Source: Defluviitaleaceae bacterium (GTDB taxonomy: Bacteria; Bacillota; Clostridia; Lachnospirales; WRBF01). From it: DNA of 57,758 nt. The translations under genes were made by a program, and so were the position numbers. The stretch covers positions 1 through 57,758 of the forward strand of contig WRBF01000007.1 of the NCBI GenBank assembly GCA_009784685.1, written 5' to 3'. This document shows, one piece after another, positions 1 through 57,758 of the stretch (positions are counted from its first letter, which is position 1; the number at the start of each line of letters is the position of its first letter). Under the pieces are notes generated by a model. That model was not told the origin of the DNA. It made no database searches and worked only from the letters and a program-made list of their open reading frames with translations.

Positions 1-45
1 TCTTTTCGTGGCAGGAATAAAAATTTCCGACTCAAAACTCTCCGA

Positions 46-209
46 CCTGAAACCGCTAAAAATTCGTTTATTCGAAATTTGAGGTTGCAGGTTGTACTAG
101 CCGTACACCAAAACCGAAAATAATTCAGTACTTTTGCCTACGGCAAAAGCGGCTACGCCGTCGGACTTCCTTCCGATACATGAAGAAGCGAATTTTTAGC
201 AGTTTCAGG
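46..209. repeat. Palindromic element with 21-bp inverted arms
   Basis: Two 21-base arms (46-66 and 189-209) are reverse complements apart from one base. Between them are smaller hairpins, including a GCC-TAC-GGC palindrome flanked by CTTTT/AAAAG near 132-150. No open reading frame of note lies inside. The layout resembles a non-autonomous palindromic repeat (MITE-like) next to the 3' end of the surface-protein gene. I see no transposase and cannot show a target-site duplication. Confidence 0.5.
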
Positions 210-252
210 CGTGTTGTACATTGTATTGCAAGGGTAGGGTAACAAGGGGAGT

Positions 253-276
253 AGGGGAGTCACTAAAGACTCCCCT
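253..276. terminator. Hairpin after the surface-protein gene
   Basis: A perfect AGGGGAGTC/GACTCCCCT stem with a 6-base loop sits 13 bases beyond the stop codon of the large minus-strand gene. The T-rich tract (TTTCT) is on the plus-strand side. The minus-strand transcript therefore gets a stable 3' hairpin without a clear U tract. It probably acts as a 3' end or mRNA stabiliser. Confidence 0.5.
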
Positions 277-289
277 TTCTCAATTTAAA

Positions 290-3200
290 TTATTGTGCCT
301 CAATAAATCGTTGCAAAATAGCTGCAAATTCTGCCCGGGTAACAGTTCCATTCGGAGCGATCGTTGTTAATGTACGCCCTGTTATAAGACCGTTTGCATT
401 TGCCCATTTCATAGCCTCTTGCGCCCAAGGCGATATGCTGTCTGAATCGGTAAAGTCTGGTGCTAATGAGCTGTCAAAGGCGACTTCGTCTATAAATTGC
501 GCATAGTTTTGCAGTATCACAGCGATTTGCTCACGAGTTACATTGTCATTTGACCCGAAAATGCCATTTCCATAGCCGCCTACAATGTCGTTTGTGCTAG
601 CCCATGCGACTGCTGACGAATACCATCGGTCGCTTGCTACATCATTGAAATTGCTGCTATTATTTGTAACAAGCGGAGAGCCTTCAAGCCTCCACAATAT
701 AGTGACAAGCATAGCACGGGTAAGGTTCATATCAGGTGAGAATTGTCCTGCACCGGTACCGTTCATCAAGTCGTTCGTAAACATAAATCTGACTGAATCA
801 TAGAACCAGTCGGCTTCATTCACATCAGTGAATGGTTTTGACCAAGACACGTCATTAGAATTTACCGGAAATTCAGCGAGTGGAACTGCAATATCAGGCA
901 TATCAATGAAGAATAAGGAGAAATAGTTGGTTGTGAAAACAAATCCTTCGAGATCACTATTGTATCTTGCGCCTGCGATCTCTCTGATTGTGTTATCAGT
1001 GGTCAGATTGAATACAGAGAGTAAGCTTGCATCCTCTCCTTCTATCAGCGTGTACGGTAGAATCACTGTGACAAGCCCGTATCCGAAATCTGAAATGCGG
1101 TCACTGCCTGCCGTAATTGTAAGTTGGAATAAGGTGTTTTCACCCACGATATCCCTTTGAGCCTCGGATAACTCATCTGCCGTCAGACTTCTTATGTCAA
1201 ACACCACGTTCTCATTCTCTCCGCTTTGCGCCACAATGCTTGTGAGTGCTGTGCTGTCGAAGGTCAGTGTTGCTATGCCGCTTTGTATCGTCAATACTAC
1301 ATCAGAGTTGTTGGCAATGTAGCCCAATGCGCTTCTTGGGATTGTCATTGATACGGATGCGGCATCAACTTTCTCAATATTCAGCCTGACTTCTCCTATC
1401 GCATCCTCGTTTTCATTTTCGAGCTCTTGTAAGACTTGCCCAAGAGCATCTGTTATTTGTGCTGTTAGAACTGATGCTGTAGCGTGCCTTCCTCTGATCT
1501 GTGGTGTTAAATTAATAATGGTGCTGACATCAGGGGTGATGATTGTTACGCCACCGCCGGATACTGCTGCGCTTACCAATGCATCTATCGCTTCACGCAA
1601 GGCATTTGCAGCTGCATCAATATCAGATTGCGGGACTACTGTTCTGTTGACTTCTCGCCTCGCCGCCGCTAAAGCTGTTTGCATTACCGCCCAAGAAGCA
1701 GGTGTGTAGTCTGCTTGGTTTAGCTCTTCTGCCCGTGCAATTTCTGACCTTAAAGCAGATCTGTTTGCTCCGAAGCTGCCTGTTCCCCAAGATGTAAGAT
1801 CTACTCCCAGATCGTATGTGTACAGCCAATGAAGAACATCGCCATCTTGAAGTTCATACAAAGATGATGAAAAGTCGGGGAATATGCCATTAACAACATA
1901 CATCCAGCCCGATAGCGGTCCGCCGTCAAATTCGCCCCAGTTATTTATAGCTTCTACATACATTCCTGCCCAAACAGCATGACCTGATGAGCGTACTTGT
2001 AAGCCGAGCTCATTTCTACGCAGAATACTGTAAGCTGTTTCTCCTGCATCTATATCAACATATCTGCCGGTTAAAAATTGCGTTGGGTCGCCAGATCTTG
2101 CATTTGGATTTTGTACACTAATGAAGATACGAGGTGGCGTTGGTTGTGTTCCGCCTCCGCCTCCCGTTAAAACCAAAGCATTTGTAGCTGCCGTTAGATT
2201 ATTTGACGCTTCATTTACTGCATTTTGTGTTGAGTTAGCATCGTCACGAACTTCTGTTGCCGTTGAAAGTGCTGTTTGCATGTTTCTCCAGCTTGCTGTT
2301 GTGTAATTTGCTTGAACACGCATTTCTGCCGCCGCAATTGCGGTGTTAAGTGCAGTTAAATCAGCATGGCGCATAAGGGCGTTTAATGCAAAGCTAAGAG
2401 CTCCAACTGCCGCATCAACTTCCAATTGTGTTGAATTGTTGTTATCAAATATCAACCTTGCATATGAAAGTGCTTCTTGCATAGATGCCCATGAATTTGG
2501 AGTATAGTTAGATTCTATGCGCTCGTCTGCCGCCGCTATAGCCGCATTAAGTGCTGTTCTATCAACCTCAATCTGGCCAGGTGCAAATGCATCAGCCATA
2601 TTATACAGCGGCAGCATGCCTTCTGTAAAACGCCAATATGCAACAAGAGCATAGACAGCCTGTTCTGTTGCCATTTGATCAACATTGCCTCCTAAAGGAT
2701 GTATAAATCCGCCTGTTTCTTCATCGAAAAATCTTAAAATAGTTGTAACAGGGTTGCCGTTTGGCATAATAAACCGCTCATCAAGCTGAGGGTCTATTCC
2801 CAAATCTGTAAGAGCAACAACTACTTGTGCTGCACTTTGGACGTTATCAGCCACTGTTCCAAAAACTGAAGAATTCCAACCGCCGTTATCAAGCTGGGTT
2901 CTTGAAAGCTCAGCTAACGCTCTTTGAATAGCATCTTCAACGCCGGGAAAATCTCGATGAGGTGCAAGTGCCTGTATTGCCATAGATGTCATATCCGGAT
3001 CAGCTGCTATGCCGGGGCTATGACCGGGACTATGATTGTTTAAATTCCAACCGCCGTTGTTCAACTGAACAGCCAAAACCCATTGGATACGCTCTGTAAT
3101 AGTAATTGGATTTGATGTGGTCGTGCCTCCAACCCATGTTCTGTCAGAAATCTCATAAGGTGCGTCCCAACCACGGGAATTTAATGCAATCAAATTCCAT

Positions 3201-6200
3201 ATCGGACCGTTTATGCCTTGCATTTCTCCCCACATTTGATTGCTGGTGGCGTTGGTGCGTTGACCAAATTGTGCTATTAGGTCAAAAGTTACTCCGTTGT
3301 GGGTAAAGTTTGATGCATCAATACCCAGTGATGTTAAAGCTGCCACAAGCCTAGAATTTTCAGTAGATTGCACTTGATGACCAAGCCTTACTTCATATCG
3401 ACCTATCGCCGGATTATACACACGATTAAGCGGGAATTGTCCGCCGCCGTTTGCTGTGCTGTTAGGATCAGTAACTATGCCTACATTTGTAAGGCGTTCG
3501 CCAATTTGATGAATATATGCTTCAAAGTATCCATACGGCACATCAAACCCGGAACGAGCCAACGCAAGCACTGCCCATTCTCCGCCGACAGAGCCAAATT
3601 GCGGTGCGGATATAGCTGAGACTATCCTGCTAAGACCTCGGTTCATAACTTCTTCCCAGTCCGGTTCTTGCGGCGCAAGTCTCTCGTCTAGGAGAGTAAT
3701 CACCGGAAGCGCACCAAATGAATACGGTCCAACCCCCACTGCCTGCATGTTTGCACCTACACCACCAAGCGGGATGTTGCGGTGTGCACCAATGTTCGAT
3801 CCCATTGAACCCGCACGAATGCGACCTTCCAATACGCCTGTTGATTCATCGGTTAATGTATACTGCACTGTAAACGTGCTTATTAAAGTTTGATATTGTA
3901 AGTTAGCCCTATTACTTTCGATAAACCCATCTGTGGTGTAATACCTAATTGCCGACCTTAGACTTGTACCGAACCCCGGGTTGTAAATTCCAGCAAGCTT
4001 CTCAATTGGTTCTGTAATGCCTCTAATGGTTATTTGGGCTGTGTCTCCCACTTCAAAATCTTCATAGGGTCTTGTCATGTTCAAAACCGTAACTTCAACG
4101 CCACGTGCCCTAATCACATGAAAATTCCGCATTTCACCATCTGAAACCTCAACAATATTACGTCCATCTCTAAGCTGTGCGGTAAAGCTGCCGTCACTGT
4201 TTGGATTAACTGTTGTCCATCCAATGCCCGGAGTACGAACTCTTACTGAGCTTCCACTCTGCGGAGCAAAGCTTAGTTCGCCGTAACCGGCACTCTTATC
4301 GAAATAAAAAGTATCAAAATCGTTGCGCCACTCAGAAAGGCCGGTGTTAATGCTTCCCATACCGCCTACATAAATCGGTATATACAGCACATTGCGTTCA
4401 TCTATTGCTGCATATGTTCTGGTTTGACCGCTGCGTACATATTCCAATGCCCCGAAAGTTATCCTAATGATGCTTAGCCCATATCCAGTAGCCGTTATTG
4501 CAAACCGTTCACGTCCAGGGACACCTATGCGGTCAACTGTAACGTTATTGCCTTCAACTACTTCGGCTCTAAACTCCGGCTCGATGAAATAATTTTCTGT
4601 AAAACCATGCATGGCTTGCCATACACGGAACGTATCAAGATTAAATGTTCCTCCCATTCTAAGGTTTACAGCACCTGTGTTATTAAGGTTTGTCAAGATA
4701 TTTCTGTCATCCCAAGCTGTGCTGCTGCTTCCGCTCCAGGAATGTGTCAAGGGTAGTTCTACATCTATTATTGTTCCATGTGAGCCTACTCTAATAAACT
4801 GTGCTCTCTTTGCGGTTTGACCGGGTATGTATACTTCAACATGTAAATCTGTGTTAACGGGCATTCTCGCTCGCCATATATCCCTTCCGGGTGCGTCTTC
4901 AGTGCGCTCATAATCAAGGATCATCTGGAAGCTCTCAAAAGCCGTAAAATGAATGTTTCCGGCGATACCCTTGCGGAATACACCGACAGTTGCGCCTTCC
5001 GGAACGCTGATAAAGGTTATGTCATATCCGTATGGAATCAGCGCATCTATTGCTGCAATAAGCCTTGCTGTTGCATTGTTAACATCTGCCTGTGCTGCCA
5101 CAGGGCTTAACATTTGTGCAGCAGCAAGAGCTGTTTGCATAAATGCCCAGCTTGCATGCGTATAGTCGGATTCGCTTAAGGCTTTAGCATTTGCTATTGC
5201 CTCATCTAAGACTTCTTTGTCCGCTACAGGAATATCTGATACATCAAGATTTCTTACTTCAGCGAAGTGTCGTCTAAAAGCCTCAAGTTCAAACCCACCG
5301 GTGGTGTTGTCACGCACATAAGCTACAGGTTGGTGGGTCCATCCTGTCCAAGTAGGATTAAACATTGAGTTCGCATTGGTTTGGTTATTGCTAAAATTTG
5401 GTGCGGTATCACCGTGGAATATTAAATACCTCAGCGATGGTGTGTTTTGAAAAAATGAAAATGATATACTGCTTGGACCAACAGTTTCAACGTTACCAAC
5501 CCAAGTTATTCTTTCAAGCGAAGGGTTATTCGAAAAGCCGCCTGTAGCGTTCCTTCCGGCCGGCATTATTATAGATTCAAGCTGCGACCACTGGGTAATA
5601 ATTGGCACAGCCCCTCCGGTAAGACCGGATAAATCCAGTTCAACCAAATAAGGACCAAGAGGAACTCTTATATTGGCACCCCAATTGAAAAAGCCTCCTG
5701 ATCCGGTTGGCAAGACTCCTGTTACTCTTAATCTTTCAACTACAGAATAGTCATAATCTCCATACGTCTGTCCAAATTCCTCAACTAAAATTGCGTTAAT
5801 TCTTGTGATAAAATCTAAAGGATTTTCAGGGGAATGAATCTCAAACCAAAAATTCTCCGGTAGATTTGTTTCCGGAACATATTCTCCCTGCAAGGTCAAA
5901 AGAGCGTTTGTCACTTGCTCCGTCGTTGCTAATGGATTGATGATTACATCCAAAGCTGCTTGTTTTGAGTCAAGAGTTGCACCGGGTATAAACAAGCTGC
6001 GTATTAGATCGGTTTTATTCGTATGGTGGTAGATTGGCTCAACCCATCCGGATGGCACGCCAAGGTCGGATCCATGCCCGTACACGGTGAACTGCCATCT
6101 GATTACATCACCATTTTTTAGATCCCATGACCCGGCACCGGCATCAATAACAACGTGATTAACCGTTATCTTCCAGCCTGACGAGCTTGTAAAGTCGAAT

Positions 6201-6838
6201 TCCCCAAGGTTTCCACCCTCAACCGCATCATTCCATTGGAAGATGTCTACCCATGGAGTCCTGTTTGCAAGATAGCTAGGAAGATTTACAAAACCTTTGT
6301 TAACGCCATGCAGACTAGATAAATAAAACCCAGAAAGTCCATCGGTCAGTTCCAATAGGTTAGTATCAGCGTTCCAAGTTGTTGACAAAGCATTGGCACG
6401 TATACCGACCTGGTTTAATGCCTCAACTGTGGCATGTGCCGCAGTCAGTCCTAAGGGCAGCGTTATAGCCGTTGGTTCAACATAAAATCCATGACCAAGA
6501 TTATAGCCTTCAAAGGTAATGAAGACAGTAATCGTTTCCTCTGATAACGGAAGTATCTGCGCTTCAAGAGGCTCAGCATTGATTTCGCCTTCTTCTAAGC
6601 CTTCGTCGCTTTCATCCTCGTACTCACCATTTTCTTCCGTTATTTCTTTGTCGTAATCATTTCCCGTAAAATCTTTGTCTGTCTCATCTTCCGAGCCGGA
6701 GTTTTCAATTTCATAGCTGACATCATATGTAGGTGTATCGTTGTAATCCGCAAGCACAGGCGTAGGAACAATCCCAATAACCATAGTAAATGTCAGTAAC
6801 ATAGCAAGTAAGCGCATACTTATTTTTCTTTTTTTCAA
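290..6838 (-). CDS. S-layer-anchored transcobalamin-like surface protein
   Basis: A 2182-residue secreted protein. The start is taken as TTG at 6838, seven bases after AGGGAG, giving a classical signal peptide (MKKRK, then a hydrophobic stretch ending VLA near residue 30). Order by rough residue: acidic linker 35-100; DUF4430 (transcobalamin C-terminal-like) 103-262; leucine-rich-repeat-like region 320-520; FIVAR helix repeat 538-600; beta-rich region; alpha/alpha-toroid (prenyltransferase/transcobalamin-like) 1060-1413 with repeats of the form NGGW followed by a TSMAIQAL-like helix; two FIVAR repeats 1423-1557; second DUF4430 1569-1680; fourth FIVAR 1690-1757; three S-layer homology domains 1998-2182. 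Toroid plus DUF4430 is the architecture of transcobalamin and intrinsic factor. The B12 riboswitch upstream supports a corrinoid-binding role, which remains inferred. The S-layer homology domains should hold it on pyruvylated wall polymer. A read-through frame runs upstream to 6967 but has no ribosome binding site there. Confidence 0.85.
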   Translation of the reverse strand: MKKRKISMRLLAMLLTFTMVIGIVPTPVLADYNDTPTYDVSYEIENSGSEDETDKDFTGNDYDKEITEENGEYEDESDEGLEEGEINAEPLEAQILPLSEETITVFITFEGYNLGHGFYVEPTAITLPLGLTAAHATVEALNQVGIRANALSTTWNADTNLLELTDGLSGFYLSSLHGVNKGFVNLPSYLANRTPWVDIFQWNDAVEGGNLGEFDFTSSSGWKITVNHVVIDAGAGSWDLKNGDVIRWQFTVYGHGSDLGVPSGWVEPIYHHTNKTDLIRSLFIPGATLDSKQAALDVIINPLATTEQVTNALLTLQGEYVPETNLPENFWFEIHSPENPLDFITRINAILVEEFGQTYGDYDYSVVERLRVTGVLPTGSGGFFNWGANIRVPLGPYLVELDLSGLTGGAVPIITQWSQLESIIMPAGRNATGGFSNNPSLERITWVGNVETVGPSSISFSFFQNTPSLRYLIFHGDTAPNFSNNQTNANSMFNPTWTGWTHQPVAYVRDNTTGGFELEAFRRHFAEVRNLDVSDIPVADKEVLDEAIANAKALSESDYTHASWAFMQTALAAAQMLSPVAAQADVNNATARLIAAIDALIPYGYDITFISVPEGATVGVFRKGIAGNIHFTAFESFQMILDYERTEDAPGRDIWRARMPVNTDLHVEVYIPGQTAKRAQFIRVGSHGTIIDVELPLTHSWSGSSSTAWDDRNILTNLNNTGAVNLRMGGTFNLDTFRVWQAMHGFTENYFIEPEFRAEVVEGNNVTVDRIGVPGRERFAITATGYGLSIIRITFGALEYVRSGQTRTYAAIDERNVLYIPIYVGGMGSINTGLSEWRNDFDTFYFDKSAGYGELSFAPQSGSSVRVRTPGIGWTTVNPNSDGSFTAQLRDGRNIVEVSDGEMRNFHVIRARGVEVTVLNMTRPYEDFEVGDTAQITIRGITEPIEKLAGIYNPGFGTSLRSAIRYYTTDGFIESNRANLQYQTLISTFTVQYTLTDESTGVLEGRIRAGSMGSNIGAHRNIPLGGVGANMQAVGVGPYSFGALPVITLLDERLAPQEPDWEEVMNRGLSRIVSAISAPQFGSVGGEWAVLALARSGFDVPYGYFEAYIHQIGERLTNVGIVTDPNSTANGGGQFPLNRVYNPAIGRYEVRLGHQVQSTENSRLVAALTSLGIDASNFTHNGVTFDLIAQFGQRTNATSNQMWGEMQGINGPIWNLIALNSRGWDAPYEISDRTWVGGTTTSNPITITERIQWVLAVQLNNGGWNLNNHSPGHSPGIAADPDMTSMAIQALAPHRDFPGVEDAIQRALAELSRTQLDNGGWNSSVFGTVADNVQSAAQVVVALTDLGIDPQLDERFIMPNGNPVTTILRFFDEETGGFIHPLGGNVDQMATEQAVYALVAYWRFTEGMLPLYNMADAFAPGQIEVDRTALNAAIAAADERIESNYTPNSWASMQEALSYARLIFDNNNSTQLEVDAAVGALSFALNALMRHADLTALNTAIAAAEMRVQANYTTASWRNMQTALSTATEVRDDANSTQNAVNEASNNLTAATNALVLTGGGGGTQPTPPRIFISVQNPNARSGDPTQFLTGRYVDIDAGETAYSILRRNELGLQVRSSGHAVWAGMYVEAINNWGEFDGGPLSGWMYVVNGIFPDFSSSLYELQDGDVLHWLYTYDLGVDLTSWGTGSFGANRSALRSEIARAEELNQADYTPASWAVMQTALAAARREVNRTVVPQSDIDAAANALREAIDALVSAAVSGGGVTIITPDVSTIINLTPQIRGRHATASVLTAQITDALGQVLQELENENEDAIGEVRLNIEKVDAASVSMTIPRSALGYIANNSDVVLTIQSGIATLTFDSTALTSIVAQSGENENVVFDIRSLTADELSEAQRDIVGENTLFQLTITAGSDRISDFGYGLVTVILPYTLIEGEDASLLSVFNLTTDNTIREIAGARYNSDLEGFVFTTNYFSLFFIDMPDIAVPLAEFPVNSNDVSWSKPFTDVNEADWFYDSVRFMFTNDLMNGTGAGQFSPDMNLTRAMLVTILWRLEGSPLVTNNSSNFNDVASDRWYSSAVAWASTNDIVGGYGNGIFGSNDNVTREQIAVILQNYAQFIDEVAFDSSLAPDFTDSDSISPWAQEAMKWANANGLITGRTLTTIAPNGTVTRAEFAAILQRFIEAQ

Positions 6839-6956
6839 AATTAAGCTCCCTTCTCTTCGCTGTGACTTTTTTGTCACAGTCCAATTAGATTTTTTGCTTG
6901 CATCAATGTTGATTGCTTTTCTATGGCACCTCCTTCTCAAGCAGATTCCCGGGAAA

Positions 6957-6993
6957 TAAAAAAACACGCTTTGTCAAAAATAACGAAGCGTGT
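6957..6993 (-). terminator. Riboswitch-controlled intrinsic terminator
   Basis: A 10-bp stem (6964-6973 paired with 6984-6993) is followed on the minus strand by a run of seven U. It lies between the cobalamin aptamer and the surface-protein gene. This is the expected OFF platform: B12-bound aptamer allows the terminator to form and the gene is not transcribed. Confidence 0.85.
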
Positions 6994-7051
6994 AAAATGC
7001 ATATATGCACTAAATACAAAAAAACATTGCTCCGTCCGGGGAAGCTAATGA

Positions 7052-7182
7052 TGTATCACAGCGTATCTGACTTATCGATAATGGTACAAACCACACCGCT
7101 TCACAGTGACCCGCTCGTAGGGACTTTCACCCTGTTCCGCATCCACACTAAAGCTCAAAAGCTCGTTTTAGTGAGTGATACA
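7052..7182 (-). promoter_or_regulatory. Cobalamin (B12) riboswitch aptamer
   Basis: Read on the minus strand, this segment opens and closes with a perfect 8-bp P1 stem (TGTATCAC at 7182-7175, GTGATACA at 7059-7052). The core has GGAACAGGGTGAAAGTCCC (about 7138-7120), then GCGGGTCACTGTGA, then the B12-box sequence AAGTCAGATACGC (7073-7061). These match the conserved core of the AdoCbl riboswitch class (Rfam RF00174) as I know it; no covariance search was run. It lies about 50 bases after a strong promoter and about 60 bases before an intrinsic terminator, so it most likely acts by transcription attenuation on the surface-protein gene. Confidence 0.9.
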
Positions 7183-7201
7183 ATCTATCTGCTCTGTTGG
7201 T

Positions 7202-7230
7202 AGTATATGTTATGTTTTTGATATTGTCAA
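7202..7230 (-). promoter_or_regulatory. Sigma-A promoter of the B12-regulated gene
   Basis: Minus-strand TTGACA (7230-7225) and TATACT (7207-7202) are separated by exactly 17 bases. Transcription would start about 10 bases before the riboswitch P1 region. Confidence 0.8.
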
Positions 7231-7272
7231 GGGAACTTACTGATACAAATTTCTCTTAAGATTTATATGCCA

Positions 7273-7316
7273 AAAAGGTTCTCGTTGTACCTTTATTGGT
7301 ACTTCAAGAACCTTTT
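7273..7316 (-). terminator. Terminator of the cotJ operon
   Basis: A long inverted repeat (AAAAGGTTCT against AGAACCTTTT, with an inner GTACC/GGTAC) lies 84 bases beyond cotJC and ends in five U on the minus strand. It separates the spore-coat operon from the riboswitch promoter. Confidence 0.75.
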
Positions 7317-7399
7317 GACGAAATATAATTGACGATAAGTCATTTGTAATATTCCTTATCCAAAAAATGGAATTTTTTCAGTTTTTAAGGCAAAGAATA

Positions 7400-7999
7400 T
7401 TATTGCTTATCAAATGCGGCATTAAATGCGTAGAGGTTTTTGCTGTCCATTTTTTCTCTTGCGATATTAACAGCTTCACCGAAACGTTGGAAATGCACTA
7501 TTTCTCGTTCTCTTAAAAAAATGATAGGATCACGAACATCCGGATCGTCAACCATTCGCAAAATGTTATCGTATACTACACGAGCTTTTTGTTCTGCTGC
7601 CATATCCTCAACAAGGTCTGCAATTACATCTCCTTTAGATTGAATACCTGCTGCACTCCAGGGTGTTCCTGATGCCGCTGTTGGATAAATTCCGGTTGTA
7701 TGGTCAACGAAGTAGTCTTCATATCCGCCAGCTTTTATTTCGTCTACCGTAAGGTTGCGGGTTAGTTGATGCACTATTGTCCCAATCATTTCTAAATGAC
7801 CAAGTTCTTCTGTTCCTATATCAGTTAAAATCGCACGCAGCTCTGGATATGGCATAACAAAACGTTGACTTAGATATCGTAACGATGCACCTAATTCACC
7901 GTCTGGTCCGCCGTACTGCGACATAATAAATTTAGCATACTGTGGATTAGGATTTTTAATTTTCACAGGGTATTGCAGCTTTTTTTCATAAACAAACAT
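7400..7999 (-). CDS. cotJC: Manganese catalase-type spore coat protein CotJC
   Basis: A 199-residue member of the manganese-catalase superfamily, found in the spore coat of Bacillus and Clostridia. The ferritin-like four-helix core shows metal-ligand motifs: a Glu near 35, E65-L-G-H68, and a second E-x-x-H near residue 170 (REIVHFQRF). Length fits CotJC (about 190). ATG at 7999 follows a perfect AGGAGG; an in-frame upstream extension to 8035 overlaps the preceding gene and has no such site. It is separated from the cotJA-cotJB fusion by 13 bases and is surely co-transcribed. The family role is coat assembly and possibly peroxide removal during sporulation; catalytic activity is inferred. Confidence 0.93.
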   Translation of the reverse strand: MFVYEKKLQYPVKIKNPNPQYAKFIMSQYGGPDGELGASLRYLSQRFVMPYPELRAILTDIGTEELGHLEMIGTIVHQLTRNLTVDEIKAGGYEDYFVDHTTGIYPTAASGTPWSAAGIQSKGDVIADLVEDMAAEQKARVVYDNILRMVDDPDVRDPIIFLREREIVHFQRFGEAVNIAREKMDSKNLYAFNAAFDKQ

Positions 8000-8012
8000 A
8001 AATTTTTGCCTC

Positions 8013-8411
8013 CTATTCCCATGGCCAAGGGTCAAAGACCCAGTTGTCGTAGCCCGGACGTTCTGATTCGATTCGATGCTCTTCTTTTAGCTGTCTGCTT
8101 TTTTCGCTGTATTCACGGTAATATTCAAGAGCTTCGGTGTCGTGTGGGTGGGTATCAAGATATAACTTTAGCTCAAGGCAGACGAAGTCGATTTTCATTT
8201 TTTCTGTCATAAGATTGTTTTGAAGTGGTTCTGTTATTGTGAAATCTTTAAACGGCAGATCAAGCTCCGGGAACAGAGTTCCCCTTATTATTGCGTCATC
8301 ATCAGAATAGCGGTCTGTAAAATGCTGTGGCGGAACATATGGAAACGCTATCGGAAGTTCGCCAACTTCTTTGTGCTCATGTCTTATAGGTTGTATTTGT
8401 TCGTTGTGCAT
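8013..8411 (-). CDS. CotJA-CotJB fused spore coat protein
   Basis: A 132-residue protein joining two families usually encoded by separate genes. Residues about 25-55 (YVPPQHF...GTLFPELDLPF) match the CotJA core. Residues about 70-132 match CotJB (LELKLYLDTHPHDTEALEYY and the C-terminal PWPWE). No stop or restart lies between them, although the internal Met of MTEKMKIDF could mark the old cotJB start. The start ATG at 8411 follows AGGAGG; a Met ten residues earlier (8441) lacks that spacing. In B. subtilis cotJA, cotJB and cotJC form a sigma-E operon. Here the same order is kept with cotJC following, so the pair likely forms one coat subcomplex. Confidence 0.85.
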   Translation of the reverse strand: MHNEQIQPIRHEHKEVGELPIAFPYVPPQHFTDRYSDDDAIIRGTLFPELDLPFKDFTITEPLQNNLMTEKMKIDFVCLELKLYLDTHPHDTEALEYYREYSEKSRQLKEEHRIESERPGYDNWVFDPWPWE

Positions 8412-8512
8412 CAGAAAAACCTCCTTGCTTTTGTAAAACATACTATGATTTTACAGCGTAAAGTGTGAGTTTTAAAAGGGAGACAAAATTACAAGTTTTT
8501 TCAAAAAAATCA

Positions 8513-8541
8513 TTGCATTATGTTATATATTGTGATAGACT
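8513..8541 (+). promoter_or_regulatory. Sigma-A promoter of rplS
   Basis: TTGCAT (8513-8518), a 17-base spacer and TAGACT (8536-8541) precede the rplS leader. Confidence 0.65.
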
Positions 8542-8547
8542 TGTCGG

Positions 8548-8620
8548 TGTGGTTAAACACAAGCAACACGGACGTTCCTCTTGCGCTTTCGCTATGAACG
8601 TCTATGAAGGAAGGAGGAAA
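8548..8620 (+). promoter_or_regulatory. Structured leader of rplS (L19 leader-like)
   Basis: The 5' untranslated region holds a GTGT/ACAC hairpin and then a GACGTTC/GAACGTC stem (8571-8602) with an inner GCG-CTTT-CGC hairpin. It ends just before the rplS ribosome binding site. Low-GC Gram-positives carry an L19 leader (Rfam RF00556) at this place, thought to let L19 repress its own synthesis. The match is by position and shape only. Confidence 0.5.
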
Positions 8621-8624
8621 TGCT

Positions 8625-8984
8625 ATGAATCAAATTATTAAGGATCTTGAAAAAGAGCAAATCAAGAGCGAAATAACCCCTTTTAATATCGGCGACACAA
8701 TTCGTGTTCACAACAAGATAGTGGAAGGTACGAGAGAAAGAATTCAAGTATTTGAAGGAACAGTGATTAAGCGCCAAAATGGCGGAATCCGTGAAACATT
8801 CACACTTAGAAGACTTTCATACGGTGTTGGTGTTGAAAAAACCTGGCCGCTTAACTCGCCTCGTATTGAAAAAATCGAAGTTGTAAGGAGAGGCGTTGTT
8901 AGAAGAGCGAAGCTTTATTACTTGCGTGATAGAATCGGCAAGAAAGCTAAAGTTAAAGAAGTTCTTATGAGAAAAAAAGCTTAG
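8625..8984 (+). CDS. rplS: 50S ribosomal protein L19
   Basis: A 119-residue L19 of the usual length, located at the 30S-50S interface. It shows the family sequences [23 protein letters not shown] and [18 protein letters not shown], and a basic C-terminus. ATG at 8625 follows GGAGG; an in-frame ATG at 8604 lies inside the leader and would disrupt that site. It is transcribed alone from its own promoter and closed by a terminator, unlike the rimM-trmD-rplS arrangement seen in many relatives. Confidence 0.97.
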
Positions 8985-8993
8985 TTGATTCCG

Positions 8994-9026
8994 AGGCTGT
9001 CTTGTGAAAAGTGAGGCAGCCTTTTT
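8994..9026 (+). terminator. rplS terminator
   Basis: A 10-bp stem (AGGCTGTCTT paired with GAGGCAGCCT, with wobble pairs) is followed by five T. It lies 10 bases after the rplS stop. Confidence 0.85.
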
Positions 9027-9063
9027 AATTTACAGCACGTATTTATAAGGTGAGGGTGAGATA

Positions 9064-9918
9064 ATGTTAATTCAATGGTATCCCGGACACATGGCAAAGG
9101 CAAAGCGATTGATACTTGAAAATATCTCCCTTGTTGATGTGGTTATTGAGCTTTTAGACGCTCGAATCCCACTAAGCAGCAAAAACCCTGATATTGATAG
9201 TCTAGCCGGTAATAAACATCGTATTTTGGCACTTAATAAATCAGATTTAGCAGATCCAAAAATTACTGTAATGTGGAAAGAATATTTTACCGAAAAGGGC
9301 TTGTCTGTAATTTTAGTTAATTCGTCAAAAGGTTCTGGAGTTAAGGAAGTAATTGCTAAATCACGAGAGCTTATGCAAGAAAAAATAGAGAACAATAAGG
9401 GGCGAGGTCGAATTTTTACGCCTATTCGAGTTGTTGTTGTTGGCATACCAAATGTTGGAAAGTCAACATTCATAAACAAGCTTGCAGGTGGAAGTCCTGC
9501 AAAAACAGGCGACAGACCCGGTGTTACGAAAGGTAAGCAGTGGATAAAAGCGTTGAAAGATTTTGATATTTTAGATACTCCGGGAATTCTTTGGCCTAAA
9601 TTTGATGATGTTCAAACAGGACTTAATTTGGCATTTACAGGCGCTGTAAAAGATGATATTATGGACATGTATTCTCTTTCTGTTGAATTGATAAAGACTT
9701 TATGCGAAATTTCACCGGAAAAACTTATCGAAAGATATAAAATCGAACTGAATCCGGGCGACGACCCAGAAGAAATCCTGCATCGGATAGGAAAGGCAAG
9801 AGGTTTTGTTAAAAAAGGTTCCGAAATTGACTTAAACAGAACAGCAGAAATACTGCTTGATGAATTTAGAGGGATCAAGCTAGGCTGTATTTCTTTGGAA
9901 AGACCTCCTAGTGAATAA
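9064..9918 (+). CDS. rbgA: Ribosome biogenesis GTPase RbgA (YlqF)
   Basis: A 284-residue circularly permuted GTPase needed for late 50S subunit assembly (L16/central protuberance maturation in B. subtilis). The G-motif order is permuted: N58-K-S-D (G4) comes before GIPNVGKST 127-135 (G1) and D171-T-P-G (G3). The N-terminal WYPGHMAKAKR motif, with the His used in RbgA catalysis, is present, as is the C-terminal ANTAR-like helical domain. Length is normal. It follows rplS, as in B. subtilis (rplS-ylqF). Confidence 0.96.
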   Translation: MLIQWYPGHMAKAKRLILENISLVDVVIELLDARIPLSSKNPDIDSLAGNKHRILALNKSDLADPKITVMWKEYFTEKGLSVILVNSSKGSGVKEVIAKSRELMQEKIENNKGRGRIFTPIRVVVVGIPNVGKSTFINKLAGGSPAKTGDRPGVTKGKQWIKALKDFDILDTPGILWPKFDDVQTGLNLAFTGAVKDDIMDMYSLSVELIKTLCEISPEKLIERYKIELNPGDDPEEILHRIGKARGFVKKGSEIDLNRTAEILLDEFRGIKLGCISLERPPSE

Positions 9919-9970
9919 TTAAATTTCTTTGAGCAACAATATCCCTATATATTTTTTAGGGGGATAAAAC

Positions 9971-11056
9971 ATGTTCAAAAATTTTAGAACACTCATGGTC
10001 AAATTGACTTTACTTACTGTCACTATAAGCTTTTATAACGTTCCATGTTCTTTTACATGTGAAGCGAATGATGCTAAAGAGGCTCTTAAGCCTTTGGAAA
10101 ACACCAAAAGCCCGCTTGATTCAGTTCCTGATATAGATTACTGTACAGTTGAGCCTAATGAAATGGGTACGATAATGATACTGATGTATCACGGGCTTGT
10201 AAAATCAAAGCCGCATGTTTCATATCAGCGTACTGCTGATGATTTTAAAATGGATTTGAAAAACTTATACGAAGCTGGCTATCGCCTTGTTTCGCTTAAT
10301 GATATTATTGATAATGATATAAAGGTTTCTGTCGGCTATTCTCCTGTTGCATTCGTTTTTGATGATGGTCTAAGCTCTACATTTTCACTTGAAAGTGATG
10401 TTAATGGAAACCTTGTTCCAAAAGAAGGCTGCGCCGTTGATATTTTGCAGAAATTTGCAGCGGAATATCCTGACTTTGGCAATGCCGCAACCTTTGCGAT
10501 AATCGGTGTGGATGAGCCGTTTAAAGGTGCAGGTACTGTTCAAGAAAGACTTAAATATCTAATCGATAACGGATATGATATCGCAAATCATACGTACTCA
10601 CATAAGAACCTAAGAAGCCTTGATGCATATCCTTTGCAGCAGGAAATTGGCAAACAGCATAACAACTTAAAAGAACTTTTGCCTGATGATTACGTAGTCA
10701 GAAGTATTGTATACCCATATGGTCAACGCCCAAAATCTGCGCTTAGGGCTTTTGCTATTAAAGGTCTTTGCGATGGGATAGAATATAACTATGATATAGC
10801 ACTGCGTGAAGGTCAAAGCGGTTCATCTGCGACGCCGGGGCATGTTGAATTCGACCCGCTTAATGCACCAAGGGTAAGAGCGTCAGAAAATGAGGAAACT
10901 GATTTGGGGTGGTGTCTTGAATACTACAAAAATAACCCCCAAAAAAGATATGTCTCTGATGGCGATCCTGATACAGTTTCGGTTCCAAAAGGATATGCTG
11001 ATAAAATAAACCTTGAAGATCCAAGGCTATTTGGGAAAGAAGTTATTATATATTAA
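9971..11056 (+). CDS. Secreted polysaccharide deacetylase (NodB domain)
   Basis: A 361-residue carbohydrate-esterase-4 type protein. It has an N-terminal hydrophobic export segment (residues about 9-25) and a NodB domain. Motif 1 is FDDG at 130-133 (base and metal Asp) and motif 2 is NHTYSH at 206-211 (zinc His 207 and 211). Motif 3 is likely VYPYGQRP. The residue before FDDG is Val instead of the usual Thr. The usual activity is removing N-acetyl groups from peptidoglycan or a wall glycan; the substrate is not evident here. ATG at 9971 follows a GGGGGG ribosome binding site. It lies 52 bases after rbgA and may share its transcript. Confidence 0.85.
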   Translation: MFKNFRTLMVKLTLLTVTISFYNVPCSFTCEANDAKEALKPLENTKSPLDSVPDIDYCTVEPNEMGTIMILMYHGLVKSKPHVSYQRTADDFKMDLKNLYEAGYRLVSLNDIIDNDIKVSVGYSPVAFVFDDGLSSTFSLESDVNGNLVPKEGCAVDILQKFAAEYPDFGNAATFAIIGVDEPFKGAGTVQERLKYLIDNGYDIANHTYSHKNLRSLDAYPLQQEIGKQHNNLKELLPDDYVVRSIVYPYGQRPKSALRAFAIKGLCDGIEYNYDIALREGQSGSSATPGHVEFDPLNAPRVRASENEETDLGWCLEYYKNNPQKRYVSDGDPDTVSVPKGYADKINLEDPRLFGKEVIIY

Positions 11057-11089
11057 ATATTAAACAAGAACTCAATTGGGGTGTGTAAA

Positions 11090-12574
11090 ATGTCATCAAT
11101 TGGATTTGATAATGACAAATATCTTGTAACACAATCAATGTATATTAATAAAAGAATCGAAGAGTTTGGCGGCAAGCTTTATCTTGAGTTTGGCGGCAAA
11201 CTCTTTGATGACCACCACGCATCTAGAGTTTTGCCCGGGTTCAGACCGGACAGTAAAGTCCGTATGCTTATGACCCTTGCCGACAAGGCTGAAATTATTA
11301 TTGCTATAAACGCAAAAGATATAGAGACAAACAAGATCAGGAGCGATGTAGGAATTTCTTATGACTTAGATGTTCTTAGGCTTATTGATGCGTTCCGTGA
11401 AATAGGGCTCTATGTCGGAGGGGTATGTGTCACTCAATACTCCAAACAGGCAAATGCTGAAGCATTTGCCCGGAGGTTGGAGTCAATGGGGATAAGAACT
11501 TACTTTCATTACATAATTCCGGGCTATCCAACAAATGTGCCCGCAGTTGTAAGCGATGATGGTTATGGTAAAAATCAATACATCGAAACTACCCGTCCGC
11601 TTGTTATCGTAACTGCACCGGGTGCTTGCAGCGGTAAAATGGCGACATGCCTTTCTCAGCTTTATCACGAAAATTTAAGAGGAATAAGAGCCGGTTTTGC
11701 AAAATTTGAAACATTTCCTATATGGGACTTGCCGCTTAGCCATCCAGTTAACCTCGCTTATGAGTCAGCCACAGCGGAATCAAATGATGTTAACATGATT
11801 GACCCATATCACTTAGATGCATACGGAGAAAAGGCGGTTAATTACAACAGGGATATAGAAATATTTCCTGTCTTAACAGCAATTTTCGAAGAAATCTATG
11901 GCAGTTGTCCATACAAGTCGCCAACCGATATGGGAGTTAATATGGCGGGCAGATGCATAACTGACAATGGAATTGTTTCAGAAGCAAGCCGTAATGAGAT
12001 AGTTAGGCGATATTATAAAATTTTATGTGACAACAAGCGAAGTGTTACATCTGATGATGCAGTCAATAAAATAGGTTACATAATGAAACAGGCAAAATTA
12101 ACACCCGAACATAGAAAAGTAGCAGTAGCTGCTCTTGAAAAGTCAGACGAAACTTTAACCCCTTCAACAGCTATAGAGCTGCATTCCGGAGAGATTGTAA
12201 CAGGTAAAACATCATCGCTGTTAGGTGCATCTTCTGCTGCACTGTTAAATGCGCTTAAACGACTAGGCGGAATAGACGACAACGTTGAGCTTATTTCCCC
12301 AACAATTATAGAGCCGATACAAAAGCTTAAAACAGGGCAAATGGGCAATCGTAACCCAAGGCTGCATACAGACGAAGTGCTGATAGCGTTGTCAATATGC
12401 GCCGTAACGGATAAAACTGCTGAAATGGCTATAAGTCAGCTCAGCAGGCTAAAAGGCTGTGAAGCTCATTCTACCGTAATTCTTGCCGAGGTAGATAATA
12501 ATGTTTTTAGAAAACTAGGTGTAAATCTAACTTCTGAACCTAGTTATCAGGGGACTAAGCTTTATAGGAAGTAG
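11090..12574 (+). CDS. DUF1846 family protein
   Basis: A 494-residue protein that matches the DUF1846 family (about 495-505 residues, common in Firmicutes). Recognisable segments are GFDNDKYL, LYLEFGGKLFDDHHASRVLPGF and the nucleotide-loop-like TAPGACSGKMATCLSQLYHE. The last resembles a P-loop and suggests nucleotide binding. Cellular function is not established. ATG at 11090 is preferred, with GGGGTG eight bases before it; an in-frame GTG at 11081 overlaps that site. The gene is 33 bases after the deacetylase and likely in its operon. Confidence 0.85.
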   Translation: MSSIGFDNDKYLVTQSMYINKRIEEFGGKLYLEFGGKLFDDHHASRVLPGFRPDSKVRMLMTLADKAEIIIAINAKDIETNKIRSDVGISYDLDVLRLIDAFREIGLYVGGVCVTQYSKQANAEAFARRLESMGIRTYFHYIIPGYPTNVPAVVSDDGYGKNQYIETTRPLVIVTAPGACSGKMATCLSQLYHENLRGIRAGFAKFETFPIWDLPLSHPVNLAYESATAESNDVNMIDPYHLDAYGEKAVNYNRDIEIFPVLTAIFEEIYGSCPYKSPTDMGVNMAGRCITDNGIVSEASRNEIVRRYYKILCDNKRSVTSDDAVNKIGYIMKQAKLTPEHRKVAVAALEKSDETLTPSTAIELHSGEIVTGKTSSLLGASSAALLNALKRLGGIDDNVELISPTIIEPIQKLKTGQMGNRNPRLHTDEVLIALSICAVTDKTAEMAISQLSRLKGCEAHSTVILAEVDNNVFRKLGVNLTSEPSYQGTKLYRK

Positions 12575-12614
12575 TGGATTGGCTTTATTCACAATAAAAG
12601 AAGGAGTGGTTCAA

Positions 12615-14210
12615 ATGAAAAAAATATACATTGCCGCACTGTTTTTTATGTTTTGTATTTTTGTTACTTCCATTACCACTAACGCTTCAGACTCTATTAT
12701 CGTCACTATAAGTGGTGAACCGGTAAGCTTCACAAATCAGAAACCTGATATTGTAGACGGTCGTGTTCTTGTTCCGTTGCGTGATGTTTTTGAAACGTTG
12801 GGTTTTAGGGTGGACTGGAATCCAAATGCTCAAATTGCCACTTTGCAAAATGTGAATTATGAGATAATTGTTGAAATTGGCAGTAATGTTTTTACCACAA
12901 ATGGTGAATCATTTGAATTAGATTCCCCTGCTCAAATAATAGATGGCAGAACAATGCTGCCTTTGCGCCTTATTTTGGAAAGCTTGGGGTTCAATGTAGC
13001 TTGGGATGCGGATGCAAATACGGTTGCTGTAACAACAGAAATTTGGCTTGATATAGTGCCTGTTCCGATTTCAACATACGCTCAGTCAAGTTTTGCAATA
13101 CGAAATGACGGCAGCCTGTGGGCTTGGGGTTGTAACCGTTTCGGCAAATTAGGCGATGGTACAGTTACTTTAACAGGCTGGGATGAAAATTATACATACG
13201 AGATGATCCTTGACAATAACGACAGGGCAGAGCCGGTTAGAATAATGGGTAATGTTGCTGCCGTTTTTGCCGGTGGCTCTTACACTATGGCGATTACAAA
13301 CGACGGCGAATTATGGGCTTGGGGAAATAATCAATGGGGGCAGCTTGGTGATGGTACTATGACATCACGGCTTAATCCTGTGAAAATTATGGATAATGTT
13401 GTCACAGTTTCCACTTCTTCTATGTATGCTTTAGCTGTCAGAACCGATGGGAGTCTTTGGGCTTGGGGTTCAAACATCTTTGGTCAATTTGGCAACGGTA
13501 TACGCACAGGAATTGAGCAAAGCACGCCTGTGCGAATTATGGAAGATGTTATCTCTGTTTCTAGCGGCACAGATCACGTACTTGCTATTAGAAGCGACGG
13601 AAGTCTTTGGGCTTGGGGGCTTAATAGTTTCGGACAACTTGGTAACGGAACGAGTAATCCTTCCGATGCGGACATAAGAAATAATCCCGGCTTTGGATCT
13701 AGAGAAATTTACGCGGCATCTGTCCCCGAAAAGATAATGGATGGAGTAATTTCAGCTACTGCTACAGAATCCAGGTCTATGGCAGTTTCTGAAAACGGCG
13801 GGTTATATATATGGGGTTGGGATAATGGCAGTCATATTAACTCCCACGGCGATTCTGCTATGTATTTAAGCTCTCCTACTCGCATAATTGACGATGCGCG
13901 TTTCGCAACGCAAAATAATGAATTTATAGCACGCACATATGTTATCACCGAAGACGGCACATTGATAGCCAACGAAAGCTTGAGGAATCTGCGAGGAGAA
14001 TATTTGCGGCGGTTTTTGCTAGAAGAAACTTTAGGCAATGTTGTATTTGTTTCGGCCGATACAAATCACACACTTGCAATTACAGAAGACGGAAGCCTCT
14101 GGGCTTGGGGACTTAACGACAGAGGACAGCTTGGCAACGGAACAAACAATACAAGCATTGCGCCTATTCGTATTATGGGCAATATAATGTTACCTTTTAT
14201 GCCGTTTTAA
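12615..14210 (+). CDS. Secreted RCC1-repeat protein with copper-amine-oxidase-like N-domain
   Basis: A 531-residue exported protein. Signal peptide is residues 1-24 (MKKIY... ending NA). Residues about 28-145 form two copies of the copper amine oxidase N-terminal-like domain (VDGRVLVPLRDVFETLGF and IDGRTMLPLRLILESLGF), a wall- or surface-associated module in Clostridia that does not itself imply amine oxidation. Residues about 160-531 hold about six RCC1/BNR-type beta-propeller repeats of the form GSLWAWG-x-N-x-GQLGNGT, giving a seven-bladed-like propeller for protein binding. Two middle repeats (near 13750-14030) are degenerate. The start ATG follows AAGGAG; a GTG at 12579 lacks a site. Confidence 0.85.
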   Translation: MKKIYIAALFFMFCIFVTSITTNASDSIIVTISGEPVSFTNQKPDIVDGRVLVPLRDVFETLGFRVDWNPNAQIATLQNVNYEIIVEIGSNVFTTNGESFELDSPAQIIDGRTMLPLRLILESLGFNVAWDADANTVAVTTEIWLDIVPVPISTYAQSSFAIRNDGSLWAWGCNRFGKLGDGTVTLTGWDENYTYEMILDNNDRAEPVRIMGNVAAVFAGGSYTMAITNDGELWAWGNNQWGQLGDGTMTSRLNPVKIMDNVVTVSTSSMYALAVRTDGSLWAWGSNIFGQFGNGIRTGIEQSTPVRIMEDVISVSSGTDHVLAIRSDGSLWAWGLNSFGQLGNGTSNPSDADIRNNPGFGSREIYAASVPEKIMDGVISATATESRSMAVSENGGLYIWGWDNGSHINSHGDSAMYLSSPTRIIDDARFATQNNEFIARTYVITEDGTLIANESLRNLRGEYLRRFLLEETLGNVVFVSADTNHTLAITEDGSLWAWGLNDRGQLGNGTNNTSIAPIRIMGNIMLPFMPF

Positions 14211-14242
14211 ATGACAACTTGCCGACAAATTCCGCATGAGCC

Positions 14243-14271
14243 TTGAAGTTTAAATTATTTTGTGGTATGAT
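14243..14271 (+). promoter_or_regulatory. Sigma-A promoter of smpB
   Basis: TTGAAG (14243-14248) and TATGAT (14266-14271) are 17 bases apart, 38 bases before smpB. Confidence 0.7.
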
Positions 14272-14308
14272 GATTGACCAATTAAAAACAAAAGGATAGC
14301 ACAAAAAT

Positions 14309-14782
14309 ATGCCATACGATAAAAAAAGTCAAAAGTTAATAGCGAACAACAAAAAAGCGTTTCACGACTTTTTTATCGAAGAAACGTATCAAGCGGGACT
14401 TGAGCTTTTTGGCACAGAAGTTAAGTCGCTTCGTGCCGGACGTTGTAACCTTAAAGACAGTTATGTACGCATTGAAAACGGCGAAGCGTTTATAGAAGGC
14501 TTGCACATAAGCCCCTATGCAAACGGCAACATATTTAACAAAGAGCCAATGCGCCGCAAACGTCTTTTGCTGCACAAATATGAAATCAACAAACTAAATG
14601 GCGCAGTAACAAAAGACGGTTACACAATAGTCGCCACAAAAATATATTTCGTAGGAGGTTTGGTAAAAATTGATATAGCGATTGCAAAAGGCAAAAAGCT
14701 TTATGATAAGCGTGAAGCTATAGCAAAAAAAGATCAACGCCGTGAAACTGAAAAGGAGTTTAAAGTTAAAAATTTGTATTAA
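14309..14782 (+). CDS. smpB: tmRNA-binding protein SmpB
   Basis: A 157-residue SmpB. It binds tmRNA and delivers it to stalled ribosomes in trans-translation. Signature segments: [38 protein letters not shown] and the C-terminal basic tail [14 protein letters not shown], which forms a helix in the empty mRNA channel. Length is typical. It lies directly before ssrA, its functional partner, a common clostridial arrangement. Confidence 0.97.
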
Positions 14783-14821
14783 ATTTTCTAAAAAATTGTC
14801 GATAATATATCATAACTAAAG

Positions 14822-14847
14822 TTTTCTTGGCAGATACGCCAAGAAAA
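14822..14847 (+). repeat. Perfect hairpin between smpB and tmRNA
   Basis: TTTTCTTGGC and GCCAAGAAAA form a 10-bp stem with a 6-base loop, ending seven bases before the mature tmRNA 5' end. No U tract follows on the plus strand. It may fold in the pre-tmRNA leader removed by RNase P, or mark the 3' end of smpB mRNA. Confidence 0.5.
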
Positions 14848-14854
14848 ATAACAA

Positions 14855-15202
14855 GGGGATGTAATGGTTTCGACGGGGATTTAGATTACAAGGATAGCCA
14901 TTCGCAGAGGCAGCTGCGTTAACAATGTCAACCTTTTAAAAAGAAAAGACAATAATAATTTAGCATTTGCGGCTTAGTAAAGCCGTCGTCGGCACAGGGC
15001 ATCCTGTCACCTTGTTAACCGGCGTCGAAAAGACAGGGCACTTTTTTATCAAAGCTTTGAGATAAAAAAAGAACCTATGAAGCTACCGCTTCATAATGCG
15101 TGTCGGTTTGCATTATGAAGCGGGAATTTTGAAGACCGACTGTAATGGGAGAAGTTTTTGTAATAGGATTTTCGGACAGGGGTTCGACTCCCCTCATCTC
15201 CA
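14855..15202 (+). ncRNA. ssrA: Transfer-messenger RNA (tmRNA)
   Basis: The 5' end GGGGATGTAATGGTTTCGAC and 3' end GGTTCGACTCCCCTCATCTCCA are diagnostic. GGGGATG pairs with CATCTCC in the acceptor stem, with A as discriminator; CCA is not encoded. The tag reading frame near 14950-14980 ends in DNNNLAFAA followed by TAG, a typical clostridial degradation tag with the AA terminus read by ClpXP/ClpCP. Pseudoknot arms are visible, for example CCGCTTCATAATG and CATTATGAAGCGG. Length of about 348 is normal. Confidence 0.96.
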
Positions 15203-15533
15203 TAGAGAAAAACCTCGAAAGCAGATTTTATTATCAAAATTTATTTTCGAGAATTTATGTAAGTTCGGTGTGTTTTACTCGATTCCCGATATTTAATGTT
15301 GGTGCACCCAAAGCGAAAAGTCTAAAAGGAAGTCTATCAAATATAACCTCAATTGTTTTGTGCTTGTTGTTATTAATTGCTTTAGTTGTTTTAAGGGGGA
15401 TTGATAGTGTGATGTTTAGTGCCACAACTGATTTTGCGATTCACTTGACTGTTAGCGTTGGGGGTCGGGTAAAGCACATCTGAGTTAGATAGTTTCAAAA
15501 ATGAAAAGTGGTGTCTATAATTTGGGACTGGTC
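15203..15533. other. Non-coding stretch after ssrA
   Basis: No convincing gene is seen. A CTCGAAA/TTTCGAG inverted repeat (about 15213-15253) may be the tmRNA 3' processing or termination hairpin, though its U tract is poor. The remaining sequence has open frames without ribosome binding sites. It may be decayed accessory DNA next to the tmRNA 3' end. Confidence 0.4.
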
Positions 15534-15746
15534 ATGAAACCCCGAGAGTTGATAAAATTTTTAGAAGCCAATGGGTACAAATTTATTCGTGCAAAAGGTG
15601 GAAGTCACCATATTTATGGCAACGGTGTAAATTCCGTACCTATACCCATTCACGGAAGCAAAGATTTTGGTGAGGATTTTATCAGAATGGTTTTGAGGGA
15701 AGCAAAAATAAGTAAAAACGATTTGCTTGATTATTTGAAAAGATAG
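15534..15746 (+). CDS. hicA: HicA-type mRNA interferase toxin
   Basis: A 70-residue HicA-family protein (YcfA fold, double-stranded-RNA-binding-like). It shows MKPRELIKFLEANGYKF and the catalytic-His context KGGSHHIY, then VPIPIHGSKD. HicA toxins cut mRNA and are neutralised by HicB. The start at 15534 matches the family N-terminus; an in-frame ATG at 15501 would add 11 atypical residues. The ribosome binding site is weak, as often seen for toxins. The hicB stop-start junction follows directly. Confidence 0.85.
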   Translation: MKPRELIKFLEANGYKFIRAKGGSHHIYGNGVNSVPIPIHGSKDFGEDFIRMVLREAKISKNDLLDYLKR

Positions 15747-15758
15747 AGGATGATTCTT

Positions 15759-15989
15759 ATGATTGCAAAATTATCAATGATATGCTCCAAACAATTTAAC
15801 GGCTCTTATTTTGCAATTTGCCCGGAAATAAAAGGTTGCTTTACTCAAGGAGATTCTTACGAAGAAGCTGTTGCCAATATAAAAGAATTAGTTGAAATAA
15901 CTGTAAGGGAAGAACTATCAAGGGAAGAGATTAGTGAAATGTTATTTTCTGAATCTAAAATTTTTTCTGAATTTGAAATTGTCGTTTGA
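15759..15989 (+). CDS. hicB: HicB-like antitoxin (short form)
   Basis: A 76-residue protein with the partly degraded RNase H fold of HicB: Y-F-A-I-C-P-E-I-K-G-C-F-T-Q-G-D, then YEEAVANIKELVE. It lacks a separate DNA-binding domain, as in short HicB proteins. ATG at 15759 stands nine bases after GAGG; an in-frame ATG at 15750 abuts that site. The gene follows hicA by 12 bases, the usual toxin-first order, so this is an intact-looking type II toxin-antitoxin pair. Confidence 0.8.
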   Translation: MIAKLSMICSKQFNGSYFAICPEIKGCFTQGDSYEEAVANIKELVEITVREELSREEISEMLFSESKIFSEFEIVV

Positions 15990-16018
15990 TGTTCAGTAAT
16001 CGCTTGCACGCTGATATT

Positions 16019-16195
16019 ATGAAAATTGCCAATGAATAGCAAAATAGTTATTTCGCATACTATGTAATTCACTATCTGTCTTATTTGCATGGGATGGAAT
16101 ACCCGTTAGATGATTATGATTACGAACTAGCAAGACAGGCGGACGAGGATACCTATACAGAAACTGTGTCTATGGAAGAATTGCTTGTTAAGTAA
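16019..16195 (+). pseudogene. Broken small antitoxin-like gene
   Basis: The frame starting ATG-AAA-ATT at 16019 is interrupted by a TAG after six codons. It then runs open to TAA at 16195, ending in an acidic tail (DDYDYELARQADEDTY, then SMEELLVK) like the C-terminus of RelB/DUF6290-type antitoxins. An internal ATG at 16094 would give only 33 residues. It lies just after hicAB in what looks like decayed accessory DNA. The family assignment is a guess from the tail. Confidence 0.4.
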
Positions 16196-16205
16196 GGGTT
16201 GACCT

Positions 16206-16497
16206 GTGAAGATTTACCAGATTAAGTTTAAAAAAATAGGCTGAAAAATTTTTTGTCGGAATACTTAAAGAGTGGAAGTGCGGCGATATTATCTCTTTCG
16301 ATGAAGGCCCGGAATATGCAAATATTGGTATGATCATTGATATTGAGCCTGATTTTCAATCAAATGATTTTAATGTACAGATAAGGCAACCAAGTGGGAG
16401 ATGCCAAGGTCGTACATTTGTAAGGGATATTAACAGAGGGTTAATCAAGCTGATAGGCTCTGACGATGCTAACCTTGCGATACTAAGAGAGGAATAA
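16206..16497 (+). pseudogene. Frameshifted remnant of a small conserved-looking gene
   Basis: A GTG start at 16206 gives VKIYQIKFKKIG and then TGA. One frame over, an open stretch continues from about 16240 to TAA at 16497 with good coding character (KEWKCGDIISFDEGPEYA, then RTFVRDINRGLIKLIG). No start codon precedes the second part. The simplest reading is one gene of about 95 codons broken by a frameshift. I do not recognise the family. Confidence 0.45.
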
Positions 16498-16509
16498 AGA
16501 AAAAAACAC

Positions 16510-17010
16510 ATGATATACAACCCCCAAAACACCAACTCAATAACCTTCTCATTCAACCCCATATCAAACGAACTCTCCCGAATCCTAATCCTAGGAACAA
16601 TGCCAAGAGTACAATCCCGCAAAGCGGGTTTTTATTATGCCCACCCTCGAAATCGTTTTTGGTCGGTGCTTGCAGGGTGCTTATGCTGCCGGATGCCTCA
16701 ATCAATCGAAGACAAAAAGAAATTGCTGTTGGAAAACGGCATTGCGATATGGGATGTGTTGGCGGAATGTGAAATAGTTGGCTCAGATGATTCAACGATA
16801 CGGAAGCCTGTTTACAATGATATTTCCGCCTTTATAAGCGGCACATCTATTGAAAAAATATTATGCAACGGCAAAAAATCATATGATTTGTGTCGGCATC
16901 TTGATCTGGATGTTCCTGTTATTTATGTGCCGTCTACAAGTCCTGCCAATGCCGCATGGAGCATTGATAGGTTAATTGATGCATGGAAGCCGGAATTATT
17001 AGATAATTGA
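16510..17010 (+). CDS. Hypoxanthine-DNA glycosylase (UDG superfamily family 6)
   Basis: A 166-residue DNA-deoxyinosine glycosylase-like protein (TIGR04274 type). It excises hypoxanthine arising from deaminated adenine. Diagnostic motifs are GTMPRVQSRKAGFYYAHPRNRFW (residues 29-51), with Asn in the catalytic-loop region, and STSPANA near 142-148. Length is normal. The ribosome binding site is poor. The first roughly 100 bases are strikingly C-rich with C- or A-ending codons, unlike the rest of the gene, which suggests a recombinant 5' end. Confidence 0.85.
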   Translation: MIYNPQNTNSITFSFNPISNELSRILILGTMPRVQSRKAGFYYAHPRNRFWSVLAGCLCCRMPQSIEDKKKLLLENGIAIWDVLAECEIVGSDDSTIRKPVYNDISAFISGTSIEKILCNGKKSYDLCRHLDLDVPVIYVPSTSPANAAWSIDRLIDAWKPELLDN

Positions 17011-17106
17011 GTATGTTCCGGGTTGACTGCACAGGCTTAATGATTTGCGGCTACACATTCTTGGTCTTCTTCAATTGAAAACCTTGGGAGTTCATTATCA
17101 AAATAA

Positions 17107-17151
17107 TTAGCACTCACCGCTCTTGACTGCTAACAAAAAATGTGGTATATT
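17107..17151 (+). promoter_or_regulatory. CIRCE operator overlapping the mcsA promoter
   Basis: TTAGCACTC (17107-17115), a 9-base spacer and GACTGCTAA (17125-17133) match the HrcA-binding CIRCE inverted repeat except for one base. The -35 TTGACT (17123-17128) lies inside the operator and TATATT (17146-17151) is 17 bases on. HrcA bound here would block RNA polymerase, so the mcsA-mcsB-clpC operon should be induced by heat shock through HrcA. Confidence 0.88.
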
Positions 17152-17219
17152 AAATTATGCAATAAATGGGAATACTTATTGGGATAAACTAATCCGGCAT
17201 ATATCCGAGGTGATCAATC

Positions 17220-17726
17220 ATGCTTTGTCAAAAATGTCAAAAACGTCATGCAACTATACACTTAAAGCAAATTTGGGGCAACGAAAATATAGAAATGCAT
17301 CTGTGCAATACATGCGCAACTGAACATAGTTCTGAACTTTCAGGCGTTTCATTTGATAATTTCTTTCTGGGTGTTGTAAACAGCTTTTTTAAGGATATAG
17401 GGAAGCTGCAGGAAGCGCCTATTGCTGCTGATACATATAAATGTGATAGCTGTGGGCTTACTTATGATGATTTTAGAAAATACGGAAGACTTGGGTGTTC
17501 GTCATGTTATTTGGCGTTTCGAAGCCAACTTAGTGCAATTTTCGATAATGTACAAGGTGCAAGCGAACATCGAGGCAAGCTGCCGCAAAGGGCAGGCAGT
17601 GATATTTTACATGAAAAGCGGCTTAAAGCCCTTAAATCAGAGCTTACAAAGGCCATTGAACGGGAAGAGTATGAAGCTGCTGCAAGAATACGTGATGAAA
17701 TAAAAGCGTTAAAGGGGGATGGATAA
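17220..17726 (+). CDS. mcsA: McsA, zinc-finger activator of the arginine kinase McsB
   Basis: A 168-residue McsA. Four CxxC pairs (C3/C6, C29/C32, C75/C78, C93/C96) form the zinc-binding sites. A UvrB/UvrC (UVR) helix hairpin lies near residues 133-165. In B. subtilis McsA activates McsB and helps target arginine-phosphorylated proteins to ClpCP. ATG at 17220 follows GAGGTGAT. It is the first gene of the operon, without the ctsR gene that precedes it in Bacillus. Confidence 0.95.
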   Translation: MLCQKCQKRHATIHLKQIWGNENIEMHLCNTCATEHSSELSGVSFDNFFLGVVNSFFKDIGKLQEAPIAADTYKCDSCGLTYDDFRKYGRLGCSSCYLAFRSQLSAIFDNVQGASEHRGKLPQRAGSDILHEKRLKALKSELTKAIEREEYEAAARIRDEIKALKGDG

Positions 17727-17728
17727 AA

Positions 17729-18739
17729 TTGGTTAAGTGGTACAAAGACGAAAAAACAGACAATGATATAGTAATTTCATCCCGAATTAGGCTTGCAAGA
17801 AATATTAAAGAATATCCGTTTTCGATTAATCTTTCCGATGCTGATGCTGTTAAAATGGTTGATGATGTTAAAAATGCAATGCTGCCTAAGGATGATTTCA
17901 TCGTTATGGATGTGAATGAACTTTCATCTGTGGACAAGCTTGCGCTTATGGAGCATCATATTATAAGCCCTGAAGTTTTAAACAGCTTCGCTATAAGCAG
18001 TGTCCTTATGAAAAAAGACGAATCGATGAGTATAATGATAAATGAAGAAGATCATGTAAGGATGCAAGCGATATTCCCCGGAGAAGATCTTTCAGGTGCA
18101 TGGGATGCTATGTGTGAAATTGATGATGAAATTGAATCGAAAGTCGATTATGCCTTTGATAAGGATTTTGGTTACTTAACATCATGTCCGACTAACACGG
18201 GAACAGGGCTTCGTGCTTCATACATGCTTCATTTGCCGCTTCTTCAAAAAACCGGGCAGATTAAGGATATCGTTTACGCTATAGGTAAGTTTGGAATGAC
18301 AATACGAGGAATTTACGGTGAGGGAACAGAACCTTACGGCGGAATATACCAAGTATCAAATCAAGTGACGATGGGTAAAAGTGAAAGTGAAATAATGTCG
18401 ATATTGAAAACCGTTACAGAACAAGTCAAAGAACGTGAAAGGAAGCTGATAGAACATCTTATAGAAACACGGCGCATTGAGTTTGAAGACAGCATATATC
18501 GTGCCTATGGGATATTATCAAACGCCCGCAAAATAAGCGGTAAAGAAGCAACAGCTCTCCTTTCTGATTTACGGCTTGGATATGTCTCGGGAATAGTCGG
18601 TTTACAGAAACCGAAGGATAACATTTACTGTATTATGATGAATATACAAGTAGGCAGCCTTCAGAAAAAAGAAGGCAAAGAGCTTGAAGGGGAAGAAAGA
18701 GATGTTTGTAGAGCGGAATACTTAAGAAGTATGTTTTAG
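17729..18739 (+). CDS. mcsB: Protein arginine kinase McsB
   Basis: A 336-residue phosphagen-kinase-fold enzyme. It phosphorylates arginines on damaged proteins, marking them for ClpCP degradation. Family motifs: ISSRIRLARNI near residues 15-25, an NEEDHVRMQ loop, CPTNTGTGLRAS near 151-162 and RGIYGEGTEPYGGIYQVSNQ. The start codon is TTG at 17729 behind GGGGGAT. It lies two bases after mcsA, so translation is coupled. Length is slightly below B. subtilis McsB (363). Confidence 0.96.
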   Translation: MVKWYKDEKTDNDIVISSRIRLARNIKEYPFSINLSDADAVKMVDDVKNAMLPKDDFIVMDVNELSSVDKLALMEHHIISPEVLNSFAISSVLMKKDESMSIMINEEDHVRMQAIFPGEDLSGAWDAMCEIDDEIESKVDYAFDKDFGYLTSCPTNTGTGLRASYMLHLPLLQKTGQIKDIVYAIGKFGMTIRGIYGEGTEPYGGIYQVSNQVTMGKSESEIMSILKTVTEQVKERERKLIEHLIETRRIEFEDSIYRAYGILSNARKISGKEATALLSDLRLGYVSGIVGLQKPKDNIYCIMMNIQVGSLQKKEGKELEGEERDVCRAEYLRSMF

Positions 18740-18769
18740 GGTGTCAAACAAGACATAGGAGGAAAATAA

Positions 18770-21220
18770 ATGCAAGGAAAATTTACTGAAAAAGCTAGAA
18801 TGGCGATTGAAAGTGCACAAAATTCTGCCGTTCAGCTAAGGCATAATTACGTGGGGACAGAACATCTGCTTTTAGGGCTTATGAGTATTTCAGAAGGTGT
18901 TGCTGCAAGGGCACTTGCCTCTCAAGGAGTAACTGAGGCAGCTATAAGCGGAAAAATGTCAGAGCTTGCAGGTGAAAATGGGCAAGTTGCTTTTGCACCG
19001 CAAGATTTTACTCCCCGCACAAAGCGTATTTTAGAATCAAGTATGCAGGAGTCTTTGCGTATGGGCACTGGCTATATTGGAACGGAGCATATGCTTTTAG
19101 CACTTTTGAGAGAATCAGACAGTGTTGCCGTACAGATGTTAAAGCAGCTTAATGTTAACATTCAGAAGTTATATGAGGAAATACTCCATTTGCTTGGAGA
19201 AGGGGATAATAAAGGTCAGCAGCAATACGCACCGTTATTCAAAAAGGGCGAAAAGCAATCAAAGTCAAACACACCAACTCTTGATAAATACAGTCGTGAC
19301 TTTACCAATATGGCTTCTCAGGATAAATTTGACCCTATAATTGGCAGGGACAAAGAAATAGAGCGAATAACGCAAATTTTAAGCCGAAGAACAAAAAACA
19401 ACCCGTGCCTTGTTGGTGACCCGGGAGTTGGCAAAACAGCTATTATTGAAGGGCTTGCACAAAAAATTATAACAGGTGATGTTCCTGAGATATTAAAAGA
19501 CAAACGTGTTATTTCTATGGACTTATCGTCAATGATAGCGGGAAGCAAATACCGCGGCGAGTTTGAAGAGCGTATTAAAAAGACGCTGAACGAAGTTAAG
19601 GCCGCCGGGAACGTTATATTATTCATTGACGAGCTTCATACTATAATCGGTGCAGGAGCGGCAGAGGGTGCAATTGATGCATCAAACATACTTAAACCAA
19701 GCCTTGCAAGAGGTGAAATTCAAGTTGTTGGAGCAACAACATTAAACGAATATCGCAAACATATAGAAAAAGATGCCGCCTTGGAAAGACGTTTTCAGCC
19801 TGTTAAAGTTGAAGAGCCTTCAGAAGAAGAAGCAATCGAAATGCTGCGCGGAATACGTGATAAATACGAAGCTCATCATAATGTACTTATAAAGGACGAG
19901 GCTATTATAGCAGCCGTTAAGCTATCATCTCGATATATAACGGATAGATTTTTGCCGGATAAAGCTATCGACATTTTAGATGAAGCGTCGTCAAAAGTAA
20001 GACTTAGAACTTATACCGTTCCGCCAAATATTAAAGCGTTGGAAAGTGAAATAGCAGAACTTGAGCAAGAGAAGGAATCTTCAATTAAAACTGAAGAGTT
20101 TGAAAAGGCAGGTAAGATTAAAACAAAGCAGAAAGAGCTAAAAAACCGTCTTGATGAAGAAAAAAACAGTTGGCGGCAAAGTAATGAAGCTTCAAGCCAT
20201 GTGGTTGATGATGAAGAAATTGCGGATATTATATCAGGATGGGCAGGAATTCCTGTTAAAAAGCTTCAAGAAGAAGAAACTAAGCGCCTTAAAGATATGG
20301 AAAATATTTTGCATAAAAGGGTTGTTGGTCAAAACGAAGCAGTTTCATCCATATCAAAAGCAATTCGCCGTGGTAGGGTAGGGCTTAAAAACCCAAAACG
20401 ACCTATAGGTTCTTTCCTGTTTTTAGGACCGACAGGAGTTGGTAAAACGGAACTTTCAAAAGCACTTTCGGAAGTTTTATTTGGCAATGAGGATTCCATT
20501 ATCCGTGTTGATATGTCTGAATATATGGAAAAGCATAGTGTTTCAAAGCTTATAGGTTCTCCACCCGGATATGTAGGTTATGATGACGGTAATCAAGTCA
20601 GCGAGAGGGTGAGGCGTAAGCCTTATTCAATTGTGCTTTTTGATGAAATAGAAAAAGCGCACCCGGACGTATTTAATATATTGCTCCAAATACTTGAAGA
20701 CGGGCATATAACTGACAGTCAGGGTAAAAAAATAGACTTTAAAAACACAGTCATTATAATGACTTCAAACGCAGGTGCAAGAAATATTATATCGCCCAAG
20801 AAACTAGGGTTTGTTTCAAAAGATGATGCAAAGAAATCTTACGAAGATATGAAAGCACTAGTTATGGATGAGGTTAAAAACCTATTCCGCCCTGAATTTA
20901 TCAACCGCATTGATGACATAATAGTCTTCCATCCTCTTGATAAAGAGGAGATACTTCAAATCGCCGGAATTATGGCAAAAGAAGTTACAGACAGAGTTAA
21001 AAAGGTTATGGATGTTGAGGTTAGTTTGTCTGAAAGCGCACTTGAGTTTATTTCTGATGCAGGTTATGATAAATCATTCGGTGCAAGACCTCTTCGCCGT
21101 GCTATTCAGAACAATATTGAAGATAAGTTAGCTGAGTATATTTTGGATGGGATATTTAAAGGCGGAGATAAAGTAAGCGTTACCTTTGATGGTACGGATG
21201 TGAAGTTTGAAAAACAGTAA
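18770..21220 (+). CDS. clpC: AAA+ unfoldase ClpC
   Basis: An 816-residue HSP100 ATPase that feeds substrates to ClpP. Residues 1-145 are the double Clp N-domain; the first AAA+ module has Walker A GDPGVGKT near 214; a coiled M-domain with a UVR motif lies near 415-455; the second AAA+ module has GPTGVGKT near 548; and a ClpB-D2-small domain is at the C-terminus. Key features such as Walker B LFIDELHT and VLFDEIEKAHPDV are intact. ATG follows AGGAGG. It is the last gene of the CIRCE-controlled operon, with McsB supplying its arginine-phosphate-tagged substrates. Confidence 0.97.
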   Translation: MQGKFTEKARMAIESAQNSAVQLRHNYVGTEHLLLGLMSISEGVAARALASQGVTEAAISGKMSELAGENGQVAFAPQDFTPRTKRILESSMQESLRMGTGYIGTEHMLLALLRESDSVAVQMLKQLNVNIQKLYEEILHLLGEGDNKGQQQYAPLFKKGEKQSKSNTPTLDKYSRDFTNMASQDKFDPIIGRDKEIERITQILSRRTKNNPCLVGDPGVGKTAIIEGLAQKIITGDVPEILKDKRVISMDLSSMIAGSKYRGEFEERIKKTLNEVKAAGNVILFIDELHTIIGAGAAEGAIDASNILKPSLARGEIQVVGATTLNEYRKHIEKDAALERRFQPVKVEEPSEEEAIEMLRGIRDKYEAHHNVLIKDEAIIAAVKLSSRYITDRFLPDKAIDILDEASSKVRLRTYTVPPNIKALESEIAELEQEKESSIKTEEFEKAGKIKTKQKELKNRLDEEKNSWRQSNEASSHVVDDEEIADIISGWAGIPVKKLQEEETKRLKDMENILHKRVVGQNEAVSSISKAIRRGRVGLKNPKRPIGSFLFLGPTGVGKTELSKALSEVLFGNEDSIIRVDMSEYMEKHSVSKLIGSPPGYVGYDDGNQVSERVRRKPYSIVLFDEIEKAHPDVFNILLQILEDGHITDSQGKKIDFKNTVIIMTSNAGARNIISPKKLGFVSKDDAKKSYEDMKALVMDEVKNLFRPEFINRIDDIIVFHPLDKEEILQIAGIMAKEVTDRVKKVMDVEVSLSESALEFISDAGYDKSFGARPLRRAIQNNIEDKLAEYILDGIFKGGDKVSVTFDGTDVKFEKQ

Positions 21221-21233
21221 ACAACATTATAAT

Positions 21234-21264
21234 AAGCCCTTTGCGTTTAAGGCGCAAAGGGCTT
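21234..21264 (+). terminator. clpC operon terminator
   Basis: A perfect 12-bp stem (AAGCCCTTTGCG with CGCAAAGGGCTT) and a short T tract lie 13 bases after clpC. Confidence 0.88.
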
Positions 21265-21266
21265 TC

Positions 21267-21403
21267 TAATGCCAATCAAGAGTTAAAAAATAAACTTTTG
21301 TCATTGCGGGCTTGCCCCGCAATCTTGTAAGCATATTGAATTGATGAGATTGCGGGTCAAGCCCGCAATGACAGTGATTCTATTCAACCCTTGATTCGCA
21401 TTA
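21267..21403. repeat. MITE-like palindromic element, copy A
   Basis: Outer 19-base arms (TAATGCCAATCAAGAGTTA and its near-perfect reverse complement at 21385-21403) enclose two inverted copies of a 27-base palindromic unit (about 21300-21326 and 21349-21373) with core ATTGCGGG-cttg-CCCGCAAT. The whole region can fold into one long cruciform. The same core unit recurs at 25425-25665. No coding capacity is seen. Confidence 0.65.
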
Positions 21404-21423
21404 CTATATTATGAATATTAAAA

Positions 21424-21882
21424 TTAACTCCAAACAAATTCTTCTCCGCGGGTTTCAAGAACGGTTAAAGATGAAAGAAATACGCTTCTGAATGCAAGAC
21501 CATCTATTTCGACTATCCCAAATGTTCCGACAACTTCTACCCAATCATCATTTTCCGGGAAATCGGCATCATTATCCTCCCACACTACCATAAATCCACC
21601 AAATCCATCATCACCGCAGCAACCGGGACCTCTTCTAAAAACAAAAGCAAGAGGGTCTCCATCTCCGAAATATTCTAATTTTTCAAACACTCCTTCGTAT
21701 CGGACAGTTCTGCCTATGTAATGGTCATAATTGCCAATAATATCCATTATTTGTGTCATGAATAGCCTTTCTCCGATTTCAACATAAACTGAATTTTGGT
21801 TTCCATCTCCATTTTCATTGCATCCGGATAACAAAACCGTAAGAATTACTGTGCTCATAATCAAAAGCAACACCTTTTTCAT
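21424..21882 (-). CDS. Lipoprotein with YcgQ-like C-terminal domain, zinc operon
   Basis: A 152-residue lipoprotein: signal peptide MKKVLLLIMSTVILTVLLSGC with lipobox LSGC (Cys about 21). The mature part (MDIIGNYDHYIGRTVRYEGVF, then GPGCCGDDGFGGFMV, then DDWVEVVGTFG) resembles the C-terminal domain of the YcgQ/TIGR03943 family, including the paired Cys and the W-V-x-V-x-G strand. That family is linked to zinc or metal-stress permeases in Bacillus. It overlaps znuB by 4 bases (ATGA), so it is translated with the zinc transporter. A surface metal-binding or chaperone role is plausible but not shown. Confidence 0.7.
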   Translation of the reverse strand: MKKVLLLIMSTVILTVLLSGCNENGDGNQNSVYVEIGERLFMTQIMDIIGNYDHYIGRTVRYEGVFEKLEYFGDGDPLAFVFRRGPGCCGDDGFGGFMVVWEDNDADFPENDDWVEVVGTFGIVEIDGLAFRSVFLSSLTVLETRGEEFVWS

Positions 21883-22718
21883 GCTCTGACCCCCCTTTTT
21901 ATAAACGGCATAACTAAGCTTATTGCCCAAAATATTAAAAACGCTGAAAGGTTAACAAGAACAACGCTTGCGCCTGTTGGAGTAGGGTACATGAACGAAA
22001 CAGTTACACCTACGAAAAAGCATATTACTGATATTACGGCGGCGCATATAGTAACTGATTTAAATCTTTTGCATAACCTCATTGAAGTCAGAGCAGGGAA
22101 GATTATTAAACTTGAAATAAGCAGTGCACCCATCATTCTCATGCCAAGTACGATAGTTATAGCCGTTAAAAATGCGATAAGCATATTATATGTTCTGCTT
22201 TTAACGCCTGTTGCTCTTGTAAATGTTTCATCAAATGTTATCGCAAAAATCTTGTTATAGAATAGTACAAAAAGAGCTAAAACAACAACGGCGAGGGCGA
22301 TGCTTAACCACATATCATCTCGGCTTACAGCTAAAATGCTGCCGAACATGTAATTGCAGACATCTGTGTTCATCCCGGTTGTCATTGATATTATGACAGT
22401 ACCTATTGCAAGTGAACTTGTAGAAATCAGAGCAATTGCGGCATCACCTTTTATTTTGCTGTTTTCGCTTATTCTTAGCAATAAAAATGCTGCTAAAACT
22501 ACAATCGGTATTGAAACGGTAAGGGGTGCAAGGTTAAGAGCAGTTGCTACTGCTAAAGTCCCGAAGCCTACATGAGAAAGCCCGTCACCAATCATTGAAT
22601 AACGCTTCAGCACAAGACTTACCCCTAAAAGTGCCGCACAGAGTGAAACAAGCGTGCCTACTATAACTGTGCGCACAAGAAAAGAAAATGAAAACATTTC
22701 TATTAATAAATCAATCAT
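21879..22718 (-). CDS. znuB: Zinc ABC transporter permease ZnuB
   Basis: A 279-residue ABC-3 family permease with about eight membrane helices. The family region RYSMIGDGLSHVGFGTLAVA is present near residues 39-58, as is the cytoplasmic coupling segment near GMRMMGALLISSLIIFPAL. The family carries zinc or manganese; zinc is favoured by the Fur-type regulator and His-rich binding protein in the operon. Start and stop overlap both neighbours by 4 bases (ATGA), showing tight translational coupling. Confidence 0.93.
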   Translation of the reverse strand: MIDLLIEMFSFSFLVRTVIVGTLVSLCAALLGVSLVLKRYSMIGDGLSHVGFGTLAVATALNLAPLTVSIPIVVLAAFLLLRISENSKIKGDAAIALISTSSLAIGTVIISMTTGMNTDVCNYMFGSILAVSRDDMWLSIALAVVVLALFVLFYNKIFAITFDETFTRATGVKSRTYNMLIAFLTAITIVLGMRMMGALLISSLIIFPALTSMRLCKRFKSVTICAAVISVICFFVGVTVSFMYPTPTGASVVLVNLSAFLIFWAISLVMPFIKRGVRA

Positions 22719-23425
22719 TTGTTATCCTCCGATCCAAGAAATCCAACTCCTGCGCCGGATTTCACGTAACCTTCTGTTTCACCAAAGAACACTTGTTCAT
22801 TTTTTAAATGTAAGATATGAGAAGCATACTTAACAGCACTATGAATATCATGAGAGACCATTATTATCGTGATGCCTGATTCTTTGTTGATCCTATAAAT
22901 TTGCTTATATAAATCCTGGGTAACGATGGGGTCAAGCCCTGCAACAGGTTCGTCTAAAAGCAACAGCTTCTGTGTTGCGCAAAGAGCTCTGGCCAACAGC
23001 ACTCTCTGCTGCTGACCCCCTGATAACTCTCTGTAACATCTCTTGCTAAGATTTTGAATGTCAAGCATTTCCATGTTTTCCTTAGCGGAAGCTTTGTCGG
23101 CTTTTGAGTAAAACGGACGTATTCCGCGTTGACTAAGCCTGCCGGATAATACGATTTCATAAGCACTGGCAGGAAAATCCCTTTGCACAGCGGTTTGCTG
23201 AGGCAAATATCCAATTTCGTTTGCAAGTAGGCCGTTGCCCATTATTATTTCCCCACTCATCGGTTGTTTGAGGTTTAAAAGCCCTTTAATAAGCGTGCTC
23301 TTTCCCGAACCGTTTTCCCCGACAATACACAAATAGTCTCCTTCATTCACTGTGAAATTCAAACCGCTTACTACAGGGTTACCTTCGTAGGCAAAGGATA
23401 CATCTTTACAATTTATTAAAGCCAT
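22715..23425 (-). CDS. znuC: Zinc ABC transporter ATPase ZnuC
   Basis: A 236-residue ABC ATPase with Walker A GENGSGKST (residues about 37-45), Q-loop LPQQ, signature LSGGQQQRVLLARAL, Walker B KLLLLDEPVAGLD and the switch His in MVSHDIH. It powers the ZnuB permease at the inner membrane face. It lies one base after the znuA stop and overlaps znuB by 4 bases. Confidence 0.94.
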   Translation of the reverse strand: MALINCKDVSFAYEGNPVVSGLNFTVNEGDYLCIVGENGSGKSTLIKGLLNLKQPMSGEIIMGNGLLANEIGYLPQQTAVQRDFPASAYEIVLSGRLSQRGIRPFYSKADKASAKENMEMLDIQNLSKRCYRELSGGQQQRVLLARALCATQKLLLLDEPVAGLDPIVTQDLYKQIYRINKESGITIIMVSHDIHSAVKYASHILHLKNEQVFFGETEGYVKSGAGVGFLGSEDNK

Positions 23426-23426
23426 T

Positions 23427-24674
23427 TTAGTGCAACGCCTCCCTTAAGGCTGACACATTAGCTGTCATTATGTCTATATAACTGATCCCCGCCAAATAGT
23501 CATCTCTTGTTATATTATGTGCTGAATGCAATTCAAGAACTCTTGCTCCTGTTTCAGAACTTATCGTGTAAGCTAGCCTTCGATTAGACAGCTCAACATG
23601 GAATATTACAGGTAATTCAAGCTCGTTAACTCTGTTTATCAAAAACGTAACAGTTGCTGCGCTTGGCTCGGTATCAGTTGAACATCCCGGAAATGCAGCA
23701 TAGTAATCAAGCCCGTATGCATCAACAAAATAACGGAATGGGAATTTATCTCCAAATGCTATAGTGTTACGAACGGCGTTATCAACAACATCCTGAAATG
23801 CTGCATCGAGTTCTTCAAGCTGCAAAAGGTATGCCGCCAGATTAGCTTCATAATAATAAGCATTATCAGGATCAAGCTCTGAAAGAACTCTTGTAATTTC
23901 TTGAACAATCAGCATTACATTTCTTGGAGAAGTCCAAACATGCTCATCAAACATAGGTGTGTAATGTTCGTGATGGTGATGTTCATGATCGTGGTGGTGG
24001 TCTTCGTCATCATGATCATGATGATGGTGGTGTTCATGATCTTCGTCGTCATGGTCGTGATGATGGAGGTGTTCATGGTCTTCATCATCGTGGTCATGAT
24101 GATGGTGATGTCCGTGCTCTTCGTCATCATGATCGTGGTGGTGATGCTCGTGATCTTCATCTTCATGCTCGTGATGATGGTGATGTTCATGATCATCTTC
24201 GTCATGTTCGTGATCGTGGCTATGTCCGTGGTGATGGTGATGTCCATGACTGTGGTCATGATCATGCTCCATACCTTCAACAATTTCTTTTTCAACTAAT
24301 TCAACGGCATCCATAAGCGTAATTACTCTCATATCAGGTGCATCAACAGCATCTAAAATTCTGTATACCCACAAGTCCATGTCTCCGCCAATATGCATAA
24401 ACACATCTGAATTCATAATTGTAATCATATCTCGAGGTGATGGTTGAAAAGCGTGGCTGTCTTGACCTGGAGCAAGCAGCATTGTAACATTAGCTCTTGT
24501 TCCTGCGATTTCCCTCGCAAAGTCGAAAGGTGCAAATATAGTAGCAACTATATTAAGCATTTCGCCCTGAACATCAATTTGCACATCGATTTGCTCTTCA
24601 GGAGTGGTTGTGCAGCCGAATAATGATACTGAAAGCAGCAAGGCAGACATAATGATTAAAGCAAATTTTTTCAT
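23427..24674 (-). CDS. znuA: Zinc-binding lipoprotein ZnuA with giant His-rich loop
   Basis: A 415-residue cluster-9 (ZnuA/TroA) solute-binding lipoprotein, lipobox LFGC with Cys21. Fold markers are PGQDSHAFQPSPRDM (metal His74) and N-terminal APFDFAREIAG, then DEHVWTSPRNVM after the loop, and GDKFPFRYFVDAYGL. Residues 136-237 form an insertion with about 55 His plus Asp/Glu, built partly from four 13-residue repeats of the type HHHDHDDEDHEHx. ZnuA loops are usually 20-40 residues. The loop likely gathers zinc at the surface. The start ATG at 24674 follows GGGGG; a GTG-type extension to 24689 reaches back to the zur stop. Confidence 0.93.
   Translation of the reverse strand: MKKFALIIMSALLLSVSLFGCTTTPEEQIDVQIDVQGEMLNIVATIFAPFDFAREIAGTRANVTMLLAPGQDSHAFQPSPRDMITIMNSDVFMHIGGDMDLWVYRILDAVDAPDMRVITLMDAVELVEKEIVEGMEHDHDHSHGHHHHHGHSHDHEHDEDDHEHHHHHEHEDEDHEHHHHDHDDEEHGHHHHHDHDDEDHEHLHHHDHDDEDHEHHHHHDHDDEDHHHDHEHHHHEHYTPMFDEHVWTSPRNVMLIVQEITRVLSELDPDNAYYYEANLAAYLLQLEELDAAFQDVVDNAVRNTIAFGDKFPFRYFVDAYGLDYYAAFPGCSTDTEPSAATVTFLINRVNELELPVIFHVELSNRRLAYTISSETGARVLELHSAHNITRDDYLAGISYIDIMTANVSALREALH
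23990..24152 (-). repeat. 39-bp tandem repeats encoding the ZnuA His array
   Basis: Four imperfect 39-base units encode the 13-residue His/Asp/Glu repeat of ZnuA. Slippage or unequal recombination at such repeats would change loop length between strains. Confidence 0.7.
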
Positions 24675-24689
24675 AAATAAGACCCCCAT

Positions 24690-25169
24690 TTAAATGCAGC
24701 AACACCGATTTATGGTATTGTCTGTGAAATCTGAGCTTTTTGACTGATTTTTATCAAGCTTTGGGAAACAGCTCATACACTTCCCGTGCAATGTGGTTTT
24801 AACAACATTAATCCAAAAAGCATGTTCGTTATGAATATGCCGACTGAATTCATTAAGTAAGTCACATTGCAAATGAATTAACTCCCCACAGTCTTCACAT
24901 TTAAGATGAAGATGTTCATGGCAATCTTCAGAATTATCAACATATTGAAAGCAGGCACTTGATAAATTGTCGGTAACATATTTTCGCAATTTACCACATT
25001 CAGTTAATTTATCAAGATGTCTGTAAACTGTTGCCTTGCCTATGGGAGTATCTGAGCTTTCAAAATGTTTTAAGATTTCTGCAGCAATAACATGTCTGTT
25101 ACCAAGCGAAATTATGTATTCTAAAATGGATTCACTTTGTTTTGTGCTATAAGTTGTTTTGCGTGACAT
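24690..25169 (-). CDS. zur: Fur-family zinc regulator (Zur-like)
   Basis: A 159-residue Fur-family repressor. The winged-helix recognition segment is TPIGKATVYRHLDKL (41-55). Metal-site features are HEHLHLKCEDC (His84/86/88 and C91-x-x-C94) and C131-x-x-C134, the structural zinc site. An unusual tail ends CCCI and adds three Cys. Position as first gene of a znuACB operon points to zinc sensing rather than iron. It probably represses its own operon. Confidence 0.88.
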   Translation of the reverse strand: MSRKTTYSTKQSESILEYIISLGNRHVIAAEILKHFESSDTPIGKATVYRHLDKLTECGKLRKYVTDNLSSACFQYVDNSEDCHEHLHLKCEDCGELIHLQCDLLNEFSRHIHNEHAFWINVVKTTLHGKCMSCFPKLDKNQSKSSDFTDNTINRCCCI

Positions 25170-25185
25170 AAACTACTTTCCCCAA

Positions 25186-25234
25186 TCAATTTGAAACTCG
25201 TTCTCATTTTAGCATTTCATGAATTATTTGTCAA
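25186..25234 (-). promoter_or_regulatory. zur-znu promoter with candidate operator
   Basis: Minus-strand TTGACA (25234-25229), 17 bases, TAAAAT (25211-25206). Just downstream is an imperfect dyad, TGAGAAC-GA-GTTTCA, at about 25193-25207. It is a candidate Zur operator but does not match the B. subtilis Zur box well. Confidence 0.6.
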
Positions 25235-25424
25235 CTACTTTTTTACGACAGGAAAATTGATAAAAACTATTAGTGACGATAAAACTCATAAAAGCGTGAT
25301 GTTTTCACAGGTTTTGCCGTTTGGGTCATCCGGGACACCTGGGTTAAAAGTCTAAAAACTATGCCATATTTAACCTATTCTAAAAAATTGTAAAACAAGA
25401 TAAATCTTGGTATGGCGTTTCTTA

Positions 25425-25665
25425 TGATCACTATCACGTGAGTCTAATTTGTAACGAATATGCCTAAGCTCTGTCATTCCGGGCTCGACCCGGAATCTTC
25501 ATGCAAAAAATTCAACATTATGTTTATCCCTATTAACGCAAATGATGCTTGAACGTTGTAACAGCAATGAACATGGCTCACAGTCCACAGCATGAAGATT
25601 GCGGGTCAAGCCTGCAATGACGTGCTTTTGAGCATGTGCGCTCAAATTAGGTTGACGTGTGATCA
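25425..25665. repeat. MITE-like palindromic element, copy B
   Basis: Outer arms TGATCACTATCACGTGAG...CTAATTTG (25425-25451) and CAAATTAG...CACGTGATCA-like (25643-25665) are imperfect reverse complements. Inside are two inverted copies of the palindromic unit also found at 21267-21403 (GTCATTCCGGGCTCGACCCG form at about 25465 and GATTGCGGGTCAAGCCTGC form at about 25590). The copies carry an extra CTTCATGC/GCATGAAG arm. This accounts for most of the roughly 680-base gap between zur and the DUF2975 gene; I see no gene in it. Confidence 0.6.
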
Positions 25666-25759
25666 CTATAATTTGATATAGTAGTTGTGTGAAATATCAA
25701 TAAATAAAGCCTTCAAAATCAAGAATCATGTTTATCTTCATTCTCAAGCTCAAATTCAT

Positions 25760-25822
25760 CAATAAATAATTATCTTTTTTCGATAATTATTTATTGACAA
25801 GACGATTAAATCCTGTTAGAAT
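25760..25822 (+). promoter_or_regulatory. Promoter of the DUF2975 operon with 15-bp operator-like palindrome
   Basis: A perfect 15-base inverted repeat (25760-25774 and 25782-25796; CAATAAATAATTATC and complement, 7-base centre) ends inside the -35 box TTGACA (25794-25799). The -10 TAGAAT (25817-25822) follows after 17 bases. A repressor bound to the repeat would block the promoter; the small HTH protein of the operon is the obvious candidate. It could instead be an upstream terminator. Confidence 0.65.
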
Positions 25823-25849
25823 TAATTCAACATACAAGGAGGAGATTTT

Positions 25850-26302
25850 ATGGAAAAAAATCATTGGCGTCATTATTTAACCAAAGTCTTAGTGGATATC
25901 ATGTTTTATGGAGGGATTGCAGCTTGCATTATACTTCCCTTTCTTTTGCCGCAGATATGGGGTTTTCTAAATGTTTCTGAGTCGATTAGAGCCACATATA
26001 CCATTATTGTACTTAGTGCGGGTGTGTGTTCAGTTTATATTGTTTACCAACTTAAACTCATGTTCAAAACATTACTTTGCGGCAATCCTTTTGTTGATCA
26101 AAATGTAAGTAGCCTTAGAAAGTGCGCTGTAGCCAGTGCCTTAATTGCAATTATTTTTATTATACGGCTTTTCCTTTGGTTTACTATAGGTGTTGCGATA
26201 ATGGTAACTATATTCTGTTTGCTTAGTCTGTTTTCACTAACTCTAAAGGATTTGTTTAAGCAAGCAGTCATCTATAAAGAAGAAACAGATTGGACGGTGT
26301 AA
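25850..26302 (+). CDS. DUF2975 membrane protein
   Basis: A 150-residue protein with about four membrane helices (near residues 17-37, 46-66, 86-106 and 110-130), matching the DUF2975 family. These are small membrane proteins usually encoded beside a YozG-like HTH regulator, as here. The segment LLCGNPFVDQNVSSLRKCA between helices 2 and 3 is typical. Function is unknown. AGGAGG precedes the ATG. It lies one base before the HTH gene. Confidence 0.8.
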   Translation: MEKNHWRHYLTKVLVDIMFYGGIAACIILPFLLPQIWGFLNVSESIRATYTIIVLSAGVCSVYIVYQLKLMFKTLLCGNPFVDQNVSSLRKCAVASALIAIIFIIRLFLWFTIGVAIMVTIFCLLSLFSLTLKDLFKQAVIYKEETDWTV

Positions 26303-26303
26303 T

Positions 26304-26510
26304 ATGCCTATTATTGTAAATTTAGATGTTATGATGGCAAAACGCAAAATAGGGCTTATGGAACTTGCTGATAAACTGGATCTAACACCCGCTAATGTAT
26401 CAATACTGAAAACCGGAAAGGCAAAAGCAATTAGGTTTTCGACGTTGGAGGCAATTTGCAAAACATTAAATTGTCAGCCCGGTGATATTTTAGAATTTGT
26501 GGAGGAATAG
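26304..26510 (+). CDS. YozG-like HTH (XRE family) regulator
   Basis: A 68-residue Cro/XRE-type protein: MPIIVNLDVMMAKRKIGLMELADKLDLTPANVSILKTGKAKAIRFSTLEAICKTLNCQPGDILEF in outline, a single helix-turn-helix domain with recognition helix near 29-39 and nothing else. Such proteins accompany DUF2975 genes and likely control the operon. The target may be the palindrome at the operon promoter. Confidence 0.88.
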   Translation: MPIIVNLDVMMAKRKIGLMELADKLDLTPANVSILKTGKAKAIRFSTLEAICKTLNCQPGDILEFVEE

Positions 26511-26512
26511 TT

Positions 26513-27994
26513 ATGGATGCAGGTATGTTGAGTCAAATAGAATTGCAAGTAGAACCAGCAAAAGAAAAACCAATTGATAATGTAGAACCATTACTAAAAC
26601 GCAAATTGCTTATATACATGCTTATATCTATAATCAGCTTCAGTTTTTTTGTTATAAATCAGAGGGCGGGGGTCAGTGTTCCCATTTTTGTTATTATTCA
26701 AGCGATTGGGCTTTATCGAATTATCCCGAACAAAAAATATATCCTTACGCTTGTGCCTATTTTCATCTTTGCTCTTAATTCCTTTATTAGTGCGAATCCT
26801 ATGTGGCGTGTAGCCAACCTGTTGATTGCTGCATTATTATATGGTGTTATGGGGGTTTGGATTGTTTGTGGGATATCTTTAAGGGATACTTCGCTTGCGT
26901 TTTTACTTCGATTGATAGAAGTAATCTATAATGCGTTTTCAAAATTCCCTATTCCATTTAGATGGGGACGAGAAGCTAAAATAGGAAACACTTCTACGAT
27001 AAAGCGAATTATGATGGGCATTGCTTTTTCTATTCCCGCTTTGATATTTCTAATTATAATGCTGTCACGGGCTGATATGATCTTCTTTAGAGCGGTTACA
27101 AATTTTCTTGATGTTTTGACCGGATTAGTTCAATTTAATGTGGTTTGGCGTATCTTAATTGGGGTTTTTGTAGGGTTATATTTGTTTGGTATTGTTTATG
27201 GGATTTTGATACATAAGGATAAAGAAATAGTGATAGTGGATAAGAAAATAGCCGGTGACTGTATGGTTATAGGTATTATTCTAACCTCTGTTTTGCTTGT
27301 ATACACATTGTTTGTGGCAATTCAATTTAGATATTTATTTGCTGCGCCGGATAATTTGCCTTATGGACTTACATTTGTAACTTATGCACGCAGGGGTTTT
27401 TTTGAGCTTTTATTCTTAACATTTGTTAATATTGCATCTATTCTTGTTGCGGTGTGGCTAACAAAATCGCAAAGTGGACGTGGAGCAAAATTTATAAAAA
27501 TTCTTTGTTTTTATTTATGCGCGGTAACGGTGGTTTTGCTTGTATCATCCTTTTATCGAATGTGGTTATATGGCGCAGGTGATGGTTTGACGAGATTACG
27601 CTTGCTAGTGTTTGGATTTTTAATTTTTGAAGGTATTGGATTGATTTTTACATTTTTTTATATTGCAAAGCCCAAATTTAACATTGTTTTAGTTTATGGG
27701 ATTATTGCGTTGAGTTACTATTTATTATTAAATCTTGTACCAATTGATCGGATTATAGCTCGTGATCAAATTAATCGTTACTTTACAATTGGTGGAGGTG
27801 GTATACCTTATACGCTTACTTTATCGCCAGATGCTGCACCGGAAATTGTAAGGCTACTTCAAAGTGATAATGCGCAAACTCAGTATGCAGCGTTGGCATA
27901 TTTTGAAGCAATTGAGACGGGGAGAGATTGGAGACAGTGGAATATTTCGATCAATCATGCATTACGATTAAAGGCTGATTCCATCACTAATTAG
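26513..27994 (+). CDS. DUF4173-type polytopic membrane protein
   Basis: A 493-residue protein with about 10-12 hydrophobic helices and the look of the DUF4173 (DUF4153-related) family: the central FPIPFRWGREAK loop, FVTYARRGFFELLFLTFVN, and the LVPIDRIIARDQINRY segment near 400. A soluble C-terminal tail (PDAAPEIVRLLQS...) is typical. Function is unknown; it often sits with DUF2975/HTH genes. GAGGAAT precedes ATG at 26513; an in-frame Met four residues on is also possible. Confidence 0.78.
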   Translation: MDAGMLSQIELQVEPAKEKPIDNVEPLLKRKLLIYMLISIISFSFFVINQRAGVSVPIFVIIQAIGLYRIIPNKKYILTLVPIFIFALNSFISANPMWRVANLLIAALLYGVMGVWIVCGISLRDTSLAFLLRLIEVIYNAFSKFPIPFRWGREAKIGNTSTIKRIMMGIAFSIPALIFLIIMLSRADMIFFRAVTNFLDVLTGLVQFNVVWRILIGVFVGLYLFGIVYGILIHKDKEIVIVDKKIAGDCMVIGIILTSVLLVYTLFVAIQFRYLFAAPDNLPYGLTFVTYARRGFFELLFLTFVNIASILVAVWLTKSQSGRGAKFIKILCFYLCAVTVVLLVSSFYRMWLYGAGDGLTRLRLLVFGFLIFEGIGLIFTFFYIAKPKFNIVLVYGIIALSYYLLLNLVPIDRIIARDQINRYFTIGGGGIPYTLTLSPDAAPEIVRLLQSDNAQTQYAALAYFEAIETGRDWRQWNISINHALRLKADSITN

Positions 27995-28103
27995 GCGTAA
28001 ACTGCATCCTTATATGTATAGTGCTGACGCTTGCTATAGCATTTCTTGCCTGGGCTGTTTACTCAAGATATAACGAGGACTGTTGCTATCCTTGTTTCCA
28101 GTT

Positions 28104-28142
28104 ATGCATGAAAAAACGGCTGTTTGCCGCTTTTTCATGCAT
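28104..28142. terminator. Bidirectional terminator between convergent genes
   Basis: A near-perfect palindrome (ATGCATGAAAAA, inner CGGC/GCCG, then TTTTTCATGCAT) lies between the DUF4173 gene and the convergent secreted-protein gene. A and T runs on each side serve both strands. Confidence 0.75.
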
Positions 28143-28162
28143 TTATTTCTATACCCCACTAT

Positions 28163-29488
28163 TTATCCAACTTTAATTTTAAACATATCGATAGGTGTTG
28201 TCCCATCCCATGCTGTTATTTTTTGTTCAAAGTATGATTGCATTTTATCTGCGGTTTCTTTATCAAACTTACCCTCTTCTACGCCTCTGTTAAAGGCAAT
28301 TTTGTTCTCCGCTATAAGTGCTTCTTTATAATCGCTTAGCTTACCTGCTGATGACATTAGTGAAAAAATAGTATTTCCGCTGTCAATAGCTGTTTGAAGC
28401 TGCGCTTGTGAAAGTCCTAAAATTTTTGATTCTGTTGTACCTGATTGAGAGCTCATTACTCCAACTGTCTGTGTCATGCCCATTCCCTGGTTTGCTCCGG
28501 TTCCTGCTCTTCCTGTTGTGCCTAATCCCGGTGCTGTTCTTTGGTAGTTTCCTGTTAAACCAGTGTTTCCTGTTAAACCAGTGTTTCCTGTGACACCCGG
28601 CGCATAATTATTTGTTGTTCCTGTACCCGGCATAGCCGTATAGCCTGTTGTGCCTGTTACTCCTGTTGTGTTCATTCCCGGGGCTGTTCCGCCCATTCCG
28701 GGAGCATAACCTGTTCCTGCCGGGTTTATCCCTGTTCCGGGAGTGAAGCCTGTCGCATTAGGCGTGTTAATATTTACTCCGCCCGGTGCGCCTATTGCTC
28801 TGCCGGGTGTTCCGACTGCTGCACCCCTATTTGTCGGAGCGGCTTGATATCTTGCTGCGCCCGGGGTTTGAGCTCTTTCCTGATAATTATTTGCGTTTTG
28901 GTGGCGGGTTCTGTTCTGAGCGTTACCTGTTCGGTTGTTATGATGACCTCTATAATTTTGCGCTCCAAGGTCGTTTTTGTTGTTATATCTGTCGGCTGCG
29001 CTTTGGTGCTGTCCGTCAGTAACATAAACGTCAACTTTACCTTTTTTGCTGTCAAGCACTACCATCTTGCTCTTTTCAATAGTGCCTTCTTTGTCACGCA
29101 GTCCTGTTACTTCAACTTTTACCTTATCATCGGTTTTCTCGTCTAATGCAGCAATTATCCTTACAACCATACCATCTTCTTTTTCATCATGGTTGCCAAT
29201 TTCAACTATTATATTTTTATCTTTGTCTCCAAAATGATAATACTGGAGCTCATTGTGAAAATCCTCTAGCTTGCCTGCTGATCTTAGGATATCTTCAAGA
29301 CTATAACCGCTTGCTATAACCTTCTTAAGTTCATTAGGTGATGCGTTAACAAGTCTTGCGGCTATCTCTACATAATGTTTGTTTTCAGTGGCGATATCAC
29401 GCCCTGCTTGGTTAGCTAAAGCAGTTGTGCTTAGCAAAGCTGAAAGTACAAATATAAAGCTGATGACCGATATTGCTTTCTTTTTCAT
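28163..29488 (-). CDS. Secreted protein with two DUF2680-like ends and a Gly/Thr/Asn-rich middle
   Basis: A 441-residue exported protein (signal peptide 1-25, MKKKAISVISF... ending ALA). Residues about 38-85 (ASPNELKKVIASGYSLEDILRSAGKLEDFHNEL) and about 355-420 (LSQAQLQTAIDSGNTIFSLMSSAGKLSDYKEAL, then GKFDKETADKMQSYFEQKI) are related to each other. Both resemble the DUF2680/YckD helical repeat. Residues about 165-350 are low complexity, rich in Gly, Thr, Asn, Pro and Ala, with repeats such as GNTGLT and PGTG. I cannot assign a function. A matrix, coat or wall protein would fit. GGAGG precedes the ATG. Confidence 0.7.
   Translation of the reverse strand: MKKKAISVISFIFVLSALLSTTALANQAGRDIATENKHYVEIAARLVNASPNELKKVIASGYSLEDILRSAGKLEDFHNELQYYHFGDKDKNIIVEIGNHDEKEDGMVVRIIAALDEKTDDKVKVEVTGLRDKEGTIEKSKMVVLDSKKGKVDVYVTDGQHQSAADRYNNKNDLGAQNYRGHHNNRTGNAQNRTRHQNANNYQERAQTPGAARYQAAPTNRGAAVGTPGRAIGAPGGVNINTPNATGFTPGTGINPAGTGYAPGMGGTAPGMNTTGVTGTTGYTAMPGTGTTNNYAPGVTGNTGLTGNTGLTGNYQRTAPGLGTTGRAGTGANQGMGMTQTVGVMSSQSGTTESKILGLSQAQLQTAIDSGNTIFSLMSSAGKLSDYKEALIAENKIAFNRGVEEGKFDKETADKMQSYFEQKITAWDGTTPIDMFKIKVG
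28551..28588 (-). repeat. 18-bp tandem duplication in the low-complexity coding region
   Basis: CCTGTTAAACCAGTGTTT occurs twice in tandem, encoding repeated GNTGLT units. Confidence 0.75.
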
Positions 29489-29635
29489 ACTGAAACGACC
29501 TCCGTATAATAATATTTGTGGTAGGGGCTAGCCCCACTGTCACTACGCAAGTATTATTTGCAAAATACGGAATTTAAACACGGAAGTATCTTCCAGTGAT
29601 GTGTAAGGATTTTGGCAAGTGTTCAACTGTATATG

Positions 29636-29664
29636 TTGAGAACTAAACGAAATCATGCTATAAT
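29636..29664 (+). promoter_or_regulatory. Sigma-A promoter of the methyltransferase gene
   Basis: TTGAGA (29636-29641) and a consensus TATAAT (29659-29664) are 17 bases apart. Confidence 0.75.
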
Positions 29665-29708
29665 CATGTCAACGTTATGATAAAATGTTACGATAAAGGG
29701 AGACTATT

Positions 29709-30551
29709 ATGGGTTTTAATGTTTCACTATGCAAATTTCTAAATTCCAAATTCAAACTGCCTGTGCATCCGTTTAATAATCAACAAAGTGGCAAAACTTA
29801 CGCCGAATGGCAATATGAAAAAGGCGATGATACTATTGCTTTTTTTCGCCCTTTTGTCAGTGTTGATGAAATGTTTGCAAGAAAAACAGTTCTTGACTTA
29901 GGCTGTGGTGCCGCGGGCAAAACGCTTTTTTATGCAAGCCAAGGCGTTGAAAAAATATATGGAGTCGAAATTCTTAATAAATATCATGCAGAAGCTGACA
30001 GCTTAGCGATAAAGATGAATCTTGATCATCTTTTTGAATTTGTTTGTGCAGATGCAACAGATCTGCCTTTTAAAGACAATTCTATTGATACTGTCATAAT
30101 GAATGATTCATTTGAGCATATACCGGATCCGGAAAAGGCCTTAAAAGAGGCTCTTCGTGTGCTTAAACCAAAGGGGCGAGTTTACATAAACTTCCCACCT
30201 TATTATCATCCATTTGGGGCGCATTTAAGTGATGCAATAGGGATTCCATGGGTTCATATGCTTTTCAGCGACGACATATTGATTAACGTTTACCGTGATG
30301 CAGTAATCGGATTACCGGACGGTCAGGAACGTTTGGATTTTAGAATTTCGAAAGATCAAAGCGGAAAGGAATATTTTTCATATATTAATAAACTTACGAT
30401 AAGACGGGCTAAAAAAATAGTTAAAAACCTAGAGCTCACGCCGATATATCGACATGAAGAACCGCTTCGCCCGTTTCTTAAAATATTTGCGAATATACCT
30501 TTTTTGAAAGAAATGTTTGTTAAAATGGTTGTTTACGTTTTTGAGAAGTAG
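29709..30551 (+). CDS. Class I SAM-dependent methyltransferase
   Basis: A 280-residue methyltransferase with a Rossmann-like SAM domain. Motif I is VLDLGCGAAGKTLFYASQG near residues 63-81, the acidic post-I residue is E90 in YGVEIL, and DATDLPFKDNSIDTVIMNDSFEHIPDPEKALKEALRVLKPKGRVYINFP covers motifs II-IV of the Methyltransf_11 type. The C-terminal roughly 100 residues are family-variable and basic. Substrate is unknown. It is a single-gene unit bounded by a promoter and a terminator. Confidence 0.88.
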   Translation: MGFNVSLCKFLNSKFKLPVHPFNNQQSGKTYAEWQYEKGDDTIAFFRPFVSVDEMFARKTVLDLGCGAAGKTLFYASQGVEKIYGVEILNKYHAEADSLAIKMNLDHLFEFVCADATDLPFKDNSIDTVIMNDSFEHIPDPEKALKEALRVLKPKGRVYINFPPYYHPFGAHLSDAIGIPWVHMLFSDDILINVYRDAVIGLPDGQERLDFRISKDQSGKEYFSYINKLTIRRAKKIVKNLELTPIYRHEEPLRPFLKIFANIPFLKEMFVKMVVYVFEK

Positions 30552-30574
30552 GCATATATTCATAGAAGGCTGCC

Positions 30575-30616
30575 CTAACACAAAACAGATACTTTTGAGT
30601 ATCTGTTTTGTGTTAG
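30575..30616. terminator. Perfect 19-bp hairpin between convergent genes
   Basis: A 19-base stem without mismatch and a 4-base loop (TTTG), with A/T runs inside the arms (ACACAAAACAG). It separates the methyltransferase gene from gap and probably terminates both. Confidence 0.8.
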
Positions 30617-30667
30617 AGTGATTTTCAGATGTGTACATCTGTCACCATTTATATAGTTTTATAGCAG

Positions 30668-31732
<1,065 letters not shown>

Positions 31733-31749
31733 TTAAATAAAGGAAATCT

Positions 31750-32622
31750 TTAGCTGATTATACTTTTTTCCAAATAATCAATTACTGCCATATCTATTTT
31801 TCCATCGCTTAGAAGTCTTTCTTCAAAATTATCATGTCCGCAATAGCTAATGTATGCTTTCTGAGTGGAATCATCAAACAGCCCGTTAATCTCGCCTGAA
31901 TAGAACCCTTTTTTTGTTAGAGCAGTTTGAATACGAAGACCGATTTCTTTGTCAACTACTTTGACATCTTTAGGTAAGGTGTTGCCGAAGTAAAGCCTGT
32001 GCATGTATAAAAGGTCTTTGAGTTTTTCAATGGGCAAAGGGTCATCGTCAACACGAAGGTCGATCATTCTATCGTTATACCCGCCATAACTTCCGCCTTC
32101 CTTTACAACTAAAAGCCCGGCAGCTTGCATTCCACGCTTATCACCACCAGCTTCTTGACCTGCGGAAAGTGCTTCAACCAGCCGCTCGGGAAGCGGCATA
32201 TCTTTATTTTTCAGAAATGAGTCACTTATGTTTTTAACGACGGCTTCTCCTGCTAGAATGTTGCCTTGACAGCAATAGCTTTCGCCTACAATATGCCCTG
32301 CCCATGAATTGCATCCTTTACCTGTGAATGCGGCAGCGTTTCCGTTTTTATCAACAATTCCAACCTGCCTTGCATTGTTGTCAGAATCTAATGCAAGCAG
32401 CGCATCTAATGTCTTTTGAGCGGAGTAGCCCTTTTCTAAGAGCTTCAAACCAAGTTCGCCATAGTCAAGATTCGCAAATGATTGTGTTGCAATAGCCCCT
32501 GCTGATGCCTTCGCCCATGAGACAACTGATGCACATGCCAAAAACTTAGATTGTACAGCAATCCCGAATTCACCGGTTTTTTGATCCTTTGCTACTATTG
32601 AGAATGTGTTTATTTGCCGCAT
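31750..32622 (-). CDS. DUF1028 (Ntn-hydrolase-like) protein with peptidoglycan-binding-like tail
   Basis: A 290-residue protein. Residues 1-210 form a DUF1028 domain (TFSIVAKDQKTGEFGIAVQSKFLACASVV, then ATQSFANLDYGELGLKLL, then GKGCNSWAGH), an N-terminal-nucleophile-hydrolase-like fold of unknown substrate. The C-terminal roughly 70 residues (GLRIQTALTKKGFYSGEINGLFDDSTQKAY) resemble a PG_binding_1 repeat, known in a subset of DUF1028 proteins. ATG at 32622 follows AAGGTGATG. It ends the group with the proline-racemase-family and ornithine-cyclodeaminase-like genes, which suggests a role in that amino-acid pathway. Confidence 0.83.
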   Translation of the reverse strand: MRQINTFSIVAKDQKTGEFGIAVQSKFLACASVVSWAKASAGAIATQSFANLDYGELGLKLLEKGYSAQKTLDALLALDSDNNARQVGIVDKNGNAAAFTGKGCNSWAGHIVGESYCCQGNILAGEAVVKNISDSFLKNKDMPLPERLVEALSAGQEAGGDKRGMQAAGLLVVKEGGSYGGYNDRMIDLRVDDDPLPIEKLKDLLYMHRLYFGNTLPKDVKVVDKEIGLRIQTALTKKGFYSGEINGLFDDSTQKAYISYCGHDNFEERLLSDGKIDMAVIDYLEKSIIS

Positions 32623-32648
32623 TTTATCATCACCTTGTATTTGAGATA

Positions 32649-33674
32649 CTAATAACCACAAATCCTAAACCCTTCTGTAAGCGGATCTTCAGGATCTAAA
32701 ACCAAATTGTTAAACCCTGTTATATAGGCAGTTCCGCTTACTTCTGTAAGAACCGCAGGGTATTTTCCTTCATTAACCTTTCCAATTACTTTGCTTTCAA
32801 ACGGAGTATTGATTATGCTTTTGTTTATAAGCAAATCATCTTCTTGCATAATCCCTTTATGCACTAAAAGAGCAGTACGCCCGCCTGTACCGGTTCCGGT
32901 AGGGCATCTGTCAATCTGCCCCTCGGCAAATATACATACGTTGTTTGAAATAAGGGTTTTGCCTTCTCGCTTAACCGGGTCGCAAATAATAGTTCCGTAT
33001 AGCCAAGTAATCCCTTTTTCTGTTGGATGATGGAATTCTCCTTCGGCGTCCCAAACTTTGCGCTTAATTTCCATGCCTCGCTTAACAAGTTCTTCGGAAT
33101 GGTCAGGATCAACTTTTAAGCCAAGTTTTTCAGCATCAACATATACATAAAAAGCGCCGCAGTAAACTATGTCGGCTGTAACCGTTCCTATCCCATCAAC
33201 TTCAACGCTGATATTTTCTTTGTAAACGAAACAGGGTACATTTTGGAATCGTACTCGCAAAACTTTATCATTTTCTACGTCCGCAAAAGCGGTAATTCGC
33301 CCAGCAGGTGAATCTATTTTAAGTACATTAACCCCCTCTTTAGCAATGACGATACCTGTTTCAAGTGCAACTTTTGTAACCGCTATAATCCCATGTCCAC
33401 ACATGGAAGAAAGACCTTCATTATGAGTAAACAGAACACCGAAATCCCCATCAGGAGTGACCGGCGGGGTTAAAATGCAGCCATACATACCGGAATGTCC
33501 ACGTGGCTCAAGCATAAGCATTTTGCGTAAACCGTCATAATGCTCGTTAACATATTTACGCTTTTCTAAAATACTTTCTCCGGGAATAGGCGGAAAACCT
33601 GATGTAATAATACGTAAAGGTTCACCACCGGTATGAGCATCAATGCAGGTAATGTAGTTCTTAAAATTAATCAT
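32649..33674 (-). CDS. Proline racemase family; probable trans-3-hydroxy-L-proline dehydratase
   Basis: A 341-residue member of the proline racemase/hydroxyproline epimerase family. The first catalytic Cys is present (SSMCGHG, residue about 92). The second catalytic Cys of true racemases (DRSPCGTGT) is replaced by Thr in DRCPTGTGT (about residue 254). Cys plus Thr is the signature of trans-3-hydroxy-L-proline dehydratase, which makes delta-1-pyrroline-2-carboxylate. The neighbouring ornithine-cyclodeaminase-like protein could reduce that product to L-proline, which strengthens the assignment. The Cys two residues earlier (DRC) is unusual. GGGGAGG precedes the ATG. Confidence 0.85.
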   Translation of the reverse strand: MINFKNYITCIDAHTGGEPLRIITSGFPPIPGESILEKRKYVNEHYDGLRKMLMLEPRGHSGMYGCILTPPVTPDGDFGVLFTHNEGLSSMCGHGIIAVTKVALETGIVIAKEGVNVLKIDSPAGRITAFADVENDKVLRVRFQNVPCFVYKENISVEVDGIGTVTADIVYCGAFYVYVDAEKLGLKVDPDHSEELVKRGMEIKRKVWDAEGEFHHPTEKGITWLYGTIICDPVKREGKTLISNNVCIFAEGQIDRCPTGTGTGGRTALLVHKGIMQEDDLLINKSIINTPFESKVIGKVNEGKYPAVLTEVSGTAYITGFNNLVLDPEDPLTEGFRICGY

Positions 33675-33690
33675 GTTTAAACCTCCCCAT

Positions 33691-34665
33691 TTAAAATTCT
33701 ACTTCTTGCCCCAGACCTAATTTAACAGCTTCTTCATATATAAACTGAGAAATAACCAAGTCAAAAAGCCCCATGCCCACTGATTTAAAATAGGTTGTTT
33801 GACCAACAACAGGCAAAGGTCTTTGATCCTCTGCCAACCACTCACCAACAAACTTTACTCGGTCTTCGCTCAGAAGTCCGTCATGGATAGGCTGTGATAA
33901 ATCCCCGCTTTCTTCCATTGCAAAAGGTAATTCTGTGTAAACACAGTCAACCAAGTTCCATATTGCATTCGGCAGCTCTCGCATATGCGGCTTGTATGAA
34001 CCTATAGCAACAAAACATTTGCCCTGCAATAAATCTTCATTATCAGGCACAACAGGAGAGGTAGCGGGGGTCGCTGTGATTATTATTTCACTTTCTTCAA
34101 GCAGCTGTTCAACTGTAGCGCAGATATGAACTTCGATAGGTTTATCCGGCAGCGATTGCTTTAGCCTCTTTACGAAACAATCTAAATCTTGGACAAATGG
34201 ATCAAACAAATAAACATTCTGTATATTTCTGGCTGAAGCCGCATAAATAGCTTGATAGAACCCTTGTGGGCCTGCGCCGATTATTCCAACATTTTTACAG
34301 TCTTTACGAGAGAAATATCTTATTCCTACCCCGCCTACTGCACCGGTTCTTATTGCAGTTAAATATCCGGCATCTAAAATAGCTTTTGTTTTTCCATTTT
34401 TGTGATTGTTTAGAACCATTAATCCATCAATATAAGGATGTCCCTTAGAAGGGTTTTCTGGGAACAACGTCAAACATTTTGTGCCAAAACATCCTGATAT
34501 AAAGCATGGCATGTACAAAAGCGTATTATTCTCATGTGTTATAACCGGTCTTTCCGGCATATAAAAATTACCGCTTTGAAAAATGCGATAAGCATCTTCA
34601 ACCTTATCCATCACTTTGTTGTAGGTTATTGTTTTGCTCATATCACTTTCATTTAATATCAACAT
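33691..34665 (-). CDS. Ornithine cyclodeaminase/mu-crystallin family; probable pyrroline-2-carboxylate reductase
   Basis: A 324-residue NAD(P)-binding protein of the OCD/mu-crystallin family. The dinucleotide motif is NVGIIGAGPQGFYQ near residues 124-137. Also present are the family Lys/Arg region (AGYLTAIRTGAVGG) and TATPATSPVV. Members include ornithine cyclodeaminase, alanine dehydrogenase and delta-1-pyrroline-2-carboxylate reductase. Next to a trans-3-hydroxy-L-proline dehydratase-like gene, the reductase activity is most likely. It lies 16 bases before that gene, behind a GGGGG ribosome binding site. Confidence 0.82.
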   Translation of the reverse strand: MLILNESDMSKTITYNKVMDKVEDAYRIFQSGNFYMPERPVITHENNTLLYMPCFISGCFGTKCLTLFPENPSKGHPYIDGLMVLNNHKNGKTKAILDAGYLTAIRTGAVGGVGIRYFSRKDCKNVGIIGAGPQGFYQAIYAASARNIQNVYLFDPFVQDLDCFVKRLKQSLPDKPIEVHICATVEQLLEESEIIITATPATSPVVPDNEDLLQGKCFVAIGSYKPHMRELPNAIWNLVDCVYTELPFAMEESGDLSQPIHDGLLSEDRVKFVGEWLAEDQRPLPVVGQTTYFKSVGMGLFDLVISQFIYEEAVKLGLGQEVEF

Positions 34666-34691
34666 CTGAATTACGCCCCCTTTAAAGTCTT

Positions 34692-36242
34692 TTATATCGC
34701 ATTAAAACGTTCTAGCATTTCTAAACTTGTTTTTGTGGTTGATAGACCACCAAGCCCTGTACATCTTAACTCATGAGGGATTGATCGCCCAACTGAATCA
34801 AGCGCAGAAATTGTTTCGTCAAGCGGTATTACAACATCAAACCCGGAAACAGCCATATTTGCGCTTGCTACAGCGTTAAATGCCGCTAATATATTTTTAC
34901 CAAGACATGGAACCTCAACTTTGTTACCGACAGGGTCACAAACTAGCCCCAATATGTTTTGCAATGCCATGGATGCCGCCCCAAGGCATGTTTTTACAGA
35001 ACCGCCTGAAATTTCAGCAACCACTGCCGCAGCCATTCCTGACCCGACACCGCATTCAGCTTGACACCCGCAAACTTCTGCTGCAAATGTTGAATGATGT
35101 GCGATAATAACGCCTATTAAACCGGAAGAGAGTAGGGCATGTGCTATCTTTTCGTTGCTTAGGTTTAACTCTTTTTTAAGAGCAAAAAGGCATCCGCTTA
35201 TACATCCGCAAGAACCAGCGGTTGGTGCAGCAACAAATACACCCATTGATGTTTTAATATCCATAAATCTCGTTACATATTTGATAATATTCTTATTAAA
35301 ACTACCGCCAATTACATTGTCATTCATTTCAATAAGATGTGATTGATTTTGAAGTATCCGGTCTTTTACTTCGCTGCTGCTAGTGGCTTCGATTGACATT
35401 TCAAGAATTTTTACAATATCATTCATTTTGCTAATAATCGCATCTACAGAAAGCCCGCTTCTTTCACTTTCATACAAAACAGCAAGTTCGTAAAGTGACA
35501 TATTGCTTCCTTTTGCGTAACAATATATCTCCTTTGCTGTAATGAACGGAACTTTAGGGTCAATTTGCGACATAACAGGCAAGATAGGGTGCAGTTGTAC
35601 TATTTCTGAGTTAATAGAAATGAAATCAAACGCCAGTTCTTCTTTTGATTTTACATTAATAAGGGACTTTTCGTCTTTATGTGATAGGTTGATAATATAA
35701 TCATGTTTTAGCTCACAATTAATTTTATGAATTATAGATTTTGAATCTGAATCATCGCACATAATAAGCGTTTCAAAAAAACCGCCGTCTACTGATATAT
35801 TAAACCCCATATAATCAGTAATTTCTATCATACCGCCGCCTACGGATAAAGCAGTTAAATGATATAGTTTATTATCAGATGAGACAAACTCTATGTAATA
35901 TGCGTTAGGGTGTCCTTCACCTATTTCTTTTACCTCGAATATGCAGTCAATTCCTGCTTCTTTTGTATATTCGTAAGCATCGGGAATCCTTTTGTCATCA
36001 GTTTCAAATCCCAATATCCCTGCAAGTAAACCTATATCAGATCCTTGGCTTTTATATGTAGTAGCAAGGGAGCTTTTAGAATCGAACGAGAATTTGACCT
36101 TCTTGACATTTTTATTGTAGGCAAGCTGTCTTACCACATTTCCAATTCTAACTGATGCGGCTGTATGTGAACTTGAATGACCTATCATAACAGGTCCGAT
36201 TACATCATTAAAAATACTTGGATACTGCTTAATGTCAATCAT
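34692..36242 (-). CDS. Single-chain Fe-S L-serine dehydratase-like enzyme
   Basis: A 516-residue protein fusing the beta (residues 1-200) and alpha (about 240-516) parts of iron-sulfur L-serine ammonia-lyase, which turns serine into pyruvate and ammonia. The beta part has GPVMIGHSSSHTAASVRIG. The alpha part has APTAGSCGCISGCL, VCGCQAECGVGSGMAAA and LGLVCDPVGNKVEVPCLGKN, giving the Cys residues for the [4Fe-4S] cluster. The last motif reads CLGKN where typical enzymes have CIERN, so substrate preference may differ. ATG at 36242 has GGGG six bases before; an in-frame ATG at 36254 has no site. It is upstream of the hydroxyproline-type genes and likely co-transcribed with them. Confidence 0.85.
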   Translation of the reverse strand: MIDIKQYPSIFNDVIGPVMIGHSSSHTAASVRIGNVVRQLAYNKNVKKVKFSFDSKSSLATTYKSQGSDIGLLAGILGFETDDKRIPDAYEYTKEAGIDCIFEVKEIGEGHPNAYYIEFVSSDNKLYHLTALSVGGGMIEITDYMGFNISVDGGFFETLIMCDDSDSKSIIHKINCELKHDYIINLSHKDEKSLINVKSKEELAFDFISINSEIVQLHPILPVMSQIDPKVPFITAKEIYCYAKGSNMSLYELAVLYESERSGLSVDAIISKMNDIVKILEMSIEATSSSEVKDRILQNQSHLIEMNDNVIGGSFNKNIIKYVTRFMDIKTSMGVFVAAPTAGSCGCISGCLFALKKELNLSNEKIAHALLSSGLIGVIIAHHSTFAAEVCGCQAECGVGSGMAAAVVAEISGGSVKTCLGAASMALQNILGLVCDPVGNKVEVPCLGKNILAAFNAVASANMAVSGFDVVIPLDETISALDSVGRSIPHELRCTGLGGLSTTKTSLEMLERFNAI

Positions 36243-36288
36243 CTCCGTCCCCATTAGTTATCTATTGTATTGCAAGGATAATGCGGTA

Positions 36289-37374
36289 TTAATTCCCATG
36301 CTTCTTAGCATTTTGCTCTTTCGCAAATTTTCTGGCGTTTTTCACTCCTCCGACCCCTTTAAACATTTCATTAATTTTGGCATGTTCAATTTGTCTTGAA
36401 TTTAGACCATCATATCCAGCTTCTTTTTTTAATTTTTGATAACTTAAAAACCTGTCGAGAGAAAGGCTTCCATCTTTGATAGCTTTTTGGACGGCACAAT
36501 TCGGTTCGTTGTTGTGTGAACAATCATTAAATTTGCACATCATCGCAAAGCCATCAATATCTGAAAATGATTTCGAAAAATCAGCACTTTCTATGCCAAT
36601 TTCTCTCATACCGGGTGTATCAATAACCATACCACCCTGTTCAAGCATAATAATTTCACGCTTTGTTGTTGTATGTCTACCTTTATCGTCGTTTCTTAAT
36701 CCGCCTGTCTTAATGCTTCTATCCTCAATTAAACAGTTGATAAGTGTAGACTTCCCGACGCCTGATGAACCTATAAATGCAATTGTTTTACCTTCTTCAA
36801 CATAATCTAATATCTGTACATAACCCTCTTGATTAAAGCTTGATGTTATGACTATATCTGCGCCGATTGCGACAGAATTAACCTCGTTAAGTCTTTCATC
36901 AATATCATCACATAAATCAGACTTAGTCAAGACAACAACAGGAGTTGCACCACTGTCCCATGAAATTGACAAATAGCGTTCAATGCGGCGAAGATTAAAA
37001 TCATTATTCAATGACATGCATATAAACACTGTGTCAATATTACTTGCTATCACTTGGCTGTCGTTTGAAGTTCCTGCTGTTTTTCTAATAAATGCGCTTT
37101 TTCTTGAAAGCACATGATGTATTATAGCATTGCCTTCTGTATCGGTAGTTCTGTCTATCATTACAAAATCGCCAACCGACGGATAATCTATAAGACTGCT
37201 TACATCAAAACGAAATTTACCAGAAACCTCAGCTGTTATCTCACCATTCTCGCACATAATCTTATACATATTTTTATGTTGAGAAAAAACCCGTCCAACG
37301 TAAAAGTCCGGATACAAATTAGCTTCTGTTAAAAAAATATTGTTAAATCCAAGTTTTTCTAAATCAATTTTCAA
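36289..37374 (-). CDS. rsgA: Ribosome small subunit GTPase RsgA
   Basis: A 361-residue circularly permuted GTPase that checks late 30S assembly. An N-terminal OB fold (about 20-95) is followed by G4 TKSD, G1 GSSGVGKST and G3 DTPGMREIG, then the zinc knuckle region CKFNDCSHNNEPNC near 290. The start is TTG at 37374 behind GGATGG. It follows the yfcE-like gene by 19 bases in a minus-strand run. Confidence 0.95.
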   Translation of the reverse strand: MKIDLEKLGFNNIFLTEANLYPDFYVGRVFSQHKNMYKIMCENGEITAEVSGKFRFDVSSLIDYPSVGDFVMIDRTTDTEGNAIIHHVLSRKSAFIRKTAGTSNDSQVIASNIDTVFICMSLNNDFNLRRIERYLSISWDSGATPVVVLTKSDLCDDIDERLNEVNSVAIGADIVITSSFNQEGYVQILDYVEEGKTIAFIGSSGVGKSTLINCLIEDRSIKTGGLRNDDKGRHTTTKREIIMLEQGGMVIDTPGMREIGIESADFSKSFSDIDGFAMMCKFNDCSHNNEPNCAVQKAIKDGSLSLDRFLSYQKLKKEAGYDGLNSRQIEHAKINEMFKGVGGVKNARKFAKEQNAKKHGN

Positions 37375-37393
37375 TTTTTACCATCCTAATATT

Positions 37394-37879
37394 TTAAAGC
37401 TTTAAAGTTACAATGCCGGCAACGGCATTTTCATCAGTAATATCAATCACTCCAAAAGAACGCCGCCCATTAGTCCCTTTATACGTAATGCTCCCGGGGT
37501 TCATAAATAAAATTTCACTGTCATAAAATATATCAGCTTTATGAGTGTGCCCAAATAAACAAATATCTACAGATTTTTCTTTAGCTGCGGATATTATTTT
37601 ACTATAGCCAGATTTTACTGAATACAAATGCCCATGAGTGATAAATATTCTTTTGTTCGCAATCTCAAATACATGTTCTTCTCTTCCGATATTGTCAACA
37701 TCACAATTTCCAAGCACGTTGTAGAAATTAATGTTTGAATAAATATATTTATACTCATCGACATCATCGTAACCGTCTCCCAAATGGATTATACAGCCTA
37801 CATAAGCGATTATTTTGTCGAGTGCTTTATCAATACCGTATGTTTTTTTATGCGAATCACTAAATACAGCTATTTTCAT
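37394..37879 (-). CDS. YfcE/MJ0936-type metallophosphoesterase
   Basis: A 161-residue calcineurin-like phosphoesterase with metal motifs D8-S-H (FSDSHKK), GDGYDD, GNCD, THGH and GHTHKAD. Family members hydrolyse phosphodiesters; the natural substrate is not known. The gene overlaps rdgB by 4 bases (ATGA), the arrangement seen in many Clostridia, where it follows the nucleotide-pool enzyme RdgB. Confidence 0.93.
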   Translation of the reverse strand: MKIAVFSDSHKKTYGIDKALDKIIAYVGCIIHLGDGYDDVDEYKYIYSNINFYNVLGNCDVDNIGREEHVFEIANKRIFITHGHLYSVKSGYSKIISAAKEKSVDICLFGHTHKADIFYDSEILFMNPGSITYKGTNGRRSFGVIDITDENAVAGIVTLKL

Positions 37880-38487
37880 TTAAGATAACCTTTATTGGCT
37901 ATTTCTTCAAGCTTTTTTGCCATATCTCTAAGTGCTTTCCCTCTATGGCTTATACAGTTTTTTAAGTTGATATCCATTTCAGCAGAAGTCATGCCATATT
38001 CTTTAACATAAAATATAGGGTCATATCCAAATCCATTTTCGCCCTTTGGATCGTAAGCTATATGCCCTTCAAAAACACCTTCTGCCGTTATAATATCTCC
38101 GTTTGTAAGAGCGCAGGCTATAACGCAAACAAAGCGCGCTGTTCTTTTTTCAAACGGCACATCTTTAAGCATTTTAAGTATTTCCAAATTTCTTATAGAA
38201 TATGGTGTGTCAATGCCTAAAAACATTGCTGAATGGACACCGGGTTTTTTATCAAGGAAATCTATTTCAATTCCTGAATCATCTGCAAGGGTTGGTTTTT
38301 CGGTTATTTTCATAATGCCGGAAGCTTTTTTGACAGCATTTTCACAAAAGGTATTGCCATCCTCTTCTATTTGGTTGGCAATACCTAATTGTTTCATCGT
38401 GATAATGTTATATCGTGAATCACTCATTATCTTACGAATTTCTTTTAATTTGTTTTCGTTAGATGTAGCAAAAACTATATCTGTCAT
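37876..38487 (-). CDS. rdgB: XTP/dITP diphosphatase (RdgB/HAM1)
   Basis: A 203-residue non-canonical purine NTP pyrophosphatase that removes dITP and XTP from the nucleotide pool. Motifs: FATSNENKLKEI, LADDSGIEIDFLDKKPGVHSA, GFGYDPIF and SHRGKAL. It is four bases downstream of hpf and overlaps the phosphoesterase gene. Together with the hypoxanthine-DNA glycosylase at 16510, the window encodes both pool-level and DNA-level defence against deaminated purines. Confidence 0.96.
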   Translation of the reverse strand: MTDIVFATSNENKLKEIRKIMSDSRYNIITMKQLGIANQIEEDGNTFCENAVKKASGIMKITEKPTLADDSGIEIDFLDKKPGVHSAMFLGIDTPYSIRNLEILKMLKDVPFEKRTARFVCVIACALTNGDIITAEGVFEGHIAYDPKGENGFGYDPIFYVKEYGMTSAEMDINLKNCISHRGKALRDMAKKLEEIANKGYLK

Positions 38488-38491
38488 TTAA

Positions 38492-39031
38492 TTACAGCTC
38501 CGGTTCAATAAGTCCATATTCTCCGTCTTTGCGTGAATACACGACATTAATCTCATCTGTGTTTGAATTTCTAAACATAAAGAAGTCGTGACCTAATAAA
38601 TCCATCTCCATAACCGCTTCTTCCGGGTCCATAGGTTTGAGCGCAAATCGTTTTATTTTCTTTATAGCAGACCGTACTTCATCAGAGACATCTTCCTCTT
38701 TAAACGTTGTTTCATATTCATGCAAGAAAGAATGGTCTTTTCTAGATTTTTTCTTGAGTCTGTCCTTGTATTTGACCATTTGGATATCAATTTTATCTAC
38801 TATTTCGTCTATGGCTGTAAAAACATCAACCGAAGAAACAGCGGCTCTTAAAGTGCGTTTTTGGAGTGGTACAACAACTTCAACAGTGTAGTTGTTTTTA
38901 ACTTGTCCAAATGTAGCATGAATATCCGCATTTTCAGGGAGAATTCTTTCAAGACGCCCCATTTTCGCAGTAAACCTGTCCTTCATATTTTCTGTTACTT
39001 GAATTCCTTTACCAATAAAACTATATTTCAT
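38492..39031 (-). CDS. hpf: Long-form ribosome hibernation promoting factor
   Basis: A 179-residue long HPF. The N-terminal YfiA-like domain (1-100) binds the 30S decoding site. The C-terminal domain (about 125-179: RFALKPMDPEEAVMEMDLLGHDFFMFRNSNTDEINVVYSRKDGEYGLIEP) dimerises to form 100S ribosomes. ATG at 39031 follows GGGGG; an upstream in-frame Met at 39085 would add 18 residues absent from the family. It has its own promoter and leads the rdgB-yfcE-rsgA run. Confidence 0.96.
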   Translation of the reverse strand: MKYSFIGKGIQVTENMKDRFTAKMGRLERILPENADIHATFGQVKNNYTVEVVVPLQKRTLRAAVSSVDVFTAIDEIVDKIDIQMVKYKDRLKKKSRKDHSFLHEYETTFKEEDVSDEVRSAIKKIKRFALKPMDPEEAVMEMDLLGHDFFMFRNSNTDEINVVYSRKDGEYGLIEPEL

Positions 39032-39115
39032 AGTAATGTACCCCCTTATTGATTCATATTCAAAGTGTGCTAGATAATTCGACAAAATAGAGATATCGAA
39101 TGCACCCTATAGAAT

Positions 39116-39144
39116 ATAATAATATATTTTTGGTATTTAGTCAA
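39116..39144 (-). promoter_or_regulatory. Sigma-A promoter of hpf
   Basis: Minus-strand TTGACT (39144-39139), 17 bases, TATTAT (39121-39116). It starts a leader of about 75 bases. Confidence 0.7.
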
Positions 39145-39155
39145 ATTTTTCATTC

Positions 39156-41825
39156 TTACCATATCTTAAATAATCGCTTAAAGTAGCCCGTTATCTTCTT
39201 TATTCCTTCACATCTTTTTATAACATCTGCGTAAACCATTCGCCAAGTAATTTTGATGTTTTCTAATTCCTCGGGTGTTATACCGTTTTGGCTGAATTTA
39301 GCTTTGTAATATATATCTACAGAGTCCGTTATTTGCAAACGTTCAACGCTATAGTTGTATATTGGCAGTCTGTTAACAAAGTTCGCCGGTGTTTCATGCG
39401 CCTTTTTGACATACCCATCATAAGCCCATACTTTCAAAATCTTATCAAAATATGCAACTGCTTGACCACTTGCAGGCATTTTATTTGTTCTGATATAAAA
39501 CAGCCCCATTTTTAATCCTTTATAAATAAGCAGCAACGCCGCCAAACTTAACGCTGAAAGAGCGGCAATTACAATTGGACCTAGTGGTTCTCTGTCGCCT
39601 CGTGTACCAAAAAATCCATCTTGGTTATTGCTTTGAGGTATGTTTGTTTCATCTCCATCTCTGTCAGCACGTGCAGCAACGTCCATTGCAAAGCCCCAAA
39701 GGTCAAAATGTTCGTCAAACCAAGGATCATCAAGGAAATCTTGTGCAAATATATCAAAGTCAGGGGTTACGCCAATTCTTGAATAGTGCTGAGGAGGCGT
39801 AGGTTCGAAAGGAAGCCATCCAAACCCTTCCAAGTAAACATCAACCCATGCATGAGCATGTTCTCCTGTTACAAGGAAGTAATCATCGTTAACTCTTGTT
39901 GAAGGCAATAGATAGCCTACAACATATCTTGTTGGAATACCAACACATCTTAAAAGAATAGCCATAGCTGATGCAAAATACGTACAATAGCCTTCGTCCA
40001 TTTCAAATAAGAAATAATCAACAAAATCCTCTCCAAATGGTAAGCTGTCAACATTTAGGCTGTATCTGAAATTTTCCCGTAAAAATCGTTCAACCGCTTG
40101 TGCTTTTTCAAAATCTGAAGTTAATCCCTCCGTTATTTCTTTTGCCAGGTCAAAAACTCTTTGCGGTAATGTATCTGGAAGCTGAGTAAATCTAGCTCTC
40201 ACTTCTCTTGCATATGCTTCCCATTGTTCATAAATTACTCTAAGTTCAGATGAAAGAAGATCATCATGATTATTAAGCATGTAAGAATAAAAGCCTTCAT
40301 GTGCAATTTCCAGAATAGATTGAATAAATGGGTTGTTATAATCAATTCTTGTATGAGTAAATGAATATCTTGTGTTTTGAGGCAGAACGGTGGTTGACCT
40401 AATGGTGTTGTTACCGTTTATCATAATTTCTACTTCCGGCTGCCAATAAATTTCTAAATTTCTGTCTGATCTATTTGCTGTAAAAAGTGAACCTGTTCTC
40501 ATTCGTCCAATGTCAATAGTAACTTCGTTGTTAAATTTAAACGGAGCAACACCCTCTACCTCTTCAACCCAGTTTAAATATGAAATATATGCATTACTAG
40601 TTAGAAATGCGGGAACTTTATCCGGGCTTATATAAATAGGCATCATTGTGTCGAAATCAAAATAGACACCCCTGTTTTCAGCCGCCCTAAAAACATTTTC
40701 AGTGAAAACATCAAGATTTTGGTGATATGCAAGTCCATAAAGGTCATCTCTAGTGGATATAAATGAAAGCGCAAGCAGAAATCCATAATCTTCATAGTCT
40801 CTAATGCCGGGTAGCCCCCAAACATGTGGGCTTAAAAAGCTTTTAAGAGCTTCTGCGTATTCAGCTCTAAATCCGAATTCATTATCAAAATAAGGCTCAA
40901 ACTCGTTAAAAGTTCCGAGCCATCTGTCGCCAGTGTATGTATCCATAAATCCGCCTATAAGATAAATTCGCTCGTCGCTCCAAACTCGCATTACCTCGTG
41001 GCGGTTTAATCGAACTTGCCCTCCAAGCCGTCCGCTTGAATCCCCAAAGCCGGATGTGTGCAATGAAAAATACTTAGGGTTAAATGTGAAATGTAAAAAA
41101 TCTTGAACAGAAACTATTGGATTTGAAAAAAAAGCAGCAACACCTTCACGATTATAGGTTATATCTGGCTTAGGCATATAAATAGATATAGCTAAAATCA
41201 CAGCACAAACAGGTATTGAAAAAAGAACAAGTTTGTTATTTGAATCCCTTTGCTGTTTTTCTTTTGATGCGCTGTTTAATTTGCGAACAAAAAGTACCAA
41301 CATGGCAAGCAAAAACATAAGAATATAAAAATCTTCAAAAGGGAACCCGAAAGACCAACTTATAATAAAAATTGTAGCCCCTAAGAAAAACAAAGGATAG
41401 AAACTGAACGACCAATATATTGAAATTGAAGCAAGTAAAACGACTAAAAATGCAATCCCTGAAATAATTATAAGTGAATATCCCGGGCTGTAGTCTATGT
41501 ATCCGAGCGAAAACAAAATCGTATTATGAAACATTTGAACCACAGGATAAGTAATCGTTTCAGACCATTCATCCGCAAATGTTTGAGCATAGCCAAAAAT
41601 TATTGCAAGTGAAATAACAGCGCAAGAAGTTATCAAAGTTTTTTTGTTGAAAAATATAAAAGCAGTCAGCACGGTAAACATAAGGCACATCCAAAAAATA
41701 CTTGTAAGGGTATAATCAAGCAAAGTCCCCATAAGTATTGTAACAACCAAAGGAAAGGTGCTTAATATGCCTAAAGTAATGTATATTACAGCATCCAAGA
41801 TTCTTGTTTTTAGATTTTCATGCAC
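39156..41825 (-). CDS. Membrane-bound transglutaminase-like protein (TgpA type)
   Basis: An 889-residue protein. N-terminal membrane helices span residues about 10-210, a large extracellular region follows, and a transglutaminase-like core lies near 575-690: Cys in DEGYCTYFASAMAILLRCVGIPTRYVVGYL, His in TGEHAHAWVDVYLEGFGWLPFEPT. One more membrane helix lies near 765 and a C-terminal cytoplasmic DUF4129-like segment follows. It belongs to the common MoxR-DUF58-transglutaminase module, whose substrate is not known. The start is GTG at 41825 after AGGTGA; it overlaps the DUF58 gene by 8 bases. Confidence 0.9.
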   Translation of the reverse strand: MHENLKTRILDAVIYITLGILSTFPLVVTILMGTLLDYTLTSIFWMCLMFTVLTAFIFFNKKTLITSCAVISLAIIFGYAQTFADEWSETITYPVVQMFHNTILFSLGYIDYSPGYSLIIISGIAFLVVLLASISIYWSFSFYPLFFLGATIFIISWSFGFPFEDFYILMFLLAMLVLFVRKLNSASKEKQQRDSNNKLVLFSIPVCAVILAISIYMPKPDITYNREGVAAFFSNPIVSVQDFLHFTFNPKYFSLHTSGFGDSSGRLGGQVRLNRHEVMRVWSDERIYLIGGFMDTYTGDRWLGTFNEFEPYFDNEFGFRAEYAEALKSFLSPHVWGLPGIRDYEDYGFLLALSFISTRDDLYGLAYHQNLDVFTENVFRAAENRGVYFDFDTMMPIYISPDKVPAFLTSNAYISYLNWVEEVEGVAPFKFNNEVTIDIGRMRTGSLFTANRSDRNLEIYWQPEVEIMINGNNTIRSTTVLPQNTRYSFTHTRIDYNNPFIQSILEIAHEGFYSYMLNNHDDLLSSELRVIYEQWEAYAREVRARFTQLPDTLPQRVFDLAKEITEGLTSDFEKAQAVERFLRENFRYSLNVDSLPFGEDFVDYFLFEMDEGYCTYFASAMAILLRCVGIPTRYVVGYLLPSTRVNDDYFLVTGEHAHAWVDVYLEGFGWLPFEPTPPQHYSRIGVTPDFDIFAQDFLDDPWFDEHFDLWGFAMDVAARADRDGDETNIPQSNNQDGFFGTRGDREPLGPIVIAALSALSLAALLLIYKGLKMGLFYIRTNKMPASGQAVAYFDKILKVWAYDGYVKKAHETPANFVNRLPIYNYSVERLQITDSVDIYYKAKFSQNGITPEELENIKITWRMVYADVIKRCEGIKKITGYFKRLFKIW

Positions 41826-43005
41826 TTTCGTTCACCTGCTTTGTACTATTTTCAGTAATCGAGACACTGAAACAATGTATCCCAACTGTCTCAAGCTCAC
41901 GAATCATGCCCTCACTTAGCCTTAAACAGTTAAAGTAAACTAAAATAACGTTATGTCCTAATTTCTTGGCTTCAATAAGATTTTGGCAAACTATTTCCGT
42001 TAGGTTAGGGGTAAAAAAGACGATATTGCCAATTTCATCCTTGTTTTTAATTATCTTTCTTAAAATATTTTCAGGCGGGATATGGGAATCAAATTCTGCT
42101 TTTGCTAAAATTGGTCTTAACGCATGGAAATCTCTGATCCCGGCACAATTAAATATATTGATACTATCAGATGCATAAATCAGATCAGCGTGCATCTGTC
42201 TATCAGTTATATGCCTTATGACTGATAAAACACGACCCATTATACCATCCTCGTACATTGTTCTTTTTTCAGAGTCTTTAACCGGCAATTTTGACATATC
42301 TAAAACCATAACAACGGCATTATTCCCACTAGCCTGGTGTCTTTTAACAAGCAGCTCGCATCGCTTTGCTGAAAGCTTCCAATGCACCTTTTTTAAGCTG
42401 TCAGAGGGTGTAAACTTTCGTATATCTGCTATTGTATAGTAGTCATCCATTATGGATGCTTTTTTTGCATCTTCTCTCATAGTTAATTCGACTTTGACCG
42501 GAAATGATAAAACGGGAAAAGTTTTTGGGTATACAAGAACAAAATCATCAGATTCTATCTTTTTCTTGAATGTAAAAAGCTTTAAAACATCAAAGATTTT
42601 AATATGATCAACACCGATATGAAATTGTCCTCTATATTTACAAGAATAGCTGACTACTTTTTCTTCAATACTTCTGCTGGAAATCTTTTTTATAAATATA
42701 ATATTAGGGATTAAAACGCCGATATCTGCCTCCGCAAATACAAGTTCAAGTTCATGAACCGGTAAAAAACTGTGATTTTCGAGCATAACAATTATATCAC
42801 TGTCGTCGCCTTTTGTTATTGCGCTATGTCTAAAGAAATGCCGGACAGAAAGCCCTTGTATAGCTATAAATGCATGTAAAAATGACAAAATAGGGATGAT
42901 AATGAGGACATAAAGCATGGCATATGCTGTGTCCGATTCGGTCATAAATATAAATGCCGCCGCTAAAGTTAAGGCTAAAATATAAGCAAATCTGTTTCGC
43001 TTCAT
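41818..43005 (-). CDS. DUF58 family protein
   Basis: A 395-residue protein with two N-terminal membrane helices (about 8-50), a beta-rich central part and the DUF58 hallmark IRKFTPSDSLKKVHWKLSAKRCELLVKRHQ near residues 195-225. A von-Willebrand-A-like fold follows (VVMVLDMSKLP). DUF58 proteins work with MoxR ATPases, probably in assembly of cell-surface complexes. ATGA overlap with moxR upstream. Confidence 0.92.
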   Translation of the reverse strand: MKRNRFAYILALTLAAAFIFMTESDTAYAMLYVLIIIPILSFLHAFIAIQGLSVRHFFRHSAITKGDDSDIIVMLENHSFLPVHELELVFAEADIGVLIPNIIFIKKISSRSIEEKVVSYSCKYRGQFHIGVDHIKIFDVLKLFTFKKKIESDDFVLVYPKTFPVLSFPVKVELTMREDAKKASIMDDYYTIADIRKFTPSDSLKKVHWKLSAKRCELLVKRHQASGNNAVVMVLDMSKLPVKDSEKRTMYEDGIMGRVLSVIRHITDRQMHADLIYASDSINIFNCAGIRDFHALRPILAKAEFDSHIPPENILRKIIKNKDEIGNIVFFTPNLTEIVCQNLIEAKKLGHNVILVYFNCLRLSEGMIRELETVGIHCFSVSITENSTKQVNESA

Positions 43006-43934
43006 CCTACTCTTATTCCCTCTATAGCTTCTTCAATTACGTTAACACTTGTTACTTTGCGCATTTGCGCCTCTTGGCGCATAACCATTCTATGTGCAAG
43101 GACATGCGATGCCATTTTGACAACATCGTCTGGGGTTACAAAGTCTCTTCCGTTATACAGTGCCCAAGCTTGTGCTGCCTTATAGAGATTTAAAGAACCC
43201 CTTGGGCTTGCCCCAAGCTCAACATATCTGTGCCGTCTTGTTTGATCAACGACGGAAACGATGTATTCGGTTATTTTTTCGTTAACAAAAATGTTCTCAA
43301 CTGCTTTTTGAATATCTGATACTTCATTACAATTAATAACAGCTGGCAGCATGTTAAGTGGGCTTTCACCTTTGAACCGTTCTAAAATAAGGGCTTCTTC
43401 CCTCAGTGTTGGATACCCTATCGAAATTCGCATGAAAAACCTGTCAAGCTGTGCTTCCGGAAGAGGAAACGTCCCTAAATATTCAACCGGGTTTTGTGTA
43501 GCCAAAACCATAAACGGCTGGGGTAGGGTATATGTATTTCCATCAACAGTAACTTGGCGTTCTTCCATAGCTTCAAGAAGGCTCGATTGAGTTTTTGGAG
43601 ACGTTCTATTAATTTCATCCGCAAGTATAAAGTGGCTCATTATAGCACCCTCTTTATAGTCCATAGTGCCTGTCGCCATATTATAAACCGAGAATCCTGT
43701 AATATCAGAAGGCATAATATCGGGCGTAAATTGAATTCTCCTAAAAGTTCCATCAACAGATTTCGCAAGCGCATTAGCAAAACTTGTCTTACCGACACCC
43801 GGAACATCTTCTATCAGTAAATGACCACGGCACAAAAGGCAAATAAGCCCAAGTTCAACAGCTTCTCTTTTTCCTATCATGACCTTTTCCATATTGTCAA
43901 CTAGTTCATTAAGCCTATTTGAATAATTTTCCAT
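43002..43934 (-). CDS. MoxR-family AAA+ ATPase
   Basis: A 310-residue MoxR ATPase with Walker A DVPGVGKTS near residues 39-47, Walker B FILADEINRTSPKTQSSLLEAMEERQVTVDG, sensor 1 ATQNPVEYLGTFPLPEAQLDRF and sensor 2 GASPRGSLNLYKAAQAWAL. These ATPases act as chaperones for metal-cofactor or surface-complex assembly. First gene of the three-gene module with DUF58 and the transglutaminase-like protein. Confidence 0.95.
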   Translation of the reverse strand: MENYSNRLNELVDNMEKVMIGKREAVELGLICLLCRGHLLIEDVPGVGKTSFANALAKSVDGTFRRIQFTPDIMPSDITGFSVYNMATGTMDYKEGAIMSHFILADEINRTSPKTQSSLLEAMEERQVTVDGNTYTLPQPFMVLATQNPVEYLGTFPLPEAQLDRFFMRISIGYPTLREEALILERFKGESPLNMLPAVINCNEVSDIQKAVENIFVNEKITEYIVSVVDQTRRHRYVELGASPRGSLNLYKAAQAWALYNGRDFVTPDDVVKMASHVLAHRMVMRQEAQMRKVTSVNVIEEAIEGIRVG

Positions 43935-43993
43935 TAACTAATTTGCCCCTTTGCCCTTCAAATTAATGACTATTTCATCTTAAATCTAAATCT

Positions 43994-45151
43994 TTATTGA
44001 CCAACTATCGGCTTTCTGGTTCTTTTTCTTGTTAACATAACAAGTCCATTACCCATCATACCGACAATGTTTACGCTTATTCTGTCTTTTTTAAGCTCGT
44101 CTTCAAGCTCTTTCATTATTATAACTCTATTTTCTTTAAAACGCAAATCTATAAAATCAATGAGAATCATTCCCGATAAATTTCTTAACCGAATCTGTCT
44201 TGCTATTTGAACGGCGGCTTCTCTATCAACTTTAAGAGCAGTTTTTTGCTGTGAGCTTTTACCAATAAATTTGCCGGAGTTAACATCAATTAAAATGCCT
44301 GCTTCTGCGTGATCAATAACAATAAATCCACCGGATTTAAGCCAAACTTTTTTGCTGAACACTTCTTCGACCTGACCTGTTAAAAAGTGTTCTGAAAAGA
44401 TTGGCGTATCGCCTGTATAGAGCTCAACATCTACCTCTCTTATACTTGCAGTGGTTGATTTCACTTTTTGAATCTCACTTTGGTCATTTAGCACTATTTT
44501 GTCAACATTATTTGTCAAAAGTGAGCTGATTGTATTGGATAAAAAATATTCTTCTTTTTGTATTATGTTAGGAGCAGTCGAGAACTCCGCTTTTTTAATA
44601 ATACGTTCATACTTTGTAACAAGCTCTTCAATTTTTTCAGATAATTCATCTTCTGAAACGTCCTTGCAGCCGGTTCTTATTACAACGCTAAACCCTTCCG
44701 GTAGAAGGCTTGACACTATCTTTTTGAGTCGTTTTCGTTCTAACACATTTTCTATTTTTTTTGAAATGCCTATATCTAGTTTTTCACATTTAAAAATTAC
44801 AAAATAGTTATTTGAAACAGATATTTGCGTTGTTGCGGCAGCACCTTTTTCACCTGTTCCTTCTCGAGTAATTTGTATTAAAATATGGTCGTTAGGCTTG
44901 AATTTTTTTCCATCACAAATTAAGCGTTCTTTTAAGTCGCTTAAATCAAGAAATACGTTTTTAGCAAGACCTATATCAATGAAAAGGAATTGGTTTTTTA
45001 AGACGTTTTTAACAACGCCCAAATAAATATTGCCAACAATAGCATTACTTTCGTTTTGTCGGTCGTCAAGCAAAAGCTCAACAAGACGTCCATCTTCGAC
45101 CAACGCAGTTTGTACTGTTTCATTATCAAAATTTATCAGTATATTCTTCAT
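43994..45151 (-). CDS. rng: Ribonuclease E/G family protein, short C-terminus
   Basis: A 385-residue RNase G-type endoribonuclease involved in rRNA and mRNA processing. The S1 RNA-binding domain is residues about 37-115. Catalytic-site regions are FIVIDHAEAGILIDVNSGKF and MILIDFIDLRF, with the metal-binding Asp residues present. The protein ends soon after LVMLTRKRTRKP, where many relatives continue with the zinc-link CPxC and small domain, so it is shorter than typical RNase G (about 400-490). It lies 13 bases after coaC. Confidence 0.9.
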   Translation of the reverse strand: MKNILINFDNETVQTALVEDGRLVELLLDDRQNESNAIVGNIYLGVVKNVLKNQFLFIDIGLAKNVFLDLSDLKERLICDGKKFKPNDHILIQITREGTGEKGAAATTQISVSNNYFVIFKCEKLDIGISKKIENVLERKRLKKIVSSLLPEGFSVVIRTGCKDVSEDELSEKIEELVTKYERIIKKAEFSTAPNIIQKEEYFLSNTISSLLTNNVDKIVLNDQSEIQKVKSTTASIREVDVELYTGDTPIFSEHFLTGQVEEVFSKKVWLKSGGFIVIDHAEAGILIDVNSGKFIGKSSQQKTALKVDREAAVQIARQIRLRNLSGMILIDFIDLRFKENRVIIMKELEDELKKDRISVNIVGMMGNGLVMLTRKRTRKPIVGQ

Positions 45152-45164
45152 TTGTTATCAATCA

Positions 45165-45707
45165 CTATGCTTCATCAATAGATTTTTTAATTGCAAAAAT
45201 AATTTTGTTAACGTCAGCTAATGCGCCTTTTCCCAAGTCGCCGCAAGCAAGGCGTGATTCTTTAGGATCAACAAATTGATAGTCAAAGCTTTTTAATTTG
45301 CATATGTTATTTTGTGTAATAATATTTTCATACATTGCAGTGTTCATCGCAGGGCAAATTATAACAGGTTTATTTTTAACAGCCATAACAACCGTCGAAA
45401 GCATATCATCCGCAACCCCGGAAGCTATCTTCCCGATAATGTTTGCAGTAGCTGGGGCGATAACAAAGCAATCTGCCTTTTGAGCAAGGGAAATATGCCT
45501 AACGTCGTTGTAGGCGATTTCTTCAAACATATCAATGTATACTTTATTCTTTGTCAAAGTTTGAAAGGTAAGCGGTGTAATAAATTTTGCCGCCGCAGTT
45601 GTCATAATAACATTAACGTTGATTTTGTCTTTAACAAGAATATTTGCAATTTCCGCTGCTTTATATGCTGCGATACTGCCGGTAACCCCTAAAACAACTT
45701 CCTTCAA
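45165..45707 (-). CDS. coaC: Phosphopantothenoylcysteine decarboxylase CoaC
   Basis: A 180-residue flavoprotein of the HFCD family. It decarboxylates 4'-phosphopantothenoylcysteine in coenzyme A synthesis. Motifs: GVTGSIAAYKAAEI, the active-site His in YNDVRHISLAQKAD, the PAMN-containing clamp (CPAMNTAMYEN) and the Cys-containing ESRLACGDLGKGAL. The start is TTG at 45707, overlapping the coaB stop (TTGA). In most bacteria CoaB and CoaC are fused; here they are separate, in the order coaB-coaC. Confidence 0.93.
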   Translation of the reverse strand: MKEVVLGVTGSIAAYKAAEIANILVKDKINVNVIMTTAAAKFITPLTFQTLTKNKVYIDMFEEIAYNDVRHISLAQKADCFVIAPATANIIGKIASGVADDMLSTVVMAVKNKPVIICPAMNTAMYENIITQNNICKLKSFDYQFVDPKESRLACGDLGKGALADVNKIIFAIKKSIDEA

Positions 45708-46477
45708 AATTGGTTCAACTCCTTACGGATTGTCGCATCTACTATAGCAGATGCTATGTCTGACTTACTTGAATACTCAACGTAGTTCCTGTCTTTATCT
45801 ATAAGATACCCTATATGCTGCTCGTTTGAAATATCTTTTAAGTCATTTGCAAGAACAAAACTGCATTTGTTTTTGGTTAAAATCTGATACCCGCTGTCAA
45901 TCAGTTTTTCTAGCGGTACGCTGTTTAGAAGCTTAAAGCCAACAAGTGTTGATTTTGGTGAAAACGATTGAAAAAGCGAGATTATTTTTGGCGTGCGCTC
46001 CATAAATAGAAGCATGTTATCTATATTAGAACTAATTTTGCCGTCGCCGCATAAGTCCAGTTCAGAATTTTTAAGTAATGATAGAATTTGTGAACTCACA
46101 TCTTGATTGTTAAGCTCTTTAATTGTATCAAGATTTGATATAACCAAATCAATAAAACTTGAAGCAGACAAAACTGACCCAACACGATAGTCGCTAACTG
46201 CCATGCAGTGGACGATAATATCAATGCAGGTGTTAGAAAGCACTGTTTTTATTGCAGTTTCAAGGCTTAAAACGTCATCAATATGTATTATTTCGGCTTT
46301 GTTAGAGTTAGGTTTAACTGCTGATCTGTTGCAAATATAAAAAATCTTGTCAATGCCGGGTTTATCAGCAAAACAGTCAGCAATTAAACTGCCAAGTTTT
46401 CCGGTTGACATGTTTGATATGCTTCTAACCGCATCAATCTTTTCGGTTGTGCCGCCCGATGTAACCAATATATTCAT
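45704..46477 (-). CDS. coaB: Phosphopantothenate-cysteine ligase CoaB (stand-alone)
   Basis: A 257-residue ligase joining 4'-phosphopantothenate and cysteine, separate from CoaC as in streptococci. NILVTSGGTTEKIDAVRSISNMSTGKLGSLIAD gives the nucleotide-binding and CoaB motif. Further on are VHCMAVSDYRV and the lid-region Lys in LVGFKLL. ATG at 46477 is chosen because the domain begins at once; an upstream Met at 46516 overlaps the radical-SAM-associated gene. Coupled to coaC by a 4-base overlap. Confidence 0.9.
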   Translation of the reverse strand: MNILVTSGGTTEKIDAVRSISNMSTGKLGSLIADCFADKPGIDKIFYICNRSAVKPNSNKAEIIHIDDVLSLETAIKTVLSNTCIDIIVHCMAVSDYRVGSVLSASSFIDLVISNLDTIKELNNQDVSSQILSLLKNSELDLCGDGKISSNIDNMLLFMERTPKIISLFQSFSPKSTLVGFKLLNSVPLEKLIDSGYQILTKNKCSFVLANDLKDISNEQHIGYLIDKDRNYVEYSSKSDIASAIVDATIRKELNQF

Positions 46478-46493
46478 TTTTATCCAACTTCTC

Positions 46494-47168
46494 CTATAGG
46501 CTTCCGTTTTCTCCAAACAAAGCTAATCTTTTAATGCGGACATCACCGGGGGTGTATGATATTCCGAGTTTTTCGCATATAATTTCAGCTATAACATCTG
46601 CTTTTAAATTGGAAGCACTTCCTGTGTCAATTAAAGTGTTTACTGCAACTGGAAATTCCAATAGGGTTAATTCGTGTATCATTGGTCTAACATCGACCTG
46701 TTTATCACCTTTTTTGCTCGTTCTTGTAATGATAATTTGGCTTTCTGTTAATATTTCATCTATTGCTTTTCGCAGCCCACTTTTGGTAATTGTTTCAGGA
46801 AATACAAGTTCATAGCTAGCTGAAGAAAGAGATGCAGCGGCATTTTTTTCGCCTGTTGTAAGCCTTCGCACATTTACTACTTTAAGACCGTTAGGCATTG
46901 TTAAGTTGAATTTTTCAATGGTATCGCAACAGTCGAGGATATTTGTAAATTCAACATCGACAATCTCCCCAATGCTTTCAACTCCAACAGAAAGCGGAAG
47001 AGCAAACGACATAATTTGATGAGGGTTAAACCCTTGAGAATACGCAACCGGAAGGACGCTTCGCTTTACAGCACGTTGGAATATCTTTAAAAGATCAAGA
47101 TGTCCAATAAATTTCATTGCGCCTGTTTTTTCAAATTTAATGCGGTATATTAATTTCTCATTCTCCAA
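46494..47168 (-). CDS. TIGR03936 family radical-SAM-associated protein (DUF2344)
   Basis: A 224-residue DUF2344 protein: YRIKFEKTGAMKFIGHLDLLKIFQRAVKRSVLPVAYSQGFNPHQIMSFALPLSVGVES is diagnostic. It nearly always lies next to a TIGR03960 radical-SAM gene, as here, and sometimes is fused to it. The function is unknown, though the pairing with RNase G suggests RNA or ribosome modification. TTG at 47168 is eight bases after AGGAGG; a GTG at 47177 lies on top of that site. Overlaps the upstream gene by 11 bases. Confidence 0.9.
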   Translation of the reverse strand: MENEKLIYRIKFEKTGAMKFIGHLDLLKIFQRAVKRSVLPVAYSQGFNPHQIMSFALPLSVGVESIGEIVDVEFTNILDCCDTIEKFNLTMPNGLKVVNVRRLTTGEKNAAASLSSASYELVFPETITKSGLRKAIDEILTESQIIITRTSKKGDKQVDVRPMIHELTLLEFPVAVNTLIDTGSASNLKADVIAEIICEKLGISYTPGDVRIKRLALFGENGSL

Positions 47169-48987
47169 AACAAGCACCTCCTAAAAATGAATCTGCGCCG
47201 CAGCCTACGCATGCAATACGGCAATGAGATGTCGTTTTTTCTTCATAAGCTTTTTTACGTTCATTAATTAAAAACTCTTTAGAAACGCCAATGTCTATAT
47301 GTTCCCAAGGCAGTATTTCATCATAATTTCTTTCACGCAAATACTTGGTTATGTCGATAGACGTTTTTTCAAAAGCATCAAGCCATAGATCATATTTGAA
47401 AAACTCAGTCCATCCATCAAATCTTGCACCCATTCCCCATGCTTTAACAATCGCACGGATGACCTGTCTGTCTCCTCGTGACATAATTGCTTCCATAACG
47501 CTAGTCCCTGCACAGTGATAGCTGTAGCGTATTTGCCGTTTTGTCAAGCTTCTCTTTATCAAACGCTGTTTGTCCATTAAAGTTTCGTAATCATCCTGTT
47601 TGTCCCATTGAAACGGCGTAAACGCTTTAGGTATAAAGCATGATGTGCTCATAGTGACAGAAGGACTAATTTTTCTATTGCCAACTTCATAATATTTTTC
47701 GACTATCTTCTCGGATAATTGTACAATTCCCTCTAAATCTTGATCTGTTTCGGTCGGTAGACCTAACATGAAATACAGCTTTATTCTGTTCCATCCTCCT
47801 GCAAAGGCAATCCCGCTTCCTGTTAAAATTTCATCTTCGGTAATTCCTTTGTTTATAACGTTTCTAAGCCTTTGAGTACCTGCTTCAGGTGCAAAAGTTA
47901 GGCTTGATTTTCGCACATTTTGTACCTTTTCCATAAGTTCAAGATTGAAAGCATCTATTCTTAGAGACGGAAGCGAAATGCTGACTTTTTCATCCTCAAA
48001 GCGGTCTATTATACCTTCAGCAAGCGGTTTGAATTCGCCATAGTCACCTGTTGACAAGGAAACAAGCGATATTTCTTCATGCCCGCTGGAATCTAGCAGC
48101 TTACCTGCTTGCTCAAGCAGCAAATTACAGCTCCGCTCGCGAACAGGGCGGTAAACATACCCTGCTTGGCAAAAGCGGCATCCTCGAACGCATCCTCTGA
48201 AAACTTCAAGTGTAACTCTATCATGCACAACTTCAATAAGCGGAACTATTTGTTTTTCCAGAAAGAAATAATCATCTAAATTCTCGGCAATAACTTTGCG
48301 AATTTTTGTTTTTGCCTGTGGGTTATTTGGTACAAAAGAATCTATTGAACCGTCAAGTTTATAGCTGACATCATAAAACTTAGGCACGTAAACTCCTTCG
48401 ACATTAAGCAGCATTTCAAGAAAATCATCCCGTGTTCCGCCGTTAGCCTTGTTTTCATTATACAAGTCCATTATTTCATCAAGCGCAGCCTCGCCTTCGC
48501 CAATATAGAAAAAATCAAATATTTCAGCCATAGGTTCAGGGTTATAGGTACAAGGACCTCCGCCGCAAATTATAGGGTCGTTTTCTGTACGATCACAAGA
48601 ATATATCGGAATATACGCAAGATCAAGCATATTTATGATGTTAGTGTAGCTCATTTCATACTGTAACGTAAAGCCAACAAAATCAAACTCTTTAAGATTT
48701 GCCTTTGTCTCAAGAGAAAAAAGCGGAATTTTATTTTCCCGCATAACAGATTCCATATCATTCCAAACAGCAAAACATCTTTCGCAATAAACATCATCTC
48801 TTCGGTTTAAGAAGAAATAAAGTATTTGAAGACCTAAATGGCTCATTCCTATTTCATAAACATCTGGAAAGCATAGTGCAAAGTGGATTTTTATGTCTTC
48901 AACAGTCTTGTTTATGGCATTAACTTCGTTTCCTATGTATCGTGCAGGTTTTTCAACTTTTAGCAGTAAGGTGTCGCTAATATTCAT
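47158..48987 (-). CDS. TIGR03960 family B12-binding-fold radical SAM protein
   Basis: A 609-residue radical SAM protein. The N-terminal cobalamin-binding-like Rossmann region (about 10-200: ALCFPDVYEIGMSHLGLQILYF) precedes the radical-SAM barrel with its cluster motif C-x3-C-x2-C (RGCVRGCRFCQAGYVYRPVRER). The C-terminus adds a Cys-rich end (CRIACVGCGADSF). Substrate is unknown. ATG at 48987 follows GGAGAG; a longer frame to 49173 overlaps the next gene and is not conserved-looking. Confidence 0.93.
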   Translation of the reverse strand: MNISDTLLLKVEKPARYIGNEVNAINKTVEDIKIHFALCFPDVYEIGMSHLGLQILYFFLNRRDDVYCERCFAVWNDMESVMRENKIPLFSLETKANLKEFDFVGFTLQYEMSYTNIINMLDLAYIPIYSCDRTENDPIICGGGPCTYNPEPMAEIFDFFYIGEGEAALDEIMDLYNENKANGGTRDDFLEMLLNVEGVYVPKFYDVSYKLDGSIDSFVPNNPQAKTKIRKVIAENLDDYFFLEKQIVPLIEVVHDRVTLEVFRGCVRGCRFCQAGYVYRPVRERSCNLLLEQAGKLLDSSGHEEISLVSLSTGDYGEFKPLAEGIIDRFEDEKVSISLPSLRIDAFNLELMEKVQNVRKSSLTFAPEAGTQRLRNVINKGITEDEILTGSGIAFAGGWNRIKLYFMLGLPTETDQDLEGIVQLSEKIVEKYYEVGNRKISPSVTMSTSCFIPKAFTPFQWDKQDDYETLMDKQRLIKRSLTKRQIRYSYHCAGTSVMEAIMSRGDRQVIRAIVKAWGMGARFDGWTEFFKYDLWLDAFEKTSIDITKYLRERNYDEILPWEHIDIGVSKEFLINERKKAYEEKTTSHCRIACVGCGADSFLGGACFGE

Positions 48988-49123
48988 TTTATCTCTCCAT
49001 TGTGAAATTGGTAGGTTATTGCTGTTTTTAGAGTATAACACATAGATTTGATGCAGACAAGAGAAACAAAGAGCTGTCAAAAGTTGGTAAACTGTCAAAT
49101 AGTACATTATCTGCTTGGTTGTT

Positions 49124-50170
49124 TCATGCCGTAATATTCTTGAAAAGCTGAGTTGTTGCTTGATCAGGCGCAATTTTTGAGCCTATAGTTTCATCTTGAG
49201 GTATATCATCCTGCTTGTCTTTTATAATCCAACACACAAGCTTGTTAAGCGGTATAATAAATGAAATCAGAGCAAGCATAGTTATTGTGTTAAAAATAAC
49301 ATGAAAAACAGACATTTGTATAATCGGATCGACTATTAATCCTTGATACCACGGAACAAGAATATCTTGCAGCGGCCAAACAATTGCTAAGAATAAAATA
49401 GCCCCCAATAAATTAAATAACACATGGAAAAGCCCAACTCTCTTTGCGTTTCGATTGCCCGGTAAAGATGCAACTATAGCAGTAAAGCTTGTACCCAAAT
49501 TTGCACCGATTACAATAAAAATAGCCGATTCAAATGGAAGCAATCCGCTTGCAACCATAGCTACACTAATCCCTATTGCAGCAGAGGAAGATTGTATCAA
49601 GGCAGCAAATAGCGTCCCTATAAGAAATAACCAAAGCGGAAAAGTGATTCTTGCAAACACTCCTTCAAAATAACCGACAATAATTTCGTTGCTGCCCAGT
49701 GCTGAACTCATCATACCTAAGCCTATAAACAAAAGACCAAATGTTATAAATATATTTGCAATTTTGATACTTTTTTCATTTTTTGTTGCAAGGTGCATTA
49801 CTGCCCCAACAAAAACAAGAAACATGATAAAGTATCTGATTCTAAATGTTGAAAACACGAACAGAAGTGATGTTAAACTGCTGCCTATATTTATGCCCAT
49901 AATCAATCCGGTTGCTTGCAAAAGAGTTAACATTCCGCCGCTGATTAAACTTATTATAATGACAGTTGTAGGGGTAGAAGATTGGGTAATTCCTACTGCG
50001 GCTATACCTAAACCTGCATTGGTAAAACGGTTTTCTCCTGTTTTTTTAAAAAACTTATTCAGCTTTTCAGATGGTCTGCCAAATATTTTTGAAAGCATAA
50101 CAATTGCCAGCAAAAATACACCTACGCCTATAAATAGCTCTAAAATTGAAGTTATAATATCCCAAAACAT
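49124..50170 (-). CDS. Na/Pi-cotransporter family protein without PhoU domain
   Basis: A 348-residue membrane protein with two inverted Na/Pi-cotransporter (PF02690) repeats. Their hallmark segments are GITQSSTPTTVIIISL and ALIQSSSAAIGISVAM, each followed by GxNxGSS/GANLGTS. About 8-9 helices. Family members import phosphate with sodium; the C-terminal PhoU-like domain found in many bacterial relatives is missing. ATG at 50170 follows GGAGG; a longer frame to 50236 adds no transmembrane sequence. Confidence 0.88.
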   Translation of the reverse strand: MFWDIITSILELFIGVGVFLLAIVMLSKIFGRPSEKLNKFFKKTGENRFTNAGLGIAAVGITQSSTPTTVIIISLISGGMLTLLQATGLIMGINIGSSLTSLLFVFSTFRIRYFIMFLVFVGAVMHLATKNEKSIKIANIFITFGLLFIGLGMMSSALGSNEIIVGYFEGVFARITFPLWLFLIGTLFAALIQSSSAAIGISVAMVASGLLPFESAIFIVIGANLGTSFTAIVASLPGNRNAKRVGLFHVLFNLLGAILFLAIVWPLQDILVPWYQGLIVDPIIQMSVFHVIFNTITMLALISFIIPLNKLVCWIIKDKQDDIPQDETIGSKIAPDQATTQLFKNITA

Positions 50171-50239
50171 AACGATGTTCCTCCATAAATAATAGTTTAT
50201 ATAGATTTGTTGAGCGAATGCAACAATGCTAACCATAAC

Positions 50240-50283
50240 GAGTTAGTTTGCGCTAACTTATTAAGGTTAGCACAAACTAACTC
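50240..50283. repeat. 18-bp inverted repeat between divergent genes
   Basis: GAGTTAGTTTG-C-GCTAAC (50240-50257) pairs with 50266-50283 with a single mismatch (a G-U wobble in the minus-strand RNA). It sits in the leader of the Na/Pi-type gene and upstream of the relQ promoter. There is no U tract, so it is more likely an operator or a leader hairpin than a terminator. Confidence 0.6.
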
Positions 50284-50365
50284 ATCTGTCAATGGATATT
50301 TTAGAAAATTTTCTTCAACGCACCCCGAAGACCTTGGATATTAGTATAAATACCAAAAAATATTA

Positions 50366-50394
50366 TTGGAAAAACCGTTGTTTTATGTTATAGT
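50366..50394 (+). promoter_or_regulatory. Sigma-A promoter of relQ
   Basis: TTGGAA (50366-50371) and TATAGT (50389-50394), 17-base spacer, 50 bases before the start codon. Confidence 0.65.
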
Positions 50395-50444
50395 TAGTAA
50401 ACTGAAAAAACAAGATGCTGTAAAAGCACATTCGGGGGAACAAA

Positions 50445-51257
50445 ATGGTTACTTTTGAAGCAGATAATATTGACTGGAAAAACTTTTTACTTCCTTATGA
50501 GCAAATGGTAAACGAGCTTATAGTGAAGTTTGAAAACATATCTAAATCATTTGAATATACGGGAGAACCGTCGCCGATAGAGCATGTTTATGGCAGAGTT
50601 AAAACGGCTTCGAGCATTTTGGAAAAGGCGAAGCGTAAAAACATCGCTATAAGGGATATTAAAAAAGAAGTGGAAGATATCGGCGGAATAAGGCTAATTT
50701 GTCGTTTTGTTGAAGATATAGACAGGATAATTTATATAATAAGATCACATGAAGATCTTGAAGTAATAAAAGAGCTTAATTATGTAGAAGACAAAAAAGC
50801 TAGTGGATATAGAAGCTATCACATTAAGATTAAGTATAAACTATATACAATGAGCGGTCCCAAAGAGCTTATTTGTGAGCTTCAAATCCGAACATTAGCT
50901 ATGAATTTTTGGGCAACAATTGAACATTCATTGCGATATAAGTATAAGGATAATATGCCTGAATCCATTGTGGAACGCTTAAGAAGCTCTGCCGAGGCTG
51001 CTTTTAACCTTGACAAAGAGATGAGCACTATTCGAGACGAAATTCTGGAAGTGCAAAGATATCAAATTGTTAAGAACGAACTTACTGAACAATCGATGGA
51101 GAAGTTGGACGAGCTCGAAGGTTCAATGGAAGCCGACAAGATTAATGATCTTCGAAATGAGCTTCATGAATTGCTTGCAGAGAGCGATTTATTCAAGCTT
51201 CAAGAGTTTTATAGAAGGCTTCGTATAACAAGAAAGATTTTCAAGCTCGAAACATAG
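50445..51257 (+). CDS. relQ: Small alarmone synthetase (RelQ/YjbM type)
   Basis: A 270-residue stand-alone RelA/SpoT synthetase domain that makes (p)ppGpp from GTP/GDP and ATP. Motifs: VYGRVKTASSILEKAKRK, DIGGIRLICRFVEDI (metal and substrate binding), GYRSYHIKIKY and ELQIRTLAMNFWATIEHSLRYK. It has no hydrolase, TGS or ACT domains. The acidic C-terminal helices mediate tetramer formation in RelQ. Length is slightly above RelQ (about 210-230). GGGGGAA precedes the ATG. Confidence 0.93.
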   Translation: MVTFEADNIDWKNFLLPYEQMVNELIVKFENISKSFEYTGEPSPIEHVYGRVKTASSILEKAKRKNIAIRDIKKEVEDIGGIRLICRFVEDIDRIIYIIRSHEDLEVIKELNYVEDKKASGYRSYHIKIKYKLYTMSGPKELICELQIRTLAMNFWATIEHSLRYKYKDNMPESIVERLRSSAEAAFNLDKEMSTIRDEILEVQRYQIVKNELTEQSMEKLDELEGSMEADKINDLRNELHELLAESDLFKLQEFYRRLRITRKIFKLET

Positions 51258-51290
51258 GCAAGGATTAAATACTTTGGGAGGTTTTTACAA

Positions 51291-51710
51291 ATGAAAGACA
51301 CAGATAAGAACTTTATCACTGTTTCAATAGGCGGAGAAATGTTTGAGTTAATAAGCGATGAGAGCGAAGAATATATAGTAAATCTTGCCAGATATGTAAA
51401 CAAAAAAATAGTATCTGTGAATAAAAACACCAGAAGTGTATCAACAAATTCAGATATGATGCGAATTTTAGCTACTGTTAATGTTGCGGATGATTATTTT
51501 AAAGAAAAAGCTGAAAATGTAAGACTTAACGATGAAGCCAAAACAAACCAAAGCCTCCTTGATCTTTTGCGTGAAGAAAATGAGTTTCTTCAAAAAGAAA
51601 ATAAACGCTTTGCTGAAGAAAACGCAATATTTTCTCAGAAAATTTCTGAATTTGAAAGGCTGGCTTTGAAAAACGAAAAAGAACAGGTAAAAGGACATAC
51701 CAAGCGATAA
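51291..51710 (+). CDS. zapA: Cell division protein ZapA
   Basis: A 139-residue ZapA-like protein. It bundles FtsZ filaments at mid-cell. The N-terminal head is NFITVSIGGEMFELISDESEEYIVNLARYVNKKI and a long coiled coil runs from about 60 to 130, rich in Glu and Lys. In Clostridia zapA commonly precedes a U32 peptidase gene, as here. GGGAGG precedes ATG. Confidence 0.9.
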   Translation: MKDTDKNFITVSIGGEMFELISDESEEYIVNLARYVNKKIVSVNKNTRSVSTNSDMMRILATVNVADDYFKEKAENVRLNDEAKTNQSLLDLLREENEFLQKENKRFAEENAIFSQKISEFERLALKNEKEQVKGHTKR

Positions 51711-51737
51711 CGCTTTGATTGTAGAGAGGTAAAATGA

Positions 51738-54158
51738 ATGGGTAATATACATATTCCGGCACTTCTTTCACCTGCGGGAAGTGTTGGCGCACTATATGCT
51801 GCTGTAAATGGCGGATGTGATGCCGTTTATTTAGGCGGTGAATTATTTAGTGCTCGAATGGCAGCAGATAATTTTGCTGATGAAGACATTTCAAGCGCAA
51901 TAGACTACTGTCATCTTCATGGCGTTAAAATATATGTTACAGTTAATACGCTTTATAAAAATACTGAACTTGAACCACTTTTTAAGTTTTTGGAGTTTGC
52001 ATATTCAAGAGGCGCAGATGCTTTTATATTTCAAGATTTAGGCGCGGCAACTCTTGCCAGTGAAACATTCCCAGATATTGAAATTCATGCAAGCACTCAA
52101 ATGAATACTCATTCTTTAGCCTGCGCTCGTTTTATTAAAGAAGCGGGCTTTTCTCGTTTAATTTTAAGCCGAGAGCTCAACCTTAAGCAAATAGAAAACA
52201 TCACAAAAAATAGTGGTGTGGAAACAGAGATCTTTGCGCACGGCGCACTTTGTGTAGGGTTTTCCGGGCAATGTTTATTAAGCAGTTTTGCCGGAGGGAG
52301 AAGCGGTAACAGAGGTCGCTGTGCACAGCCTTGCCGGCTTAAATATAAGCTTTGCGACAGCCGAGGTAAGAAAATGGCTGATGGTTATCTTCTTAGCCCT
52401 AAGGATATGACAATACTTGATAATCTTAAAGAAATTGCCGTTTCTGGTGTGTCAGCCTTGAAAATTGAAGGAAGAATGAAAACGCCGGGATATGTATACA
52501 CTGTAACATCAACATATAGAAAGTATCTTGATATTATTAATAATGGTTCGGTCGATATTAATGAAAACGACGTTGAAAAACTTTTACAAGCTTTTAACAG
52601 GGGTGGAAGTTTTAGCGACGGCTATATAAAAAACTACAGCGCACTCAATATGATGAGCATTGAAACACCAAAGAATTCAGGTGTTTTAATAGGTATTGTT
52701 ACAGGTTACGAGCCTAAGTTTAAACGTGTTTTTATAAAAACCGACAAGGAACTTGTTCCCGGAGACGGTGTGGAAATCTGGACACAAAAAGAACCACATG
52801 TAGGGTTTGGCGTTAACGTACATGCAGCTGCGGGGGAAACGGCAGCGTTTATGGCGCATGGCGATATATCTGAAGGGGATAGAGTATACAGAACATTTGA
52901 TAAAAAGTTTACTGATGATCTTAAAAATGTAGGCATCCGGGAGTATCCTGATGTTAAAAAAATTGATATAGCTGTATCTGTTAGTGCAAAAATTGATGCA
53001 CCTATCAAAATAAAAATCGAATGCAGCAGAGTTTCAGTTGAAATCCAAGGAGATATTGTTCAATCTGCGCAAAATGCCCCTTTAACTTCCGATCGGCTGT
53101 TTGCTCAAATAAGCAAACTTGACACCTATCCGTTTAATATTAATTTTACAGACTGTGATGTTGATGATAATATTTATATGGCGATAAGTGCCGTAAATGA
53201 AGTGCGCCGCAATGCGTTTGCAAGATTTTCTGAAGAACTTTTAAGTAGTTATAGGCGTCCAGAAGTTATTTCTAGTGTTAGTTATAATCATAACGAAAAA
53301 GATATTATTTCCGAGAAAAAACTCTCTATTTCTGCCATTACAAAAGACCAATTATATGGATGTTTAATAGAGGGAGTAAACAGAGTATACGCTGATATTT
53401 CAAACATTTCACTTGATGATATCAACAGTTTGATCAAAAAAATGCATGAATATGGTATTGAACTTTATCTCTCTCTTCCAAGGATTGACGTTGAGGACAG
53501 TCTTTCATCAATAGTTTCTATAGTTGAAAACACAGCAGTTGATGGGTATTTAATAAGAACTTATGGGCAGCTTCACTTGCTTGAAAATAGTAACAAGGCA
53601 AAAGTTCTTGATTCAAACTTCAATGTGCTTAACGGCTTTTCGGCTGATTATTTGCGTAAATTTGCGAATTGCATTACTCCTTCTCAAGAGCTTAACTTAG
53701 AAGAGATAAACGCACTTGGCGGGGAAAAGACAGAGGTTATAGTTTATGGGCGGCAAGTGCTTATGGCAACTCGTCAATGTCCTGTTGGTCTTTATGTCGC
53801 AGATAAGAAAAATGGTCAGTTCTGTGAAATGAAAGAAAATGCAGATGGATATATTCTTAAAGACGACAAAGGTTCTGAATTTCCGATCATTACAGATTGT
53901 GATAAATGCCTTGCTATGGTGCTTAACAGCAGTATGCTGTTTTTGATTGACAAGGCTAATAGCCTAAATAAACTTAGTGCTGAAAGTTTGAGGCTTGATT
54001 TTACAACAGAGACTGCTGAGGAAACTAAAAAGATTATCGAATGTTACATTAAAGTTTTGAATGGCAATACTGATGATAAAGAGGTTCTTGAAATTATTGA
54101 TCAGTACGTCAACTTGGAATTAGTAAATGTTGGACATTTTTATAAAGGGATTATTTAA
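51738..54158 (+). CDS. U32 family peptidase-like RNA hydroxylation protein
   Basis: An 806-residue U32 protein. It has a TIM-barrel-type N-terminal domain (LLSPAGSVGALYAAVNGGCDAVYLGG), the U32 signature GALCVGFSGQCLLSSFAGGRSGNRGRCAQPCRLKY with four Cys for an Fe-S cluster (near residues 170-205), a central DUF3656 domain, and a C-terminal part with further conserved Cys (CPVG, CD-KC). E. coli relatives RlhA and TrhP hydroxylate 23S rRNA or tRNA; proteolysis is doubtful. It starts 28 bases after zapA. Confidence 0.92.
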   Translation: MGNIHIPALLSPAGSVGALYAAVNGGCDAVYLGGELFSARMAADNFADEDISSAIDYCHLHGVKIYVTVNTLYKNTELEPLFKFLEFAYSRGADAFIFQDLGAATLASETFPDIEIHASTQMNTHSLACARFIKEAGFSRLILSRELNLKQIENITKNSGVETEIFAHGALCVGFSGQCLLSSFAGGRSGNRGRCAQPCRLKYKLCDSRGKKMADGYLLSPKDMTILDNLKEIAVSGVSALKIEGRMKTPGYVYTVTSTYRKYLDIINNGSVDINENDVEKLLQAFNRGGSFSDGYIKNYSALNMMSIETPKNSGVLIGIVTGYEPKFKRVFIKTDKELVPGDGVEIWTQKEPHVGFGVNVHAAAGETAAFMAHGDISEGDRVYRTFDKKFTDDLKNVGIREYPDVKKIDIAVSVSAKIDAPIKIKIECSRVSVEIQGDIVQSAQNAPLTSDRLFAQISKLDTYPFNINFTDCDVDDNIYMAISAVNEVRRNAFARFSEELLSSYRRPEVISSVSYNHNEKDIISEKKLSISAITKDQLYGCLIEGVNRVYADISNISLDDINSLIKKMHEYGIELYLSLPRIDVEDSLSSIVSIVENTAVDGYLIRTYGQLHLLENSNKAKVLDSNFNVLNGFSADYLRKFANCITPSQELNLEEINALGGEKTEVIVYGRQVLMATRQCPVGLYVADKKNGQFCEMKENADGYILKDDKGSEFPIITDCDKCLAMVLNSSMLFLIDKANSLNKLSAESLRLDFTTETAEETKKIIECYIKVLNGNTDDKEVLEIIDQYVNLELVNVGHFYKGII

Positions 54159-55496
54159 ATGATACTTGACCTTTTCATTATTATAAGCAGATATCTCTTT
54201 GTCCTGCTTATAGCTATATTTGCGTGGCAGTCGATAAAAGGGTCTATTGCCATAGATAAAAATGACTATGAGAAGCTTAGACGTTCTGCTTTTTCCCAAA
54301 GAGCAGTTATTATTTTCATGCACGCATTAGCCTTTTCAATATTGTCATTTGATAGAGAATCAGGTCTGTTTGATTACCATACGCTAGGATTTGCGGGTGT
54401 TACGGTTGTTGTATTAGTCATTGGATCGCTTATTGCTGAAAAAATTTATAAAAATAGTTGTCCGATCATATGGAATTGTATCGTTTTTTTGCTTGATTTA
54501 AGCCTAATATCAATATATCGGATTGATGCTTCTTTAGCGGAAAGGCAGTTAATATGGATTGCTGTTGCATTTGGGTGTATGATTATCGTTCCGGTTGTTT
54601 TAAAAGTAATTCCTTTTATCGAAAAAATGACATTTCTGTACTTTATCGCAAGTTTTGTTCTTATTCTTTCCCCGTTTTTTATAGGTCGAACGGTTTTTGG
54701 AGCTACAAGATGGGTGCAAATAGGCAATATAGGCTTCCAACCCTCTGAGATTGTTAAATTTCTGTTTGTATTTTACCTTGCATCAGCTTTAAAAAATGCC
54801 AATACAATAAAGAAACTTATTGTGCCCGGGGTTATGTGCGCACTTCTTGTTTTAATTCATGTGCTTCAGCGTGATTTAGGTGGAGCACTCATATTTTTCT
54901 TGACTTTTATGGCTATGATGTATATCGCAAGCGGGAAGTTATCTGTTGTCTTGCTTGGGTTTTCTGCTGCAAGCGCTGCTTCGGTTTTTGCTTATCAAAT
55001 ATTTTATCATGTAAGGGTTCGTGTTTCAGCTTGGAGTAATCCTCTTGCGGATATGGCAGGAGATGGATTTCAGATTTTGCAATCCCTGTTTGCGATAGGA
55101 ACATGGGGACCTTTTGGAAGTGGATTGACTCGCGGGTTTGTCAGGACTATACCCGTAGTAGTTTCGGATTTCATATTTGCGGCCATCAGCGAGGAATTTG
55201 GCTGGATATTTGCCGTGATCCTAATAATTATTTTTATGGTTATATTTTATCGTGGCATAAAAGTTTCGCTTAGTCAAGATGACAGCTATTTTTCCTTGTT
55301 AACAGCAGGATTCACTTGTATACTTGCAGTACAAACATTTTTAATAATAGGTGGAGTTACAAAGCTTATACCTCTTACAGGCGTTACGCTTCCATTCGTA
55401 AGCTACGGCGGAAGTTCAATACTTGCAAGTGTTCTTATTATTTGCATATTGCAATGGGTATATGGCAAAAGGAGCATGGAAGAACATGAAGAATAA
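54159..55496 (+). CDS. SEDS peptidoglycan polymerase (FtsW/RodA/SpoVE family)
   Basis: A 445-residue polytopic SEDS glycosyltransferase with about 11-12 helices. Motifs: TRWVQIGNIGFQPSEIVKF, LIHVLQRDLGGALIFFLTF (with the essential Asp), FQILQSLFAIGTWGPFGSGL, and TGVTLPFVSYGGSSILA. Together with the class B PBP immediately downstream it should form a polymerase-crosslinker pair. Which division or elongation role it has cannot be told from sequence alone. It follows the U32 stop with no gap. Confidence 0.93.
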   Translation: MILDLFIIISRYLFVLLIAIFAWQSIKGSIAIDKNDYEKLRRSAFSQRAVIIFMHALAFSILSFDRESGLFDYHTLGFAGVTVVVLVIGSLIAEKIYKNSCPIIWNCIVFLLDLSLISIYRIDASLAERQLIWIAVAFGCMIIVPVVLKVIPFIEKMTFLYFIASFVLILSPFFIGRTVFGATRWVQIGNIGFQPSEIVKFLFVFYLASALKNANTIKKLIVPGVMCALLVLIHVLQRDLGGALIFFLTFMAMMYIASGKLSVVLLGFSAASAASVFAYQIFYHVRVRVSAWSNPLADMAGDGFQILQSLFAIGTWGPFGSGLTRGFVRTIPVVVSDFIFAAISEEFGWIFAVILIIIFMVIFYRGIKVSLSQDDSYFSLLTAGFTCILAVQTFLIIGGVTKLIPLTGVTLPFVSYGGSSILASVLIICILQWVYGKRSMEEHEE

Positions 55497-56877
55497 CACA
55501 AAAAAAGTTGCTTTCGTTATATTTATTATGTTTGCGATAACAATTGGTCATTTAGTGATATATGCTGTTTTTGACAGCACTCGTACTGTTGCAAATCCTT
55601 TTAACCCACGTATGCAAGTGGATGATGATACGATAAGAAGAGGCAGTATTCTTGATAGAAGCGGAGTTGTAATTGCGGAGAGCTATAGAACCGGAGATAT
55701 ATACAGCCGCCGTTACCCATTTGGAAGAGCATTTGCACATCCAATTGGATACATGGCAATGGGAAGAGCGGGGCTTGAATCAATTTTTAATTTCGAAATG
55801 CAGACACTTAATTTTGAAATATCACAAAGAGTAAATGCGATTTTAAATAATGGTGAGCTTATAGGCAATTCTGTTGTAACAACAATTGATAGCCGTCTCC
55901 AAAGTTTAATTCATGAACGAATGCAAGGGCGCAGAGGTGCAGTGGTAGTAATGGAGCCTACGACAGGTAGAATACTTGCGATGGTTTCAACTCCAAACTT
56001 TGACCCAAATTCTGTTGCTGCGGACTGGTCTGCACTTATAGTCGATAACGAAAACAGCCCTCTTTTAAATAGGGCAACACAAGGGCTTTACCCTCCGGGA
56101 TCTGTATTTAAAATAGTTTCAGCACTTGCAATTTTAGAAAATGTTGAGAACTCAATGGACGTGACTTATGTTTGCATAGGAACAGGTGAATTTGCAGGTG
56201 ACACCATAAGCTGCATGAACAATACAGCACATGGTGAAGTCAATTTAAAAAGAGCCTTTGCGCTTTCATGCAACTGTTACTTTGCTATGATGATAGAAAA
56301 AATCGGAATTGAAAAGTTAAATGAAGTAAGCGAGCGAATAGGTTTTAACTCTGCATTTGGGTTTGAGCTTGATTTCAGAAACTCATCTTTTCAAACTGAA
56401 GCAGTCCCCGGTGAAAACCTTCTTGCTCAGACTTCGATAGGGCAGGGGAGGACGCTTGTAACTCCTTTGTTTATGGCTATGATAACTTCTGCCGTAGCAA
56501 ACGATGGCGTAATGATGCAGCCCTTTATTGTTGATCATGTCTTAACAGGTCACGGAGGCATAAGGCGACAAGCAGCACCAACTTCTTTAGGGCAAATTTT
56601 CAGTGCTGAGCATGCTGCTTATTTAAACGAGATTATGAACGAAGTAGTAACTCGTGGCACAGGGCGTAATACCGCTGTGCCGGGTCTTGAAATATCAGGA
56701 AAAACAGGAACTGCTGAAAACGCAACAGGTTTATCGCATGGCTGGTTTGTTGCATTTGCAGATTCTGATAACCCACAAATTGCTGTCAGTATTATTATTG
56801 AGCAAGCCGGAGGAACAAGAGAAGCTCTGGAAATTTCCCGGGAGATATTTGCGCATCATCTTGCTAATAGGAGTTAA
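55486..56877 (+). CDS. Class B penicillin-binding protein transpeptidase
   Basis: A 463-residue PBP2-type transpeptidase. One N-terminal membrane helix (residues 8-27) is followed by a short dimerisation region and the transpeptidase domain with S206-V-F-K209 (in PPGSVFK), S-C-N (in LSCNCYFA) and K-T-G-T (in SGKTGTAENA). This short type is paired with FtsW/RodA in many Firmicutes and Actinobacteria (PbpA-like). ATG at 55486 overlaps the SEDS stop by 11 bases, so translation is coupled. An upstream Met at 55423 lies within the SEDS gene. Confidence 0.94.
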   Translation: MKNNTKKVAFVIFIMFAITIGHLVIYAVFDSTRTVANPFNPRMQVDDDTIRRGSILDRSGVVIAESYRTGDIYSRRYPFGRAFAHPIGYMAMGRAGLESIFNFEMQTLNFEISQRVNAILNNGELIGNSVVTTIDSRLQSLIHERMQGRRGAVVVMEPTTGRILAMVSTPNFDPNSVAADWSALIVDNENSPLLNRATQGLYPPGSVFKIVSALAILENVENSMDVTYVCIGTGEFAGDTISCMNNTAHGEVNLKRAFALSCNCYFAMMIEKIGIEKLNEVSERIGFNSAFGFELDFRNSSFQTEAVPGENLLAQTSIGQGRTLVTPLFMAMITSAVANDGVMMQPFIVDHVLTGHGGIRRQAAPTSLGQIFSAEHAAYLNEIMNEVVTRGTGRNTAVPGLEISGKTGTAENATGLSHGWFVAFADSDNPQIAVSIIIEQAGGTREALEISREIFAHHLANRS

Positions 56878-57542
56878 CTAGGGTGATTCTCAAACAACAG
56901 CTCAGCCAAATGCAAGGGCTTTCCGCCGCCAATAGTCATAGCGCTTAGACATCCTGTACAGTAAACACATATATCTTCCAGAGGAAGGGAATTAGCTCGT
57001 TCTTTCATCTTATCATGAACTTCCTCATCTGTTAATTCACCTTTATAGCTATATCCACAGCAAACAGAAGCTTCGCCATGACGAGTCGCTTCAATTATTT
57101 TTATATCCATTTCTTCAAGTATTTTGCGAACAGCTAAATGAACCTCCGGTTTTTTACGCATAGGGCAGGCATCATGAATCGTTAAAGTCATACCATTATG
57201 TTTTGGAAAAGGAAAATCACCGTTTTTAATGATCATTTCCCATAATGTTACGGTTTTAGCTTTGTTGGATAAGTTACCAAATGTTTCATCACAACCGGGA
57301 CAAGTGTTTATAACAACAGTGCCTTCCGGAACAGGTTCGCCGCTTCTACAGCAGGCATCATAAACTTCAACATTTCCAAGGCTTTTGTTTAGATAATCAT
57401 ATGCTTTTTTTCCAAGATGTGGTTTGCTGTCTGTAAGAGAGCAGCCGGGACTGTATACATACTTGATAAGTATCACCGATCTTTCTTTTGTTATGGGGCA
57501 TGTCTTGTGTTTGGTACAGAGATAACAATATGATTGTATCAT
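56874..57542 (-). CDS. Cys-rich (Fe-S)-binding protein with CCG domains
   Basis: A 222-residue protein with two CCG-type halves of the heterodisulfide reductase B/GlpC family: SPGCSLTDSKP, DACCRSG, NTCPGCDETFG; then IHDACPMRKKPEV, VCCGYSYKGE and YCTGCLSAM. An extra Cys cluster near the N-terminus (CYLCTKHKTC) may bind another cluster. Likely a redox subunit; the partner is not in the window. It converges on the PBP gene with a 4-base overlap of stop codons. The start ATG at 57542 lacks a clear ribosome binding site. Confidence 0.8.
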   Translation of the reverse strand: MIQSYCYLCTKHKTCPITKERSVILIKYVYSPGCSLTDSKPHLGKKAYDYLNKSLGNVEVYDACCRSGEPVPEGTVVINTCPGCDETFGNLSNKAKTVTLWEMIIKNGDFPFPKHNGMTLTIHDACPMRKKPEVHLAVRKILEEMDIKIIEATRHGEASVCCGYSYKGELTDEEVHDKMKERANSLPLEDICVYCTGCLSAMTIGGGKPLHLAELLFENHPS

Positions 57543-57758
57543 GATTGATGATGGCTTGCAACATTTTTACTCATATATAGTATACTCAAAAGCTTGCTTG
57601 AATAAAGTTCTGGCTAATTTATCAAAAATCTAAATTATGTAGGTTTGTCAAACATATGTTACATCACACCGAATAAAAAACACCAAACAACACCTACCGG
57701 GGTCAAGCGCCCGTGCGGCTGGTCGCAAAAGAAAGTCGCTTTTGCTGCTCGCTATGCA
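57543..57758. other. Window edge, no gene seen
   Basis: AT-rich sequence upstream of the Fe-S gene. A GCAAAAG/CGCTTTTGC hairpin lies near 57724-57746. No open frame of interest. The feature may continue beyond the window. Confidence 0.4.

Follow-up and report, generated by a model that had tools for sequence, protein, structure and literature searches.

How a Gram-positive bacterium could gather vitamin B12 at its surface is the question raised by a locus of a Defluviitaleaceae bacterium, in which a structured leader RNA precedes the gene of a giant secreted protein. To our knowledge, surface B12 gathering by Gram-positive bacteria is poorly known. A first-pass annotation of this DNA had proposed a surface corrinoid-capture protein on two separate lines, regulation and fold. 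Both lines survive, the first as a variant riboswitch and the second as a transcobalamin-type beta domain. The locus very probably encodes a corrinoid-capture protein that is anchored to the wall and controlled by a cobalamin riboswitch of the OFF type; this protein is proposed to capture corrinoids and hand them to partners. This explanation combines parts that were computed (RNA structure, gene content, beta-domain fold and operon context in relatives) with parts that we infer (the ligand, the OFF direction, corrinoid binding and hand-off).

Organization of the locus

The window, i.e. the whole stretch of 57,758 nucleotides that was analysed, is an entire contig (C7) of a source genome of 1.53 Mb that is 77 per cent complete. 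Gene and leader lie on the minus strand: a strong promoter (7230-7202) is followed by a leader of ~360 bases and by a gene of 2182 codons (290-6838), and the contig ends only 289 bases past the stop codon. The promoter, aptamer, terminator and 2182-residue secreted protein described by the first-pass annotation are all present where it had placed them, and its DUF4430, alpha/alpha toroid and three S-layer homology (SLH) domains were all recovered, together with FIVAR domains (Table 1).

Table 1. Features of the leader and of the surface protein gene in the window
Feature	Position	Strand	Basis or detail
Sigma-70 type promoter TTGACA-17-TATACT	7202..7230	-	11/12 consensus bases matched
Variant cobalamin riboswitch aptamer, P1 to P6 region	7052..7182	-	sequence, covariance model, covariation
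P13 hairpin, loop CCCCG complementary to aptamer loop L5 (GCGGG)	7029..7045	-	alignment and pair counts
Intrinsic terminator with U-tract	6958..6993 (hairpin 6993-6964)	-	-14.2 kcal/mol
CDS of 2182-residue secreted surface protein	290..6838	-	TTG start 6838 behind AGAGAAGGGAG at 6856-6846
Predicted signal peptide LKKRKISMRLLAMLLTFTMVIGIVPTPVLA	6749..6838	-	read from sequence
First DUF4430 (transcobalamin C-terminal-like)	6086..6208	-	partial profile match, E 9.6e-9
Alpha/alpha toroid domain	2648..3652	-	family profile; AlphaFold2; Foldseek toroids
FIVAR domain, best of four stretches	2174..2356	-	Pfam
Second DUF4430, modelled transcobalamin-type beta-grasp domain	1787..2140	-	profile and structure model
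Three S-layer homology domains	314..841	-	Pfam

A divergent member of the cobalamin riboswitch group

The combined pattern of promoter and aptamer core occurs once in the window and in none of 100 shuffles. The P1 helix is formed by TGTATCAC (7182-7175) pairing with GTGATACA (7059-7052), and this pairing sets the limits of the aptamer exactly as they had been given before. The conserved core of cobalamin riboswitches (GGTGAAA..TCC, CACTGTGA and a B12-box) is present in the window RNA, where P4 carries GGTGAAAGTCC (7131-7121) and the B12-box-like element reads AAGTCAGATAC. From the complementarity of the two loops, L5 and L13 may be expected to form a kissing pair.

The first-pass annotation had counted on a covariance match to the Rfam cobalamin family RF00174, and this expectation failed. 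No Rfam family was reached on the window RNA at the gathering cut-off; with relaxed filters the best riboswitch match was RF01482, at 16.7 bits against a cut-off of 50 (E 1.3), and a search of the whole source genome with RF00174 gave no match. The reading of this null result as in itself a refutation was overturned by a dedicated covariance model. A scan for the core pattern in 116 genomes of the order returned five matches, the window's own included; two of them are in a single genome, both upstream of DUF4430 genes. Further copies of the RNA were located through homologues of the toroid. A first model (R1), made from seven leaders, found matches in 28 of 295 genomes, among them a second copy in the source genome. 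The second model (R2) was made from 11 leaders of other genomes, both source-genome copies being left out; it matches the window at 7142-7026 with 116.4 bits (E 3.8e-26) and the second source-genome copy with 115.8 bits.

The helices P3-P6 and P13 covary. In the alignment of 31 matches, pairing holds in 93.5 per cent of cells and compensatory changes occur at 18 of 20 pairs, values attained in pairing or in compensatory changes by none of 500 shuffles, and pairing falls to 33-53 per cent when the partners are slid by one to three columns. This alignment was fitted to the structure; when the seven seed leaders were simply aligned with MAFFT, the outcome agreed, with compensatory change in 7 of 20 pairs and no shuffle out of 500 as good. 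Judged by eye, P1, which lies outside R1 and R2, varies in sequence among relatives and keeps its pairing. The loops of the putative L5-L13 contact are complementary in most rows but mostly invariant, CGGG facing CCCG; a few leaders, e.g. L190, carry changes at both loops that, again judged by eye, would fit a kept contact. The possibility that the aptamer is a chance pattern was rejected on the strength of covariation, gene context and rarity, the RNA occurring in 7 of the 391 genomes of the class.

Neighbourhoods were fetched for 19 variant matches outside the seed. The RNA stands upstream of DUF4430 or toroid genes in 14 of them and of nrdJ in three (one of these pairs belonging to the source genome); the two remaining targets are an unrelated gene and an operon at locus L099 that we read as btuFCD-like, its binding protein matching BtuF only below the cut-off. 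At two loci, L171 and L114, RF00174 and R1 overlap on the same RNA; the variant therefore grades into the canonical cobalamin riboswitch family. The converse sample consisted of 80 toroid loci picked from GTDB genomes by protein alone, 22 of which were scanned with Rfam: canonical RF00174 lies nearby in 21 of these 22, mostly upstream on the same strand. In the nearest relative (L111), whose toroid is 58 per cent identical, RF00174 scores 115.6 bits. Named isolates of Paenibacillus and Flavonifractor are among the bearers of homologues. Because of the covariation, the gene context and the presence of RF00174 at homologous loci, the window RNA, for all its divergence, genuinely belongs to the cobalamin riboswitch group, and cobalamin is its presumptive ligand.

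Termination and switching

Most leaders have a terminator after P13. In the window, the 5' arm of the terminator (6989-6982) can alternatively pair with the 3' arm of P13 (7036-7029) over 8 bp, an antiterminator duplex of -11.8 kcal/mol equalled by 6 of 1000 shuffles. The same test applied to 15 leaders was positive at the 2.5 per cent level in nine and not in six, two of which are without any sign of an antiterminator. When terminator arms were exchanged between leaders, the contrast was small (mean -12.5 kcal/mol with a leader's own arm against -11.3 kcal/mol after exchange), so that the case for the antiterminator rests on the shuffles. At low intracellular B12, the 3' arm of P13 would pair with the 5' arm of the terminator and transcription would go on. 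With B12 bound, P13 and the L5-L13 kissing loop would form, leaving the terminator to form and transcription to stop; the window switch would thus work in the OFF direction. The leaders L006, L104, L093 and L096 showed no strong terminator of the common form. In the first three, a ribosome binding site lies directly 3' of P13, an arrangement that suggests translational control.

The surface protein

Translation is likely to start at TTG 6838, which has AGAGAAGGGAG at the right distance and gives the length of 2182 residues reported earlier. The listed GTG start at 6967 (a 2225-codon ORF, 290-6967) was rejected, as it sits inside the terminator. Pfam recognizes three SLH domains (1.8e-31), four FIVAR stretches (5.8e-22) and two DUF4430 domains (2.9e-19); the toroid spans residues 1106-1440 of the ORF according to the family profile. 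Wall anchoring through SLH domains was looked for in the protein and in the genome: the three SLH domains are accompanied in the source genome by a CsaB-type pyruvyl-transferase family gene, a family-level match.

The first-pass annotation had likened both the toroid and the DUF4430 domain to transcobalamin, and the two halves of this comparison fared differently. The DUF4430 model (pLDDT 95.8) has the transcobalamin-type beta domain: 19 chains match its structure at E up to 1.9e-3, and the next match stands at E 0.23. Two of these chains belong to 3U7Z, an uncharacterised DUF4430 protein from Ruminococcus gnavus; every other one is a transcobalamin, intrinsic factor or haptocorrin chain. As modelled, DUF4430 thus adopts a fold like that of the beta domain in transcobalamin and intrinsic factor. 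The AlphaFold2 model of the other part (pLDDT 86.7, pTM 0.89) confirmed a toroid of generic character; its best Foldseek matches, with TM about 0.45, include squalene-hopene cyclase, GH105 and farnesyltransferase beta. The best 50 of its 705 structure matches do not include transcobalamin, and no transcobalamin chain was significant in sequence profile searches against solved structures. On these models, the beta domain is specific evidence for likeness to transcobalamin and the toroid is compatible evidence only.

A putative uptake operon in relatives

The partners of such a protein are suggested by locus L006, where the riboswitch is followed, in order, by a DUF4430-SLH protein, a toroid protein, a membrane DUF4430 protein, EcfT, a fused EcfA and an S component. 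Searched against solved structures, this S component has one significant match, the ECF-CbrT structure 6FNP (E 8e-7), which is a B12 transporter. Similar gene orders occur at L041, L050, L103, L104, L106, L107, L096 and L093. A search of the 77 per cent complete source genome revealed neither a second toroid nor another DUF4430 gene and gave a single, weak EcfT-like match; that the remaining operon genes were not found is as expected if the contig broke there.

Proposed function and alternatives

The protein most likely serves to catch vitamin B12 when it is scarce. Once exported, it would be held to the wall through its SLH domains, and its toroid and DUF4430 domains would hold corrinoids like the two domains of transcobalamin. 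These corrinoids could then be passed to the second toroid, to the membrane DUF4430 protein and to a CbrT-type ECF transporter, whose genes share an operon in relatives and would, in the source genome, fall past the contig end.

Alternatively, the protein might serve in adhesion at the surface, or scavenge a different ligand such as a polysaccharide or another tetrapyrrole, with B12 only timing its expression. FIVAR and SLH domains are indeed frequent in adhesins, secreted glycosidases and proteases have FIVAR stretches similar to the present ones, and the toroid matches are not specific to B12 carriers. This reading is unlikely, since cobalamin carriers make up nearly all structure matches of DUF4430, the operon of one relative includes a gene for a CbrT-like transporter and a B12 riboswitch lies at 21 of 22 toroid loci. 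The same generic matches, with squalene-hopene cyclases, farnesyltransferase beta and GH105 on top in both profile and structure searches, could also announce a surface enzyme of the squalene-hopene cyclase, prenyltransferase or GH105 type. We regard such an enzyme as extremely improbable: the DxDD acid motif of the cyclases is not kept (relatives read DPDMT, DADIT, DPAIT or DVDAT), the protein is secreted, its context is B12 uptake, and the N-terminal domain of transcobalamin is likewise an alpha/alpha toroid (PMC1796856).

Doubt might also be cast on the RNA, which could be akin to cobalamin riboswitches and sense something else, given a score far under the Rfam cut-offs and kissing-loop letters unlike the canonical ones. 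A different ligand is nevertheless very improbable for an RNA that keeps the conserved core, whose model overlaps RF00174 on the same RNA in L171 and L114, and whose targets include nrdJ and a btuFCD-like operon. Capture of B12 under a cobalamin riboswitch remains the preferred reading.

Relation to known systems

The functional idea of the protein is not new (Burroughs et al. 2007; PMC1796856). These authors reported that bacteria have SLBB proteins resembling transcobalamin, which carry toroids and FIVAR and are encoded in operons alongside CbiO/CbiQ-like ABC genes. They predicted that Gram-positive bacteria use SLBB-toroid proteins at their surface to scavenge B12, and they proposed a transfer to animals; the terms riboswitch, S-layer and SLH are absent from their main text. 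The present protein shares with theirs the toroid, the transcobalamin-type beta-grasp domain, FIVAR, secretion and a predicted role in scavenging B12, whereas its SLH anchor and the union of both domain types and FIVARs in one 2182-residue chain set it apart. A search of largely open-access literature found no experimental test of a transcobalamin-like SLBB-toroid protein. What is new, as far as checked, comprises the link to a riboswitch, an RNA variant that Rfam does not find, a single-chain form anchored by SLH domains and the match to CbrT. The 2007 prediction becomes sharply testable now that riboswitches are seen beside the gene in relatives chosen on the protein alone and that a CbrT-like transporter is encoded within the same operon.

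Human transcobalamin and intrinsic factor have the same beta domain fold and also an alpha/alpha toroid within one chain; they differ in that the bacterial protein has FIVAR between the two parts, a wall anchor, a toroid not specifically matched and a binding activity that is predicted. Compared with RF00174 and RF01482, the RNA keeps the core letters, the helix order and the platform of P13 and terminator, but its P6 is mostly a simple hairpin, its L5/L13 loops read CGGG with CCCG and it lies under the Rfam cut-off. Bacteroides BtuG likewise captures B12 at the surface, an activity predicted here, and is encoded at B12-riboswitch loci; in contrast, it is a lipoprotein of Gram-negative cells that works with BtuB, and its homologues were found only in Bacteroidetes in that study (PMC6143338). 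As to ECF-CbrT (PMC5997447), the S component matching 6FNP belongs to the operon of a relative and is not assembled in the source genome.

A broader conjecture, to which we give slightly less than even chances, is that many Bacillota hand B12 along a relay that crosses their thick wall. The catcher would be a giant wall-anchored protein with toroid and DUF4430 domains; a small toroid protein would act as carrier, a DUF4430 protein held in the membrane as receiver and an ECF transporter of the CbrT type as importer, with B12 riboswitches controlling every member. In the present lineage, a compact variant with a changed kissing loop would also govern a B12-dependent ribonucleotide reductase. Such a relay would be the bacterial counterpart, perhaps the source, of animal B12 carriers; it bears on the origin of these carriers and on competition for B12 in the gut.

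Predicted demand for B12 in the source genome

The second riboswitch copy of the source genome (G000, contig C5, 19525-19644) lies 245 bases upstream of nrdJ, whose product passes the NCBIfam cut-offs as an adenosylcobalamin-dependent ribonucleotide reductase. The search for a further reductase covered class III (NrdD), which was not found in this incomplete assembly; DNA synthesis would depend on B12 if NrdJ is the only reductase. In Propionibacterium acnes, the switch is found on nrdAB and nrdDG and none on nrdRJ (PMC3848588). A B12 riboswitch ahead of the gene of a B12-dependent enzyme is unusual but has a precedent in the example tested before mutA of Veillonella (PMC9600662).

Variant aptamers at other loci

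The variant riboswitch recurs in the same genome ahead of nrdJ, an arrangement also present in two other fetched loci, L092 and L102. The nrdJ leader in this genome has a terminator whose 5' arm is able to pair with P13, the hairpin 3' of the aptamer, as well. Were this leader of the OFF type, B12 would repress a B12-dependent enzyme, which would be odd. After the variant aptamers of loci L006, L104 and L093, the usual terminator is absent and the directly adjoining ribosome binding site suggests translational control. In Pseudoflavonifractor phocaeensis An858, a canonical element and a variant-type aptamer are neighbours: the former, on the minus strand, faces the large toroid gene, and the latter is on the plus strand, so that one strain could serve to compare both types.

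Positions of the features discussed
Feature	Position	Strand	Remark
Second variant riboswitch copy	G000:C5:19525-19644 = L091:7526-7645	+	upstream of nrdJ
nrdJ, B12-dependent ribonucleotide reductase	L091:7890-10826		downstream of second copy
Variant aptamer	L006:12617-12744		ribosome binding site directly 3'
Variant aptamer	L104:13789-13907		ribosome binding site directly 3'
Variant aptamer	L093:210-328		ribosome binding site directly 3'
Canonical RF00174 element and variant-type aptamer, side by side	L190:5026-8758		isolate An858
tmRNA	window 14855-15205	+	Rfam, 170.5 bits
ABC metal uptake operon	window 21879-25169	-	named by eye
DUF1028-, proline racemase-, ornithine cyclodeaminase- and L-serine dehydratase-like gene cluster	window 31750-36254	-	named by eye only

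Other features of the window

The tmRNA is the sole Rfam match at the gathering cut-off anywhere in the 57,758 nt. By eye, the metal uptake operon encodes a Fur-type regulator and a binding protein very rich in histidine, and it resembles a zinc uptake cluster of the ordinary kind.
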